This document shows, piece after piece, positions 1-64,000 of a DNA stretch of 64,000 nt. Origin of the DNA: an uncultured Prevotella sp. (GTDB lineage: Bacteria; Bacteroidota; Bacteroidia; Bacteroidales; Bacteroidaceae); NCBI GenBank assembly GCA_946402275.1, contig CAMIVY010000001.1, forward strand, positions 62,001-126,000. Reading direction: 5' to 3'. Within the stretch, counting starts at the first letter, position 1. Every line of letters begins with the position of its first letter. Under the pieces are notes generated by a model. It was given only the letters and a program-made list of their open reading frames with translations, was not told the origin of the DNA and did no database searches. A program made the position numbers and the translations under genes.

Positions 1-73
1 CCTCCTTGGCTAGGATGGCACCAGTAAAGAGACCACCCAATCCTGCTCCGATAATAACAACAGACTTTTTCAT
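1..73 (-). CDS. NAD(P)/FAD-binding oxidoreductase (CrtI/phytoene desaturase-like), N-terminal fragment cut by window edge
   Basis: Reverse strand from 73 reads MKKSVVIIGAGLGGLFTGAILAKE: Rossmann GxGxxG motif, very similar to the next gene. Confidence 0.75.
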   Translation of the reverse strand, partial: MKKSVVIIGAGLGGLFTGAILAKE

Positions 74-83
74 TCTTTGAACT

Positions 84-1616
84 CTATGATTTATTCGCAG
101 CGAGTATCTGTTGGTAGATTTTCTCTGCTGTCAAGAACTCACTGCATGTCACAATAGTACCTATGATTACTCCCAGAATTCCGTGGGAATTGATATTTTG
201 TCCTGTTTGGAAGACATTGGGGACTTTCGTCCTTTGAGGCACTCTACAAGCAACTCCCAAATGAATGTCACGAGCCACGCCATACATGGAACCTCCTTCC
301 GTTCCTGTATAGTCCTGATAGGTCAAAGGCGTAGAAGTGTAGTAATGCTTAATGCTGTCACGCAGGCCTGGGAATTCCTGTTCTACTGCATCAAGCAGAA
401 TATCAGCCTTACGTTGCTTAAAGGCTTCATAGTCAGCGCCACGATGTCCAACCTTAGTTCCTATCCATTGTTTCACTTCCAACATCTGCATATAGGAAAT
501 GATGACTCCCGTCTGGGCATAACGAGGGGTATAGGGTGACGATGGATAAATGACGGGGGGATTTTCACTGCAGAAATGCATATATAGATAGCCCTTGGGC
601 CATGATGTTTCATCGTATTGTTCACAGTTCCAAGGACTTTCCAATCGATAGCCATAGAAGTTGTAGTTCTGATATGGCATAGTATTTTCTTTGAACTCTA
701 GATAAATGGAAAAGCTGCCTACTGTCTGAGGCATGTCGTTTATGCGCTGACGGAAAGCAGGACGAATGAGTTTAGTATCCAATAGCTCCAGTGTCCGCAT
801 GGGATGGGCATCAGAGATGAAATAGTCAGCAGCCATCAACTCTGTCCCGTTGATTTCGACGCCCGTAGCATGATAGTCGTCACAGACTATCTTTGTGACT
901 TTACTCCTATTGAGCACCCGTCCACCATACTTCTCTATAGTATGAATGAGTGACTTTGCAATACTGTCACTGCCACCTGCAACACGATAGGCACTCTGGT
1001 TATAGAAGTCCATGATGAAGGCATGAGTAGAGAAGGGTGTCTTATCCTTCTCAGCTGCATAAAGCGGCAGACTACCTACCAGTACTTTCGCTAGTTCAGG
1101 GTCGGTTATGATGCTGTCAATGACCTCATTGATAGAGCGCATGAGGTATTCGGTATTGATAGCTGCATCGCTCTCTGCATGTTTCAAGGAGTGAAGCGTA
1201 GAAGCTCCTGCTACCTTCTCAACCAAATCGAAATAATGTACCAAATTTTCATACTGATGAGGAAAATATTCAGTCATCTGCTGGATGAACGCATCACGCC
1301 CTTGGGCAAAACGATAGCGACGACCATTGAGTGCAATTACCTCATAACCATCGGCATCGAGGGGCGATAGTTGGATGTCTTTCTTCACTTCAAGGTATTG
1401 CAACAGCATATCGAGCGTCTGACCATCAGCGGCACTGCCTATGAAGTGCATACCTGTCTCAAAACGGGCGCCATGACGTGAGAAGCATTGCAAACAGCCT
1501 CCCAACTGCTGACCTTGTTCCAGCACAGTGACATCGTAACCATTCTTAGCAAGAATGACGCCACAGGTCAAGCCCCCCATGCCACTGCCTATGATGATAA
1601 CTTTCTTTTTAGACAT
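84..1616 (-). CDS. NAD(P)/FAD-dependent oxidoreductase, phytoene desaturase/CrtI-like
   Basis: 510 aa, N-term KVIIIGSGMGGLTCGVILAKNGYDVTVLEQ; C-term GxxxxGxNINSHGILGVIIG typical of the family. Confidence 0.85.
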   Translation of the reverse strand: MSKKKVIIIGSGMGGLTCGVILAKNGYDVTVLEQGQQLGGCLQCFSRHGARFETGMHFIGSAADGQTLDMLLQYLEVKKDIQLSPLDADGYEVIALNGRRYRFAQGRDAFIQQMTEYFPHQYENLVHYFDLVEKVAGASTLHSLKHAESDAAINTEYLMRSINEVIDSIITDPELAKVLVGSLPLYAAEKDKTPFSTHAFIMDFYNQSAYRVAGGSDSIAKSLIHTIEKYGGRVLNRSKVTKIVCDDYHATGVEINGTELMAADYFISDAHPMRTLELLDTKLIRPAFRQRINDMPQTVGSFSIYLEFKENTMPYQNYNFYGYRLESPWNCEQYDETSWPKGYLYMHFCSENPPVIYPSSPYTPRYAQTGVIISYMQMLEVKQWIGTKVGHRGADYEAFKQRKADILLDAVEQEFPGLRDSIKHYYTSTPLTYQDYTGTEGGSMYGVARDIHLGVACRVPQRTKVPNVFQTGQNINSHGILGVIIGTIVTCSEFLTAEKIYQQILAANKS

Positions 1617-3159
1617 GCTGTTCTATCTGATTACATAATTGTTCATACCACTTGACATAATATTTCCGCATCATAGATGCCTGCGTTTGAGTGTCCCCCA
1701 TCTTCTGCAAAGCTTCTTGAGTAATGGGGGCGCCCACCTCGACATGAATACGCCCTTTGTTAAGATGATAGGTACGCTTGGGCAGGATCTTGCCAGGACC
1801 ATAGAGACACATCGGCGTGATGCTAATCCCAAGTTCCTGAGCGATATGGAAAGCACCCTTATGGAAACGTCCGATGCTACAATCCTTGCTGCGTGTTCCC
1901 TCAGGATAGACTGCAATGCTATAGCCTCGATCCACCAAAGAGCGCAACTTGGGCATTAATTGATCGATACCGTCAGCAACAGGATAGAATTCTGCATGAC
2001 GAATAAGGAACCCATACAAGGGATTGTTCCATACCCATTCGTTGGTAAGAAATATTATGCGTGGTGAAAATATCAACTGACACGCCAAATCAATGTGCGA
2101 CTGATGATTACAGATAATTACAGAAGGTCCATGACACGTAAAATCACACTTTTCTCCTTGGTCAAAAAAATGAGCCTTATCAGATATGTTATATGTAAAG
2201 CACGTTCCAGGGATACCATGACTCAACATAATGAAACGCATGGAATGATAGATAAGGCGATGTAGGTTGTAGCGTTTCTTTTCTGTCATATGGCCTATTT
2301 TGACATAAACCCATACAGCAGGAGTAATTATGCAGAAACAAAAGAAAAACACGTACAGCAAAGAATAGACTGTTCGCACGATATTTGCAATCCACCGCCA
2401 AAGACGCAGAGGGAGGCCATAAACCACCGCTAGGAAGCATAAAATCGTATTCAACACACTGATGCGGGCAAAATCTTTCCCTGGGCGGAAGTGGCTAACG
2501 CGCTCCTCGCTAGAGGGGTAATACACATCAATGGGTATCGACACTAACTGGACACCATGCCATGAGGCAAAGACCATCAATTCAAGTTCTGCCTCATAGC
2601 GCGATGTCAATAATGAGAGACCATAGAGCTTATGAAGCGGATAGAGGCGATAACCCGACTGAGTATCATCCAACTTGCGACCTGTCTGCAAATAGAACCA
2701 AAAATTCGAGAACTTATTAGCAAACTTGCTACCTCCAGAACGGTCTACACCTTCCAACTGACGACTTCCAATAATCAAAGCACCAGGATGTTTCTGGTTG
2801 GCAGTCAGGAAAAGGCTTATGTCACTGGAATAGTGCTGTCCGTCGCCATCAAGAGTAATTGCATATGAGAATCCCATCTCCAATGCACGTCTGAAACCTG
2901 CTCTCAGCGCATAGCCCTTGCCACGATTGGTGGCATATTCCACAAGTGTAATACCATCTATTTGGCGCAGTTCCACTGGCGTATTATCAGTAGAGCCGTC
3001 GTTGACAACAATGACATCGCGACACTCACGTAACGCATCACGAACCACAGCAGCTATTGTCCCACCATTGTTATAGGTGGGAATCACAACACATATTCCG
3101 CGATCATGAAGTGTCTGCTTTTGTTTGTCCTTATCTTTTGGCATCATATTTCCTGGCAA
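1609..3159 (-). CDS. Fusion of GT2 glycosyltransferase and 1-acyl-glycerol-phosphate-type acyltransferase
   Basis: N-half VVIPTYNNGGTIAAVVRD...VNDGSTDNT; C-half NHQSHIDLA ... YPEGTRSKD (PlsC HxxxxD and EGTR motifs). Confidence 0.88.
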   Translation of the reverse strand: MPGNMMPKDKDKQKQTLHDRGICVVIPTYNNGGTIAAVVRDALRECRDVIVVNDGSTDNTPVELRQIDGITLVEYATNRGKGYALRAGFRRALEMGFSYAITLDGDGQHYSSDISLFLTANQKHPGALIIGSRQLEGVDRSGGSKFANKFSNFWFYLQTGRKLDDTQSGYRLYPLHKLYGLSLLTSRYEAELELMVFASWHGVQLVSIPIDVYYPSSEERVSHFRPGKDFARISVLNTILCFLAVVYGLPLRLWRWIANIVRTVYSLLYVFFFCFCIITPAVWVYVKIGHMTEKKRYNLHRLIYHSMRFIMLSHGIPGTCFTYNISDKAHFFDQGEKCDFTCHGPSVIICNHQSHIDLACQLIFSPRIIFLTNEWVWNNPLYGFLIRHAEFYPVADGIDQLMPKLRSLVDRGYSIAVYPEGTRSKDCSIGRFHKGAFHIAQELGISITPMCLYGPGKILPKRTYHLNKGRIHVEVGAPITQEALQKMGDTQTQASMMRKYYVKWYEQLCNQIEQHV

Positions 3160-3521
3160 GTTAATGACAGTTTAGCTAATATTACTTCTGCTGCAAGCAC
3201 TTGAACCTGCAATCCACAAGTCTTACTGGCCTCATCAGAAATGATCTTTTCCATAACATATGTAACACGAGGTGTGGTCACTGGCGATATGACACTTAAG
3301 AACTTCACGTTCTTGACAGCTATGATAGTATAATGTTTCTGAGCATAGTCCTCCAACAGTTCCTTGGCTATCTGGATTATGCATACACCAGGTGTGATGG
3401 GCTCGTGAGGAAAGTGAGCCTGATAGATAAAGCTTTTCTCTTGAAGAAAAACATTGTATCGCACCGAGGGAGACGTTGTGTCTCTTTCGGTAATCACATA
3501 TAGATTATTGAGTAACTTCAT
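3144..3521 (-). CDS. Hotdog-fold 3-hydroxyacyl-ACP dehydratase-like (FabZ/ApeP type)
   Basis: 125 aa, FPHEPITPGVCIIQIAKELLE resembles FabZ FPxxPxxPGV motif. Confidence 0.75.
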   Translation of the reverse strand: MKLLNNLYVITERDTTSPSVRYNVFLQEKSFIYQAHFPHEPITPGVCIIQIAKELLEDYAQKHYTIIAVKNVKFLSVISPVTTPRVTYVMEKIISDEASKTCGLQVQVLAAEVILAKLSLTCQEI

Positions 3522-3930
3522 CTGCTATTGGAGTAAATTGATATGTAATTTGCTGGCGCTCGTTTCTATAACCATATTTACCATGCTGCAAACAACTCAT
3601 CAGTTGCACAAGGTCTTTCTTTAGTACACGACGGATATACCACTTGTCCATCATAGCTATAACGCTATACAAGTGTATTTTCTTACGACAAGGGTCGTAA
3701 CTAAAGTCTAGGGCAGTAATGCCAAACTCATTAAAAAGACTACCTTTAATAATACTCTTTTCGTTGACTAGTATGCACACCCCACTGATATATCCTCGAG
3801 ACATCTCGATATATGCCGAATAGCGTTTCCGTTCTCCTTCATTTGTGGGGAACGACAACTGTGCACTAGCCGTTATGAAACAAAACAGCAGGTCAATGCA
3901 CAGCAAATATCGAAGCATTGAGAGTCTCAT
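3505..3930 (-). CDS. Hypothetical secreted protein of the APE-like cluster (true start may be Met at about 3918)
   Basis: Signal-peptide-like N-terminus MLRYLLCIDLLFCFITASA; overlaps neighbours in an operon. Confidence 0.6.
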   Translation of the reverse strand: MRLSMLRYLLCIDLLFCFITASAQLSFPTNEGERKRYSAYIEMSRGYISGVCILVNEKSIIKGSLFNEFGITALDFSYDPCRKKIHLYSVIAMMDKWYIRRVLKKDLVQLMSCLQHGKYGYRNERQQITYQFTPIADEVTQ

Positions 3931-4513
3931 TAGTACGGATGTTTTTGAGGTTTATTACTGTTTTGTCACCATTCTTTTCTATCATCTCCACGCAACTTAC
4001 CACAGCACATTGCGGATTGAAGTGCAACACTATCCTCTGAAATATCTGTCGCATATCCTTACGTTGGGGAATCTGTGTAGCAATCCATTCGCTATTGTTT
4101 ATAGTTATTGTCGTCTTGAAAGTCTTATTATCTAAAAGACTGTTACCTACCACGCTGCTCATCATAATACGAGCTATCTCGCGGAAAATTTTGTTTTGGT
4201 TGACATCAATGACATCATTGCGTTGCTGGTTTTTCAGCAATACTTTGTCACCATTTAAAACAAAAGTGTACGTGTAAGGATTAGTATATTCCCAACGCAG
4301 TTTGTTGCTCTGCTGATAGTACATCTTGCCTTGCGCCAACATTTCCTCATTGAGCATTTTTAAGTGCTTGATCTGCACGAAATCGCACTGCAGTGTTTTC
4401 GTCGCAGCTGCAGCCTGATTAACGCGTTGGCGTATCTGTGCGTCGTTAAGCGTCTGTGCCGATACTGACAAAACACATATGAAAGTCCATAGAAGTAACG
4501 AGTATTTCTTCAT
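3893..4513 (-). CDS. Outer-membrane lipoprotein carrier LolA-like protein
   Basis: 206 aa with signal peptide; TLQCDFVQIKHLKMLNEEMLAQGKMYYQQSNKLRWEYTNPYTYTFVLNG is LolA-like. Confidence 0.8.
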   Translation of the reverse strand: MKKYSLLLWTFICVLSVSAQTLNDAQIRQRVNQAAAATKTLQCDFVQIKHLKMLNEEMLAQGKMYYQQSNKLRWEYTNPYTYTFVLNGDKVLLKNQQRNDVIDVNQNKIFREIARIMMSSVVGNSLLDNKTFKTTITINNSEWIATQIPQRKDMRQIFQRIVLHFNPQCAVVSCVEMIEKNGDKTVINLKNIRTNETLNASIFAVH

Positions 4514-4525
4514 ATTACTATATTA

Positions 4526-4879
4526 CTATTTTGCAATTAAGAAACAACCAATCATAATAAAAGCAACACCCAGCCACTTCGCAGTCGACACCTCTTCATG
4601 GAAGAACATGATAGCTGCAAACATACCGAAGACATAACTCAGACTGAGCATCGGATAAGATGCACTGAAAGGAAAGTTTTTTACGATATAAGCCCACAAC
4701 AGCGATGCAGCACCAAAGAACAATCCACATGCAGCAAACTGCCAATTGACAAGTAAACTTGTAAAAAAAACACGCGACCAGCTGAATGCAGGCATACGCA
4801 TCATGGCGTATTTAAAAAACACCTGTCCACCTGTGAGCAGGATGCTCTGTAATATTGCGTATGGTATTATTCTCCACAT
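4526..4879 (-). CDS. Small EamA/DMT-family transporter (4 TM)
   Basis: 117 aa hydrophobic, SLSYVFGMFAAIMFFHEEVSTAKWLGVAFIMIGCFLIAK. Confidence 0.7.
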   Translation of the reverse strand: MWRIIPYAILQSILLTGGQVFFKYAMMRMPAFSWSRVFFTSLLVNWQFAACGLFFGAASLLWAYIVKNFPFSASYPMLSLSYVFGMFAAIMFFHEEVSTAKWLGVAFIMIGCFLIAK

Positions 4880-6639
4880 GACAGTACGATGGCTTTAGAC
4901 TTGATAACAGGAACGCTAGGGTATCCCAGTCGCTCCATAACATGACGAAATAATGGTGTTGACTCGTCGTGGCATCCTACGAGTACGGTCTTACACTTGC
5001 CGCTCTTTAGCAATAACTCGGCATCGTGCAACGCCCACTCCATGGAGGATTCGTCTTGCGTATAGGTAACATTATACCCATGGCAACCTAATCTGATAGC
5101 TACATTGCTGCTAATCGTGTTGTGGGTGCTCTGCATGAAGAAGGTGGGCTTCAGCATGGTTTCGCCTTCTTCTATCAACTGACGAAGTAGTTGTTCTGAA
5201 CTCTCAAGACACCCCATAGAAGTGGCTGTGACAATGGCATCAGGCTGATTGATGCCAGCTTGTTTTAGTGCCTTCAGCGACGAGAGCAGCGAGCTCTTCA
5301 TAATCTTACCCATGCGACGGGCCTCTAAGGGTTTGACATAGTCACGAATCTCGGTCAGTTCATTCTCACTATTTATTTCCACTTCCGCCAGCACATGCAC
5401 GTCAGTTGTTTGAGTAGCTATTGTTGCTGGGGGGGTGTGCGGTAAGCGTGAAAAAACCAGCGACGTGTCGTTACCTCCAAAGCCAAAGGAGTTGCAAAGA
5501 ATGTTTTCAAGAGGATAACTGTCAACACCCATGGTGGGAACTACCCCACCCTCTATAGGTTGCGACCAGTTGAGGTTGGCTGGAACAAATTGATGAGTCA
5601 AGGCCAACAGACAGATGACAGCCTCAATACTGCCCGAAGCGCTGGTGGTATGTCCCGTAAATGATTTAGTAGAACTGACCAACGGCATTTTGCCTGCAAA
5701 GACGCGCTGCAATGCAACACTTTCTGAGAGGTCATTATTGGGAGTACCAGTACCGTGGGCATTAACATATTGGATATCAGTTGGGTGTAGGCCGGCCTCA
5801 TGTAGTGCTTCCGTCATTGCCAAATAGGCACCCTCACCGTTGTCTGACGATGCTGTTTGGTGAAATGCGTCACATGCATTACCATAGCCTGTCAAGTAAG
5901 CATGGAACTCTACCTTACGTCGCAGGGCATGTTCCTCCGTTTCCATCACCAGAAAAGCAGCACCTTCGCCGAGGTTCAGTCCTGCACGAGTAGCATCAAA
6001 AGGACGACAAGGCTCATGATCCAATATCATCAACGAGTTGAAACCATTGAGGTGGAATATGGAAAGTGCCTCTGAACCTCCCGCAACAACCATGTCACAC
6101 TCGCCTGCTTCCAACAGACGGGCACCAAACAATAGTGCGTTAGCTGCGGAGGAACATGCAGTAGAGATTGTGGTATACTTCGTAAAAATGTTGAAGTAGT
6201 CTGCCATCAGACGGGTGTTGCTACCAGCACTATGATATTCCATGCTGTGAAGGGCTTCGTCAGAATGTTCAAAATCATGGAAGAATCTCTCAGTGATGTC
6301 CATGCCGGCTACTGTTGTCCCAGAAACGAGAATAAGTCGGAGAGCCTTTTCCTTTACCATCTCTGCAGAAACACCAGCATCTGCCAATGCCTGACGAATT
6401 GCCATGATACCCATCAGGGTAGTACGACTAATCAGGAGGTCGCTAACTCCCAGTAGAGTGCGCATCTCATCATTCGACATAGGAACCTCTGCAACAGGTA
6501 GTTCGCTATGGCTTGAATGGAGATAACGGATGCGTGCAATTCCAGACTGCTTTTGGCGTAGTGACTGCAACACTTGTTGCTTATCTACACCAATGGCACA
6601 TACTATACCTTCACCTGTTATAACGATATGCTTCTTCAC
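4867..6639 (-). CDS. Beta-ketoacyl-ACP synthase with C-terminal KS-like extension
   Basis: TACSSA, NAHGTGTPNND and TGHTTSASG catalytic motifs in first ~400 aa; ~190 aa extra C-terminal domain. Confidence 0.88.
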   Translation of the reverse strand: MKKHIVITGEGIVCAIGVDKQQVLQSLRQKQSGIARIRYLHSSHSELPVAEVPMSNDEMRTLLGVSDLLISRTTLMGIMAIRQALADAGVSAEMVKEKALRLILVSGTTVAGMDITERFFHDFEHSDEALHSMEYHSAGSNTRLMADYFNIFTKYTTISTACSSAANALLFGARLLEAGECDMVVAGGSEALSIFHLNGFNSLMILDHEPCRPFDATRAGLNLGEGAAFLVMETEEHALRRKVEFHAYLTGYGNACDAFHQTASSDNGEGAYLAMTEALHEAGLHPTDIQYVNAHGTGTPNNDLSESVALQRVFAGKMPLVSSTKSFTGHTTSASGSIEAVICLLALTHQFVPANLNWSQPIEGGVVPTMGVDSYPLENILCNSFGFGGNDTSLVFSRLPHTPPATIATQTTDVHVLAEVEINSENELTEIRDYVKPLEARRMGKIMKSSLLSSLKALKQAGINQPDAIVTATSMGCLESSEQLLRQLIEEGETMLKPTFFMQSTHNTISSNVAIRLGCHGYNVTYTQDESSMEWALHDAELLLKSGKCKTVLVGCHDESTPLFRHVMERLGYPSVPVIKSKAIVLSCGE

Positions 6640-6893
6640 TTGGTGCGATGATTACTAACGTATTCAGCAATAGTACGAATATTCTTGAAGATAGCCCTGC
6701 CCTCTGCAGGGTTAGCCAGTTTGATACCATAGGCCTTCTCCAGTAAAACAATGAGTTCAAGGGCATCAATAGAGTCAAGCCCCAGACCTCCCCCAAAGAG
6801 TGCATTATCTGCATTAATGTCATCAGGCGTCATCTCTTCCAGATTAAGCGCATCAATTATCTTCTCTTTTAATTCTAAAATCAATTCTTCCAT
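6636..6893 (-). CDS. Acyl carrier protein
   Basis: 85 aa with GLGLDSIDALEL phosphopantetheine attachment motif. Confidence 0.88.
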   Translation of the reverse strand: MEELILELKEKIIDALNLEEMTPDDINADNALFGGGLGLDSIDALELIVLLEKAYGIKLANPAEGRAIFKNIRTIAEYVSNHRTK

Positions 6894-6896
6894 ATT

Positions 6897-8606
6897 TTAT
6901 TTTCTTTTACTTTTTACAATCAGTTTTAATTCTGATTCAAAATTACTTTCGTCTTCATAGTCTATCCATCCAGCTAAAACACTTTGCAAACTATCATCTA
7001 AGAACGTCGAGGCCAGCACTTGGTGCATCATGTATTCGTCCTTATTGGGCAAGATATAGAAAGAAGTCTCAGAATGAAAACCATTGCGGACTGCTATTTC
7101 GCCACAAACGATATTAGGCAGGGTGTAAACAAACAATGAAGGACTGGGGAAATAGCCACTGCCAAGAGTTATGCTTTTGGCATATTCGCGATCAACCCAT
7201 ACGGATGAAGAGTGATTAAAAAGTACCACCGCCCTGTCAGCACTTTGCTGAAGTCGAGGACAATCTTGATTTAGTAACAATTCACTGGCAACAAACCCTA
7301 ATTGGCTCAGCCGATCCATCTTGTAAAACTTGGGATAAGAGCCTATATAACGCTTATAGATGTCAACTAGGATATTGTTTGCCGATGTGTCTATCTCAAT
7401 TTGTTTGCCGTCAATTGTAGCCCCACTGGGGATTATTTTGACACTATGGACAACGTTGTAGTCACAACTGTGATTTTTCCCAGAATCTTTTCTGTCATCA
7501 CTACTAGCATTCATATATATTGCTGCATTGCATCCTCCAAAGCCTGAGATGATTTTAACGAACGACCGCTTGCTAACACTTATTGGATTAGCAGAGATTC
7601 TGACTTTTCCTGATACGCCAACTTCGCTGAAGCCACGGGTGCCCAACAGTTCACCATGACTAACGGAATACATGGTGATGATGGTTTCAAGAATTCCAGA
7701 GGCACCTAAGGTGTGACCATAATAACCTTTCAGGGTGTTTATAGGAATAGCAGACAAACCTGAAGCAACTATTGCCCTCGACTCCATTTGGTCGTTATAC
7801 ATGGTAGCAGTACCATGAACATTGACAGCAGAAAGTTCGGCGAGATCTATGCCCTCGGTGACATACTTGATGGCTGTGGTACAGCCCTCTCCCTTTGGTG
7901 AAGGACTGGTAATATGATATCCATCATTGCGAATAGCACCTCTGACTATCTGCCACGAATCGGTTTCTGGTTTGTTGGCACTCAAAATCAGCGTTGCTGC
8001 GGCTTCACCCAAATTCAAGCCAAGACGTTCAATATCAAACGGACGACAAGGCTGGGGAGACAGGGCCTTTAGCGACTGAAATCCGGACACTGCGAAATGA
8101 CTGATGATATCGCAGCCAACAACGATGGCTGTATCATAGCAGCCATTTTCCAACATACGTTGAGCTGTAACGAGAGCAGCCACACCTGAAATACATGCAT
8201 TGCATACCACAAGCGGTGGAGTATTGATTCCTAATAATGAAGCAATCCGATGGGCAGACTCTGCAGGTTGTAAGGATCCGTAATCGGCAGCGGAAAGCTG
8301 ATCAATATTGGCTTTGGTGGTACTGACAATGAACAGAGTGTTAGGACTGCTAAGGTCAACATGACAGTCATGTAGTGCCCGGCTGACGCTTTGATAAAGT
8401 AGCGACTCAAACCAGGTCAGCCCGCTGACTATCAGCTGTTGGCGTTGTTGAGGAGTGAATCGCGAAGCAACATAGTCATCGTCACTCCTACCCGAATAGC
8501 TTGCATAAGATGTAAGCGCAGAACGTCCCTCACAAAGGGCTTTGTAGTTCTCCGCCGTTGTCACACCTAATGGTGACATCACATTATCTGCCAAACAATA
8601 TACCAT
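6897..8606 (-). CDS. Beta-ketoacyl-ACP synthase with C-terminal extension
   Basis: NACISG, NVHGTAT and YGHTLGASG motifs; 569 aa. Confidence 0.85.
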   Translation of the reverse strand: MVYCLADNVMSPLGVTTAENYKALCEGRSALTSYASYSGRSDDDYVASRFTPQQRQQLIVSGLTWFESLLYQSVSRALHDCHVDLSSPNTLFIVSTTKANIDQLSAADYGSLQPAESAHRIASLLGINTPPLVVCNACISGVAALVTAQRMLENGCYDTAIVVGCDIISHFAVSGFQSLKALSPQPCRPFDIERLGLNLGEAAATLILSANKPETDSWQIVRGAIRNDGYHITSPSPKGEGCTTAIKYVTEGIDLAELSAVNVHGTATMYNDQMESRAIVASGLSAIPINTLKGYYGHTLGASGILETIITMYSVSHGELLGTRGFSEVGVSGKVRISANPISVSKRSFVKIISGFGGCNAAIYMNASSDDRKDSGKNHSCDYNVVHSVKIIPSGATIDGKQIEIDTSANNILVDIYKRYIGSYPKFYKMDRLSQLGFVASELLLNQDCPRLQQSADRAVVLFNHSSSVWVDREYAKSITLGSGYFPSPSLFVYTLPNIVCGEIAVRNGFHSETSFYILPNKDEYMMHQVLASTFLDDSLQSVLAGWIDYEDESNFESELKLIVKSKRK

Positions 8607-9040
8607 TACACATCCTCTATTTCCTCAAAAACGTTCCATCGTTTTTGCCAATCTTCATAAAACTTTGGACTATAGAGCACTAACTGATAATCCATGTCCA
8701 TAAAAACCTGTACACTATGTCCTGTGGCTATCAAGCTCTCATCGACCGTATCGTGAATCTCGTAATCAAACACTACCTTTGCAGCTTCTGTGGGCTGATA
8801 GATGATGTCTATGCGAGGATGCATACCATATTTGATGGGTTTTTTCCACTGGAAGTTCATCTCCACCAGAGGTGCATAGTAGCCATGATTAAAGTACCCC
8901 ATATAGGTCAGGTCGTACTTATTGCCAAACACCTCGCGGGCATCCTCGAAATATAACATATAGGAACCATGCCACACCACATTCATTGAATCGACCTCAC
9001 TGAATCGGATATCTATCAATTTTGAAGCCTTTAACACCAT
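8606..9040 (-). CDS. 4-hydroxybenzoyl-CoA thioesterase-like (hotdog) protein
   Basis: 144 aa, IRFSEVDSMNVVWHGSYMLYFEDAREVF is the 4HBT signature. Confidence 0.88.
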   Translation of the reverse strand: MVLKASKLIDIRFSEVDSMNVVWHGSYMLYFEDAREVFGNKYDLTYMGYFNHGYYAPLVEMNFQWKKPIKYGMHPRIDIIYQPTEAAKVVFDYEIHDTVDESLIATGHSVQVFMDMDYQLVLYSPKFYEDWQKRWNVFEEIEDV

Positions 9041-9044
9041 ACAT

Positions 9045-9515
9045 TTACTGTTCTTTTACTGCAATTTTCATTTCTGTTGTCATCAACGTACAATCTCCTT
9101 GTTTTATTACAGCTGTAGCGAGTGTCATGCCAAACACTTCTTCAATCACGTCAACGGTAGTCTTTATCTGCTGTCCAACCGCAGGAAGACCTATCACCTC
9201 CAAATTGCGAATGGCTCCAATGAAGCCTATCTGAACAGCTTTCTTTAATATGTACTTATTGACATACCCAATTCGGGCTGCACATGTTTGGGCGATATTT
9301 TCTATCATTCCTGAAGCATTGAGATGACCATCCTCAACAAAAATATTATCTGCATTGATGTCCATTTCGCAAATCGTCCTGACATCATCAAAATGAACTA
9401 GTCTACTAACCATCACAAATGGCTCCTGCTGGGGAAGCAATTCATGGATGTCAATATTGCGAAGAAACGCCTCTTCTGGATGCTGATAGTCTATTGTCAT
9501 ATCTATGATTTCCAA
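9045..9515 (-). CDS. Hotdog 3-hydroxyacyl-ACP dehydratase-like (FabA/FabZ, ApeP-like)
   Basis: 156 aa, LLPQQEPFVMVSRLVHFDD ... ASGMIENIAQTCAARIGY. Confidence 0.78.
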   Translation of the reverse strand: MEIIDMTIDYQHPEEAFLRNIDIHELLPQQEPFVMVSRLVHFDDVRTICEMDINADNIFVEDGHLNASGMIENIAQTCAARIGYVNKYILKKAVQIGFIGAIRNLEVIGLPAVGQQIKTTVDVIEEVFGMTLATAVIKQGDCTLMTTEMKIAVKEQ

Positions 9516-10381
9516 AAATCAAAATAATTGTACCATTGTGCAGGATACATGGTGAGCATACGCTCTAATTCAGCTGCATAGCCATGAGCTAACTGACAGA
9601 TTTGTTGCTTGCGGGGGGCCTGTTTGTCGTAGTCAAGCGGTGTGACGTATATTTTATAGCTTTTCGTGCTACTTTTCATCACATTGACCGCAAGAACATT
9701 AAGCCCTCTCATTGTGGCAACACTGAACGGACCTAACGGCAGCTTTACTTCCGCTCCTAACAACTGCGTTATTACATATTTCGGTGATCCAAAAATACGG
9801 TCTGCAGGCATACTGACAATCTCGCCTTGCTGAAGTGCATGGTCTATCAGGAACAGATGATTCATATCATTTTTGACTGGTATCATACGAATGTTCTTGT
9901 CAGCAAACATATCCACACGATTCTCCATTACTGTCTGCTTTTCACCATAAAAAACCAATGCGTTTAACGGCTTGTCATGTGATTCCAATGTATATCCTGC
10001 CAACTCGTAATTGCCAATATGTGAGCTAAGCTGAACAAAAGCAGGCTTTTGACGAGTAAGGTGCTGAAAGTGCTCAAAGCCCTCAATTTCTACCGTAAAA
10101 CGCTTCCCTGCATACATGGCAAACCGGTCTATAACGACCTGACTGAACAAGCAATGGTTCTGATAGGTTTTCAGAAACGCTTTCACTGGTCCATATCCCC
10201 ACCGTTCGCGAAAGTAATGGTAGATAGGTTTGAAGCCTGGACGGAGTAGACAGGGAGGAATAACAAAGATATAGGTAAAGATATAGACAAACCTAATGTC
10301 TATAACTTTCAATAGTTTGATGAGCCAATGGTGCATCATACTATTGCCGTATGTCGTGCCTTCCCACTTCTTGTCTGCCAC
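9503..10381 (-). CDS. LpxL/HtrB-like lipid A-type acyltransferase
   Basis: 292 aa, SSHIGNYELAGYTL ... PADRIFGSPKYV ... MYPAQWYNYFDFWK. Confidence 0.82.
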   Translation of the reverse strand: MADKKWEGTTYGNSMMHHWLIKLLKVIDIRFVYIFTYIFVIPPCLLRPGFKPIYHYFRERWGYGPVKAFLKTYQNHCLFSQVVIDRFAMYAGKRFTVEIEGFEHFQHLTRQKPAFVQLSSHIGNYELAGYTLESHDKPLNALVFYGEKQTVMENRVDMFADKNIRMIPVKNDMNHLFLIDHALQQGEIVSMPADRIFGSPKYVITQLLGAEVKLPLGPFSVATMRGLNVLAVNVMKSSTKSYKIYVTPLDYDKQAPRKQQICQLAHGYAAELERMLTMYPAQWYNYFDFWKS

Positions 10382-10383
10382 TT

Positions 10384-10635
10384 TTATGCCGAAACATTAA
10401 CCTTACTCTCTATATAATCACAGAACTGGCTTAGCGTAGTAACTCCCTGCATCTCCTCAGGCTTTATTTTAAAACCGAAATTCTTTTCTACAATAACAAC
10501 GATGTCTACGAAGTCGAGGCTATCAATACCCATATCTTCCTTCAACTTTGCGTTGTCGGAAATCTTTTCCTCGTCAATCTCCAAATCGTCAATGAGAAAT
10601 GCTTTTACTTTTTCTTCAATTTCTTTTCTTGTCAT
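10384..10635 (-). CDS. Acyl carrier protein
   Basis: 83 aa, DMGIDSLDFVDIVV phosphopantetheine site. Confidence 0.9.
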   Translation of the reverse strand: MTRKEIEEKVKAFLIDDLEIDEEKISDNAKLKEDMGIDSLDFVDIVVIVEKNFGFKIKPEEMQGVTTLSQFCDYIESKVNVSA

Positions 10636-10646
10636 TTTCTTGTTTT

Positions 10647-11753
10647 TTATGTTTTAAGTTTACATACAATAATAGAGTGACCTTGTCCTAAATGGTCGTG
10701 TATATGTTCTATTTCTAAACCTGCTCTATCTATACAAGATTGCATATCTTCTGTGTTATACATCTTGGAATTACCATTGGCCATAGCTGTAAAGTACAAA
10801 CTTGTCATCGTCAGACAGAAAGCAGCTGGCTCATATTTTTGTCTGTCCCAAAGCGTCTCCATAATATAAATACGGGTTTGGGGGGTCATTGCTAGCTTGG
10901 CACGATTCAAGATACTAACGATTTCATCCATACTGAAACAGTCAAGGAACTGACTCATCCAAATGGCATCAAGACCGCCTTCACGTTGGGGGAATATAGA
11001 ATCAGAGTCCAACAAGTTGATGCCATGTCCATGAATACGTTCTGCACCTACTTTGCCTTTGATGTTTTCTTGCATCATGGCAATCTGTTGAGGCAGGTCG
11101 AGAATAGTGATTTCTACTTCTCTGCTATAACCAACACACTGTAAAGCCCATTTGCCAGTATTACCTCCTACGTCGTACAGGGATTTAACATGGTGCTCGT
11201 CAAAAATAATCCTTAGTGCTTCAGGGAACGATGAATCACTATAGAAATGGTCAAAATCAAACCAGCTTTTCTGCACTTGTTCTGGAAGTTGAGATAGTCC
11301 CTCATAAATAGTTGACCATGAGCCGAAATGTTTTAATCCTTCGGCCTTGCCATTCAAAAGTGACTCTTCAAGGTTAAACCATCCTAAATAGTTTACATCA
11401 TGATTAAAATTAATATTCACGCGAGTAGCAGGGTCATTAAGCAAGAACCACCCTGTCTTAGATAAAGAAAAGCACTCGGTATCAGGGTTTACATGTATTA
11501 TTCCAATACACAGCGAAGCCTCCAATAGACATTTAACAGCATAATCAGAAAGACGGGTTTCTCGAACAATGATTTCTCTTGTTAATCCTTCTTTTGAATT
11601 TCGGATTAAATCAAGAATACCAAACTTTATCATCAAACGAGAAACCTGAAAAACAATAGGGCCAAACGCAATGAATTCTGCCAGCCTTTGTGCGTCTCGG
11701 GCTGACAAAGATTCTTTTAAATATTTTTCCTTTAATGATGGAGATAGATACAT
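10647..11753 (-). CDS. SAM-dependent (O-)methyltransferase with N-terminal dimerisation/wHTH region
   Basis: 368 aa, SLYDVGGNTGKWALQC ... DLPQQIAMM ... MSQFLDCFSMDEIVSILNRAKLAM. Confidence 0.8.
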   Translation of the reverse strand: MYLSPSLKEKYLKESLSARDAQRLAEFIAFGPIVFQVSRLMIKFGILDLIRNSKEGLTREIIVRETRLSDYAVKCLLEASLCIGIIHVNPDTECFSLSKTGWFLLNDPATRVNINFNHDVNYLGWFNLEESLLNGKAEGLKHFGSWSTIYEGLSQLPEQVQKSWFDFDHFYSDSSFPEALRIIFDEHHVKSLYDVGGNTGKWALQCVGYSREVEITILDLPQQIAMMQENIKGKVGAERIHGHGINLLDSDSIFPQREGGLDAIWMSQFLDCFSMDEIVSILNRAKLAMTPQTRIYIMETLWDRQKYEPAAFCLTMTSLYFTAMANGNSKMYNTEDMQSCIDRAGLEIEHIHDHLGQGHSIIVCKLKT

Positions 11754-11835
11754 TTTACTTCGTTTCCGCTAGTTTTGAACCTTAGTCTTGCATAGCCTCT
11801 TTATAGCTATCAAATATTGATAAAACACTATAAAA

Positions 11836-12360
11836 TCATTCTCTACTGGACAATTCCCTTTTTAGAATCCCTCCTAGTGTTTTTCCTGTAAGTGCAGCCC
11901 AAACTTTCATTCGCGCAAGTTTTGTTCCTATCATGAAGGGAGGCTCTTTGCCACCTGTCAAACTTTCTACAATGAATTGAGCATTTCCTTCATTATCTAA
12001 AATTTTCGCATCACATATGATAAAGCCTTCATCTGTAATGGTATTAATCTTAATCATTATTATATAAGATGTATTTGAATAATTTCCGATTTTATATGAT
12101 TTCCCAACACCAAGATTTGCCCCAGCCATGAATTTACTAACAATTTTGGGTTTATCTTCTTCCCAGTCTTTCTCGTACTTTGAGAATTCTTCTTCGCTCA
12201 TTCCGCAAATCATAGCATCAGAGAAATCTATCTTTAAGTTCATTCTAATTCCCTTCAGATTCTTAGGAAGGGTGTTTTTTGTAACAGTCTGCGCTGTCAC
12301 AAAAGAAACGAAAAAGTTTACAAACAAAAACAATAAAATTATTTTCTTCATATTTTTCAT
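11836..12360 (-). CDS. Hypothetical secreted protein inside the APE-like operon
   Basis: 174 aa with clear signal peptide MKKIILLFLFVNFFVSFVTAQ; no recognisable family. Confidence 0.65.
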   Translation of the reverse strand: MKNMKKIILLFLFVNFFVSFVTAQTVTKNTLPKNLKGIRMNLKIDFSDAMICGMSEEEFSKYEKDWEEDKPKIVSKFMAGANLGVGKSYKIGNYSNTSYIIMIKINTITDEGFIICDAKILDNEGNAQFIVESLTGGKEPPFMIGTKLARMKVWAALTGKTLGGILKRELSSRE

Positions 12361-13592
12361 TTTAATTTTGAAATTTTACTAATTACAAGAGCACTATTTG
12401 TTCCGCCAAAGCCGAACGAATTACTAAGAACGGTATTAACCTCTGTCTCTACAGTCTTAGCAGTGAGATTTAGTCCCTCAGAATATTCATCAGGATTCTC
12501 AAAGTTGATATTTGGTGCCACAAAATTGTTTTGCATCATAATAATGCTATATACAATTTCGCTGGCACCAGCCATCCAGCATTCATGTCCTGTCATTGAT
12601 TTTGTAGAACTAATTAAAGCCCTTTGACCTCTAAACATTCTATCAAGAGCAATTGCTTCATACATATCACCTTGAAGTGTTGATGTTGCGTGAGCATTGA
12701 TATAATCTATATTATCAAGTTCAATGCCTGCATCCTTAATAGCCCTTGTCATTGCTATCACACTTCCATTGTCACTTGGTTCAGAAATACCCCCGCCATT
12801 ACTTGAGAAGCCATAACCTATTAGTTCAGCAAGAATATTGGCCCCACGAGCCACAGCATGTTCGTAGTCCTCAAGCACAAGAGCTGCTGCACCACCACTT
12901 GGTATCAAGCCATCTCGATCTTTGTCAAACGGGCGACTTGCTTTGGTCGGTTCGTCCATGCGTATTGAGAATGCTCCCAGAGCATCAAAAGAGGCCATTG
13001 AATAATAGTTGGTTTCTTGAGCTCCACCACATAATACCATATCTTGAAGACCTTGCTTTATAAGCATGTACCCCAATCCTATGGAGTGACTACCACTGGC
13101 ACAGGCAGCACTGATGGTAAAATTAACACCGCGCAGATGGAATATTGTGCTCAGATTCATATTTACGGTCGAGTTCATTGACTGAAAAATTAATCCATAG
13201 CCCAACATCGCCGAGTCATGTTTCTCTTCCATAATTTTGGATGATTCAATAACAGGTTTAGCGGATGAGTCATTACCAAAAATGCAGCCAACTTCGTTCT
13301 TGCGGAGATACTCGTCGCTAATTTGAGCTTGAGCAAAAGCTTGACAGCTTGCCATATAAGCATATTGAGCTTCCTCAGACATACCAGCGCGGGTATGTCT
13401 GTCAACCATCTGCTTGGTAATCACTGGTGCTTCAACAATACCAGTTAGCCCCGAACGATAGCCATATTCATGTCTCTCTGGCTGCAAACCAATACCTGAC
13501 TTACCCTCATAAAGAGATTGTCTGACTGTTTCTATATCTGTTCCAAGGCAGGACCAAATACCCATGCCTGTTATTACTACACGTCTCGACAT
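12357..13592 (-). CDS. FabF-like beta-ketoacyl-ACP synthase II
   Basis: 411 aa, AACASGSHSIG, NAHATSTLQGD, TGHECWMAGASE. Confidence 0.9.
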   Translation of the reverse strand: MSRRVVITGMGIWSCLGTDIETVRQSLYEGKSGIGLQPERHEYGYRSGLTGIVEAPVITKQMVDRHTRAGMSEEAQYAYMASCQAFAQAQISDEYLRKNEVGCIFGNDSSAKPVIESSKIMEEKHDSAMLGYGLIFQSMNSTVNMNLSTIFHLRGVNFTISAACASGSHSIGLGYMLIKQGLQDMVLCGGAQETNYYSMASFDALGAFSIRMDEPTKASRPFDKDRDGLIPSGGAAALVLEDYEHAVARGANILAELIGYGFSSNGGGISEPSDNGSVIAMTRAIKDAGIELDNIDYINAHATSTLQGDMYEAIALDRMFRGQRALISSTKSMTGHECWMAGASEIVYSIIMMQNNFVAPNINFENPDEYSEGLNLTAKTVETEVNTVLSNSFGFGGTNSALVISKISKLK

Positions 13593-13598
13593 TGATAA

Positions 13599-14330
13599 TT
13601 ATGTATATAATCCCCCGTTTATGTTTATTACTTCCCCCGTTATATATGCTGCCTCATCAGATGCAAGAAAAGCAACTAAGGCAGCGACTTCTTCTGGTTT
13701 ACCAAAACGACCAACGGGTATCATTTTCTTCAAATCATCCTCTGGCAAATCCTTCGTCATGTCAGTTTCAATAAATCCTGGTGCTATAGCATTTACAGTA
13801 ATATTGCGCGGTGCAACTTCCTGAGCTAATGCTTTTGTTGCACCAATTAAAGCCGCCTTGGCAGCACTGTAATTTGTTTGGCCAGGCAATCCTTTCACAC
13901 CTGACAATGAAGCAATATTAATAATTCGTCCACCACGTTTACGGGGCATCATATGCTTAAGCAAACATCTTGTCAGATAAAAGAATCCGTCAAGCGTAGT
14001 ATCCAATACTTGATGCCAATCATTATCTGACATCATAAACATTAAATTATCACGCCTAATACCAGCATTATTTACTAAAACAGCAATATAGTCATCCGGA
14101 TGAGATTGCTCCCAACAACCAATAGCCCTTTCAACTTCAGTCTTATCCGAAACATCAAACGGAAGTAATTCTGCTTTTCCTCCTACATCTTCGATTAAGG
14201 ATTTTGTATCATTTGCTGAAGAATGATTAGAATTGTAGTTTATAATAATAGGCATACCAAGTGAAACCAATCTTTGGCAGATTGCTCTCCCAATACCTCT
14301 TGATCCTCCAGTGACTAGTATATATTTCAT
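13599..14330 (-). CDS. 3-oxoacyl-ACP reductase FabG-like SDR
   Basis: ILVTGGSRGIGRAI, NNAGIRRDN, YSAAKAAL motifs. Confidence 0.92.
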   Translation of the reverse strand: MKYILVTGGSRGIGRAICQRLVSLGMPIIINYNSNHSSANDTKSLIEDVGGKAELLPFDVSDKTEVERAIGCWEQSHPDDYIAVLVNNAGIRRDNLMFMMSDNDWHQVLDTTLDGFFYLTRCLLKHMMPRKRGGRIINIASLSGVKGLPGQTNYSAAKAALIGATKALAQEVAPRNITVNAIAPGFIETDMTKDLPEDDLKKMIPVGRFGKPEEVAALVAFLASDEAAYITGEVININGGLYT

Positions 14331-14389
14331 CAGTCAGTTTTGTTGCCGTTGGCTACCTTGACGACTGTTATTAATATCGCTAACCACAT
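14330..14389 (-). CDS. Putative 19-aa leader ORF overlapping the fabG-like start (TGATG)
   Basis: Translates MWLAILITVVKVANGNKTD; its TGA shares the A with the fabG-like ATG. Confidence 0.3.
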   Translation of the reverse strand: MWLAILITVVKVANGNKTD

Positions 14390-14390
14390 G

Positions 14391-14600
14391 AAAAAGCGTG
14401 GAGCCAATTCTGTCGCTCGCTTCACGCTCTAAAGGCTCTCGCATTGCCCGACTAGTCGAAACGAGCAACGCGAAAGCCCCACACCGAATGATATATAGTC
14501 CCAATTACGGAAGACAATCCGAAAGGTAATATAATCATCACAAGGGGCGTTCCGTTGCTTTGTTTTTGACCAGTCGTTCGAACTTGCGAGATTCTTAGAA
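14391..14600 (-). promoter_or_regulatory. Structured 5' leader (candidate attenuator/cis-regulatory RNA) of the APE-like operon
   Basis: 17-bp stem 14434-14450/14462-14478 that is complete on the minus-strand RNA only (3 G.U on minus, C/A mismatches on plus); downstream AGCGTG...CACGCT hairpin followed by U5 at 14428-14391. Confidence 0.55.
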
Positions 14601-14696
14601 CGTCAAATTCAAAGCGTACAGTAACGCCATTCCATATGTAAGTCCCCAACCCGACAATTTACCATAAGGATTTTCCATCGGTGTGGATACATTTTG

Positions 14697-14729
14697 CAAA
14701 GGTATATTATTTTTTTTAAATTGAACAAA
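14697..14729 (-). promoter_or_regulatory. Bacteroidetes-type promoter for the APE-like operon
   Basis: Minus strand TTTG-N21-TACCTTTG. Confidence 0.75.
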
Positions 14730-15060
14730 ATAAAGAGGAAAAAAACAAAAAAAAGATAAATAATAGAGAATTATAAAAAAACACAAAACATGTTGTTGTA
14801 TTTACTCAAAAACATTTCCAGGCAGAACTGATGGGATTATTAGGAAAACATGGCATACAAATGCAATCTGTTACACTTCTCTCCGCCGCAACTATGAGTT
14901 GCTGGAGAAATAACAGCATATCACTTGATGGCTTGGCCAGAAACAGCCTTGAGGAGGGAGAATCAGTGAGTTGAGTCCCGACTCGTTAATAATGACAAAC
15001 TTCGGCTTAGAGTTCGAACCAGTCCCCTGAATCGGGGTAGTGGTTTTTATTAGCAGTGTC

Positions 15061-15127
15061 ATTCAACTTCTGCCAGGGATAAGGATGAGGTACCCTAAAA
15101 GGCATTCAACCTATGGCAGGGTTAAGG
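15061..15127. repeat. Imperfect direct repeat, 43-bp offset
   Basis: attcaacttctgcCAGGGaTAAGG (15061) and attcaacctatggCAGGGtTAAGG (15104). Confidence 0.5.
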
Positions 15128-15182
15128 TAAAAACCATTCCGCTCGGCTTTGCCGCTTCGTTACGGGAAGTACAAAGTACATA

Positions 15183-15345
15183 CTGCTCTCGCTGTTGCAG
15201 CGTTGCAGTGTTGCAGTTCCCAAACAGATTCTAAGATAGTCAAAAATTAACTCTATATTTATATATAAATATAGAAGTATTTTTAGGGTATGGGAATACC
15301 TTTAAGAGAACTGCAACACTGCAACAACTGCAACAGCGAGAGCAG
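15183..15345. repeat. Long inverted repeat with TTGCAG iteron-like units around an AT-rich palindrome
   Basis: Left arm 15183-15219 CTGCTCTCGCTGTTGCAGCGTTGCAGTGTTGCAGTTC, right arm 15308-15345 is its near-perfect reverse complement; centre holds TATATTTATATATAAATATA. Confidence 0.85.
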
Positions 15346-15487
15346 AGCCAAGCTCGCTTGAGCTATGCCGAGCGCCAGTAGTTGTCGATGAAGTCAACAA
15401 GTGCAACACATTCTGCCCCCGAAAAAAAATCGCAGGAAATTCGAAAAAAGTTGGGGAAAACATTCGTGAACCGCAATGAAAGATTCT

Positions 15488-15495
15488 TACCTTTG
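15488..15495 (+). promoter_or_regulatory. -7 promoter element of the HU-like gene
   Basis: TACCTTTG about 150 nt upstream of the ORF. Confidence 0.5.
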
Positions 15496-15648
15496 CGTTG
15501 TCAATGAGAGTGTAAGAGAATGCTCGCAGGGCAGCCAAAGATTGTTTCCAGGCCTGACAAAATTTACGGCCTGCCCAGCGCGTAAAAACGGACGCTCAAC
15601 AGCGACACGAGAACAAAATCCTATGTTTAATTAAAAATCTTTACAACT

Positions 15649-16221
15649 ATGGCAATGAAAGTGAAAGCAGTAGAGAAGCTACTGAAGTTTGACAAGAATT
15701 CTGCGGGTGTTTACCGCTATGTGATGTCGCCCGAGATGTACTCGAGCCTGAACCAGAAGAAGGTGATCAAGGAGGCGGCCCTCCGCTCGGGTGTGAGCCA
15801 GGGTGTGATGCAGGCCTGCTGGGATGCAGCCGGTGAGGTGATCAAGGCGTGGGCCACTGAGGGCCACAGCGTGGCTCTGCCCGGACTGGGTACCATGCGC
15901 TTCGGACTGCGCTCGAAGTCGGTGGAGGACGTGAACAAGGTGAAGACCGGTCTGATTACCAGCCGCCGCATCATCTTCACTCCCGATGTGGACCTGAAGG
16001 ACGAGCTGAAGAATACCGCTATCGTCATCACCTGCTACGACCGCGACGGCAAGGAGGTGAAGCGCGTGACCAGCGCGGACGACGGCGACATCGAGGACGA
16101 GAACGGAACTACGGGTGACGGAACTACGGATTCTGGGAACAATGGATCTACGGGTAGCGGAAGCACGGACAACGGCGGCAATACCGGCACTGTAACTCCC
16201 GGCGGAGGTGACGAAGGGTAA
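15649..16221 (+). CDS. HU-family DNA-binding protein with Gly/Thr/Ser/Asp-rich C-terminal tail
   Basis: 190 aa, VIKEAALRSGVSQGVMQACWDAAGEVIKAWATEGHSVALPGLGTMRFGLRSKSV typical of Bacteroidetes HU-like proteins; low-complexity tail. Confidence 0.85.
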   Translation: MAMKVKAVEKLLKFDKNSAGVYRYVMSPEMYSSLNQKKVIKEAALRSGVSQGVMQACWDAAGEVIKAWATEGHSVALPGLGTMRFGLRSKSVEDVNKVKTGLITSRRIIFTPDVDLKDELKNTAIVITCYDRDGKEVKRVTSADDGDIEDENGTTGDGTTDSGNNGSTGSGSTDNGGNTGTVTPGGGDEG

Positions 16222-16222
16222 G

Positions 16223-16254
16223 TAAAGAGTAGCGCCTACGGGCGCAACTCTTTA
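16223..16254 (+). terminator. Perfect hairpin between the HU-like gene and the small ORF (attenuator or processing site)
   Basis: TAAAGAGTaGCGCC-tacg-GGCGCaACTCTTTA. Confidence 0.6.
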
Positions 16255-16276
16255 AATTAGAAATTAGAAATTAGAA
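16254..16276 (+). repeat. Heptad array AAATTAG x3 directly before an ATG
   Basis: AAATTAG AAATTAG AAATTAG AA|ATG. Confidence 0.85.
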
Positions 16277-16387
16277 ATGAAGAAGAATCGTTTTATTGAG
16301 GTAGTGGTGAAGGTAGTAGTAGCCGCTCTCACAGCATTCCTGACGGCACTGGGCACGACCAGTTGCATGGGATACGGACCGTTTTAG
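16277..16387 (+). CDS. Smalltalk-like small protein
   Basis: 36 aa MKKNRFIEVVVKVVVAALTAFLTALGTTSCMGYGPF; not in the supplied ORF track. Confidence 0.75.
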   Translation: MKKNRFIEVVVKVVVAALTAFLTALGTTSCMGYGPF

Positions 16388-16400
16388 CGGACTTCGCCCT

Positions 16401-16442
16401 AGTGAAGAGTGAAGAGTGAATAGTGAAACATCAAGAGTGAAA
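16401..16442 (+). repeat. Heptad array (AGTGAAG/T/A), 6 units
   Basis: AGTGAAG AGTGAAG AGTGAAT AGTGAAA CATCAAG AGTGAAA. Confidence 0.8.
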
Positions 16443-16575
16443 AAGCGGGGTGACCGAAAAGGTTGCTCCGCTATCTTCGAACCTACAACGAACCCACGCC
16501 GAAGGCATCAGCTTGTCATTTGGATGTTTTCCGTAACTTTATAGATTTTATTTATATACTTCAGATATTTTTCCG

Positions 16576-16583
16576 TATCTTTG
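16576..16583 (+). promoter_or_regulatory. -7 promoter element 4 nt before an ATG
   Basis: TATCTTTG CACC ATG. Confidence 0.55.
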
Positions 16584-16587
16584 CACC

Positions 16588-17223
16588 ATGAAACCAAAGA
16601 TTCTATTTTTGCATGGGTTCTATGCCAGTGGCCAATGTGTACCAGCAGTGGCATTGAGAAATACTTTCGAGGGTAAAGCGGAAGTGCTGACACCAGACCT
16701 CCCGATACATCCCAAGGAAGCTGTCACCTATATCCGTGACTTGATTGGCCAGGAGAAGCCCAACATGCTGGTGGGCAACAGTTGCGGATCGTTCTATGCA
16801 CAGATGATAGCTCCTACAGTAGGACTGCCTGCATTGCTGGGTAATCCGCACTTCAGGATGACGGAGTTTTTAGAAACACGCATTGGCGCACACCAATACA
16901 AGTCGCCACGTAAGAATGGCAAGCAGGACTTTATCATTGATAGCGAGCTGATAGCTGAGTTTGCGGAAATGGAGGCACACCAGTTCGACAACTACAATCC
17001 AGACTATAAGGAACGTATATGGGGAATCTTTGGCGAAAAGGATACGCTGGCACACTTCGAACCACTGTTTCTACAGTATTATAGTCACTCCTATCATTTC
17101 CCCGGTGCCCATACGCCCACTGCAGAGGAAGTACATCAATATTACGTGCCGCTTATCGAGAAGATGCTGAATACTCTAACGAGTTGCACCTCAGCAATTT
17201 GCTTACGAAAACATATCAGTTAA
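16588..17223 (+). CDS. YqiA/YcfP-like alpha/beta-fold hydrolase
   Basis: ILFLHGFYASGQ ... LVGNSCGSFYAQMIA. Confidence 0.82.
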   Translation: MKPKILFLHGFYASGQCVPAVALRNTFEGKAEVLTPDLPIHPKEAVTYIRDLIGQEKPNMLVGNSCGSFYAQMIAPTVGLPALLGNPHFRMTEFLETRIGAHQYKSPRKNGKQDFIIDSELIAEFAEMEAHQFDNYNPDYKERIWGIFGEKDTLAHFEPLFLQYYSHSYHFPGAHTPTAEEVHQYYVPLIEKMLNTLTSCTSAICLRKHIS

Positions 17224-17233
17224 GGAGTTATTC

Positions 17234-18199
17234 ATGGAAAATCTAGTAGAATCTCAGCCTTTCTCCCAACTTCAGGGAGTAAGCGTAGGAAATGCACAAG
17301 ACAATGATGCCAAGACTGGCGTTACGGTGTTTTTCTTTCCCCAGGCCTCGATGGCCTCGGCGGTAGTACTGGGTGGCGGTCCAGCATCACGCGAGGTGCC
17401 GCTTCTGGACCCTCAACGCAATACGCAGCCTCTCAATGCCTTGGTTTTCAGTGGCGGTTCGGCTTATGGCCTGGCGGCTTCCGATGGTGTAGCGAACTGT
17501 CTTGAAGAACATGGTCATGGCTATGACACGGGCTTCGGACTGGTTCCCATAGTATGCCAGAGTTGCATCTTCGATCTGTCATACGGCAAGGGTAACGTCC
17601 GCCCCGACCGTGAGATGGGTTATAAGGCTTGCCTGAGTGCCATCATCGGCAATGCGCCAATCAGTGGGAATGTCGGTGCAGGCACGGGAGCCACGGTGGG
17701 CAAACCCGGAGGCATGGCCTCGGCTCAGAAGAGTGGCATAGGCTATGCTGCAGCGCGACTCGGAAAGCTGGAAGTGGGTGTGGCCGTCGTTGTCAATGCC
17801 TTAGGTGACATCTTCCAGGACGGTGTGAAGATAGCAGGCATGACCACCGCCGACCGCAAGGGCTTCGTAAGTGCCGAACAGACGTTGCTCATGAACCAGT
17901 ATTCCGACCTGATTGTAGGCAACACAACCATTGCAGCCGTATTCACCAATGCCCGCCTGAGCGTGGCAGACCTGCAGAAGGTGGCAAACATCGCCTCCAC
18001 AGGCATGGCGCGCTGCATACGTCCTGTGTTCACAATGGCCGACGGCGACACCGTCTATGCCATATCCCTCAACGGAGGTGATGTCCAGTCGGATGTCAAC
18101 ACCATCGGTGTGTTGGCCTCGCTGGTGATGGAGAAGGCTATTGCCGATGCCATCCTCTCAAGTAAAATTTCCGATAAAGAGTATCTTTTCAATATTTAA
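17234..18199 (+). CDS. P1 family peptidase (DmpA-like)
   Basis: TGVTVFFFPQ ... VFSGGSAYGLAASDGVANCLEE ... GNVGAGTGATVGK. Confidence 0.85.
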   Translation: MENLVESQPFSQLQGVSVGNAQDNDAKTGVTVFFFPQASMASAVVLGGGPASREVPLLDPQRNTQPLNALVFSGGSAYGLAASDGVANCLEEHGHGYDTGFGLVPIVCQSCIFDLSYGKGNVRPDREMGYKACLSAIIGNAPISGNVGAGTGATVGKPGGMASAQKSGIGYAAARLGKLEVGVAVVVNALGDIFQDGVKIAGMTTADRKGFVSAEQTLLMNQYSDLIVGNTTIAAVFTNARLSVADLQKVANIASTGMARCIRPVFTMADGDTVYAISLNGGDVQSDVNTIGVLASLVMEKAIADAILSSKISDKEYLFNI

Positions 18200-18254
18200 A
18201 TAAGCAAAACTGAAGACGCATTCTCATGATAAGGTTGGCTGGTCGTAATTCGAT

Positions 18255-18671
18255 TTAGCCTTCCTTTAGAGGTATGGCTTTGCGGTATCCCATTCCTGTG
18301 ACATGGCAAATAAGGTTGCCAGTCTGGTTTGTCACGCGTACTTCCACAGATGGGATTTTATGATGGTCTGCCACGAAGACGGCTTCTGCCGTGAGTGTGT
18401 CGCCTTCATGTGCACTGGCCACGAACATGATGGAATTACTGATACCGAAAGTAAGTTGACCTGCATTGTTCATCAGTGCTGCGATGGCTAGGTCGGCTAA
18501 TGTAAACAGTGCACCGCCTTGGCAAACATTGCCACCATTCAGGTGGGTTTTAGTGACTGTCATAACCGTCACTGCATGATGACTGTCAGCTTCTGTAATT
18601 TGGCAGCCTGTAGCAGCTGCAAAGCGGTCTGTCTGATTTAATATTTCTTTGATGTCCATTCCTTGATTCAA
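18255..18671 (-). CDS. PaaI-like hotdog thioesterase
   Basis: HLNGGNVCQGGALFTLADLAIAAL. Confidence 0.82.
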   Translation of the reverse strand: MNQGMDIKEILNQTDRFAAATGCQITEADSHHAVTVMTVTKTHLNGGNVCQGGALFTLADLAIAALMNNAGQLTFGISNSIMFVASAHEGDTLTAEAVFVADHHKIPSVEVRVTNQTGNLICHVTGMGYRKAIPLKEG

Positions 18672-18726
18672 TTAATCGTATGCATAGCGTTGGCGGGAAA
18701 ACTGTAAATCAACATAAAAACATGAA

Positions 18727-19542
18727 TTATAATTTCTCGCCGCAATGGGAGCAATAGCGGTCTTTTTCACGGACATTGGAACCACAGCGGGGACAGTGTC
18801 CGTCTTTTGGTTTCTCCTGTGTCTCGTCGATAATGGTGGCAGTGACAATACCTGTAGGCACGGCGATAATGGTGTAGCCCAGTAACATAACAAAGGCGGA
18901 CAGCAGACGACCGATGGGTGTGACGGGAGTGATGTCGCCATAGCCAACAGTAGTCATAGTCACAATGGCCCAATATACGGAGGTTGCCAAGTCGGTAAAC
19001 TGGGTATTTGGAACAGGGCTCTCCACCATGAACATGAGGGTGCCGAGGCAGGTGACCAGTATCAGTACGAAGAGGAAATAAACGGCTATCTTGGTAAGGC
19101 TCCTCTGGAGCGAATGCATTAGAACATATCCTTCATTGATAAAGCTGAAAAGCTTGAAAATACGGAAGATACGGATAAAACGGAACGAACGCAAAAGAAT
19201 CATGTAGCGCGCGTTAGGCAGGAAGAAGGAAAGATACGGGGGCAAGGTGGACAGCAGGTCGATGATGCCGAAAAAACTCAGCACATAGTCACGTGGTCGG
19301 GGTGAGCAATAGACGCGCGTGATGTACTCGACGGTAAAGAAGAAGGTGAGGATGTATTCGAGTATCTCCAGAGCAAACTGGAAATTATGTCGCAATGAAG
19401 GTATGGTCTCGACAAACGAAATGATGATGCTCAGCGAGATGGCGATAATCAGAATGATGTCAAAAAGCTTGCCCGCAGGGGTGTCCGATTCGAAAATAAT
19501 CTCGTAGAGTGCTTTTTTCTCAAGCCAATGGGGTTTCTTCAT
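18727..19542 (-). CDS. Voltage-gated potassium-channel-like ion transporter with C-terminal zinc ribbon
   Basis: TVGYGD selectivity filter, 6 TM, C-term CPRCGSNVREKDRYCSHCGEKL. Confidence 0.9.
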   Translation of the reverse strand: MKKPHWLEKKALYEIIFESDTPAGKLFDIILIIAISLSIIISFVETIPSLRHNFQFALEILEYILTFFFTVEYITRVYCSPRPRDYVLSFFGIIDLLSTLPPYLSFFLPNARYMILLRSFRFIRIFRIFKLFSFINEGYVLMHSLQRSLTKIAVYFLFVLILVTCLGTLMFMVESPVPNTQFTDLATSVYWAIVTMTTVGYGDITPVTPIGRLLSAFVMLLGYTIIAVPTGIVTATIIDETQEKPKDGHCPRCGSNVREKDRYCSHCGEKL

Positions 19543-19650
19543 ACTGCTAAATGTTTGCTTTTACGTTGCAAAAATACATATTTATTTTGGAATTTCTTTT
19601 GTATTTCCTTAAATATTCGTATTTTTGCAACTAAAATATATATTTTGACT

Positions 19651-20361
19651 ATGGACGCAAAAAGAATACTTAAATATCTGCGCCAGTTGATGGCGAACAA
19701 TAACAGAGCGTGGTTTCTGGAGCATAAACAGGAGTATGATGCCATCCGTGCGAACTTTGAAGAAGGGGTGCAACAAGCTATCGGGAGGATAGCATCGTTC
19801 GATCCCACAATAGCCCACCTCAGCGTGAAGGAATGTACCTACAGGTTCAATCGCGACACCAGGTTCTCGAATGACAAGTCGCCCTACAAGAACCACCTGG
19901 GGGCCTACATTGCAGCCCACGGGAAGAAAGCACTGCATGGTGGCTACTACCTGCATCTGGAGCCCGGACACTGTCTGGTGGCATGTGGAAACTATTGGTT
20001 ACCTACGAATATCCTGACGTCATGCCGCAACGAGATTATGGGCAACACGGACGAGTGGTTGAAATGTGTGGAGAACCCAGAGTTCCTGAAGTATTTTGGT
20101 CGTGTGGATGCGCCTGAAGACATGCCCACATGGGACCAGCCACAGGGCTTTGGACTGGACCGGCTGAAGACCTGTCCATCAGGATTCCCTCGCGATTGGG
20201 AGCATGTGGAATACCTGCGCCAAAAGGACTATTGTTGCTGGCACAGGGTTGACGACAGTTTCTTCCAAGGCGACAAATGGCTGGACGAGATGGAGAAGAT
20301 GATGCGTGCCGCCAAACCGATGATGGATATGATGAACTCGGTGATTGACGATTATGAATAA
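19651..20361 (+). CDS. DUF2461-family protein (start corrected to MDAKRILKYLRQ)
   Basis: KECTYRFNRDTRFSNDKSPYKNHLGAYIA; -7 box TATTTTTG at 19620-19627 lies inside the longer ORF. Confidence 0.82.
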   Translation: MDAKRILKYLRQLMANNNRAWFLEHKQEYDAIRANFEEGVQQAIGRIASFDPTIAHLSVKECTYRFNRDTRFSNDKSPYKNHLGAYIAAHGKKALHGGYYLHLEPGHCLVACGNYWLPTNILTSCRNEIMGNTDEWLKCVENPEFLKYFGRVDAPEDMPTWDQPQGFGLDRLKTCPSGFPRDWEHVEYLRQKDYCCWHRVDDSFFQGDKWLDEMEKMMRAAKPMMDMMNSVIDDYE

Positions 20362-20440
20362 AAGTTTCTTGTTGAATTCCTTTGTCGTTCAAAAAAAATA
20401 AACTACCTTTGCAGACAATAACAACTTAAAACAATAAAAA

Positions 20441-21772
20441 ATGTCATTATTAATGATTCTACAACTCATGATAGTGCTTGGAGCACTATGGGTTGGCTCA
20501 CGTTATGGCAGCCTTGCACTAGGCGCTATTTCCGGTATCGGACTTGCTATTCTCGTTTTCGGTTTCAGCCTAAAGCCTGGTACTCCTCCAACTGACGTTA
20601 TCTACATCATCATTGCTGCCGTAACCTGTGCGGGTATCATGCAAGCCTCAGGGGGTATGGACTGGCTTATACAGATAGCTGAGCGCCTGTTGCGCAAGCA
20701 TCCTGACCGTATTACTTTCCTGGCGCCTCTGAGCACTTTCTTCCTGACGGTGTTGGTGGGTACGGGACATGTGGTTTATACGCTGATGCCTATTATCTGT
20801 GATATCGCCCTGAAAAAGGGCATCCGTCCGGAACGACCCTGTGGTGTGGCATCTATCGCCTCTCAGGTGGGCATCACCTGCTCACCGATTGCTGCTGCTG
20901 TGGTGGCTTTTGTCAGTATATCCAATGCCAATGGCTTTGACATTACCATCCCTGGAGTGTTGATGGTCTCCATACCTTCGTGCGTCTGTGGATTGATGGC
21001 AGCAGCTGCAGCCAGCTACCATCGCGGACTGGATCTGGACAAAGACCCCCGTTTCCAAGCCAGGCTAAAGGATCCCGAACAGTATGAATATATCTATGGT
21101 TCTTCTGCCACTACGCTGGACAAGATTATTCCGATAGAGGCTAAGCGGGCGGTATATATCTTCCTGGCCGCTCTTTGCGTCATCGTCTTGTTTGCCGCTG
21201 TTCCTTCCCTTCTCCCTTCGTGGGACGGCAAGGCACTGAAAATGAACATCGTCATTCAGATTGTGATGATCACTGCGGCAGCATTGATGATTATATTCTG
21301 CAAAGCATCACCGAAGAAGGCGGTTGCGGGTCCTGTGTGGCAGTCGGGTATGGTGGCAGTAGTTGCTATCTATGGTATTGCCTGGCTGGCAGACACTTAT
21401 TTTTCGAATTATATGGATGAGATGCAAGTAATGCTGACCGATATCGTGAAGGAGTATCCGTGGTCTATCGCTTTCGTGTTCTTCCTGGTTTCCGTGCTTA
21501 TCAACTCACAAGGTGCTGTGGTGGTTGCTATGCTCCCCTTGGCATACTCCCTGGGAATAGCGGGTCCGATACTGTTGGGTGTGCTTCCCTCTGTTTACGG
21601 CTATTTCTTCATCCCTAACTATCCGAGTGATATTGCAACGGTGAACTTTGACCGTTCCGGCACGACCATTATAGGCAAATATCTGCTGAACCACTCGTTT
21701 ATGATGCCTGGACTGATATGTGTGAGCACATCAACGATTGTGGCTTACCTGCTGTCAATGATTATATATTAA
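20441..21772 (+). CDS. Anaerobic C4-dicarboxylate transporter (Dcu family)
   Basis: 443 aa polytopic, GTGHVVYTLMPIICDIALKKGIRPERP. Confidence 0.9.
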   Translation: MSLLMILQLMIVLGALWVGSRYGSLALGAISGIGLAILVFGFSLKPGTPPTDVIYIIIAAVTCAGIMQASGGMDWLIQIAERLLRKHPDRITFLAPLSTFFLTVLVGTGHVVYTLMPIICDIALKKGIRPERPCGVASIASQVGITCSPIAAAVVAFVSISNANGFDITIPGVLMVSIPSCVCGLMAAAAASYHRGLDLDKDPRFQARLKDPEQYEYIYGSSATTLDKIIPIEAKRAVYIFLAALCVIVLFAAVPSLLPSWDGKALKMNIVIQIVMITAAALMIIFCKASPKKAVAGPVWQSGMVAVVAIYGIAWLADTYFSNYMDEMQVMLTDIVKEYPWSIAFVFFLVSVLINSQGAVVVAMLPLAYSLGIAGPILLGVLPSVYGYFFIPNYPSDIATVNFDRSGTTIIGKYLLNHSFMMPGLICVSTSTIVAYLLSMIIY

Positions 21773-21801
21773 AGAGGTATGAGGCAAGAAGGGTAAAAAA
21801 C

Positions 21802-23022
21802 ATGAACGAACATAAGATTATAAGTGACCCCGTTTTCGGGTTTATAAAAATTAAAAGAGGATTGCTGTATGACATCGTGCAGCATCCTTTTTTTCAGCGT
21901 CTTAACCGTATCAATCAGCTGGGACTGGCTTCCGTAGTCTATCCAGGAGCGAGACATACCCGCTTTCAGCATTCACTGGGTGCTTTCTACCTGATGTCGG
22001 AGGCTATCAAGTCGCTGACGGAAAAGGGCGTCTATATCTTTGATTCTGAAGCAGAAGCCGTGCAGGCAGCCATCTTGATGCACGACATCGGACACGGACC
22101 TTTCTCGCATGTCTTGGAGAACACGCTGATACATGGAATTTCCCATGAGGATATCTCGCTGATGATGATGGAACAGATCAACCACGATCTGAAAGACCAG
22201 CTGAATCTGGCTATCTCCATTTTCAAGGACGAATATCCGAACAAGATATTCCATCAGCTGATTTCGAGCCAGTTGGATATGGACCGACTGGACTATCTGC
22301 GACGTGACTCTTTTTTTACAGGAGTGACAGAAGGAAACATCGGTTCTGCACGAATCATCAAGATGCTGAACGTGGTGGACGACAAGCTGGTGGTTGACTC
22401 AAAGGGTATCTATTCCATAGAGAACTATCTGACTACCAGGCGGGTGATGTACTGGCAGGTATATCTTCACAAAACTGCAGTGGGATATGAGAAAGTGCTG
22501 GTGAACACACTCCGACGAGCCAAGTTTCTGGTGCGACAAGGACAGAAAATATTTGCCACCCCTGCCCTCGCCTATTTTCTGGAAAATGATATTGATGCCA
22601 CCTGGTTTGCTACACACCCGGAAGCCTTGCAGAGGTATGCGGAACTGGACGACTCGGATATTTGGAGTGCTCTAAAGGTTTGGAAACACAGCGACGACAA
22701 GATACTGTCAACCCTGGCCACAGACATGATAGACCGCCATTTGTTCAAAGTAGAAGTGACGGAGGAGCGTCCTGGCGATGACTATATCCGCGAGAAACTG
22801 CAGCAAATAGCAACGGCAATGCAGATTCCGGAAGAGGATGCCCACTATCTGCTCACCCTGACAGAGATAGGGAAAGATATGTATAATCCAGAGGACGACA
22901 GTATCGGAATCTTATACAAAGACGGGGTTGTAAAAGACATTGCAGAAGCGTCTGAAATCTTAAATGTTCAATTACTTTCTAAAAAAATACGTAAATATTA
23001 CCTTTGTTATCAAAGATTATAA
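21802..23022 (+). CDS. HD-domain phosphohydrolase (dNTPase-like)
   Basis: ARHTRFQHSLGAFYL ... LMHDIGHGPFSHVLE. Confidence 0.9.
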   Translation: MNEHKIISDPVFGFIKIKRGLLYDIVQHPFFQRLNRINQLGLASVVYPGARHTRFQHSLGAFYLMSEAIKSLTEKGVYIFDSEAEAVQAAILMHDIGHGPFSHVLENTLIHGISHEDISLMMMEQINHDLKDQLNLAISIFKDEYPNKIFHQLISSQLDMDRLDYLRRDSFFTGVTEGNIGSARIIKMLNVVDDKLVVDSKGIYSIENYLTTRRVMYWQVYLHKTAVGYEKVLVNTLRRAKFLVRQGQKIFATPALAYFLENDIDATWFATHPEALQRYAELDDSDIWSALKVWKHSDDKILSTLATDMIDRHLFKVEVTEERPGDDYIREKLQQIATAMQIPEEDAHYLLTLTEIGKDMYNPEDDSIGILYKDGVVKDIAEASEILNVQLLSKKIRKYYLCYQRL

Positions 23023-23066
23023 GTTTTTTTTCGTATCTTTGCAGCGTTTATTAAAACTCAAATAAT

Positions 23067-24059
23067 ATGATGCAATTTACAGCTAAGCAAATAGCCGAGT
23101 TTATTGGCGGTCGTGTGGAGGGTAATGAGAACACTACAGTCTGCACATTTGCAAAAATAGAAGAAGGCAAGGAGGGATCCATCACTTTCCTCTCCAATCC
23201 CAAATACACCCCCTATCTTTACGAGACAAAAGCTTCCATCGTGCTGATTAACGAGGACGTGGAGCTGGAGAAGCCTGTCAGCGCAACGCTCATCAGGGTA
23301 AAGAATGCTTATGAGTGTGTGGCCAAACTGCTCCAGATGTATGCTGCCACGCTACCTAAGAAGACGGGCGTTCATCCGTTGGCTTTCGTGTCCGCATCTG
23401 CTGAGATTGGCAAGGATGTATATATCGGTCCTTTCGCCTTTATCGGTGAAAATGTGAAAATTGGCGACGGTTCTATCATCAATCCGAATGTCACCATCTA
23501 CGACGGTTGCCAGATTGGCAAGCATGTCACCATCCACGCCGGTAGTGTTATTGGTGCCGACGGCTTCGGTTTTGCACCTAACACCGAAGGCTACGAGAAG
23601 ATACCTCAGATTGGTATCGTCATCATCGAAGACGATGTGGAGATTGGCGCTAACACGTGTATAGACCGCTCTACGATGGGGCAGACTGTTATTCACAAGG
23701 GTGTGAAACTGGATAACCTGATACAGGTGGCTCACAACTGTGAGATTGGCGAGAATACCGTTATGTCAGCACAAGTAGGAATGGCAGGCTCTACGAAAAT
23801 CGGTTCATGGTGTATGGTGGGCGGACAGGCTGGATTTGCCGGACACATCCACGTTGCAGACCGCACGATGATAGGTGCACAATGTGGCGTTATCGGTGAT
23901 ACCAAGGGCAATGGCGAGTCGCTGATTGGCTCGCCTGCTGTTAATCCCAAGATGTTCTTCAAGGCAAGGGCGCTTGATGCCAAATTGCCTGACATGTATC
24001 GTCAGATAGCTGCTCTCCAGCGCGAAGTTGATGAGCTGAAGAAATTGGTAGCTCAATGA
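23067..24059 (+). CDS. lpxD: UDP-3-O-(3-hydroxymyristoyl)glucosamine N-acyltransferase
   Basis: Hexapeptide repeats, [22 protein letters not shown]; next to lpxC and lpxA. Confidence 0.95.
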
Positions 24060-24086
24060 GAATTAATAGTCAAATTATAATATAAA

Positions 24087-25472
24087 ATGAAGCAAAAGAC
24101 ACTAAAAGGCAGTTTCTCCTTGTTCGGAAAAGGACTGCATACAGGTTTGAATCTGACAGTCACCTTCAATCCCGCTCCTGAAAATTATGGTTATAAGATT
24201 CAGCGAATAGACATTGAGGGGGAACCGATTATCGATGCCATTGCTGAGAATGTAGTAGATACCCAGCGAGGAACTGTACTTGGCAAAGGGGAAAACATTC
24301 GCATCAGCACGGTAGAACACGGTCTGGCTGCCCTCTATGCTTTGGGAATTGACAACTGTCTTGTCCAGGTGAATGGTCCAGAGTTCCCTATCCTCGATGG
24401 TTCTGCCATCCAATATGTGGACAAAATCAAAGAGGTCGGTATTGAGGAGCAGAATGCGCCCAAAGACTGGTATATCATCCGTAAGAAGATAGAAGTCAAG
24501 GACGAAATGTCGGGCTCTTGCATTACCATCCTGCCAGACGATGAGTTCTCGCTGACCACGATGTGCTCTTTCGATTCGAAGTTTATCAACTCTCAGTTTG
24601 CCACGCTTGATAATATCAACCTGTTCGCTTCGGAGATTGCAGCCGCACGTACCTTTGTGTTTGTACGCGACATACAACCCTTGTTGGAAGCTAACCTGAT
24701 TAAGGGTGGCGATATGGACAATGCCATCGTCATCTATGAACGCCAGATTTCCCAGGAGAAGCTGGACCAGTTGGCTGACATGCTTCATGTAGAGCATCGC
24801 AATGCCACAGACATGGGTTATATACAGCATAAGCCATTGGTATGGGAGAACGAGTGTACGCGTCATAAGCTGCTGGACATCATCGGTGATATGGCACTGA
24901 TAGGCAAACCCATCAAGGGACGTATCATTGCTACACGTCCGGGTCATACCATCAACAACAAGTTCGCTCGTCAGATGCGCAAGGAGATTCGCAAACATGA
25001 GATACAGGCACCTATCTATGATCCCAACGAGGAACCTATCATGGACGTGAACCGTATCCGTGAGTTGCTTCCCCACCGTTATCCCATGCAGTTGGTTGAC
25101 AAGGTGATCTCACTGGGTGCAAACACAATAGTAGGCATCAAGAATGTCACAGCCAACGAGCCTTTCTTCCAGGGACATTTCCCCGAGGAACCTGTGATGC
25201 CTGGTGTGCTGCAAGTAGAAGCTATGGCGCAATGCGGCGGTCTGCTGGTCCTGAATACCTTAGAGGAGCCTGAGCGTTGGTCCACCTATTTTATGAAGAT
25301 AGACGACGTGAAGTTCCGACAGAAGGTAGTTCCGGGTGATACGCTTTTGTTCAAGGTAGATCTGCTGGCTCCTATTCGCCATGGTATCTCTTCTATGAAA
25401 GGCTACATCTTTGTGGGTGATCATGTGGTGGCTGAAGCAACCTTTACCGCTCAGATCGTAAAGAATAAATAA
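24087..25472 (+). CDS. lpxC: Bifunctional LpxC deacetylase / FabZ dehydratase fusion
   Basis: LpxC N-part KGSFSLFGKGLHTG, FabZ C-part LLPHRYPMQLVDKV...GHFPEEPVMPGVLQVEAMAQ. Confidence 0.95.
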   Translation: MKQKTLKGSFSLFGKGLHTGLNLTVTFNPAPENYGYKIQRIDIEGEPIIDAIAENVVDTQRGTVLGKGENIRISTVEHGLAALYALGIDNCLVQVNGPEFPILDGSAIQYVDKIKEVGIEEQNAPKDWYIIRKKIEVKDEMSGSCITILPDDEFSLTTMCSFDSKFINSQFATLDNINLFASEIAAARTFVFVRDIQPLLEANLIKGGDMDNAIVIYERQISQEKLDQLADMLHVEHRNATDMGYIQHKPLVWENECTRHKLLDIIGDMALIGKPIKGRIIATRPGHTINNKFARQMRKEIRKHEIQAPIYDPNEEPIMDVNRIRELLPHRYPMQLVDKVISLGANTIVGIKNVTANEPFFQGHFPEEPVMPGVLQVEAMAQCGGLLVLNTLEEPERWSTYFMKIDDVKFRQKVVPGDTLLFKVDLLAPIRHGISSMKGYIFVGDHVVAEATFTAQIVKNK

Positions 25473-25499
25473 CATATTAGAAAATAAGGAAACCGCTTC

Positions 25500-26270
25500 A
25501 TGAACAATATCCATCCTTTAGCAGTTGTGGATCCCGAAGCCAAGATTGGTGACGGCAATGTGATAGGTCCCTTCTGTGTGATAGACAAGAATGTTGTTAT
25601 CGGTGATAATAATAAGTTTTTAAATAATGTGACAATCCATTTCGGTGCACGCATCGGTAATGGTAACGAGTTCTTTCCTGGGGCTTCGATTTCCACCAAG
25701 CCACAGGATTTGAAGTTCCAAGGAGAGGTGACCACCTGTGAGATTGGTGATAATAACTCTATTCGTGAGAATGTCACCATCAGTAGAGGAACAGCGTCAA
25801 AAGGCAAGACCGTGATTGGTAACGGCAACCTGTTGATGGAGAACATGCACGTCGGACACGACTGCGTCATAGGCAACGGCTGTATCATTGGCAATTCAAC
25901 GAAATTTGCCGGCGAGGTCATCGTTGACGACTATGCCATCATATCAGCAACCTGTCTGTTCCATCAGTTCCTGCATGTGGGAGGTTACATCATGTTCCAA
26001 GGAGGTTCACGTACCTCACAGGACATTCCTCCTTACGTCATCGCCGGAAAAGAACCTGTTCGATATGCTGGTGTCAACCTGATTGGACTTCGTCGTCGAG
26101 GATTCCCCAACGAGGTAATCGAGGCTATTCATGATGCTTATCGCATCATCTATTCTCAAGGTATATTGAAAGATGGCGTAGCAGAGGCGCGTGCCAAATA
26201 TCCGGATTGCAAAGAAGTGGAATATATCTGCTCGTTCATTGAGAATTCGAAACGCGGAGTCATCCGATAA
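25500..26270 (+). CDS. lpxA: UDP-N-acetylglucosamine acyltransferase
   Basis: IHPLAVVDPEAKIGDGNVIGPFCVID, hexapeptide repeat. Confidence 0.95.
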   Translation: MNNIHPLAVVDPEAKIGDGNVIGPFCVIDKNVVIGDNNKFLNNVTIHFGARIGNGNEFFPGASISTKPQDLKFQGEVTTCEIGDNNSIRENVTISRGTASKGKTVIGNGNLLMENMHVGHDCVIGNGCIIGNSTKFAGEVIVDDYAIISATCLFHQFLHVGGYIMFQGGSRTSQDIPPYVIAGKEPVRYAGVNLIGLRRRGFPNEVIEAIHDAYRIIYSQGILKDGVAEARAKYPDCKEVEYICSFIENSKRGVIR

Positions 26271-27176
26271 ATGAATAAACTCATCGTAATAACGGGGCCT
26301 ACCGCTGTAGGAAAAACGGCACTGACCATAGAGATTGCCAAACACTACGGCATACCAATCATCAATGCTGACTCACGTCAGATTTACAAGGAACTGAAGA
26401 TTGGAACGGCTTCTCCTACAGCAGAGCAGTTGCGAGAGGTACAACACTATTTCGTTGGTACCAAAAGCGTTAACGACTACTACAATGCGTCGATGTACGA
26501 GCAGGAAGTCATGACGCTGCTTCAAACACTGTTCACCACTTCCAGCATACAACTCCTGTCAGGAGGAAGCATGATGTACATTGATGCAGTATGCAACGGC
26601 ATTGACGACATCCCTACCATTCGCGAGGATATTCGCAACGAGATGAAACGTAGGTATCAGAAAGAAGGTCTGGAAGCACTGTGTGAAGACCTGAAAAGGT
26701 TAGACCCGGAACATTACGAGACAGTAGATCGCCAAAACCACCGACGCGTGATTCATGCGCTTGAGATTTGCTACCAAACCGGTAAGACCTATACGTCTTT
26801 TCGGACACAAGTCAAGAAACAAAGGCCGTTTGAAATCATCAAGATTGGGCTGAACAGAGACCGTGAAGAGCTTTATCAACGTATCAACATGCGGGTTGAC
26901 GAGATGATGAGTCAGGGACTGTTAGACGAAGCGAAGTCGATGAACAAATATCGGGATATCAATGCCCTGAATACAGTAGGATACAAAGAACTGTTCGACT
27001 ATATGGATGGGCGATGGCCTTTGGATGAAGCGGTGGAACGCATCAAGGGGAATACCCGGCGATATGCGCGAAAACAACTTACTTGGTATAGGCGTGATGA
27101 ACGAGTAATGTGGTTTCATCCTAATCAAAAACAAGAAATTCTGAATTATATTTCGAACTATGAATATGCACATTGA
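26271..27176 (+). CDS. miaA: tRNA dimethylallyltransferase
   Basis: [19 protein letters not shown] ... [17 protein letters not shown]. Confidence 0.95.
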
Positions 27177-29640
27177 AAAGATTAAGAAACTTCCTAAGAA
27201 AGTATGTAAATGGTATAAGGGGCTCTATCAGGGACGCCGCTGGTATGTCAAGGTGGGCATTGCTATAGCCTCACTCATTGTGGCTTTCATGCTCTATCTT
27301 ATCATGGTGGATATCAATTTCCTATGGTTGTTTGGTAAGTCACCGTCCATGAGTGATGTCAAGAACACCCATCCTGCTGAGGCCTCACAGATTTACAGTG
27401 CAGACGGTAAGGTAATAGGAAAATTCTTCAGCGAAAACAGAATGCCAGTAACTTATGATGAGGTGAGTCCAAAATTCTGGGAAGCACTCATAGATACGGA
27501 GGACGAACGTTTCTATCGTCATCATGGCATCGACTATCAGGCTTTCGCAGCTGCCCTGAAGGACTATCTGTTGCATCGGGATGCCAGAGGAGCTTCTACC
27601 ATCACGCAGCAATTGGCAAAGAACCTTTTCCGTGTACGTACGCAGTATTCAACAGGTCTGCTGGGTACTATTCCTGGACTGAAAATGCTCATCATGAAGA
27701 GCAAGGAATGGATTACGGCCTATAAGTTGGAATGGTATTTTAGCAAAGAGGAGATATTAACGATGTATGCCAATACGGTGGACTTCGGTTCAAACGCCTT
27801 TGGCATCAAGACAGCGGCAAAGACATATTTCGGTACTACTCCCAAGAATCTGACTACTGACCAGTCTGCCATCTTGGTAGGATTGCTGAAAGCCACTACT
27901 TATTACAATCCCCGTATCAATCCGAAAAATGCTTTTAACCGTCGTAACGTGGTGCTCGACAATATGTTACGTCACCATCACTTGACACCCGAAGAATGTA
28001 AAAAACTCCAACAGGCGGAAATCAAGTTGGACTATAGTGTGGAGAATGCCTATGACGGCAATGCCAACTATTTCCGCGAAGCGGTAGCAGACTGGATGAA
28101 AGCATGGTGCAAGGAATTCTATGGCGACGATCGTGCCTATGCCTACTATACGGAAGGATTGAAAATTTATACCACCTTGGACAGCAGGATGCAGCATTAT
28201 GCTGAGGAGGCTGCCATCAAACAGATGAAACAGGTGCAGAAATCGTTCAACCAGCATTGGGGAAATGTGAATCCATGGCAAGATGAGCGTCATGTGGAAA
28301 TACCACATTTCATAGAAGACTTAGCCAAAAAGACATCATACTACAAATTCTTGAACCAGCGGTATGACGGTAATCAGGACTCTATCGACTATTATCTTAA
28401 CCGTCCCCATAAGGTTAAGCTTTTCGACTATGATGAGGGCTATATCGAGAAGGAGATGTCAACGTTGGACAGCATCCGATATATGGAGCATTTCATGCAT
28501 TGCGGTTTTGTGGCTATAGAACCTCAGACTGGACACGTAAAAGCTTGGGTGGGCGACATAGACTTCAAGACATGGAAGTATGACAAGGTGACTGCGATGC
28601 GTCAACCGGGTTCTACCTTTAAACTCTTTGTTTATGCGGAAGCAATGAATCAGGGCATCACTCCTTGCGATACCCGCACGGATGAATACTTCTCGATGAA
28701 GGTGATGGATCATGGCAAGGAGGTCACCTGGGCACCCACCAATGCCGACGGTCGTTTCTCGGGTGCAAACATCACGCTGAAGCAGGCCTTTGCCATGAGT
28801 GTCAACAGCGTGGCTGCACGTTTGGGACAAGAGGTTGGTATCGAACATATAGTGAAGACCGCTCATGATATGGGCATTAAGTCGAAACTCACCGCGACAC
28901 CAGCATTGACGCTTGGTGCAAGTGATGTTAACCTATTGGAATTGGTCGGTGCATACTGTACACCGGTGAATGACGGAAAGGCCATCGACCCCATACTGGT
29001 TACCCGCATTGAGGACCGTGACGGCAACATTCTCTATCAGGCAGCACCAGAAGAACGTCAGGTGTTATCTGCAAGAAGTGCTTTTTATGTTCAGCAACTG
29101 CTGATGGGCGGTATGAGCGGAACATCGTCACGATTGCGCGGCTTTGTTGGAAATGCTAATAATGATACAGACTTTGGAGGAAAGACGGGTACTTCGAATA
29201 ACCATTCTGATGCGTGGTTCGTAGGAACAACTCCTCGTCTGGTTTGCGGTGCATGGGTAGGTGGCGAATACCGTTGCATACACTTCCGCACAGGTCTGCT
29301 AGGACAAGGTAACCGAACAGCACTTCCTATCTGCGGATACTTCTTGGGATCTGTTCTTTCTGATAAGCAGTTCAAACATTATCGCACTAAGTTCACAACG
29401 CCCGACGACTTGGGTGATGCTATTGACTACAACTGTGGGGGCTATTTCAAGGCACCTGCTGATTCTGACTCCATAGCTGTTGACAGTCTGGCTGCTAAAC
29501 CAGAGATGGAGATGGTGCTTGACGAGTATGGCAACGAAGTTATCCGTCCGAAGGAGCACCAAGAGCACGTTACCAATACGGCCCACCCCGATGCTCAACA
29601 AGCTGCCGAGGAGCCTAAACAGACAAAGATAGAAAATTGA
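27160..29640 (+). CDS. Penicillin-binding protein 1A
   Basis: Transglycosylase [26 protein letters not shown]; transpeptidase [21 protein letters not shown]. Confidence 0.93.
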
Positions 29641-31376
29641 ACACGGAGGAATTAGACCTTGATAACAAGGAGTGGCAGCAAGCCCTCCAGATTATTCAAT
29701 ATACCCGTCGCTCGCTATTCCTAACTGGTAAAGCGGGGACGGGTAAATCGACATTCCTACGTTATGTGGCACATAACACGAAGAAGAAATTTGTAATCCT
29801 TGCCCCTACGGGGATTGCCGCTATCAATGCCGGAGGACAAACGCTACACTCTTTCTTCAAGCTCCCCTTCCACCCTCTCCTGCCCAACGATTCTCGCTAT
29901 AATACCCGAAATATCAGAAAGACCCTGAAATATAGTGGGGTTACTACAAAGTTGTTGCGCGAACTAGAATTAATTATCATCGACGAGATTTCTATGGTTC
30001 GTGCAGATATAATCGATTTTATTGATAAGGTACTCCGTATCTATTGCCGGAACATGCGTGAGCCTTTTGGTGGAAAACAACTGTTGTTGGTGGGTGATAT
30101 CTTCCAATTGGAACCCGTTGTCAAGGAAGACGAATGGCGACTGATGCAGCCTTTCTATTCTTCTGCATATTTTTTCTCCGCTAAGATTTGGCAAGAGATG
30201 CAGCTGGTGAGCATTGAACTGCGAAAGGTCTATCGCCAGCGTGATGCCGAATTTATAGATATTCTTGACCGCATCCGTGAGAATGCGGCGACAACTTCTG
30301 ACATCAAGGCTATTAACAGCCGCGTAGGAGCAACGTCACATATTTCCGTGGGGGCTGATTCCTTTGAGATAACACTGGCCAGTAGGAGAGATACGGTTGA
30401 CTATATCAACAATCAGCAACTGGCCGCATTAGAAGGTTCAACTTCCCTCTTTAAAGGCACCATTCAGGGAGAATTTCCACTATCCTCTCTTCCTGCACCG
30501 ATGGATCTGGAGATAAAACCTGGTGCACAGGTTATCTTTGTGAAAAACGATAAGGAGAAAAGATGGGTGAACGGTACCATTGGTGTTGTTACAGGTATTG
30601 ATGAGGAAGAAGGATTGATAGGTGTGGTGGATGAAGATGGTCATGAGCATGATGTAGTACGCGAAATATGGGAGAATATTCGTTATACTTTTGACGAGAA
30701 AGAACAGAAAATCGTTGAGGAGCAGTTAGGGGTCTTTGTTCAGTTCCCACTCCGTTTGGCATGGGCGATCACTGTGCATAAGAGTCAGGGACTCACTTTC
30801 CGACGTGTCAAGATAGATTTCTCTGGTGGAGGAGCTTTCGCTGGTGGACAAACCTATGTGGCACTAAGCCGTTGTACTTCTTTACAAGGTATCACACTAG
30901 AAGAGCCCATCCGTCCTACAGATATCTTTGTCAGACCAGAGGTCATTGCCTTTGCCCGTCGCTATAATGATGGTAAGTTGATGCGCCAGGCTCTCTTTGA
31001 GAGTAAGGCTGATAAAGAATATCATGATGCTGTCGAGGCTTTTGACCGTCAGGACTTTGACGCTTTTCTGCGTAATTTCTTTCAGGCTATTCACTCACGA
31101 TATGACATAGAACAGCCTGTCGTTCAGCGATATATCCGTCGGAAACTTGGCATCATTACCCAACAGCAGACGCGCATCAGCAAATTGGAAAACGAAATCA
31201 GCAGGCGCGAAGCTTTGCTGAAGCGATTAGCTGTAGAATACACTCTTCTAGGCAAAGAGTGTGAACAGGAGCAGATGCACGATGCTGCCATCCGCAATTA
31301 TGAAAAAGCGCTCGAACTCTGTCCTGACCACCCAGAAGCTAAAAGGCGTCTGAAAAAATTAAGAGGTAAAAAGTGA
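29637..31376 (+). CDS. PIF1/RecD-like AAA helicase with C-terminal TPR-like segment
   Basis: LTGKAGTGKSTFLRYV, IDEISMVRADIID, VHKSQGLTF. Confidence 0.9.
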   Translation: MNTEELDLDNKEWQQALQIIQYTRRSLFLTGKAGTGKSTFLRYVAHNTKKKFVILAPTGIAAINAGGQTLHSFFKLPFHPLLPNDSRYNTRNIRKTLKYSGVTTKLLRELELIIIDEISMVRADIIDFIDKVLRIYCRNMREPFGGKQLLLVGDIFQLEPVVKEDEWRLMQPFYSSAYFFSAKIWQEMQLVSIELRKVYRQRDAEFIDILDRIRENAATTSDIKAINSRVGATSHISVGADSFEITLASRRDTVDYINNQQLAALEGSTSLFKGTIQGEFPLSSLPAPMDLEIKPGAQVIFVKNDKEKRWVNGTIGVVTGIDEEEGLIGVVDEDGHEHDVVREIWENIRYTFDEKEQKIVEEQLGVFVQFPLRLAWAITVHKSQGLTFRRVKIDFSGGGAFAGGQTYVALSRCTSLQGITLEEPIRPTDIFVRPEVIAFARRYNDGKLMRQALFESKADKEYHDAVEAFDRQDFDAFLRNFFQAIHSRYDIEQPVVQRYIRRKLGIITQQQTRISKLENEISRREALLKRLAVEYTLLGKECEQEQMHDAAIRNYEKALELCPDHPEAKRRLKKLRGKK

Positions 31377-31378
31377 AT

Positions 31379-31427
31379 CCTCTCACCTCTTACCTCTTAC
31401 ATCTCACCTCTCACATCTTACCTCTTA
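31379..31427. repeat. Heptad array C(C/A)TCT(T/C)A, 7 units, at a convergent gene junction
   Basis: CCTCTCA CCTCTTA CCTCTTA CATCTCA CCTCTCA CATCTTA CCTCTTA. Confidence 0.9.
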
Positions 31428-31428
31428 C

Positions 31429-33078
31429 CTACTCCGGTACCGCATAGCGATCGCCAGTTTCTTTCACAATTCTTCGAGCAAAAGATGGTGAGTATCCAGG
31501 ACGCTTCACTGTAGCTCCTAGTCCATATTTCCCTTTGGTAAATTGTCCGTTTACATCTGGCTTGACAGCCATATCGTTATATTTCACAATCAAATAAGTG
31601 GCCAGTTTCTTCCAACATGCCAACATTTGCTGAGCCTGGTCGATACTGTAGTCATTCAAGTATTGTTGCATAGCCTTTGACTCCATTGTGATGGCTTTCT
31701 GCTCTATGACAGGCTGCTGCTTAAAATATGAGTTTTCTAACGAGTCACGAACTGCCTTTAATGAAGGGAACAAAACGGAATAACGTGGATAAACCATATT
31801 AGCCACCCAGTTTTCTACCCAGAAAGCATTCTTGTCGCTGAAAGTCAAATCGTCAGCACCTGGCGTATTATAACATTCTGGCTGTTTAGTCATCGAGCAA
31901 TAGATGGGGGTATAGGCTACCATATTGGGATCGTCATTGCCAAACCACAAACATCCACCAACCTCTCGTGGCAGCCAAGAACGCATCTGCGATACGAAAG
32001 TCCATGCCGTCTGTTGGGTAGAAACAGGACGTTCATTGAAGTATTTCTTACCATCCACCTTATAATATAATGGTGTAGGACGATATGGCATCTGCCAGAT
32101 ACCAGCTCCTACGTCAGTAGAATCAATGGCAATTGGTGTACCCTCGTAATGGTCACGCATGGCTGCCATCACATCGGCAACACTCACCTTACCGTCGGGT
32201 TTTACCCATAACGGCATATCTTCTGCATTTTTGTCTTTTCCCAGTGCCCAAGGCAAATAGCGCTCCATCCCTTTTACATGACGATTAAAGAAGGTCCACA
32301 CACGGGCATCGCAGATACGACGTCCACCAAAATCGGGAAAGGCATAGGTGTTCTTCCAATTGAATTCCTCGTCCTTCCCCGTGAACCAACCCATCTTGCG
32401 GGCATATTTGATGACATTCTTGGAATACAGCACATTCTCCTTGTCTTTCAAGGGGAATTGTCCGATACGACTCTGGTTGGCGTGTCCGCAGATAACATCA
32501 TCTGGGATTCTGCGAGCTACCCATACCACACGTTCTTTAGAAACTTTTCGATCAGGTCCACAACCCTGCATCTCCAGAATCCATGCTTCGTCAGGATCGC
32601 AAATGGTAAACGTTTCTCCTTCTGAATAATATCCGTAAGTTTCTACCAATGAGGTCATTATACGAATAGCTTCACGTGCAGATTTAGACCTTTGTAAGGT
32701 GATATAAATCAACGAACCGTAGTCGATAAGTCCTGTTGAATCTACCATTTCCTCGCGTCCGCCATAGGTTGTCTCACCAATAGTTACCTGCCACTCATTG
32801 ATATTTCCTATCACGTTGTATGTCTCCTCCGCTTCTGGAATCTCACCCAGATATTTATTCGTATCCCACTCGTAGATTTTTCGCATGTCACCTTTTTGGT
32901 GCTTTGCTGCAGGATAATGGTATAACCACATAAATGCTCCATAAGAATCTGCATTGTAGGAGCATATCACACTTCCGTCCGCAGAAGCTTTCTTGCCGAC
33001 AATGAAATTAGTGCAGGCCATCGCATATAAGCCTGTCACAAATGCTGCTGTTAAAAGAAATAATCGCTTTTTCATCAT
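31429..33078 (-). CDS. C69 family dipeptidase (PepD-like)
   Basis: ACTNFIVGKKASADGSVICSYNADSYG. Confidence 0.88.
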   Translation of the reverse strand: MMKKRLFLLTAAFVTGLYAMACTNFIVGKKASADGSVICSYNADSYGAFMWLYHYPAAKHQKGDMRKIYEWDTNKYLGEIPEAEETYNVIGNINEWQVTIGETTYGGREEMVDSTGLIDYGSLIYITLQRSKSAREAIRIMTSLVETYGYYSEGETFTICDPDEAWILEMQGCGPDRKVSKERVVWVARRIPDDVICGHANQSRIGQFPLKDKENVLYSKNVIKYARKMGWFTGKDEEFNWKNTYAFPDFGGRRICDARVWTFFNRHVKGMERYLPWALGKDKNAEDMPLWVKPDGKVSVADVMAAMRDHYEGTPIAIDSTDVGAGIWQMPYRPTPLYYKVDGKKYFNERPVSTQQTAWTFVSQMRSWLPREVGGCLWFGNDDPNMVAYTPIYCSMTKQPECYNTPGADDLTFSDKNAFWVENWVANMVYPRYSVLFPSLKAVRDSLENSYFKQQPVIEQKAITMESKAMQQYLNDYSIDQAQQMLACWKKLATYLIVKYNDMAVKPDVNGQFTKGKYGLGATVKRPGYSPSFARRIVKETGDRYAVPE

Positions 33079-33101
33079 ATTTTTTTTAAAATTTCCCGGA
33101 T

Positions 33102-34799
33102 TTATTCGCTTATCAGCTTACGATAGCGAACACGTTTAGGTTCTTCCAGCCCTAAACGTTGAGCCTTATTACTCTCGTACTCGCTATAGTTGCCCTCAAA
33201 GTAAAATACATTGCCTTCACCCTCGAATGCCAAGATATGGGTACATATTCTATCTAGGAACCAACGGTCGTGGCTGATAATGACAGCACATCCGGCAAAG
33301 GCTTCGAGACCTTCCTCTAAGGCTCGTAGCGTATTAACATCGATATCGTTGGTCGGTTCATCTAATAGTAATACATTTCCCTCTTGTTTCAAGGCAATGG
33401 CGAGATGCAAACGATTTCGCTCACCACCAGAGAGCACGCCACATTTCTTTTCCTGATCAACACCCGTAAAGTTGAAGCGAGAAAGGTAGGCTCGCACATT
33501 GATATCACGTCCACCCATACGAATCGTTTCATTACCACAACTAACCACCTGATATACGGTCTTCTCTGGGTCAATATCCTTGTGTTGCTGATCAACATAA
33601 CTCAGTTTTACGGTCTCACCAACGCTAAAGGTTCCTGCATCAGGTTGATCTAAACCCATAATCAACCGGAACAATGTTGTTTTACCTGCTCCGTTAGGAC
33701 CAATAACTCCTACGATACCATTCGGTGGAAGATTGAAATTGAGGTCGGTAAAAAGTGTCTTCTCGGGAAATGACTTTGCCACATGTTCTGCCTCAATGAC
33801 CTTATTACCTAAGCGAGGACCGTTAGGAATGAAGATTTCAAGTTTCTCCTCTTTCTGCTTTTGTTCTTCGTTGAGCATCTTGTCATAGGAATTTAATCGG
33901 GCTTTGCCCTTAGCCTGTCGAGCCTTAGGAGCCATACGAACCCATTCCAACTCGCGTTCCAATGTCTTACGACGCTTCGAGGCGGTCTTTTCTTCCAAAG
34001 CTAAACGCTGGGACTTTTGTTCCAACCATGAGGAATAATTGCCTTTCCAGGGAATTCCTTCACCCCTATCCAGTTCCAGAATCCATTCTGCTACATCGTC
34101 AAGGAAATAACGGTCATGGGTAACGGCAATAACGGTACCTTCATACTGCTGCAAATGTTGCTCTAGCCAGTCAATAGACTCAGCATCCAGATGGTTAGTA
34201 GGCTCATCGAGCAACAATACGTCTGGCTTTTGCAGTAGCAGGCGGCAGAGTGCCACACGGCGACGTTCTCCTCCAGAAAGCGTTTTAACATTCCAATTAC
34301 CAGGAGGACAATGCAAAGCAGCCATAGCACGGTCAAGTTTAGAATCCATATTCCAGGCATCTGTAGCATCGATAATATCCTGGAGTTCTGCTTGACGGGA
34401 CATTAACTTATCCATCTTGTCTGCATCTTCATAGTATTCGGGCAAACCAAATTTCACATTGATGTCATCGTATTCAGCCAATGCGTCATATACATATTGC
34501 ACACCCTCCATCACATTCTCCTTAACGGATTTCTCCTCATTAAGAGGTGGGTCTTGAGGCAGATACCCCACAGTATATCCTGGGCTCCAAACCACTTCTC
34601 CCTGATATTGCTGATCCAATCCGGCAATAATTTTCATAAGGGTAGATTTACCAGCACCGTTTAATCCGATAATGCCTATCTTGGCTCCATAGAAGAAACT
34701 GAGGTATATGTTCTTGAGTACTTGTTTCTGGTTTTGCTGGATGGTCTTGCTTACTCCAACCATCGAGAAAATCACTTTCTTGTCGTCAACTGTTGCCAT
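33102..34799 (-). CDS. ettA: Energy-dependent translational throttle protein EttA
   Basis: Two ABC domains, GLNGAGKST and GPNGAGKTT, LSGGERRR; ABC-F architecture. Confidence 0.92.
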   Translation of the reverse strand: MATVDDKKVIFSMVGVSKTIQQNQKQVLKNIYLSFFYGAKIGIIGLNGAGKSTLMKIIAGLDQQYQGEVVWSPGYTVGYLPQDPPLNEEKSVKENVMEGVQYVYDALAEYDDINVKFGLPEYYEDADKMDKLMSRQAELQDIIDATDAWNMDSKLDRAMAALHCPPGNWNVKTLSGGERRRVALCRLLLQKPDVLLLDEPTNHLDAESIDWLEQHLQQYEGTVIAVTHDRYFLDDVAEWILELDRGEGIPWKGNYSSWLEQKSQRLALEEKTASKRRKTLERELEWVRMAPKARQAKGKARLNSYDKMLNEEQKQKEEKLEIFIPNGPRLGNKVIEAEHVAKSFPEKTLFTDLNFNLPPNGIVGVIGPNGAGKTTLFRLIMGLDQPDAGTFSVGETVKLSYVDQQHKDIDPEKTVYQVVSCGNETIRMGGRDINVRAYLSRFNFTGVDQEKKCGVLSGGERNRLHLAIALKQEGNVLLLDEPTNDIDVNTLRALEEGLEAFAGCAVIISHDRWFLDRICTHILAFEGEGNVFYFEGNYSEYESNKAQRLGLEEPKRVRYRKLISE

Positions 34800-34828
34800 A
34801 AAGTCCTTTGGATTTAATGTTTAGAGTG

Positions 34829-34836
34829 CAAAGATA
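34829..34836 (-). promoter_or_regulatory. -7 promoter element of ettA
   Basis: TATCTTTG on minus strand. Confidence 0.5.
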
Positions 34837-34918
34837 CACAATTATTTGCAAATCAGCAAATAAAAAGACTCCCAAGATAATGTCTTGAGAGTCTTTCTTA
34901 TCATAAAGAGTTGAATGG

Positions 34919-35887
34919 TCAATTATTGACGCTACCTCCCACAATATCAAGCAACTCACTAGTGATAGCCTGCTGACGTGACTTGTTGTACTGCAAGTTC
35001 AGTTCTCGCAACAACTCATCAGCATTATCAGTAGCAGTCTGCATAGCCACCATACGAGCCGCATGTTCAGAAGCGACACTGTCAAGAAGAGCGGTATAGA
35101 GCATCAGATGAGCTAACTTAGGAATCAGTTTTGACAATACCGTATTCATGTCGGGCTCAACAATGAAATTGTCATTGAGTGGTGCTACTTCACCTTCTTT
35201 GACAACCTTTTGGCGCCTGTTCTTCTTGAGATACTCCTGTGCCTTTTTAGTGACAATATTGGTGGTAAGGTCGCGCTCATGGTCACGTCCCAATTCACCT
35301 TCCAAGTCAATGGGCAAAAACTGTTTGTTGGTAAGAATCTGTGAACCAGCAGACTTAAAATGATGATAGATAAGTTCTACGCGGTCTATCTCACCATTAG
35401 CAAACTTCTCACCTAACTCCATCACGATATCAATGCACTCACGCACATTGGGGTGATCAACGAGGGATGCAAAATCTCCTTTGACATCATAACCTAGTTT
35501 GCTGGCTTTCTCAGCAACTTTTCTACCTATCGGGTAAACTTCCACGCTACCCTCCCCTAATTCTTGTGTATAGGATGTATAGGTACGTTGCATGAGTCTG
35601 ATGATGTTAGCATTGAAACCACCACATAGCGACGAATTACTGGAGAAAACTACTAAGGCCACACGCTTGACAGGACGTTCCTGGTCGAAAATAGTCTGAG
35701 GCTCAGCCTCTGCAGCGAGGAAAGACTTGAGGATATGCTCAAGCAACGACTCGTAAGGCAACATGTTCTGAATAGCCACCTGCGCATGATGAAGCTTCGA
35801 GGAAGCAACCATCTTCATCGCAGACGTAATCTTTCGTGTGCTGTTTACCGAGGCGATGCGGCCTTTAATTTCTTTCAGGCTTGGCAT
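34919..35887 (-). CDS. atpG: F-ATP synthase gamma subunit
   Basis: MPSLKEIKGRIASVNSTRKITSAMKMVASSKL. Confidence 0.95.
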   Translation of the reverse strand: MPSLKEIKGRIASVNSTRKITSAMKMVASSKLHHAQVAIQNMLPYESLLEHILKSFLAAEAEPQTIFDQERPVKRVALVVFSSNSSLCGGFNANIIRLMQRTYTSYTQELGEGSVEVYPIGRKVAEKASKLGYDVKGDFASLVDHPNVRECIDIVMELGEKFANGEIDRVELIYHHFKSAGSQILTNKQFLPIDLEGELGRDHERDLTTNIVTKKAQEYLKKNRRQKVVKEGEVAPLNDNFIVEPDMNTVLSKLIPKLAHLMLYTALLDSVASEHAARMVAMQTATDNADELLRELNLQYNKSRQQAITSELLDIVGGSVNN

Positions 35888-35893
35888 AGGCTA

Positions 35894-37480
35894 TCAAGCT
35901 TTATAGGTTCCTGCAATATCAGCCATAATGGCCTCAATCTTTTTCGTCACATCATCATCAATTTTGCCGCTTGCCAGCGTTTCAATGACCTCAGGAGCTG
36001 CAGAGCGTATCTTATCGAGGAACTGGTTCTGGCATTCACGTACTTGAGTGATGGGCACGTCACGCATCAGTCCATGCACACCGCAGTACAGAATAGCAAT
36101 CTGTTCTCCTACAGGCATAGGACTGTATTGAGGTTGTATCAGCAACTGGTTGTTCTTGCGACCACGATCCAGCGTCATAGCTGTCACAGCATCCATGTCG
36201 CTTGAGAACTTGGAGAAAGCCTCCAGTTCACGATACTGGGCCTGATCAATTTTCAACGTACCTGCAACCTTCTTCATTGACTTGATTTGAGCAGAACCAC
36301 CCACACGGCTTACAGAGATACCTACGTTGATGGCAGGACGGAAACCTTGGTTGAAAAGATTGCTCTCCAGGAAAATCTGACCGTCTGTAATAGAAATAAC
36401 ATTGGTGGGGATGTAAGCTGACACGTCACCAGCCTGCGTCTCAATGATAGGAAGAGCAGTCAGTGATCCACCACCCTTTACATGTCCCTTCATGCACTCA
36501 GGCAGGTCGTTCATCTGTTCAGCCACTTCCTGCTGTTCATTCATCTTTGCAGCACGCTCCAAGAGACGGCTGTGCAGATAGAACACATCACCAGGATAAG
36601 CCTCACGTCCTGAAGGACGGCGCAAAATCAATGATACCTCACGATAGGCCACAGCCTGTTTGGAGAGGTCGTCATAGACAACGAGTGCGGGCAGACCTCG
36701 GTCGCGGAAATACTCACCGATAGCAGCACCGGCAAATGGCGCATAATACTGCATAGCGGCAGGATCAGCAGCGGTAGCAGACACGACGATGGTATATGGC
36801 ATAGCACCATGTTCTTTCAATGTCTGAACGAGGTTAGCTACGGTACTGGCCTTCTGACCAATGGCTACATAAATACAATAGACGGGTTTTCCTGCCTCAT
36901 AAAAACTCTTTTGGTTGATGATAGTATCAACGGCAATAGCCGTCTTACCAGTCTGGCGGTCACCAATGATGAGCTCACGCTGACCACGTCCGATGGGAAT
37001 CATCGAGTCAATAGCCTTCAGACCAGTCTGCAACGGTTCCTTTACCGGCTGACGGTAAATCACACCAGGAGCCTTACGGTCCAATGGCATTTCGAAAGCA
37101 TCCTTGAGGTCGATGTCTCCTTTACCGTCAACAGCCTGTCCTAATGGGTTGATGACACGCCCCAGCATATTGTCGTTGACTCGGATGGAGGCAATGCGCT
37201 TTGTGCGCTTTACTACCATACCCTCTTTAATGCCTGATGTGGTACCCAGAAGCACACAACCTACGTTGTCTTCCTCCAAGTTCATCACGATGGCCATGGT
37301 ACCATTCTCGAATTCGAGCAGTTCATTAGCCTCGGCATTGCGGAGTCCGTAGATACGAGCCACACCATCACTGACGGTAAGCACAGTACCTACCTCGTCA
37401 AACTGTTCGGTATTCTGAATACCTTTCAGCTGTTCGAGCAGTACCTGGGATACTTCGCTTGGTTTAATCTTATCTGACAT
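35894..37480 (-). CDS. atpA: F-ATP synthase alpha subunit
   Basis: [19 protein letters not shown]. Confidence 0.97.
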
Positions 37481-37488
37481 TGTTCTTT

Positions 37489-38025
37489 TTACTTTTTAAG
37501 TGTGTTAAGAATGTTGTTGAGTTGCGACTTGACACTAGCATCCATGCGGAAAGTGTCATATTCGAGGATAAATCCTCCGATGATATCGGGGTTGACCTCC
37601 GTTTCAAACTCCACAGTTCCCTGAGTCTTACTCTCCACCATCTGCCGCATTTTCTGCTCTGTTTGGGCAGACACACGGGCTGCGGTGGTGAGCTTGCCAC
37701 GGATGACGTTCTTCTGCTTACGGTAAAGCGTAACGTACGAGTTGGCCATAAACTGAATCATGTTCTCGCGATCTTCTTTCAGAACTAAGGCTATGAAAGA
37801 TTGGGTTAGCTGACTTACCAACTGACCAGCAGCAGTGGTCAGCAGAATCTGCTTCGAGTCCTTAGAGAGCATGGGATTGTCTATCGTCTGGCGCAATGCG
37901 GGTACGTCGATATAGCTCTTGGCCAATTGTTGCATCTCTTGATACACCTGGTCCTCAAGCTTTTGGTCGATAGCACTTTTTAGCAGTGCTCTCGAATATC
38001 TAACCGATATTACTCCAAAATCCAT
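37489..38025 (-). CDS. atpH: F-ATP synthase delta subunit
   Basis: 178 aa, position and [23 protein letters not shown]. Confidence 0.92.
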
Positions 38026-38042
38026 ACGCGTTACTTTTACTA

Positions 38043-38555
38043 TTAATTGGCAGAAACTTCATCCAGCATACGATCAATCAAATCCATTTGTGACTTGTCG
38101 TTTTTCAGGTTCTGACGAAGAACCTTCTCTGCGATGTCAACACTCAGTGCCGCTACTTGCTTACGAATGTCAGCAATGGCTGCTTTCTTCTCTTGCTCAA
38201 TGGCTGTCTTGGCCTCGTCCATCAGACGGGCACCCTCAGCCCGAGCTTTCTCCTGAGCCTGTTCTACGATGGCATCACGTGTCTGTGCAGCCTCTTTCAG
38301 AATTTGAGCCTGCTTCTCGCGAGCCTCCTGCAGGATGGATTCACCTTCCTTTTCGATATTGGCTAAGCGCTCCTGGGCCTCATGGGCCTTGCGAAGACTT
38401 TCGTCTATGAATTTGTTTCGCTCATCCACCATATTGACAATGGCGGGGAAACCAAACTTAGCAAGCACCCCAAAGACCACCAAGAACGCAATCAGCATCC
38501 AAAACAGAAGTCCCAGATCAGGCGTGAGGATTGATGGTAATTGAGTGAAATCCAT
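38043..38555 (-). CDS. atpF: F-ATP synthase b subunit
   Basis: One TM then long charged helix; operon position. Confidence 0.92.
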   Translation of the reverse strand: MDFTQLPSILTPDLGLLFWMLIAFLVVFGVLAKFGFPAIVNMVDERNKFIDESLRKAHEAQERLANIEKEGESILQEAREKQAQILKEAAQTRDAIVEQAQEKARAEGARLMDEAKTAIEQEKKAAIADIRKQVAALSVDIAEKVLRQNLKNDKSQMDLIDRMLDEVSAN

Positions 38556-38568
38556 TTGCTAAAAGTCT

Positions 38569-38820
<252 letters not shown>

Positions 38821-38843
38821 TTAAATTATTAATAATGTTATTA

Positions 38844-38892
38844 CTATTTTCTCTATTCACTATTCACTTTTCACTATTCTCTATTCACTATT
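38844..38892. repeat. Heptad array C(A/T)CT(A/T)TT, 7 units, between atpB stop and atpE
   Basis: CTATTTT CTCTATT CACTATT CACTTTT CACTATT CTCTATT CACTATT; abuts the atpB stop at 38893. Confidence 0.88.
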
Positions 38893-39936
38893 CTACCCAT
38901 GATGCTCCTTGTGTGCCAACCCGATGAACACAGCGCTCAGCATGGTGAACACGTATGCCTGCACAAAGGCAACCAACAACTCTAGAGCATTCATGAACAG
39001 TAGCATAAGGATACTGAACGAATTCAGTCCCAATCCATATCCGACGCCCATTGACCAACCGAGGAAAATCACACAAGTAAACGAAAGTATCACAGCGTGA
39101 CCTGCCATCATGTTGGCAAAAAGACGAATCATCAGAGCAAAAGGCTTGGTAAATACGCCAAACAGCTCGATGACGGGCATGATGGGTATAGGAGCCTTTA
39201 AGAACATAGGAACCTCCGGCCATAGTATCTCTTTCCAATACTCTTTGTTGCCAAAGATGTTGATGGCTAACATCGTACACAGTGCTAGGAAGAACGTGAT
39301 ATTGATATTTCCAGTCACGTTGGCACCTCCAGGGAATACAGGAATCAAGCCAATCAGGTTACATGTCAAGATAAAGAAGAATACGGTGAGCAGATACGGG
39401 GCATAAGGCTTGTAATGCTTCTCGCCTATCGATGACTTAATCAGGTCATCATGTATCATCATCACGATCATCTCCATAGCTCCAACAAAACCCTTAGGTG
39501 CCTCTTTCTTGGCATCATGGCTTTTATACCATCTTGCACAACTTAGGAATACGATGATGAGCACGCCAACCACAATCCATATCTGTAATACAGATTTTGT
39601 GATACTCAAGTCCAGCGGACGCTCTGAAGTACCATCAGCCATTTGCTCGTATATCTTACCATGAGCCTCAGGGTTGAAGAAGAAGCCCTCAGGCAACGAG
39701 TGTGCAGTGCAGAAATGCCATTCCCCCGTATTACCGCTACGGATAATGATTGGCAGTGGAATACTCAGATGGTTGCCTTCATAGGTGGCAATATGCCACT
39801 CGTAGGCGTCTGCCAGGTGTTCCAACACAATCTCTGGAATGTTGAGTTCTTCTCCCTCTGCATGCTCGTTAGCGAGTGCAGGAAGGGCTGAAAACATCAG
39901 CATTACCAGGAGATATATAGACTTTAAGTGTTTCAT
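38893..39936 (-). CDS. atpB: F-ATP synthase a subunit
   Basis: MIRLFANMMAGHAVILSF. Confidence 0.95.
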   Translation of the reverse strand: MKHLKSIYLLVMLMFSALPALANEHAEGEELNIPEIVLEHLADAYEWHIATYEGNHLSIPLPIIIRSGNTGEWHFCTAHSLPEGFFFNPEAHGKIYEQMADGTSERPLDLSITKSVLQIWIVVGVLIIVFLSCARWYKSHDAKKEAPKGFVGAMEMIVMMIHDDLIKSSIGEKHYKPYAPYLLTVFFFILTCNLIGLIPVFPGGANVTGNINITFFLALCTMLAINIFGNKEYWKEILWPEVPMFLKAPIPIMPVIELFGVFTKPFALMIRLFANMMAGHAVILSFTCVIFLGWSMGVGYGLGLNSFSILMLLFMNALELLVAFVQAYVFTMLSAVFIGLAHKEHHG

Positions 39937-39960
39937 TCTAAATAATTGGGTTTTAAATCA

Positions 39961-40350
39961 TTACAAACGATTGGATATTCTCGAAAAGTAGATGGAATGG
40001 TGAACTAATGACACCATATAGAACACTAAGAACACGCAGAAGAAAATCAACATAGAAGTCCGTTCTGCCGTAAAATACCACACGGCTAAGACTATCATAG
40101 CCAACAACATACGAAACCCAGAGGTAGATGTATAGAACGTTGGCAACATATCTCTATGCTTCGTCACCACCTTATACCATATCAGGGCGTAAACGATGTC
40201 GATAACCAAGACAAACAAGGAACTGACCATTCTAGCCGTAAACAGCTCATAGCCCCAAAACTTGCTAATGAGGAGACAGCAGAAATTCAAGACCATAACT
40301 AGCGCTATGCTCTGAACGACAAATATCCTTGCTTGCATGTTGAAGTCCAT
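39961..40350 (-). CDS. Small membrane protein of the atp operon (AtpI-position)
   Basis: 129 aa, 4 predicted TM, located between atpC and atpB. Confidence 0.6.
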   Translation of the reverse strand: MDFNMQARIFVVQSIALVMVLNFCCLLISKFWGYELFTARMVSSLFVLVIDIVYALIWYKVVTKHRDMLPTFYTSTSGFRMLLAMIVLAVWYFTAERTSMLIFFCVFLVFYMVSLVHHSIYFSRISNRL

Positions 40351-40379
40351 AACTTCTTACGCGTTCTTATTTAATAATA

Positions 40380-40625
40380 CTATTTAAGTTCTATGCACAC
40401 ACTCACCGTATTCTTCTGTACTTCCACGAAGCCTCCGGTGATGTCTAATGACGTGTTTGTGCCATCAGCCTTGGTATATTCTACCACACCTTTATCCAAC
40501 GTTGAGATAATAGGCGCATGATTACTTAGAATCTCAAACATGCCGGCAGTACCAGGTACCACCACACGCTTTACATCGCCTTCAAACTCAATCCTTTCAG
40601 GAGAAACTATCTTTAGCTGCAACAT
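40380..40625 (-). CDS. atpC: F-ATP synthase epsilon subunit (ATG at 40625 preferred over the TTG at 40634)
   Basis: MLQLKIVSPERIEFEGDVKRVVVPGTAGMFEILSNHAPII. Confidence 0.92.
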   Translation of the reverse strand: MLQLKIVSPERIEFEGDVKRVVVPGTAGMFEILSNHAPIISTLDKGVVEYTKADGTNTSLDITGGFVEVQKNTVSVCIELK

Positions 40626-40653
40626 AATTATCAATTGTCAATTATCAATCATA
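40626..40653. repeat. Heptad array AATTATC/AATTGTC, 4 units, immediately upstream of the atpC ATG
   Basis: AATTATC AATTGTC AATTATC AATCATA. Confidence 0.75.
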
Positions 40654-40697
40654 ATTGTCCGCTCAATCTCGGATTGCTATTCCTTTAGACTAAAGAA

Positions 40698-42230
<1,533 letters not shown>

Positions 42231-42270
42231 TTAATATTTAAAGTTATTATTGTTTTAGCAATAGTGATTG

Positions 42271-42278
42271 CAAAGATA
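42271..42278 (-). promoter_or_regulatory. -7 promoter element of the atp operon
   Basis: TATCTTTG on minus strand upstream of atpD. Confidence 0.5.
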
Positions 42279-42417
42279 GGAAAAAAGATTTAAACCACGA
42301 AGAATTTTATTATTTTTTTACTAGAAAATCTTCATTTTTATTAATATTTCCTCTAGAGTGTCCTATTTTTCAATGTCCATCGTGACTATGTAATACCCGT
42401 TGATATCCGTCAAAAGA

Positions 42418-43791
42418 TTAGAAAGCTATCATATTGACTTCTACCCACAGCAGCACGTATCCCAAGAGCCATCCTAGAAGAACTTTGGGGGTGACATGTC
42501 TGACATACCACGCCATTGTCACATGCTCTGCACGCATTAAGGCCAGTCCGCTGATGCTGCCAATCGACAGGAGTGTTCCTCCCACAGCAGTGGTGTATGG
42601 TATGATCTTCCAAAAGGCTCCATTAGTAGCCACATCCCCCACTCCAACGGTGTAGAGCGAAATGTTGGAAATAGCAATGGTGAAACTGTCAACAATGGCA
42701 CTCAACACACCAGCGCCAATTCCCATCAGCCATACATCATGAATGTAGGTGTCGAACCAGAGAGCCACATCGTGCCATACTCCCGTCTCAGTAACCACCC
42801 CCATGCCTAGCATGATGCCCATCACAAAAAGCAACTGCTGTAGCACACCATATTGCAGGGATATGGGTATGCGACGCTGTGTGGTCTGGTCGGAAGCTAT
42901 CAACTTGTGGTTAAACGCCTCATTGACAACCCACAACACGCTGAGGACACACAACGCTCCAAGGAATGGAGCCAGTTTGGTGATGTTATGAAACGTAGGG
43001 ATAAACCACAAGCCACCAATACCTACGATGAGCATTACGACACGTTGCCATCGGTTCAAACGTGTATCATCCCCACGATAAGGTGACGGACTCCAAGCCG
43101 TATCCAAGCGGTCTGATAGTTCTCTGTTGATCAGTATGGTAGGAACAACCCATGCCAGAATAGCGGGGAGCGCCAGATAGGCAGAAAAATGACTGGCTGT
43201 TACAGCACCATCGCCCCATAGAATAAGTCCTGTGGGATCACCTATCACCGTGAAACAGCCACCACTGTTAGCAGCCAGTACGATGGCTGATCCTACATAC
43301 ATTCGCTGTCTGGAGTTTTGCAGGATATTACGCATAATGACCAGCATCATCGTTGTGGTGGTCAAGGTGTCCAGGTTGGCAGAAAGAATAAATGTTGCCA
43401 GTGTGATCGTCCATAACAGCCGTTTGGAGTTACGGGTACGTATCCATTCCGTGATGAAATCGAAGCATCCATTGTTGTTCAGCAGTTCTACAATAGACAT
43501 CGTAGCTAACAGAAACAATATGATGGCAGCAGCCTTCCCCACGTATTTCAAGAATACATGATCCTCAATAAAATATTTCACCGACTCACTCGTGGCCAGA
43601 CTACCTCCCAGCCACTCCGTATATTCGTTAGGATGCTGGTCCATCACGAAGTCCGACCCCCAGCAAACATACACTACCCAGCCTACGGTACCCAGGAACA
43701 TGGCGATAGCAGCCTTATTAACACCCGTCAGGTGTCCTGTGGCAATCAGCACATAGGCCAAAATCAGCATAGATACAATAATCAGCGACAT
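42418..43791 (-). CDS. nhaD: NhaD-type Na+/H+ antiporter
   Basis: 457 aa polytopic; LDTLTTTTMMLVI, GDPTGLILWGDG. Confidence 0.85.
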   Translation of the reverse strand: MSLIIVSMLILAYVLIATGHLTGVNKAAIAMFLGTVGWVVYVCWGSDFVMDQHPNEYTEWLGGSLATSESVKYFIEDHVFLKYVGKAAAIILFLLATMSIVELLNNNGCFDFITEWIRTRNSKRLLWTITLATFILSANLDTLTTTTMMLVIMRNILQNSRQRMYVGSAIVLAANSGGCFTVIGDPTGLILWGDGAVTASHFSAYLALPAILAWVVPTILINRELSDRLDTAWSPSPYRGDDTRLNRWQRVVMLIVGIGGLWFIPTFHNITKLAPFLGALCVLSVLWVVNEAFNHKLIASDQTTQRRIPISLQYGVLQQLLFVMGIMLGMGVVTETGVWHDVALWFDTYIHDVWLMGIGAGVLSAIVDSFTIAISNISLYTVGVGDVATNGAFWKIIPYTTAVGGTLLSIGSISGLALMRAEHVTMAWYVRHVTPKVLLGWLLGYVLLWVEVNMIAF

Positions 43792-43835
43792 ATTTTATTC
43801 GTTTTTAGTTTCACATATTTATTGGTTATATTGGG

Positions 43836-45785
43836 TTACTTCCTTTGCCTTTTAATAATACTATAAGCCGTATAGAGGCCCAGCTCACCCGCCTTACTGA
43901 GGTCGTTAATGCCCTCTGTTTGTTGTTTGTTGGCTATATATGCCAAGCCTCTGTTATAGTAAGCCTCTGCCAAATTGCCATCCAGACTGATGGCCTTGGT
44001 ATAGTCCTCGATGGCATGGGCATAGTCATGACGTTTCACATAAACATTACCTCTATTATAATATAGATAGGCACTCTCGTCCATCTTGATGGCAGCTGTC
44101 AGGTCAGACAATACATTAGCTGTCTTCAGTTGGATATCAGTACCCTGCGAGGCATTGAAATCATTCAATCGTGATTGACATACAGCTCGCTGCCAATAGG
44201 CCACCACCGAATGAGGATGTTCCTGCAAATAGGTGGAAAGGTCTTCTATGGCACTTTCGAAATTCTGAATGACACTATAGGCTATAGCCCTTTGCAGCAG
44301 TAAGTTCAAGGCTTCCTGCGTATTCTTCGACTTGTCAATCATCGTGGAGAGACTGTCCAGTCGTGCGAAATATCTTCTCGTGCCCATTTCGCTCAAAGTG
44401 GTCTGGTTGCAGATGATATGCAACTTTCTACTGCCCTTCATCGTGCTGTTCAACTGATCTACAAAGCGGTCGTAGGCCACATAGTTTTTCACAGCACTCT
44501 GGTAATTCTCAGTAGAGAGTATGTACATAGGCATATAGTCCATACCCACCTTTCGATTCTGTACCCTGCCACGATAGTCTGTCTGGTATTCGTTGTGCAT
44601 CTCCTCCTCGTCAGCAACAGCCAACTGGTTATATTTCTCGATATCCTCATCACTGCGCTTACGCATCTGTTTCTTGGAAAGTCTGGGCTGCTTGCCAAAG
44701 CGCTTGTCAATTTGTGCTTTCAGAATACGGAATTCATCCATCTCTGCCTGTTTCGTCATGCCCAGTTTCCTATAGCATGATGCACGTTGTTGTAGTCCGG
44801 TCCAGAAGTTCGGATACTGTTCTATCACCTTGGAATAGTCCCTGATAGCGGCTCTTGGATTTCCCGTATTCTCAAGTAGTAATGCCCTGTTATACAGCGC
44901 CATAAGATTGTCCGGTTCAAGTCTTAAAACAAAATCGAAATCTGTAATGGCCCTATTGTCATCACCCACCTGTGCACGTAGCAATCCACGATTATAATGT
45001 CCTAGGAAATTATTAGGTTCGAAGTCTAAGGCAAGGTCATAGTCAGCCATAGCTCCTCTTAGATTGTTTTGGTTAAAGCGTGCCAAAGCACGGTTGATAT
45101 ACAACCCCGCATCTTTGGGTAACAGATGAATGGCTTTGTTCAGATACTCCTCACTCTCCTTCCATTCATTTCTTGACAGGCTAATCATGGAACGCTGAGC
45201 CCATGTATATCCGTTATAGGCATCCAGTTCCAGACTCTTTTCCAGAGCGACAATCGACTGAGTAGTGTCTTTCTGCAACAGGAGCACCTGCGCTTTCATG
45301 GCATACACCTTGGCATTTTTGCTCCATCGCACAGCCATGGTGTCCAGATCAGTCATCGCATGTTCATAATCCTTCTGCTCAATCCTGCACAACGTGCGGT
45401 TATGCCACAGGTTCATGCTCTCCGGGTCATAGCGCAATGCCTGGTTGTAGTCGGCAATAGCGCCCGTAAAGTTCTTCTGCTGAATCCTGCACAAGCCACG
45501 AAGTTCATAGATTCCCACCACATAAGGATTACGGGTGATAGCCTCTGTACAGTCCCCTTCTGCACCTACGAAATCGTCCAGGTAATACTTGGCCACTGCC
45601 CTGTAGTACCAAGGTTCGAAGAGGTATGGCTTGGCTGAAATGGCCTGATTGAAATATTGAATGGAAAGAACATAATCCTCATAATAGAGCGCAGAACGTC
45701 CTATCATCACCAGCCGGTCCGTATTAAACTGAGCCCAGCCAGCCATGGGTACAAGCAATACGAGGAAAATGAACTTTCTGAGCAT
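43836..45785 (-). CDS. Secreted tetratricopeptide-repeat protein
   Basis: Signal peptide plus >8 TPR units (AIADYNQALRYDPESMNLWHNR etc.). Confidence 0.88.
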   Translation of the reverse strand: MLRKFIFLVLLVPMAGWAQFNTDRLVMIGRSALYYEDYVLSIQYFNQAISAKPYLFEPWYYRAVAKYYLDDFVGAEGDCTEAITRNPYVVGIYELRGLCRIQQKNFTGAIADYNQALRYDPESMNLWHNRTLCRIEQKDYEHAMTDLDTMAVRWSKNAKVYAMKAQVLLLQKDTTQSIVALEKSLELDAYNGYTWAQRSMISLSRNEWKESEEYLNKAIHLLPKDAGLYINRALARFNQNNLRGAMADYDLALDFEPNNFLGHYNRGLLRAQVGDDNRAITDFDFVLRLEPDNLMALYNRALLLENTGNPRAAIRDYSKVIEQYPNFWTGLQQRASCYRKLGMTKQAEMDEFRILKAQIDKRFGKQPRLSKKQMRKRSDEDIEKYNQLAVADEEEMHNEYQTDYRGRVQNRKVGMDYMPMYILSTENYQSAVKNYVAYDRFVDQLNSTMKGSRKLHIICNQTTLSEMGTRRYFARLDSLSTMIDKSKNTQEALNLLLQRAIAYSVIQNFESAIEDLSTYLQEHPHSVVAYWQRAVCQSRLNDFNASQGTDIQLKTANVLSDLTAAIKMDESAYLYYNRGNVYVKRHDYAHAIEDYTKAISLDGNLAEAYYNRGLAYIANKQQTEGINDLSKAGELGLYTAYSIIKRQRK

Positions 45786-45800
45786 CCGTTATTTTGAAAG

Positions 45801-46361
45801 TTATCTTCTTGCTGCCTTGGTACGGTATCCACAACGATAACGTCCCTGCAATAAGGCCTTCAATTTACTTTTAATCAGCTGTTTACGAAGGGGTGACACA
45901 CGGTCCACAAACATTTTTCCGTCCAAATGGTCGAACTCATGCTGCATGACGCGAGCCAAGTAGCCCGTCACCCACTCGTCATGTTCCTGCATCTGTTCAT
46001 CCAGCCATTTCACATGAATGCGTGTAGGGCGCACCACCTTCTCATGGATGGCTGGCAACGACAAGCATCCTTCTTCGGAAGAGCTGGTTTCCGTGTCGTC
46101 ATATTCTATAATGTGTGGGTTAATATAGACGTGTCTGAAACCTTTATATTCAGGCATATCGTCACTCAGCACATCCAGGTCGATGACCACCACGCGGATG
46201 GCTTTTCCCACCTGGGGAGCAGCCAGTCCGATACCCTCACTTTCAGCCAGCGTATCCCACATGTCTTTCAAGAAAGTGTCCAACTCGGGATAGTCTGCAG
46301 GAATGTCCTCAGCTATTTTTCTCAAAACGGGTTGCCCATATATATAAATAGGTAATACCAT
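45801..46361 (-). CDS. def: Peptide deformylase
   Basis: EGIGLAAPQVG, EEGCLSLP, QHEFDHLDG. Confidence 0.96.
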   Translation of the reverse strand: MVLPIYIYGQPVLRKIAEDIPADYPELDTFLKDMWDTLAESEGIGLAAPQVGKAIRVVVIDLDVLSDDMPEYKGFRHVYINPHIIEYDDTETSSSEEGCLSLPAIHEKVVRPTRIHVKWLDEQMQEHDEWVTGYLARVMQHEFDHLDGKMFVDRVSPLRKQLIKSKLKALLQGRYRCGYRTKAARR

Positions 46362-46386
46362 TGACTTTTTGACAATTTACAAGTTA

Positions 46387-46812
46387 TTAAATATTCTGAT
46401 GGCTACGCGACCGCATATAATCCTGCAGGATAATCGTAGCACTAATCTCGTCCACCAAGGCCTTGTCCTGACGTGCTTTCTTCTTCAGTCCTCCTTCCAA
46501 CATAGCCTGATGGGCCAATACTGAGGTGAAGCGCTCGTCATAATACTCAATAGGAATATGTGGCATGGCCTTTTGCCATCTGTTCACAAACTGCTGCACA
46601 CGTTGCAGATTCTCACTAGGCTGTCCATTGGGTTGTTTAGGTTCTCCTATCACAATCCGTTCCACCTGTTCCGTTGTCACATAGTGCTTGAGGAAATCGA
46701 ACAGCTCAGATGTAGAAACAGTTGCCAACCCGCTGGCAATAATCTGCAACGGGTCGGTAACTGCTAATCCTGTACGCTTCTTACCGTAGTCTATTGATAG
46801 GATTCTGGCCAC
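46387..46812 (-). CDS. ruvX: Holliday junction resolvase RuvX/YqgF
   Basis: ARILSIDYGKKRTGLAVTDPLQIIA. Confidence 0.93.
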   Translation of the reverse strand: MARILSIDYGKKRTGLAVTDPLQIIASGLATVSTSELFDFLKHYVTTEQVERIVIGEPKQPNGQPSENLQRVQQFVNRWQKAMPHIPIEYYDERFTSVLAHQAMLEGGLKKKARQDKALVDEISATIILQDYMRSRSHQNI

Positions 46813-46815
46813 TGC

Positions 46816-47343
46816 TTATTTAGCATAGAGCAGCCATGCACCAGGATACTTGCTCTGCAGTCCGTTACGGCTGGCAGCAGCATCAACCTTTGAATCGAAT
46901 GTGGTGGCTACCACACGATACATAGCAGGCGTTACGTTGTTGTTCATTACAATCTGAGCATCATATCCCTCGCTTTTCAGTGTCTGCTGCAGACCCTCTG
47001 CATTGGCCTTCAGAGAGAAAGATCCCACTACCACGCTGAAATTCTTCAGGCCTACACCACTTACTACGGTTACCTGCTCCTGACGAACAGCAATGTTATC
47101 TGCGTTGTCAACCACCTGAGTGTTGTTAACGGGACGCTCAACCATAGGAGTAACGACGTTAGTCTCCTGAGCGGCAGGAACCTGCTGCTGTTGAGTTTCT
47201 TCCTGCTGTTTCGCCTTCAGGTATGCCTGCTTATAAGCGCTCTCGCTTGACTTACAACTTGTGAAAACCATCGCAGCGCACATTGCTGCGCAGAATAAAG
47301 TGTACTTTTTCATTTTCTTTTTATTTAAAAAATTGTTGTTCAT
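46816..47343 (-). CDS. SPOR-domain lipoprotein-like protein
   Basis: N-term signal/lipobox FTSCKSS; C-term FSVVVGSFSLKANAEGLQQTLKSEGYDAQIV. Confidence 0.82.
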   Translation of the reverse strand: MNNNFLNKKKMKKYTLFCAAMCAAMVFTSCKSSESAYKQAYLKAKQQEETQQQQVPAAQETNVVTPMVERPVNNTQVVDNADNIAVRQEQVTVVSGVGLKNFSVVVGSFSLKANAEGLQQTLKSEGYDAQIVMNNNVTPAMYRVVATTFDSKVDAAASRNGLQSKYPGAWLLYAK

Positions 47344-47480
47344 CTAAAATCATGTGCGAAATTACAAATAATCGGGCAAAATCGTGCTAAAAGAGCACAT
47401 AAAGTTTGTTAAATACAGAAAAACAACCCATTTTAACAAAAAATTACCCACAATTTACGTGTTAATTCAAAAACTTTTCG

Positions 47481-47488
47481 TATTTTTG
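47481..47488 (+). promoter_or_regulatory. -7 promoter element of the YtxH-like gene
   Basis: TATTTTTG. Confidence 0.5.
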
Positions 47489-47524
47489 CCTTGAAAAAAT
47501 GTTTAACCCCAAAATATTAAGATT

Positions 47525-47737
47525 ATGAAAAGTTTAGGTTATTTAGGCGCATTCTTCGGTGGAGCACTTGCCGGAGCAGTTATCGGACTCCTGTTGGCCC
47601 CTGAAAAGGGCGAGGACACTCGTACAAAGATTACGGATGCTGTTGACGACTTCATGAAGAAACACAACATCAAGCTCAGCCGCAAGGAAGTGAGCGATCT
47701 TGTTGACGATATTGCAGACGCAGCCCCTGAGGCATAA
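47525..47737 (+). CDS. YtxH-domain protein
   Basis: GAFFGGALAGAVIGLLLAPEKGEDTR. Confidence 0.9.
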   Translation: MKSLGYLGAFFGGALAGAVIGLLLAPEKGEDTRTKITDAVDDFMKKHNIKLSRKEVSDLVDDIADAAPEA

Positions 47738-47748
47738 TTCGCACTATC

Positions 47749-48096
47749 ATGTTCTCCAGCGACAAGAACGTAGAATCCATCGCGCAACTCATTGAGGCGC
47801 TTAAAGATTACGTTGGGCTTCAGAAGGAATATCTGAAGCTCGATGTAATCGATAAGATAGTACGTCTGGTGACAGCCCTGACCCTGACCATTGTATTGGT
47901 ATTCGTGGGCATAGCCTTCTTGTTCTATCTCTCTTTTGCCATAGTCTATTGGCTCACCCCATTGATAGGCACAGGCTGGGCCTTCTTCCTGATAGCCCTT
48001 GCCTTCTTGGTTCTGTTCCTTCTTGTGTGCATCTATCGCAAGCCCTGGATTGAGCGTCCGCTCGTCCGATTCCTCACTAACACCCTATTAAATTAA
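47749..48096 (+). CDS. Phage-holin-superfamily (holin_3_6-like) membrane protein
   Basis: 115 aa, two TM, follows YtxH. Confidence 0.75.
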   Translation: MFSSDKNVESIAQLIEALKDYVGLQKEYLKLDVIDKIVRLVTALTLTIVLVFVGIAFLFYLSFAIVYWLTPLIGTGWAFFLIALAFLVLFLLVCIYRKPWIERPLVRFLTNTLLN

Positions 48097-48104
48097 CAGG
48101 CTCT

Positions 48105-48353
48105 ATGGCAAACCCCGTCTATAACACACTTGACGACATCCAGCAGCGCAAGGATGCCCTGCTAACTGACATCCAGAAGGACAGCGAGCGCATAGGCACC
48201 CTATGGCACGGACTGACGGCTCCCCAGAAGTCAGACAGTAAGGGAGAGCTGATAGCCAACCTTATCGCCAACAGCATCACCGCCATTGACGCCTTCCTGC
48301 TGGTGCGCAAACTCATGAAAAGCTATAGACATCTGTTTGGCAAAAAAAAGTAG
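48105..48353 (+). CDS. Hypothetical protein of the YtxH/holin-like trio
   Basis: 82 aa, same operon. Confidence 0.65.
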   Translation: MANPVYNTLDDIQQRKDALLTDIQKDSERIGTLWHGLTAPQKSDSKGELIANLIANSITAIDAFLLVRKLMKSYRHLFGKKK

Positions 48354-48462
48354 TAGGGTGCCATTCAGGTATGATGATTACCCTTGCTAGACTTAATACT
48401 ATCACTTGCAATCATTAATGTTTTTCATCGTAATCATTAATGATTTTTTTATATTGAGATGA

Positions 48463-49599
48463 TTACTCGCTAATTTGGTATTTCTTCTTACGCTCGCGCT
48501 TAGCCTTTTGTGGAATGCCTTGGGGACCGGAGAAGGAACGGACGGTCTTGACACCGCGATAGCCATTCCAGCGCTCGTGGATTTTACGGACATAATCCAC
48601 TGTCTCAGAACCTCGCATATAACCGTTCTTCACCACAGGGTCGTTATAGTACTGTGGTTGAGAGAGTCCCAGGACGAAGGGCTCCACCTCGTGCCAATGG
48701 TTGACATTACGCCCATTCTTACGAGCCAAGGCCATGGCATCACGGATATGGAAATGCCCACCGTTATAGGCTGCAAGCACGAATTTTGTGCGCTCTGAGT
48801 GCTCCCTGATATCAGAGAAACTACGCTCCAGTTCAGCCAGATAGCGCACGGCAGCAGCAATGTTCTGCTCAGGGTCGTAGATGTTGGCACGTGAGAGGCC
48901 CAGATGGTCTGCAGTTCCTGGCATGATTTGCATCAGTCCACAAGCACCTGCCCACGAACGAGCCTTGGGGTCGAAGGTGGACTCCTGATAGCACTGGGCA
49001 GCCAGCAGTCGCCAGTCCCATCGGATGGTAGCGGCATAACGTTGGAAGAAACCATCGTAATGCGAGATGACACCCCCTGCCCTATTGAGCATTGGCGAGA
49101 ACACGCGGCGACGGACAGCACGGTTAGACAACAGGAATTCCTCTTCCTTCTTCACCTCTGCCAGCATTCCCGGCTTATACCATGCTTTCAACTCTTCCTC
49201 CAGGTCTTCTTTGTCGTCACCGATCAACCATCCTAGTCCCTTCTTGGTCATCGGGTAACATATCAGGTCTGCTTCGCCGTCTTCCAGTCGTTGCAGCATC
49301 TCTGCGGAGTCTCTACACACCTCCATGCGAAGACTCACACCCAGTTTGTCGGCAAATTTCTGTGCCAGCAGGTATTGTGCACCCAGATGGCGTCCACGGT
49401 AGTCGTAATAGGTCTCTGGTCCTGTCAGGGTGAGTGCTATCAGTTCTCCGTTCCGTTGTATCTCGTCCAGGTCGAAACTGTCGTCCGTAGGTATCGTATC
49501 CGTAATCTCTCCCCACGGAGTGACCAAGGTTTCCTGTTTTTTCTGTCCGCACGAACAGAGCAGAATCAATGCAAATATGAGTATTGAATGCAATTTCAC
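48463..49599 (-). CDS. MltF-like lytic transglycosylase lipoprotein (GTG start)
   Basis: Lipobox LLCSC, solute-binding domain, SLT domain ESTFDPKARSWAGACGLMQIMPGTA. Confidence 0.88.
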   Translation of the reverse strand: MKLHSILIFALILLCSCGQKKQETLVTPWGEITDTIPTDDSFDLDEIQRNGELIALTLTGPETYYDYRGRHLGAQYLLAQKFADKLGVSLRMEVCRDSAEMLQRLEDGEADLICYPMTKKGLGWLIGDDKEDLEEELKAWYKPGMLAEVKKEEEFLLSNRAVRRRVFSPMLNRAGGVISHYDGFFQRYAATIRWDWRLLAAQCYQESTFDPKARSWAGACGLMQIMPGTADHLGLSRANIYDPEQNIAAAVRYLAELERSFSDIREHSERTKFVLAAYNGGHFHIRDAMALARKNGRNVNHWHEVEPFVLGLSQPQYYNDPVVKNGYMRGSETVDYVRKIHERWNGYRGVKTVRSFSGPQGIPQKAKRERKKKYQISE

Positions 49600-49603
49600 G
49601 GTG

Positions 49604-49611
49604 CAAAGGTA
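49604..49611 (-). promoter_or_regulatory. -7 promoter element 4 nt before the GTG start
   Basis: TACCTTTG CACC GTG on minus strand. Confidence 0.55.
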
Positions 49612-49632
49612 CTAAAATAAAAAATAATTTCG

Positions 49633-49640
49633 TAACTTTG
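49633..49640 (+). promoter_or_regulatory. -7 promoter element of hisG
   Basis: TAACTTTG. Confidence 0.5.
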
Positions 49641-49684
49641 TGCCCGCAAATCTAAATTAGAAGAGAAAAGAAACCGTAGAAAAT

Positions 49685-50536
49685 ATGTTAAGAATAGCTG
49701 TACAATCAAAAGGTCGTCTGTTCGACGACACCATGAATCTGCTTGCTGAAGCAGACATCAAGGTTAGTGCCTCCAAGCGTACGCTGTTGGTGCAGTCCAG
49801 TAATTTCCCCCTGGAGGTCCTTTACCTTCGCGACGACGATATTCCCCAGTCGGTAGCATCCGGAGTGGCCGATATCGGTGTGGTGGGCGAAAACGAGTTC
49901 ATTGAGCGGGGCGAGGATGCTGATATTATCTCGCGCCTCGGGTTTTCAAAGTGCCGCTTGTCACTGGCCATTCCCAAGGAGATAGACTATCGCGGTGTCA
50001 ACTGGTTTAATGGCAAGAAGATTGCCACTTCCTACCCCAACATCCTGCGTAACTATATGAAGGAGAACCATATCGATTGCGAGATTCATGTCATTACCGG
50101 TTCTGTGGAAATCAGTCCGGGCATTGGTCTGGCCGATGGCATCTTCGACATCGTTTCTTCCGGTTCAACGCTGGTCAGCAACAACCTGCGCGAGGTGGAG
50201 GTGGTGATGCAAAGCGAGGCCCTGCTCATCGGAAACAAGAACCTCTCTGCTGCCAAACGTTCCACATTAGAGGAAATGCTTTTCCGTTTCAAGGCTGTCA
50301 AGGATGCTGAGGATAAGAAATATGTACGCATGAATGCGCCCAAGGCCCGTCTTCAGGAAATCATCAACGTGTTGCCTGGTCTGAAGAGTCCCACCATCAT
50401 TCCTCTGGCTGATGACGACTGGTGCTCCGTACATACCGTATTAGACCAGAAGCGTTTTTGGGAAATTATTGGTAAGCTGAAAGAGATGGGTGCCCAGGGC
50501 ATCTTGGTGACCCCCATTGAGAAAATGATACTTTAA
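49685..50536 (+). CDS. hisG: ATP phosphoribosyltransferase (long form)
   Basis: MLRIAVQSKGRLFDDTMNLL ... GIFDIVSSGSTL. Confidence 0.95.
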   Translation: MLRIAVQSKGRLFDDTMNLLAEADIKVSASKRTLLVQSSNFPLEVLYLRDDDIPQSVASGVADIGVVGENEFIERGEDADIISRLGFSKCRLSLAIPKEIDYRGVNWFNGKKIATSYPNILRNYMKENHIDCEIHVITGSVEISPGIGLADGIFDIVSSGSTLVSNNLREVEVVMQSEALLIGNKNLSAAKRSTLEEMLFRFKAVKDAEDKKYVRMNAPKARLQEIINVLPGLKSPTIIPLADDDWCSVHTVLDQKRFWEIIGKLKEMGAQGILVTPIEKMIL

Positions 50537-50580
50537 CATTTAACATTAAAGATTATAGATTAAATTTCAGGATTTAATGA
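50532..50580 (+). repeat. Heptad-phased junction hisG/hisD, 7 units
   Basis: TTTAACA TTTAACA TTAAAGA TTATAGA TTAAATT TCAGGAT TTAATGA; contains the hisG stop and hisD start. Confidence 0.65.
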
Positions 50581-51863
50581 AGATTTATAAGAATCCCTCT
50601 AAAGATAAGTGGGCTGAGATTATAGCTCGTCCTCGCCTAGACCTGACCAAGCTGAACGATACCGTTTCCAAGGTATTGGCAGATGTCAAGGCTCGTGGCG
50701 ACGAGGCCGTCAAGGAGTATGAACAGAAATTCGACCATGCTACGCTGAACAATCTGTCTGTCACTGAGGAAGAGATGGACGAGGCCGAGAAACTGGTAAG
50801 CAACGAGTTGCGCGATGCTATCATCCTTGCTCATCATAATATCAAGGTGTTCCACATCTCCCAGCGTTTTGTCGGTCAGAAGGTGAAGACCCAGGAAGGA
50901 GTGGTGTGCTGGCAGAAGAGCGTAGCCATCGAAAAGGTAGGTCTTTATATTCCTGGAGGCACGGCACCCCTGTTCTCTACGGTGCTTATGCTGGCTACAC
51001 CTGCCAAGATAGCAGGCTGCCGTGAAATAGTGCTCTGTACGCCTCCCAACAAGGAAGGCAAGGTGAATCCTGCCATTCTGGTGGCTGCCCGTATCGCAGG
51101 TGTCAGCAAGATTTTCAAAGCCGGTGGTGTACAGGCCATTGGTGCTATGGCTTATGGTACGGAGAGTGTCCCCAAGGTCTTCAAGATTTTCGGTCCTGGC
51201 AATCAGTATGTGATGGCTGCCAAGCAACAGGTGAGTCTGGACGAGGTGGCTATCGATATGCCGGCAGGTCCTTCTGAGGTCTGCGTACTGGCTGACGCTT
51301 CTGCCAATGCCGAGTTTGTGGCTGCTGACCTGTTGTCGCAGGCAGAGCATGGCATCGACTCACAAGTGCTCTTCATTACCACCAGCGAGGAGAAACTCAA
51401 CGAGGTACAGGCCGAGGTCAATCGCCAACTGCAACAGCTGCCCCGTAAGGAGATGGCCGCCAAGGCTCTCGAGAACAGCTGTTATGTACTCGTCGATTCT
51501 GACGACGAGATGATCTCCCTCTCCAATGCCTATGCCCCCGAGCACCTGATTCTGCAGGTGAACGACTACGAACAGATGGCTGAGCGCGTCATCAATGCAG
51601 GAAGTGTATTCCTGGGACCTTATGCCTGTGAGAGTGCCGGCGACTATGCCAGTGGTACCAATCACACATTGCCTACTCACGGTTATGCCACTGCCTACAA
51701 TGGCGTGAACCTCGACTCCTACTGTCGTAAGATAACCTTCCAGCACCTGACAGCAGAAGGCATCCGCCACATCGGACGTGCCGTAGAGCTGATGGCTGAA
51801 GCTGAACAGCTGGATGCACATAAGAATGCGATGAGCGTAAGAATACGATCAATAGAAAAGTGA
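50577..51863 (+). CDS. hisD: Histidinol dehydrogenase
   Basis: GLYIPGGTAPLFSTVLML, AGPSEVCVLAD. Confidence 0.96.
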   Translation: MKIYKNPSKDKWAEIIARPRLDLTKLNDTVSKVLADVKARGDEAVKEYEQKFDHATLNNLSVTEEEMDEAEKLVSNELRDAIILAHHNIKVFHISQRFVGQKVKTQEGVVCWQKSVAIEKVGLYIPGGTAPLFSTVLMLATPAKIAGCREIVLCTPPNKEGKVNPAILVAARIAGVSKIFKAGGVQAIGAMAYGTESVPKVFKIFGPGNQYVMAAKQQVSLDEVAIDMPAGPSEVCVLADASANAEFVAADLLSQAEHGIDSQVLFITTSEEKLNEVQAEVNRQLQQLPRKEMAAKALENSCYVLVDSDDEMISLSNAYAPEHLILQVNDYEQMAERVINAGSVFLGPYACESAGDYASGTNHTLPTHGYATAYNGVNLDSYCRKITFQHLTAEGIRHIGRAVELMAEAEQLDAHKNAMSVRIRSIEK

Positions 51864-51875
51864 AAAGTGAAAAAT
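51855..51875 (+). repeat. Heptad array across hisD stop and hisC start
   Basis: GAAAAGT GAAAAGT GAAAAAT|G. Confidence 0.8.
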
Positions 51876-52917
51876 GTTTAGTTTACAGCAATTAGTCAGA
51901 AAGAATATATGGGAGTTATCACCCTACTCCTCTGCCCGTGATGAATATTCCGGCAAGGAAGCTCATGTGTTCCTGGATGCCAACGAGAATCCATACAACA
52001 CCCCGTACAACCGTTATCCCGATCCACTGCAGCGCGAATTGAAAAGTGTGCTGAAGAAGGTGAAGGGCGTTCCTGAGAATATGATTTTCCTGGGCAATGG
52101 TTCCGACGAGGCTATCGACATCGCCTATCGGGTATTCTGCAATCCGGGGGGTGACAACGTGGTAGCCATCGCTCCAACGTATGGCATGTACAAGGTATGT
52201 GCAGACATCAATGATGTTGAATACCGTACTGTACTGTTGGACGACCACTATCAGTTCTCTGCTGACAAGCTGCTGGCAGCCTGCGATGCCAACACCAAGA
52301 TTATCTGGCTCTGCTCACCCAACAACCCTACGGGCAACTCGCTTAATCGTGACGAGATGCTAAAGGTTATCAACCAGTTCGAAGGCATCGTCATCATAGA
52401 CGAGGCCTATATCGACTTTGCACAACAGCTGTCCATGCGTCAGGAACTGGTGACCCACCCCAACCTCATCATTCTGCAGACCATGTCGAAGGCATGGGGC
52501 TCAGCAGCCATCCGCCTGGGAATGGCTTTTGCCTCCAACGACATTATAAATATATATAATAAGGTGAAATATCCCTATAATGTCAACCAACTGACGCAGA
52601 CCCAGGCATTGTCTGCCCTCAAGGATCCCTTCGAGGTGGTCAAGTGGGTACGCATCCTGTTAGACGAGCGCCACCGCCTGATACACGCTGTCCAGGAGTT
52701 GCCCTTTGTAGAGGAAGTGTTCCCTACCGATGCCAACTTCTTCCTCACCCGTGTAAAGGATGCACAGGGCTGTTACGACTATCTCGTCAACCAGGGTATC
52801 ATCGTACGCAACCGCTCCCGTGTTCAGCTATGCCATAACTGTCTGCGTATCACCGTTGGCAGCCATTCTGAGAACAACGAACTGATCTCAGCCTTGCGAT
52901 GTTATACTTCTGAGTGA
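51874..52917 (+). CDS. hisC: Histidinol-phosphate aminotransferase
   Basis: [18 protein letters not shown] ... SPNNPTGN ... [16 protein letters not shown]. Confidence 0.95.
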
Positions 52918-52940
52918 ACCTCATTTCTAAGCAAAACGCA

Positions 52941-52961
52941 TTAATTTTTTAATCTTTAATC
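52941..52961 (+). repeat. Heptad array TTTAATC, upstream of MFS gene
   Basis: TTAATTT TTTAATC TTTAATC. Confidence 0.7.
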
Positions 52962-52964
52962 TTT

Positions 52965-54257
52965 TTGGACCGCCTTTGGAATCGTAACTATATCAAGGTG
53001 ATGACAGCCAATTTCGCACTGTTCTTCGCCTTTTATTTACTCACACCCCTGTTGCCTCTGTATCTCTACGAGACATTCGGGGCTACTAAGGACGTGATAG
53101 GCCTCGTCCTGTCAGGCTATACCATTCTGGCCCTCCTGTTCCGTCCTTTCAGCGGTTTTATAGTCGATTCCTTTCCCAGGAAGACCGTTTTACTCATCTC
53201 CTTTTCTGCCTTTGCCATCTTCTTTGCAGGCTATCTCGCAGCCTCTTCCCTGCTCCTGTTCACCATTGTCCGTACCCTTCATGGAGGCCCCTTTGGTGCC
53301 GTTACCGTAGCCAATTCCACGGTAGCCATCGACGTGCTGCCTTCCTCCCGTCGCAATGAGGGAATAGGCTATTACGGGTTGAGTAACAACCTGGCCATGG
53401 CCATCTCACCCACCTTTGCCATCTTCGTCTATAGTGAGACCCACAACTTCCAACTACTCTTCTGGCTAGCCTTTGCCATAGCCACCTTCGGTCTGTTAGT
53501 CGATTCCACCGTCACCCTCCATAAACCTCATCCCTCCTCCTTCATCCCTCATTTTTCACTTTTCCGCTCGACCTTTGGTCGCTTTGTACCTTGGTCAAAG
53601 ACTTTTCACTTTTCACTTTCTAAACTCTCCTTGGACCGTTTCTTCCTGAAGAGCGGTTGGTTGATAGGCGTTAACATGGTGTTCTTCGGTTTCTGTTTTG
53701 GCGTACTCAGCAACTATCTCGCCATCTATGGCAAACAAGTACTCCACATGACGGGAGGTACCGGTGCCTGGTTCATGCTCTGCTCCATCGGACTCATCCT
53801 CTCCCGCCTGCAGGGAGGCAAAGCCCTTCGTGAAGGCAAGCTTACCCAAAATGCTGCTGAGGGTATGGTCATCTCCCTCATTGGCTACACCTTATTTATT
53901 CTCATGCCAACAATAGGCGGTAGCAAATTTTTCACTTTTCACTTTTCACTTTTCACTTCCATAGGCTACTATGGCTCCGCCCTCCTCATCGGTTTGGGCA
54001 ACGGCCACCTCTGGCCTGCTTTCCAGAACATGATGATTTCCGTAGCCCGTCATAACGAACGTGGCACAGCCAACTCCACCATCCTCGTATCGTGGGATTT
54101 AGGCATGGGGCTTGGCATCCTCGTAGGTGGTGTTCTGGCTGAGCTCATCAGATATTCCTTTGCCTTCTGGACAGTAGCCATCATAAATTTAGCGGGTGTC
54201 ACACTTTATTTCGTGCGCACCCGCCAATTCTACTTTACTCACTTACTGTCCGAATAG
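52965..54257 (+). CDS. MFS transporter (TTG start, or the ATG at 53000)
   Basis: 430 aa polytopic; LSGYTILALLFRPFSGFIVDSFPRKTVLL. Confidence 0.88.
   Translation: MDRLWNRNYIKVMTANFALFFAFYLLTPLLPLYLYETFGATKDVIGLVLSGYTILALLFRPFSGFIVDSFPRKTVLLISFSAFAIFFAGYLAASSLLLFTIVRTLHGGPFGAVTVANSTVAIDVLPSSRRNEGIGYYGLSNNLAMAISPTFAIFVYSETHNFQLLFWLAFAIATFGLLVDSTVTLHKPHPSSFIPHFSLFRSTFGRFVPWSKTFHFSLSKLSLDRFFLKSGWLIGVNMVFFGFCFGVLSNYLAIYGKQVLHMTGGTGAWFMLCSIGLILSRLQGGKALREGKLTQNAAEGMVISLIGYTLFILMPTIGGSKFFTFHFSLFTSIGYYGSALLIGLGNGHLWPAFQNMMISVARHNERGTANSTILVSWDLGMGLGILVGGVLAELIRYSFAFWTVAIINLAGVTLYFVRTRQFYFTHLLSE
53526..53620. repeat. Composite heptad element inside the MFS CDS
   Basis: CCTCATC CCTCCTC CTTCATC CCTCATT TTTCACT, then core 53568-53600, then TTTTCAC TTTTCAC. 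Confidence 0.85.
53929..53956. repeat. Perfect heptad array TTTTCAC x4 inside the MFS CDS
   Basis: (TTTTCAC)4, read as FTFHFSLFT. Confidence 0.92.
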
Positions 54258-54258
54258 C

Positions 54259-55470
54259 TTACTTGCTGTCTGCCTCTGCAGCCTTGGTCTTAGGATCGTC
54301 TGCACCATAGAGACCGTAGTAAGCCTGGTAACGATTGTAACCCCAGTTAGCCATCTGCTTGTTGGGATCCAGCTCCTTAGCCTTGTCGAAAGCTTCGATA
54401 GCCTGCCTATAGAGGTCCTTGCCCTTGGCTATATCGTTCTCATTGGCAGCCTGTACGCTCAGACAAGCACCAAGATAAGTGTAAACAACAGCATTGTCGG
54501 GCTTAGCGGCAGCAGCCTTACGCAGCCACTTGGCACCCTCTTCAGCATTATTGGCATTAACAGCCATCAGACCCTTGTTAGCCAGTGCCGTGAAAGAGTT
54601 GGGGAACTTAGCTAAGTGCTGGTCAAGGAACTCGTTCTGGGCCTTCTTGTCAAGACCCTCGTACATACCGTTGATAGCATCCACGATGACCTCATTCTCA
54701 GGCTCATTGGCATACATCTGCTTCAACTGGTCAACGAAAGCCAGTGAGTCAGCATGGTTCTTCAGGTTGCTGCGCATGGCATACAGCTGGAAGTTCTCTG
54801 CATCAGCCTTCTGGGTGGGATCCTTCTTGGCAATCTCGAAATACTTGTTGGCACGTGCCATATCCTTGGCATCGAAAGCATAACGACCAGCAAAGAAAGC
54901 GACCTGTCCGGCATATTCCTTTTCAGGAGTCTTGTCCATCGCTGCGAAGGTAGGATCAGCAGCAGAGTCGGTGAACATACCCCAGTACTTCAGCACGCCG
55001 GCATTGTTACCCTTGCGAGCCTCTTCCTGTCCGATGTTTACCAAGTGGCTGCGTACGGCCCACACACGAGCAATATTCTTCTCGAACTGGGGTCTTACCT
55101 TACCCTTTGCATTAGGCAGCTGGTCGTACTTATTGCACTCGATGACATTCTCGATAGCATCGCAGATAGCGTTGGCCAGTCCCAAGGTATCGTAAGGCTT
55201 CACCTTACCAGTACCCATCTGTGTAGCCATCTGGTTCTCGGTAATGGTACCTGTCTCATTGCTCACCTTATTCATAGCCAGCTCAAACAGGTGGTTGTAA
55301 GCCTCTGCCTTCTCAGCATTGTCAGCGAGTTCATTCAGATGCTGCTTCACCAGCTGAACAGCTTCAGCATAATCTTTTGACTTGGTGATAGCCTTGATAG
55401 CTTCACTCTTAGCGGCAAATGTCATGGTGCTTGCCATGAGTGCGATTGCCATTACAATTACTTTTTTCAT
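54259..55470 (-). CDS. Secreted tetratricopeptide-repeat protein
   Basis: 403 aa with signal peptide; C-term TPR-like units. Confidence 0.75.
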   Translation of the reverse strand: MKKVIVMAIALMASTMTFAAKSEAIKAITKSKDYAEAVQLVKQHLNELADNAEKAEAYNHLFELAMNKVSNETGTITENQMATQMGTGKVKPYDTLGLANAICDAIENVIECNKYDQLPNAKGKVRPQFEKNIARVWAVRSHLVNIGQEEARKGNNAGVLKYWGMFTDSAADPTFAAMDKTPEKEYAGQVAFFAGRYAFDAKDMARANKYFEIAKKDPTQKADAENFQLYAMRSNLKNHADSLAFVDQLKQMYANEPENEVIVDAINGMYEGLDKKAQNEFLDQHLAKFPNSFTALANKGLMAVNANNAEEGAKWLRKAAAAKPDNAVVYTYLGACLSVQAANENDIAKGKDLYRQAIEAFDKAKELDPNKQMANWGYNRYQAYYGLYGADDPKTKAAEADSK

Positions 55471-55497
55471 ACGATTTTCATTTATTGGTTAAACGTT

Positions 55498-58065
55498 TTA
55501 TTCATTATTCTCTATGTTATCAGCCTGTTCAGGGGCATCGACCTGCGGGGTATCGATAGCTGAATCGTTCAGCTCCTCATCGACAATCTCTGCCTCCTCG
55601 ACATCCTCTTCCTGGCTGCTCGTTACCTTGCATACCGAGGCAATGGTGTCGTTCTTCTTGGTGAGGTTGATGAGGCGAACGCCTTGCGTGGCACGACCCA
55701 TCACACGGACATCAGCCACCTTCAGGCGGATGAGGATACCCGACTTGTTGATAATCATCAGGTCGTTCTCGTCGGTCACCACCTTAATGGCTACCAGACG
55801 ACCCGTCTTCTCTGTGATGTTCAGCGTCTTCACACCCTTGGTACCACGGTTGGTCTTACGATAGTCTTCTATCTCGGAGCGCTTGCCATAACCATTCTCA
55901 GATACCACCATGATGGTCTCTACAGAGGGGTCGTTGACACATACCATACCTACTACCTCGTCATCGTCACCATCCAGACGCATACCGATGACACCGGTAG
56001 AAACGCGGCCCATCGTACGTACCTGATCTTCATTGAAGCGTACGGCACGACCGTTGCGGTTTGCCAGCAGGATCTCGTTATGGCCATTGGTCAGACGAAC
56101 ACCTACCACCTCGTCACCCTCGTTGATGTTGATGGCGCGGACACCAGCGGCACGTACGTTCTTATAAGCGTCGAGGCGTGTCTTCTTGATGATACCCTGC
56201 TTGGTGGCAAACATCACGTAATGGCTCTGCAGGAACTCTTCGTCGTTGAAGTTCTTCACACGCAGCACGGCATTGATGGCATCGTCGGGCTCGATGTTCA
56301 GCATATTCTGAATAGCACGGCCCTTCGAGTTCTTGTCACCCTCGGGAATCTCGTAACACTTCTGCCAGTAGCAGCGGCCCTTCTGCGTGAAGAACAGCAG
56401 CGTGTTATGCATCGTGGCAGGATAGATATATTCCGCAAAGTCGTTATCACGATGGCGGGCAGCCTTGGCTCCCACGCCACCGCGTCCTTGCTCGTGGAAC
56501 TCATCCAGGTGGGTACGCTTGATATATCCCATGTGTGAGATGGTGATAACCACGGGATCATCGGGATAGAAGTCCTCTGCATTGAACTCATGGTCGAAGG
56601 GGATAATCTCAGTACGACGCTCGTCGCCATATTTCTCTTTCACCTCCTGCAGTTCCTGCTTCATGACCTCCTTGCAACGCTCGGGATTGTTCAGGATTTC
56701 CTCCAAGTCAGCAATCAGCTTCATCAGGTCGTCATACTCTTGGTGCAGCTGGTCAACACGCAGGCCGGTCAACTGGCTCAGACGCATATCAACAATGGCC
56801 TTCGACTGCAGCTCGTCCAGGTTGAAACGGGCTTCCAGGTTACGCTGGGCATCGCTGGGAGTCTTACTATTTCTGATAATGTGAACCACCTCGTCGATGT
56901 TGTTCACGGCAATAATCAATCCTTCGAGGATATGGGCACGCTCCTGTGCTTTCTTCAGGTCGTACTTGGTGCGACGGATGGTCACATCATGACGGTGCTC
57001 TACGAAGTACTTGACGCACTCTTTAAGCGAAAGCAGACGGGGACGTCCCTTTACCAATGCAATGTTGTTAACTGAGAATGAGCTCTGTAGAGCTGTCATC
57101 TTAAAGAGTTTGTTAAGCAGCACATTGGCATTGGCATCGCGCTTGCAATCCACAACGATACGCATACCCTGACGACCAGACTCATCGTTCACATTGGCTA
57201 CACCTTCTATCTTATGCTCGTTGGCCAGGTCGGCAATATACTTCACCAAGTCTGCCTTGTTCACACCATAAGGTATCTCGGTCACCACAATCTTGTCGTG
57301 GGTCTCTGTAGTCTCAATCTCAGCCTTGGCACGCATCACGATACGTCCGCGACCGGTCTCATAGGCATCGCGCACACCAGCCAGTCCGTAGATATAGGCT
57401 CCTGTGGGGAAGTCTGGACCGGGGATATACTGCATCAGCCCGTCGGTATCAATGTCAGGGTTGTCGATATACGCGCAGCAGCCGTCAATCACCTCTGCCA
57501 GGTTATGGGTAGGCATGTTCGTTGCCATACCCACGGCAATACCGTTACCGCCATTCACCAGCAGGTTAGGAATCTTGGTAGGCATCACGCTGGGCTCCAC
57601 CAGCGAATCGTCGAAGTTGTTCACCATATCGACGGTATCCTTCTCTAGGTCATCCATGATATGCTCGCCCATCTTCGAGAGACGGCACTCCGTATAACGC
57701 ATGGCGGCCGGTGAGTCGCCATCTACCGAACCGAAGTTTCCTTGTCCATCTACAAGCGTATAGCGCATGTTCCACTCCTGGGCCATACGTACCAAGGCAC
57801 CATATACCGAGCTGTCACCGTGGGGGTGGTACTTACCGAGCACCTCACCAACCACGCGCGCGCATTTTTTATAAGGTTGTGTAGAAACGTTGTTAATGCC
57901 CATCATACCGTACAGGATACGGCGATGAACAGGTTTAAAACCATCACGGACATCAGGGAGGGCACGAGCCACGATGACCGACATCGAATAGTCGATGTAC
58001 GAAGACTTCATCTCCTCCTCAATGTTGATTTTTACAATTCTGTCGTTGTCAAAAGTTTGATCCAT
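55498..58065 (-). CDS. gyrA: DNA gyrase subunit A
   Basis: YIDYSMSVIVARALPDVRDGFKPVHRRILYGM. Confidence 0.96.
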   Translation of the reverse strand: MDQTFDNDRIVKINIEEEMKSSYIDYSMSVIVARALPDVRDGFKPVHRRILYGMMGINNVSTQPYKKCARVVGEVLGKYHPHGDSSVYGALVRMAQEWNMRYTLVDGQGNFGSVDGDSPAAMRYTECRLSKMGEHIMDDLEKDTVDMVNNFDDSLVEPSVMPTKIPNLLVNGGNGIAVGMATNMPTHNLAEVIDGCCAYIDNPDIDTDGLMQYIPGPDFPTGAYIYGLAGVRDAYETGRGRIVMRAKAEIETTETHDKIVVTEIPYGVNKADLVKYIADLANEHKIEGVANVNDESGRQGMRIVVDCKRDANANVLLNKLFKMTALQSSFSVNNIALVKGRPRLLSLKECVKYFVEHRHDVTIRRTKYDLKKAQERAHILEGLIIAVNNIDEVVHIIRNSKTPSDAQRNLEARFNLDELQSKAIVDMRLSQLTGLRVDQLHQEYDDLMKLIADLEEILNNPERCKEVMKQELQEVKEKYGDERRTEIIPFDHEFNAEDFYPDDPVVITISHMGYIKRTHLDEFHEQGRGGVGAKAARHRDNDFAEYIYPATMHNTLLFFTQKGRCYWQKCYEIPEGDKNSKGRAIQNMLNIEPDDAINAVLRVKNFNDEEFLQSHYVMFATKQGIIKKTRLDAYKNVRAAGVRAININEGDEVVGVRLTNGHNEILLANRNGRAVRFNEDQVRTMGRVSTGVIGMRLDGDDDEVVGMVCVNDPSVETIMVVSENGYGKRSEIEDYRKTNRGTKGVKTLNITEKTGRLVAIKVVTDENDLMIINKSGILIRLKVADVRVMGRATQGVRLINLTKKNDTIASVCKVTSSQEEDVEEAEIVDEELNDSAIDTPQVDAPEQADNIENNE

Positions 58066-58098
58066 CTTTATTATATATGTTTTTTTTATTTCTCACCT

Positions 58099-58220
58099 CT
58101 TTGACTTAAAGGTACAAAGCGACTTCGTCGATTACTTACTTCTTACCTCTTACATCTTACCTCTTACCTCTTACATCTTACCTCTTACTTCTTACCTCTT
58201 ACCTCTTACATCTTACCTCC
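58099..58220. repeat. Composite heptad element in gyrA leader: core 58099-58131 plus 12 heptads 58132-58215
   Basis: TTACTTA CTTCTTA CCTCTTA CATCTTA CCTCTTA CCTCTTA CATCTTA CCTCTTA CTTCTTA CCTCTTA CCTCTTA CATCTTA. Confidence 0.92.
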
Positions 58221-58282
58221 ATTTCGCGTTTAAGGCACTTTTCAGCCCCGCTGACGCGTTTTTACTATTTTCTTAAACTCTG

Positions 58283-58290
58283 CAAAGTTA
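58283..58290 (-). promoter_or_regulatory. -7 promoter element of gyrA
   Basis: TAACTTTG on minus strand, about 220 nt upstream of the ATG. Confidence 0.5.
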
Positions 58291-58337
58291 CGAAAAAGCC
58301 GTCAAACAACCATGGTTTTTAAGTAATTTTTAAGAAA

Positions 58338-59111
58338 TTATTGGTCTCTGTCGTCCAATACGCGGAATTTTGCCCTTCTTCGCTCCAATTCCGCCTTATC
58401 CAAAGAGACCGTCAAGGCCTGTGGCACATGCTTCTTACACTGCCCGAGGGTATGCCCGATGCTATCCACCACCACACTAGCTCCCGCATAGTGGTTGTAG
58501 GAGTCGTCACCCACCCTGTTACATCCCACGAGATAGGCCTGGTTCTCGATAGCCCGTGCACGCGTCAGCACTTGCCAGGCATTCTGCCGTGACTCAGGCC
58601 AGTTGGCTACCACGACAATGACGTCATACTCTTTCCCTGTGGCATAACGGCTCCAGCAGGGGAAGCGCAGGTCATAGCAGGTCAGCAGCAACAGCCGGAA
58701 CCCCTCATAGCTGACGATGCAAGGCTCTTGTCCTGCCGTATAATACGTATCCTCGTGTCCGTAAGTAAACAGATGGTGTTTGTCATAGTACCACGTCTTT
58801 CCCGTGCGTCCGTCGCAGAAATAATGGCGATTACGGTAGCTCCCGTCCTCTGTGTGTACGGCCAGACTGCCGCAGATAGCACAACGACCGGCTTTTGCCT
58901 GCCGTTCCATCCAGTTTAGTGCCTCGTTCTCCCCCACTTCATGGGCCAGTCCCTCCGGCTGGGTGGCAAATCCTGTGCTCCACATCTCGGGCAACACATA
59001 CAAGTCACTTCCAGGCTCCCTGCTCATCAGCAGTTCCGCCTCCCGCATATTCCGCTCTGGATCTCCCCACGCTATATCAGTCTGTACTAACGTAACCCGC
59101 ATTGAATGCAT
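58338..59111 (-). CDS. Carbon-nitrogen hydrolase (nitrilase superfamily, omega-amidase-like)
   Basis: YVLPEMWSTGF, YDKHHLFTYG, LLLLTCYDLRFPCWSR. Confidence 0.9.
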   Translation of the reverse strand: MHSMRVTLVQTDIAWGDPERNMREAELLMSREPGSDLYVLPEMWSTGFATQPEGLAHEVGENEALNWMERQAKAGRCAICGSLAVHTEDGSYRNRHYFCDGRTGKTWYYDKHHLFTYGHEDTYYTAGQEPCIVSYEGFRLLLLTCYDLRFPCWSRYATGKEYDVIVVVANWPESRQNAWQVLTRARAIENQAYLVGCNRVGDDSYNHYAGASVVVDSIGHTLGQCKKHVPQALTVSLDKAELERRRAKFRVLDDRDQ

Positions 59112-59118
59112 CTTTATT

Positions 59119-59658
59119 TTAGAAAATATCGCTAAAGCGAGGTTGTTTCAAGTCCTTTTCCGAAGTCAGCACCTCTTTGGGGTCGATAGGCCACTTGATG
59201 CCTAGGTCGGGATCATCCCATCGGATACCCGCTTCAGCCTGCGGGGCATATACATTATCCACTTTATAGGTAAAGACAGCCTCTTCGCTCAACACCAGGA
59301 AGCCATGGGCAAATCCTCGGGGGATAAAGAACTGGCGCTTGTTCTCTTCGCTCAACTCCGCCATCACGTGCTGACCGAACGTAGGACTCGACGGACGGAT
59401 ATCCACCGCCACGTCCAATACGCGGCCCTTGATGACGCGCACCAGCTTAGCCTGCGAAAAGTCACCCTTTTGGTAGTGAAGACCGCGGAGGACACCATAG
59501 CTCGACTTCGACTCGTTGTCCTGTATAAACTCCACCGGACCGATGTGTTGCTCGAATTCTTCTTTCTTCCAAGCTTCAAAGAAATATCCTCTAGAATCGT
59601 TAAACACCTTTGGTTCAATAATATACACACCTTCGATGTTTGTTTTCTTGAATTCCAT
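59119..59658 (-). CDS. rfbC: dTDP-4-dehydrorhamnose 3,5-epimerase
   Basis: VLRGLHYQKGDFSQAKLVRVIKGRVLDVAVDIR. Confidence 0.95.
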   Translation of the reverse strand: MEFKKTNIEGVYIIEPKVFNDSRGYFFEAWKKEEFEQHIGPVEFIQDNESKSSYGVLRGLHYQKGDFSQAKLVRVIKGRVLDVAVDIRPSSPTFGQHVMAELSEENKRQFFIPRGFAHGFLVLSEEAVFTYKVDNVYAPQAEAGIRWDDPDLGIKWPIDPKEVLTSEKDLKQPRFSDIF

Positions 59659-59686
59659 GATTACGTTTTCTATGTTTTATTTTTTG

Positions 59687-59694
59687 CAAAGGTA
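59687..59694 (-). promoter_or_regulatory. -7 promoter element of rfbC
   Basis: TACCTTTG on minus strand. Confidence 0.5.
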
Positions 59695-59739
59695 CGAAAA
59701 ATTTTTCGACTTTAACTTGTTTGTTTCGTAAAAATAATG

Positions 59740-59747
59740 TAATTTTG
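59740..59747 (+). promoter_or_regulatory. -7 promoter element 6 nt before ATG 59754
   Basis: TTG(59717-59719)-N20-TAATTTTG, CACTCG ATG. Confidence 0.6.
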
Positions 59748-59753
59748 CACTCG

Positions 59754-60809
59754 ATGATAGAGCTGAATAGACATATTGAGATTCTTCTTTTAACGAACGA
59801 ATGTGTGATAGTTCCTGATTTTGGGGGATTTATGACACATTATATACCTGCTCGTTATGATATGGCAGACCGTTCGTACCTGCCTCCCCTGCGCACCTTG
59901 GGATTCAATCCTCAGTTGTGCATGAACGACAGTGTCTTGGTTCAGTCTTATGTCGAGGCGTATGACATCAGCTATCCCGAAGCGTTACGTCGCGTTTCAG
60001 CAGAAGTCAACGAGTTAAAGCAGATACTAAGCGAGGAAGGCTCCTATACCCTCACCGACCTTGGTACTTTGACCGTTAATGCCGATGGAAACTACGAATT
60101 TGCTCCTTGTGAGGCAGGCTTGTTGACTCCTGAGCTCTATGGCCTGGGCGCTTATACCTTTAAACAGCTCAAGGAAGAGAAAATGGTGGAGACCTCTCTT
60201 CATACCGTTTCTTCCGTTGCCACGGAGGTTCCTCTCTCCCAGCCCGAAGAGTCTGTTCCGTCTCAACAACCCTCTCTGTTGGAGTTTACCGATGATGACG
60301 ATGACCATGAGGCCGCCATCCGCATTCGTTTGTCATGGATTCGTAATGCGGTGGCCATCGCAGCGGCCATTGCAGCATTCTTCATGATGAGCACACCCGT
60401 GGTGAACAGTGATTTGGGAAGCAATGCCATGAGCCAGCTTCAGAACAATATCCTTTACAAGCTCATGCCAAAGGATACCAATACCATTCCTGCAGAACCC
60501 GTTGTGGAACCTGTTGCCAATAAGGCCGAGGCTTCAGCAGATTCCGTTGAAACCGTCGCTCCCGCCTCTCCCACCATCACCTATTATATAGTGGTAGCCT
60601 CTCAGGTAAAACGCAGCAATGCAGAGAACTATGTCGAGAAGTTACACCGCCAAGGCTTTGAGGATGCCAGGGTGTTTATCCACAAGAATGTAGTCCGTGT
60701 CACCTGTGGCGAGTACGACAGCGAGTCAGAAGCCTACCGCCATCTGAGGAAGCTGAACAACAAGGAGGAGTTTGCAGACGCCTGGATCTATAAAACCGCA
60801 GAAGTTTAA
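59754..60809 (+). CDS. HU-CCDC81-like plus SPOR domain cell-envelope protein (start corrected to MIELNRHIEI)
   Basis: N-term HIEILLLTNECVIVPDFGGFMTHYIPARYD; one TM; C-term SPOR-like YYIVVASQVKRSNAENYVEKLHRQGFEDARV. Confidence 0.82.
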   Translation: MIELNRHIEILLLTNECVIVPDFGGFMTHYIPARYDMADRSYLPPLRTLGFNPQLCMNDSVLVQSYVEAYDISYPEALRRVSAEVNELKQILSEEGSYTLTDLGTLTVNADGNYEFAPCEAGLLTPELYGLGAYTFKQLKEEKMVETSLHTVSSVATEVPLSQPEESVPSQQPSLLEFTDDDDDHEAAIRIRLSWIRNAVAIAAAIAAFFMMSTPVVNSDLGSNAMSQLQNNILYKLMPKDTNTIPAEPVVEPVANKAEASADSVETVAPASPTITYYIVVASQVKRSNAENYVEKLHRQGFEDARVFIHKNVVRVTCGEYDSESEAYRHLRKLNNKEEFADAWIYKTAEV

Positions 60810-60811
60810 GC

Positions 60812-61351
60812 ATGAAACGTGTAAGATGCCCTAAGTGCGACAACTATATCACGTTCGACGAGACGAAATACCCGACTGGTCAGTCGTTGGTATTCAAATG
60901 TAACGAGTGTGGCAAGGAGTTTGGCATCCGCATCGGAGTGTCCAAACTGCGCAGTACCCAGAAAGAAGAGTCCAAGGAGTTAGATGCCCTCACCTCTTCC
61001 CTCGGTTATCTCATCGTTATCGAGAATGTATTTCATTACAAGCAGGTCCTTCCCCTGCACATGGGCGATAATGTCATAGGCCGTTATCAGAAAGGCAATC
61101 CCGCCAACTGCACCTTCGAGACCGTTGACCCCAGCGTCGATCTGAACCATTGCACCGTTAATGTCAGCCACGACAAACGAGGCGGTCTGCGTTATACCCT
61201 CATCGATAATAACAGCAATACCGGCACGTTCGTAGGCGATGTGGAACTGCACCCCCGTGAACGTCGCATCATCGAGGACGGCACCCTTTTCACCCTGGGT
61301 GCCACCAGCATCATCCTACGCACTTCCGATATAGAGGAAGATCATGCCTAA
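60812..61351 (+). CDS. FHA-domain protein with N-terminal zinc ribbon
   Basis: RCPKCDNYITFDETKYPTGQSLVFKCNECGKEF; C-term NVIGRYQKGNPANC ... LIDNNSNTGTFV. Confidence 0.88.
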   Translation: MKRVRCPKCDNYITFDETKYPTGQSLVFKCNECGKEFGIRIGVSKLRSTQKEESKELDALTSSLGYLIVIENVFHYKQVLPLHMGDNVIGRYQKGNPANCTFETVDPSVDLNHCTVNVSHDKRGGLRYTLIDNNSNTGTFVGDVELHPRERRIIEDGTLFTLGATSIILRTSDIEEDHA

Positions 61352-62236
61352 GAGCACCAATGCCAGGTCGAAAGCCTTGGCTTTGAGGTTCTTCTCATGA
61401 AAGAAGACAGCCCCAAACAGGAAGCTGACCACCACACTACCCCTTCTTACCATCGATACAATCGATATCATCGCATCAGGCAGTGACAGTGAATAGAAAT
61501 ACATAAAGTCCGCCGTCGATAGAAACAGGCTCACTCCGATAATCGACCAATGCCAATGGAAGGGGGTTATCTCCTTACGATGGGGCCACCAGATAAACAC
61601 CAGCATGGCCAGCATCATACCACATTGATAGAAGTTATACCAGGCCTGCACCAGCATACGGTTCAATCCCACACCCCCGCTCTCCACAGGAGCCATCAGG
61701 TATTTGTCATACAGTCCACTCACTGCTCCCAAGGCCGACGCCCCTACAATCATCCATATCCAGTGGTCGTGCTTGAAGTCTATTCCTTCTTTCTTACCAC
61801 TCTTGCTGAGCATCAGGAAGGAGAGCACCGCCAGCAGCACACCTGCCCATTGCCAGCCATTCAGCCGTTCGCCAAACACCAGCAAGGCACCTACCAGTAC
61901 CATCACAGGACGTGTCGCATTAATCGGACCTACAATCGTCAGCGGCAGGTGTTTCATACCGAAATAGCCCAATACCCAGCTCGACAGCACGATAAGAGCC
62001 TTCAGAAGGACGTATTTATGTTCCTCCCAGCCACCTTCCGAGACATAGAAAATACTCCCGTCCAACGTATCCGTCGTACTGCTCAGCACGATAAATGGCA
62101 GGAATATCAACGATGAGAACAGCGTATTCAGGAACAATACCGGAATCACTGCATTCGCTTTCAGCGCCTGCTTCTTAAACGAATCATAGCATCCCAACAG
62201 GGCTGCCGACATAAAAGCTAATAGTAACCAAGCCAT
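61316..62236 (-). CDS. EamA/DMT-family transporter
   Basis: 306 aa, 10 TM, VGPINATRPVMVLVGALLVFGERL. Confidence 0.85.
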   Translation of the reverse strand: MAWLLLAFMSAALLGCYDSFKKQALKANAVIPVLFLNTLFSSLIFLPFIVLSSTTDTLDGSIFYVSEGGWEEHKYVLLKALIVLSSWVLGYFGMKHLPLTIVGPINATRPVMVLVGALLVFGERLNGWQWAGVLLAVLSFLMLSKSGKKEGIDFKHDHWIWMIVGASALGAVSGLYDKYLMAPVESGGVGLNRMLVQAWYNFYQCGMMLAMLVFIWWPHRKEITPFHWHWSIIGVSLFLSTADFMYFYSLSLPDAMISIVSMVRRGSVVVSFLFGAVFFHEKNLKAKAFDLALVLLGMIFLYIGSA

Positions 62237-62258
62237 ATATAATTCTGAGCGAAGCGAA

Positions 62259-62279
62259 TTTAATCTTTAATATTTAATA
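62259..62279. repeat. Heptad array TTTAATC/TTTAATA, 3 units, overlapping the truA stop
   Basis: TTTAATC TTTAATA TTTAATA. Confidence 0.7.
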
Positions 62280-63001
62280 TCTTCAAGGAAGAGTCCTTTC
62301 GCCGGCATCGACTCTCCCGCCTGCGTGCGTTTCTTTCCTTCTATCACCTGCCGGAACTCCTCCAGCGACATCCGCCCGCGCCCTACTTCCACCAGCGTCC
62401 CTACCACAGCACGTACCATGTTACGCAGGAAGCGGTTGGCCGTTATCTCGAAATACCATTCCGTTGGCGAGGTCTGTATCCATTGCGCCTGAGTCACCTT
62501 ACACAAGGTCGTCTTCACGTCCGACCCTGCCTTACAAAAGGCCCCGAAGTCCTCATACTCCGTCAGCACACGTCCCGCCTCATTCATCAGCGCATAGTCT
62601 AACTGGTAATGAATCTCCAGCGAATACTGGTTCAGAAAGGGCGACTTATGCGTGTGTATATAATAATGGTACGTGCGCGAGGTTGCAGAGAAACGGGCAT
62701 GCAGGTCATCAGCCACCCGTTCGATGCTATAGACAGCGATATCCTCATGCAACAGACCGTTCAGTTTCTTCACCAGCAATGCACCGTCCAGTTCCTGCAC
62801 GGTATCGAAATGGGCAGCCATCCTGCGCGCATGAACCCCTGCATCCGTTCGTCCGGCACCTGTCACACTCACCTTCTCCCGCATCAACAAGCTCAGGCAA
62901 CGCTCCAGTTCGCTCTGTACTGTCACCCCGTTAGGCTGTATCTGCCATCCATGGTAGTGTGTGCCATCATAACCGAACCAGATAAAATAACGCATTTTCA
63001 A
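62267..63001 (-). CDS. truA: tRNA pseudouridine(38-40) synthase
   Basis: YFIWFGYDGTHYHGWQIQPNGVTVQSELE, GAGRTDAGVHA. Confidence 0.95.
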   Translation of the reverse strand: MKMRYFIWFGYDGTHYHGWQIQPNGVTVQSELERCLSLLMREKVSVTGAGRTDAGVHARRMAAHFDTVQELDGALLVKKLNGLLHEDIAVYSIERVADDLHARFSATSRTYHYYIHTHKSPFLNQYSLEIHYQLDYALMNEAGRVLTEYEDFGAFCKAGSDVKTTLCKVTQAQWIQTSPTEWYFEITANRFLRNMVRAVVGTLVEVGRGRMSLEEFRQVIEGKKRTQAGESMPAKGLFLEDIKY

Positions 63002-63013
63002 GGGCGGGCAATC

Positions 63014-64000
63014 CTAGTTACCCGAATCAAGTTTTTCGTAAATAGAATTGTTCGACTTATATTCCGGCACGATCTCCTTCATCTTCTTCACGGTAGCCAT
63101 GTCGTCATACTGCTTGGAAAGTTCGATAAGGTCATCGATATCCTGGCAAACCTGGGCGAAGTCATACTCGCGCACCTCTGCAATACGTATCTTCTCGTGG
63201 AAAGTGGGCTTCGTACCCTCCAACTCGTTCAGCACTTCCTCGTAAAGCTTCTCGCCAGGTCTCAGTCCCGTAAATTTGATTTCTACATTCTTGGCGCCCG
63301 ACAGTTTAATCATACGCTTGGCCAGGTCAGCAATCTTCACAGGCTTACCCATGTCAAACACGAATATCTCACCGCCGTTACCCTTCGTGCCAGCTTCCAA
63401 CACCAGCTTACAGGCCTCCGGTATCAGCATAAAGAAGCGGACGATTCGCTCGTCGGTCACCGTCACCGGGCCGCCGTTCTTGATCTGCTCACGGAACAAG
63501 GGAATCACGGAGCCGTTAGAGCCCAGCACATTACCGAAGCGGGTCGTCACAAATTGTGTTCTGGTTTCACTAGGCACCTTCTTCTCCTTGATGGCCTGGT
63601 CTAGTGCTTGCACATAAATCTCACAGATACGCTTCGAGCAACCCATCACGTTGGTGGGATTCACCGCCTTGTCAGTAGAAATCATCACAAATTTCTTCAC
63701 ACCGTATTTTACGGCCGTGTCGGCAATCACCTTCGTACCATAGATATTATTCAGCACAGCCTCCGAAGGGTTATCCTCCATCATAGGCACATGCTTATAG
63801 GCAGCAGCGTGGAACACATAGTCTGGACGATATTTCTTAAAGATTTCATCCATACGGGTCTTTCTGCTGATACTCGTCACCAGAGTCTCTGCCTGGATTT
63901 GCGGGAACTCTTTCGCCATCATCAGGCGGATATCGTGCTGTGGTGTCTCTGCCTGGTCTATCAGCACCATGTGTGAAGGGGCAAAGCGTGCCACCTGACG
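63014..64000 (-). CDS. CapD/FlaA1-like nucleoside-diphosphate-sugar epimerase/dehydratase (cut by window edge)
   Basis: YVFHAAAYKHVPMMEDNPSEAVLNNIYGTKVIADTA, STDKAVNPTNVMGCSKR. Confidence 0.92.
   Translation of the reverse strand, partial: RQVARFAPSHMVLIDQAETPQHDIRLMMAKEFPQIQAETLVTSISRKTRMDEIFKKYRPDYVFHAAAYKHVPMMEDNPSEAVLNNIYGTKVIADTAVKYGVKKFVMISTDKAVNPTNVMGCSKRICEIYVQALDQAIKEKKVPSETRTQFVTTRFGNVLGSNGSVIPLFREQIKNGGPVTVTDERIVRFFMLIPEACKLVLEAGTKGNGGEIFVFDMGKPVKIADLAKRMIKLSGAKNVEIKFTGLRPGEKLYEEVLNELEGTKPTFHEKIRIAEVREYDFAQVCQDIDDLIELSKQYDDMATVKKMKEIVPEYKSNNSIYEKLDSGN

Follow-up and report, generated by a model that had tools for sequence, protein, structure and literature searches.

Heptad repeat elements read in frame within two loops of a Prevotella MFS transporter

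The transporter gene and its two variable loops

The stretch of DNA analysed here (64,000 nt, called the window throughout) comes from a Prevotella genome of 3.38 Mb in 73 contigs, 89% complete, whose relatives are rumen Prevotella/Xylanibacter. On its forward strand, an intact ORF with a TTG start (52965-54257) encodes a 430-aa MFS transporter (Pfam MFS_1, E=1.8e-44) with weak similarity to NorA. The gene adjoins, on its upstream side, a hisC-like aminotransferase gene (51874-52917). The initial annotation had assigned two heptad segments to a single MFS gene, and both do lie inside this one intact 430-codon reading frame. The gene was found in 118 of 200 same-genus genomes, and 101 distinct orthologues, which start with MERLWNRNY, were aligned. 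Outside two loops, these proteins showed almost no change in length, with residues 225-311 and 337-420 constant across the 101. The ORFs of two orthologues (L083 and L114) run to ~790-813 codons, which suggests a fusion with a downstream domain. An AlphaFold model of the window's protein was of moderate quality (mean pLDDT 64).

Site 1 (53526-53630, forward strand) is the variable TM6-TM7 inter-domain loop with its inserted element, and its length ranges from 20 to 72 residues in the 101 orthologues. In the AlphaFold model, residues 188-226 form a stretch of pLDDT <50 flanked by helices 162-181 and 232-258, in agreement with the TM6-TM7 loop expected by the initial annotation. The segment lay within a few bases of where it had been placed (53529-53630, encoding the peptide HPSSFIPHFSLFRSTFGRFVPWSKTFHFSLSKLS), but its description as heptads throughout did not hold, as a 37-nt two-hairpin core sits between the heptads. 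A weak CCTCATC-like heptad run (53529-53550) is followed by a left flank, TCATTTTTCACTTT (53549-53562, with TTTTCAC-type heptads at 53551-53563), then by the core, CGCTCGACCTTTGGTCGCTTTGTACCTTGGTCAAAGA (53565-53601; stem 1 53569-53573/53577-53581, stem 2 53582-53586/53596-53600), and by a right flank of (TTTTCAC)2 plus TTT (53602-53619), all on the forward strand. The two flanks form a 14-nt direct repeat with 93% identity and 57 nt spacing, and the repeats are themselves heptads. Across 19 versions of the core, 18 from the same genome and one from genome G149, stem 2 covaries between U-A, C-G, and G-C with the partner always matching, and pairing was lost in slid controls of the alignment. 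Fold-back structure of the window's insert was not significant (z -1.3), and none of 4227 Rfam models gave a match at gathering score.

Site 2 begins with GGCGGTAGCAAA (53916-53927), the right half of a TTTGCTACCGC...GCGGTAGCAAA hairpin that is present in complete form in the orthologue L117. It continues into a perfect array, (TTTTCAC)4, on the same forward strand at 53929-53956 (TRF score 60), exactly the coordinates first given for it. The array occupies the TM9-TM10 loop and the start of TM10; in the AlphaFold model its heptads fall at the turn between TM9 and TM10 and at the beginning of helix 327-360, with helix 293-318 preceding. This loop is 10-41 residues long in the 101 orthologues.

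Dispersed copies in the genome

Both segments consist of elements that are scattered through the intergenic DNA of their own genome, as had been proposed. Site 1, core and heptads together, has ~30 related places in the same genome, the best at 96-98% identity over ~60 bp; examples are C27:7814 (96% over 67 bp) and C55:4683 (98%). The site 2 junction, GGTAGCAAATTTTTCAC, occurs in 13 places, i.e. 12 besides the MFS gene, compared with none for a reversed-pattern control, and (TTTTCAC)3 gave 40 overlapping matches in ~20 places.

Period-7 runs were defined by 18-of-21 identity, a rule that returned seven runs in the window, or by a looser cut-off of 17-of-21. Among periods 2-15, only 7 and its multiple 14 passed, and shuffled sequence gave none. 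The window is 91% coding, yet by the looser rule seven of its eight arrays lay outside genes, the exception being the array in the MFS gene.

The other window arrays are of various heptad kinds and lie mainly outside genes (16249-16285, 16398-16431, 31377-31431, 38841-38894, 40625-40654, 50531-50564, and 58131-58221). The longest, (CTTACCT)12, stands upstream of a gyrA-like gene (55498-58065). Heptads are also found immediately 5' of the start codons of the MFS gene (TTTAATC, 52949-52963) and the hisC-like gene (AGTGAAA, 51858-51873). In the genome as a whole, 11 of 26 intergenic TTTTCAC arrays have TAnnTTTG, the Bacteroidota-type -7 box, within 45 nt downstream (loci L003, L006, L008, L010, L018, L020, L021, L026, L028, L029, and L030), compared with 0/26 upstream on the same strand and a background of 1.4% per 45 nt. 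TTTTCAC arrays may be part of promoters or lie at a fixed distance from them.

Localisation, turnover, and selection among orthologues

The 101 orthologous CDSs contained 52 lag-7 runs, which are not 52 events, since orthologues share ancestry and the counts overstate event number. These runs, distributed over 44 genes, fell in loop 1 (21) and loop 2 (31) with none elsewhere, and the two loops make up only ~10% of the gene's length. Multiples 14 and 21 excepted, lags 4-6 and 9-13 gave no run and lag 8 gave one, and codon-shuffled MFS genes contained no lag-7 runs. Given this lag-7 specificity in both the window and the orthologues, together with the empty shuffled controls, the segments are not products of chance. 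The proposal that repeat elements have entered coding DNA in frame is well supported, by copies in the same genome and by the confinement of 52/52 lag-7 runs to two loops.

Alignment of the orthologues also bore out the expectation that the segments are lineage-specific, as both the kind and the length of insert differ among lineages. Heptads at the MFS loops include TTTTCAC, TTCACTC, TCAATTG, KTCAATG, CTCACCT, GAGTGAA, GAGGAAA, CATCAGC, and AAGTTCA, and other lineages carry long fold-backs or GC-rich palindromes. Site 1 of the window and its three nearest relatives (L062, L061, and L032) presents four different sequences, and conserved peptides free of length variation, which the initial annotation had named as evidence against insertion, were clearly absent there. 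In L048 (genome G150), site 1 holds a 105-nt fold-back (dG -63, z -12.3) that recurs at near full length in more than a dozen other places of that genome, and fold-backs with heptad arms also occupy loop 1 in L117 (z -7.6) and L112 (z -6.3). GC-rich palindromes of the form CCCCTCCC...GGGAGGGG were found at loop 1 of L138, L054, L059, L120, and L049, and in L054 the insert includes the two-hairpin core seen in the window, reversed in orientation and flanked by GC-rich sequence. The GC-rich palindromes are read as peptides such as TSPNPSKGGG and PLPLGRGE.

The three genomes searched that have TTTTCAC at site 2 held 40, 19, and 18 three-unit matches, and 12 of 30 genomes held none. The in-gene CATCAGC heptad has same-genome copies that match loosely. 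Same-genome copying fails as the source of every in-gene heptad: GAGGAAA, the perfect three-unit heptad of L112 (genome G031), has no copy elsewhere in that genome, so not every array need derive from a current same-genome copy. Local unit expansion after arrival probably also occurs. The sample consists mostly of short-read MAGs, one per species, and all of these comparisons are between species; a site 1 heptad run is also present in one isolate, MN60 (L083).

The inserts are in frame, without stop codons, and hydrophobic at site 2. Since 7 leaves a remainder of 1 when divided by 3, successive units of a heptad array fall into each of the three frames by turns. A long array can therefore survive in a gene only when TAA, TAG, and TGA are absent from the phases that its units occupy and its total length is in frame. 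It follows that arrays whose cycle includes a stop triplet get through only where their units vary in step with the frame. In L117, phase-0 units are GAGTTAA (3/3), phase-2 units are GAGTGAA (3/3), and phase-1 units are mixed. These choices avoid stops exactly, as GAGTGAA in phase 0 would yield TGA and GAGTTAA in phase 2 would yield TAA. All site 2 arrays (31/31) encode peptides with GRAVY >0, and site 1 arrays are mostly hydrophilic, with a mean GRAVY of -1.1. Selection acts as a sieve on frame, stops, and chemistry.

Period-7 inserts were also present in other host genes. An RluA-type pseudouridine synthase has a loop, bounded by KTYWAIV and HWLVRNE, that spans 38-81 residues among the 31 genomes measured and contains period-7 inserts in four of them (L048, L212, L213, and L214). 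The inserts of L048 and L212 have their two arms inverted, like those of fold-back elements. This loop is a second hotspot for in-frame period-7 inserts. A period-7 stretch also lies in the ThiL-like gene of L105.

Origin of the inserts and comparison with known systems

We favor, at a probability of roughly 0.78, a reading in which non-autonomous repeat elements became part of the MFS reading frame at two permissive loops and were replaced over evolutionary time, with no slippage switch. Rumen Prevotella genomes would contain many short, non-autonomous, modular elements built of tandem heptads and a small hairpin core and located mostly between genes. Two of these elements, or parts of them, would have joined the reading frame in the disordered cytoplasmic TM6-TM7 linker and the TM9-TM10 loop, and the MFS loop would then serve as a hotspot whose inserts are replaced over evolutionary time. 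Arrival and replacement may reflect exchange between heptad arrays (ectopic recombination or gene conversion) or the action of a mobilising enzyme, followed by purifying selection; donor, direction, and enzyme of this spread are our inference. The insertion event itself was not seen in the 101 orthologues, whose loops have diverged too far to show a duplicated target or to define the empty site precisely. The variation is whole-insert replacement and not single-unit slippage.

The initial annotation had suggested a phase-variation switch, in which slippage would add or remove one heptad, shift the frame, and so turn the transporter off or on. Heptanucleotide arrays mediate slippage switches in other bacteria, (TTTTCAC)4 is perfect, and 7 is not a multiple of 3, so a one-unit change breaks the frame. 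The orthologues do not behave in this way: 100 of 101 were intact and none was frame-broken at either site, which for the ~100 intact genes, compared between species only, sets an upper 95% limit of about 3% on frame-broken alleles. In 42 further genes split by the aligner, partly from the same species as the 101, both parts were always in the same frame. Two candidate frameshift alleles were rejected, L211 (genome G099) as a contig end only and L074 as a nonsense codon outside both sites. At site 2, four units is short for slippage, and the unit number is four in all four species examined (the window, L062, L061, and L032). The window's site 2 is identical to those of L062 and L032 at 51/51 bases and to that of L061 at 50/51, whereas silent-position identity in the rest of the gene is 84% for L062, 64% for L032, and 65% for L061. 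Silent positions are thus better conserved in the array than in the remainder of the gene; for L032, 17/17 silent positions match within the array versus 64% elsewhere (P about 0.0006). The site 2 array is either frozen or homogenised with its dispersed copies, and either way its unit number is unchanged among these species. We consider a switch of this kind very improbable.

It is also conceivable, but unlikely, that the heptads arose de novo, with unconstrained loops and a bias toward 7-nt tandem duplication yielding lineage-specific heptads with no mobile element. The many heptad kinds at the same sites and the confinement of GAGGAAA to the gene in G031 would agree with this explanation, as would an earlier survey reporting that, of tandem repeats with units of 5-11 nt, heptads are the most frequent in the majority of genomes, and attributing them to polymerase slippage (summarised in PMC4679880). 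The complex parts are beyond such a bias, however: the covarying 37-nt two-hairpin core, whose copies elsewhere are 96-98% identical, the GCGGTAGCAAA junctions, and the 105-nt fold-back, which has a dozen relatives. The de novo explanation is already weakened as regards the window's own segments, and it may well account for the expansion of units after arrival. Least probable of all is that the loops are ancestral, functionally selected peptides whose DNA looks repetitive by chance. Site 2 is hydrophobic and often has 13-15 extra residues across lineages, as this would predict, but the amino-acid sequence is not conserved, the stretch is absent in ~29% of orthologues (the 10-residue class, 29/101), and site 1 is unconstrained in length and sequence. 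A bolder extension of our preferred reading, which we regard as possible though doubtful, is that the heptad elements form an active genome-wide system whose copies, those in genes included, are homogenised by concerted evolution. Linker loops of several proteins would then keep being replaced, and loops would be diversified naturally under the drive of some as yet undescribed activity of recombination or mobilisation.

Repeat elements lying in frame within genes are known chiefly from Rickettsia and from a scattering of REPs. Here, in a lineage of free-living gut bacteria whose sequenced genomes are very numerous, the same loops are refilled by different repeats in one species after another. 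These rumen Prevotella loops make it measurable how noncoding repeats become protein and what selection accepts in frame, stops, and hydrophobicity. For annotation, period-7 peptides in Bacteroidota (such as FTFHFSLF and RVKSEELRVKSEE) may be translated repeats and not conserved domains, and such loops should not be called phase-variable on sequence alone. Our literature search, which covered heptads and intergenic repeats in Prevotella, turned up no previous account of this case.

Several known repeat families resemble these elements in part. Cyanobacterial STRR heptanucleotide repeats (PMC2670836) and TAACTGA repeats (PMC4679880) are likewise dispersed 7-nt tandem repeats, mostly intergenic, like the seven of eight window arrays outside genes, and some of them hairpin-forming; theirs are described as intergenic, whereas the arrays here also occur in genes, are read through, and differ in heptad kind by species. 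BrickBuilt of Porphyromonas gingivalis is a Bacteroidales MITE-like element containing a minisatellite and showing promoter activity, but it has 23-nt units and known terminal inverted repeats and is always intergenic (PMC4596501). REPs of the GTAG and CGTC families are short multi-copy hairpins, some inside ORFs, and different REPs occupy nearly the same recB site in two species (PMC3733652). In contrast to REPs, the elements here have heptad arrays attached, no GTAG/CGTC foot, and no core-flanked RAYT. Neither tag is present in the core alignment (A2), and the GTAG of GCGGTAGCAAA lies within a stem. Four Y1_Tnp loci in the genome (L188-L191, three of RAYT size) have flanks without either core, and a RAYT/REP origin was rejected. 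Because foot and RAYT association were both looked for and not found, the elements are not filed as REPs. Two of these loci, L189 and L190 on contig C19, are near-identical RAYT-size Y1 transposase genes; GATCAGGGGACGGTTCTCTGATC-like inverted ends occur at L190 and partly at L189, and are not linked to heptad cores.

Closest in function are the Rickettsia palindromic elements, along with REPs inside ORFs, described in PMC10969869 and PMC3733652. As characterised in those accounts, the Rickettsia elements are multi-copy palindromes found in frame in unrelated genes, a pseudouridine synthase gene among them. The elements described here are similarly multi-copy and dispersed, lie in frame in several unrelated genes (MFS, RluA-type, and ThiL-like), and are kept where the protein tolerates them, with a pseudouridine synthase gene as a host in both systems. 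Whole-element palindromes are seen in the relatives L048, L117, and L112 (z -6 to -12), compared with z -1.3 for the window's insert. Unlike the Rickettsia elements, those described here belong to Bacteroidota and combine 7-nt tandem arms, modular cores, and half-elements, and the same two loops are reused by different elements in many species.
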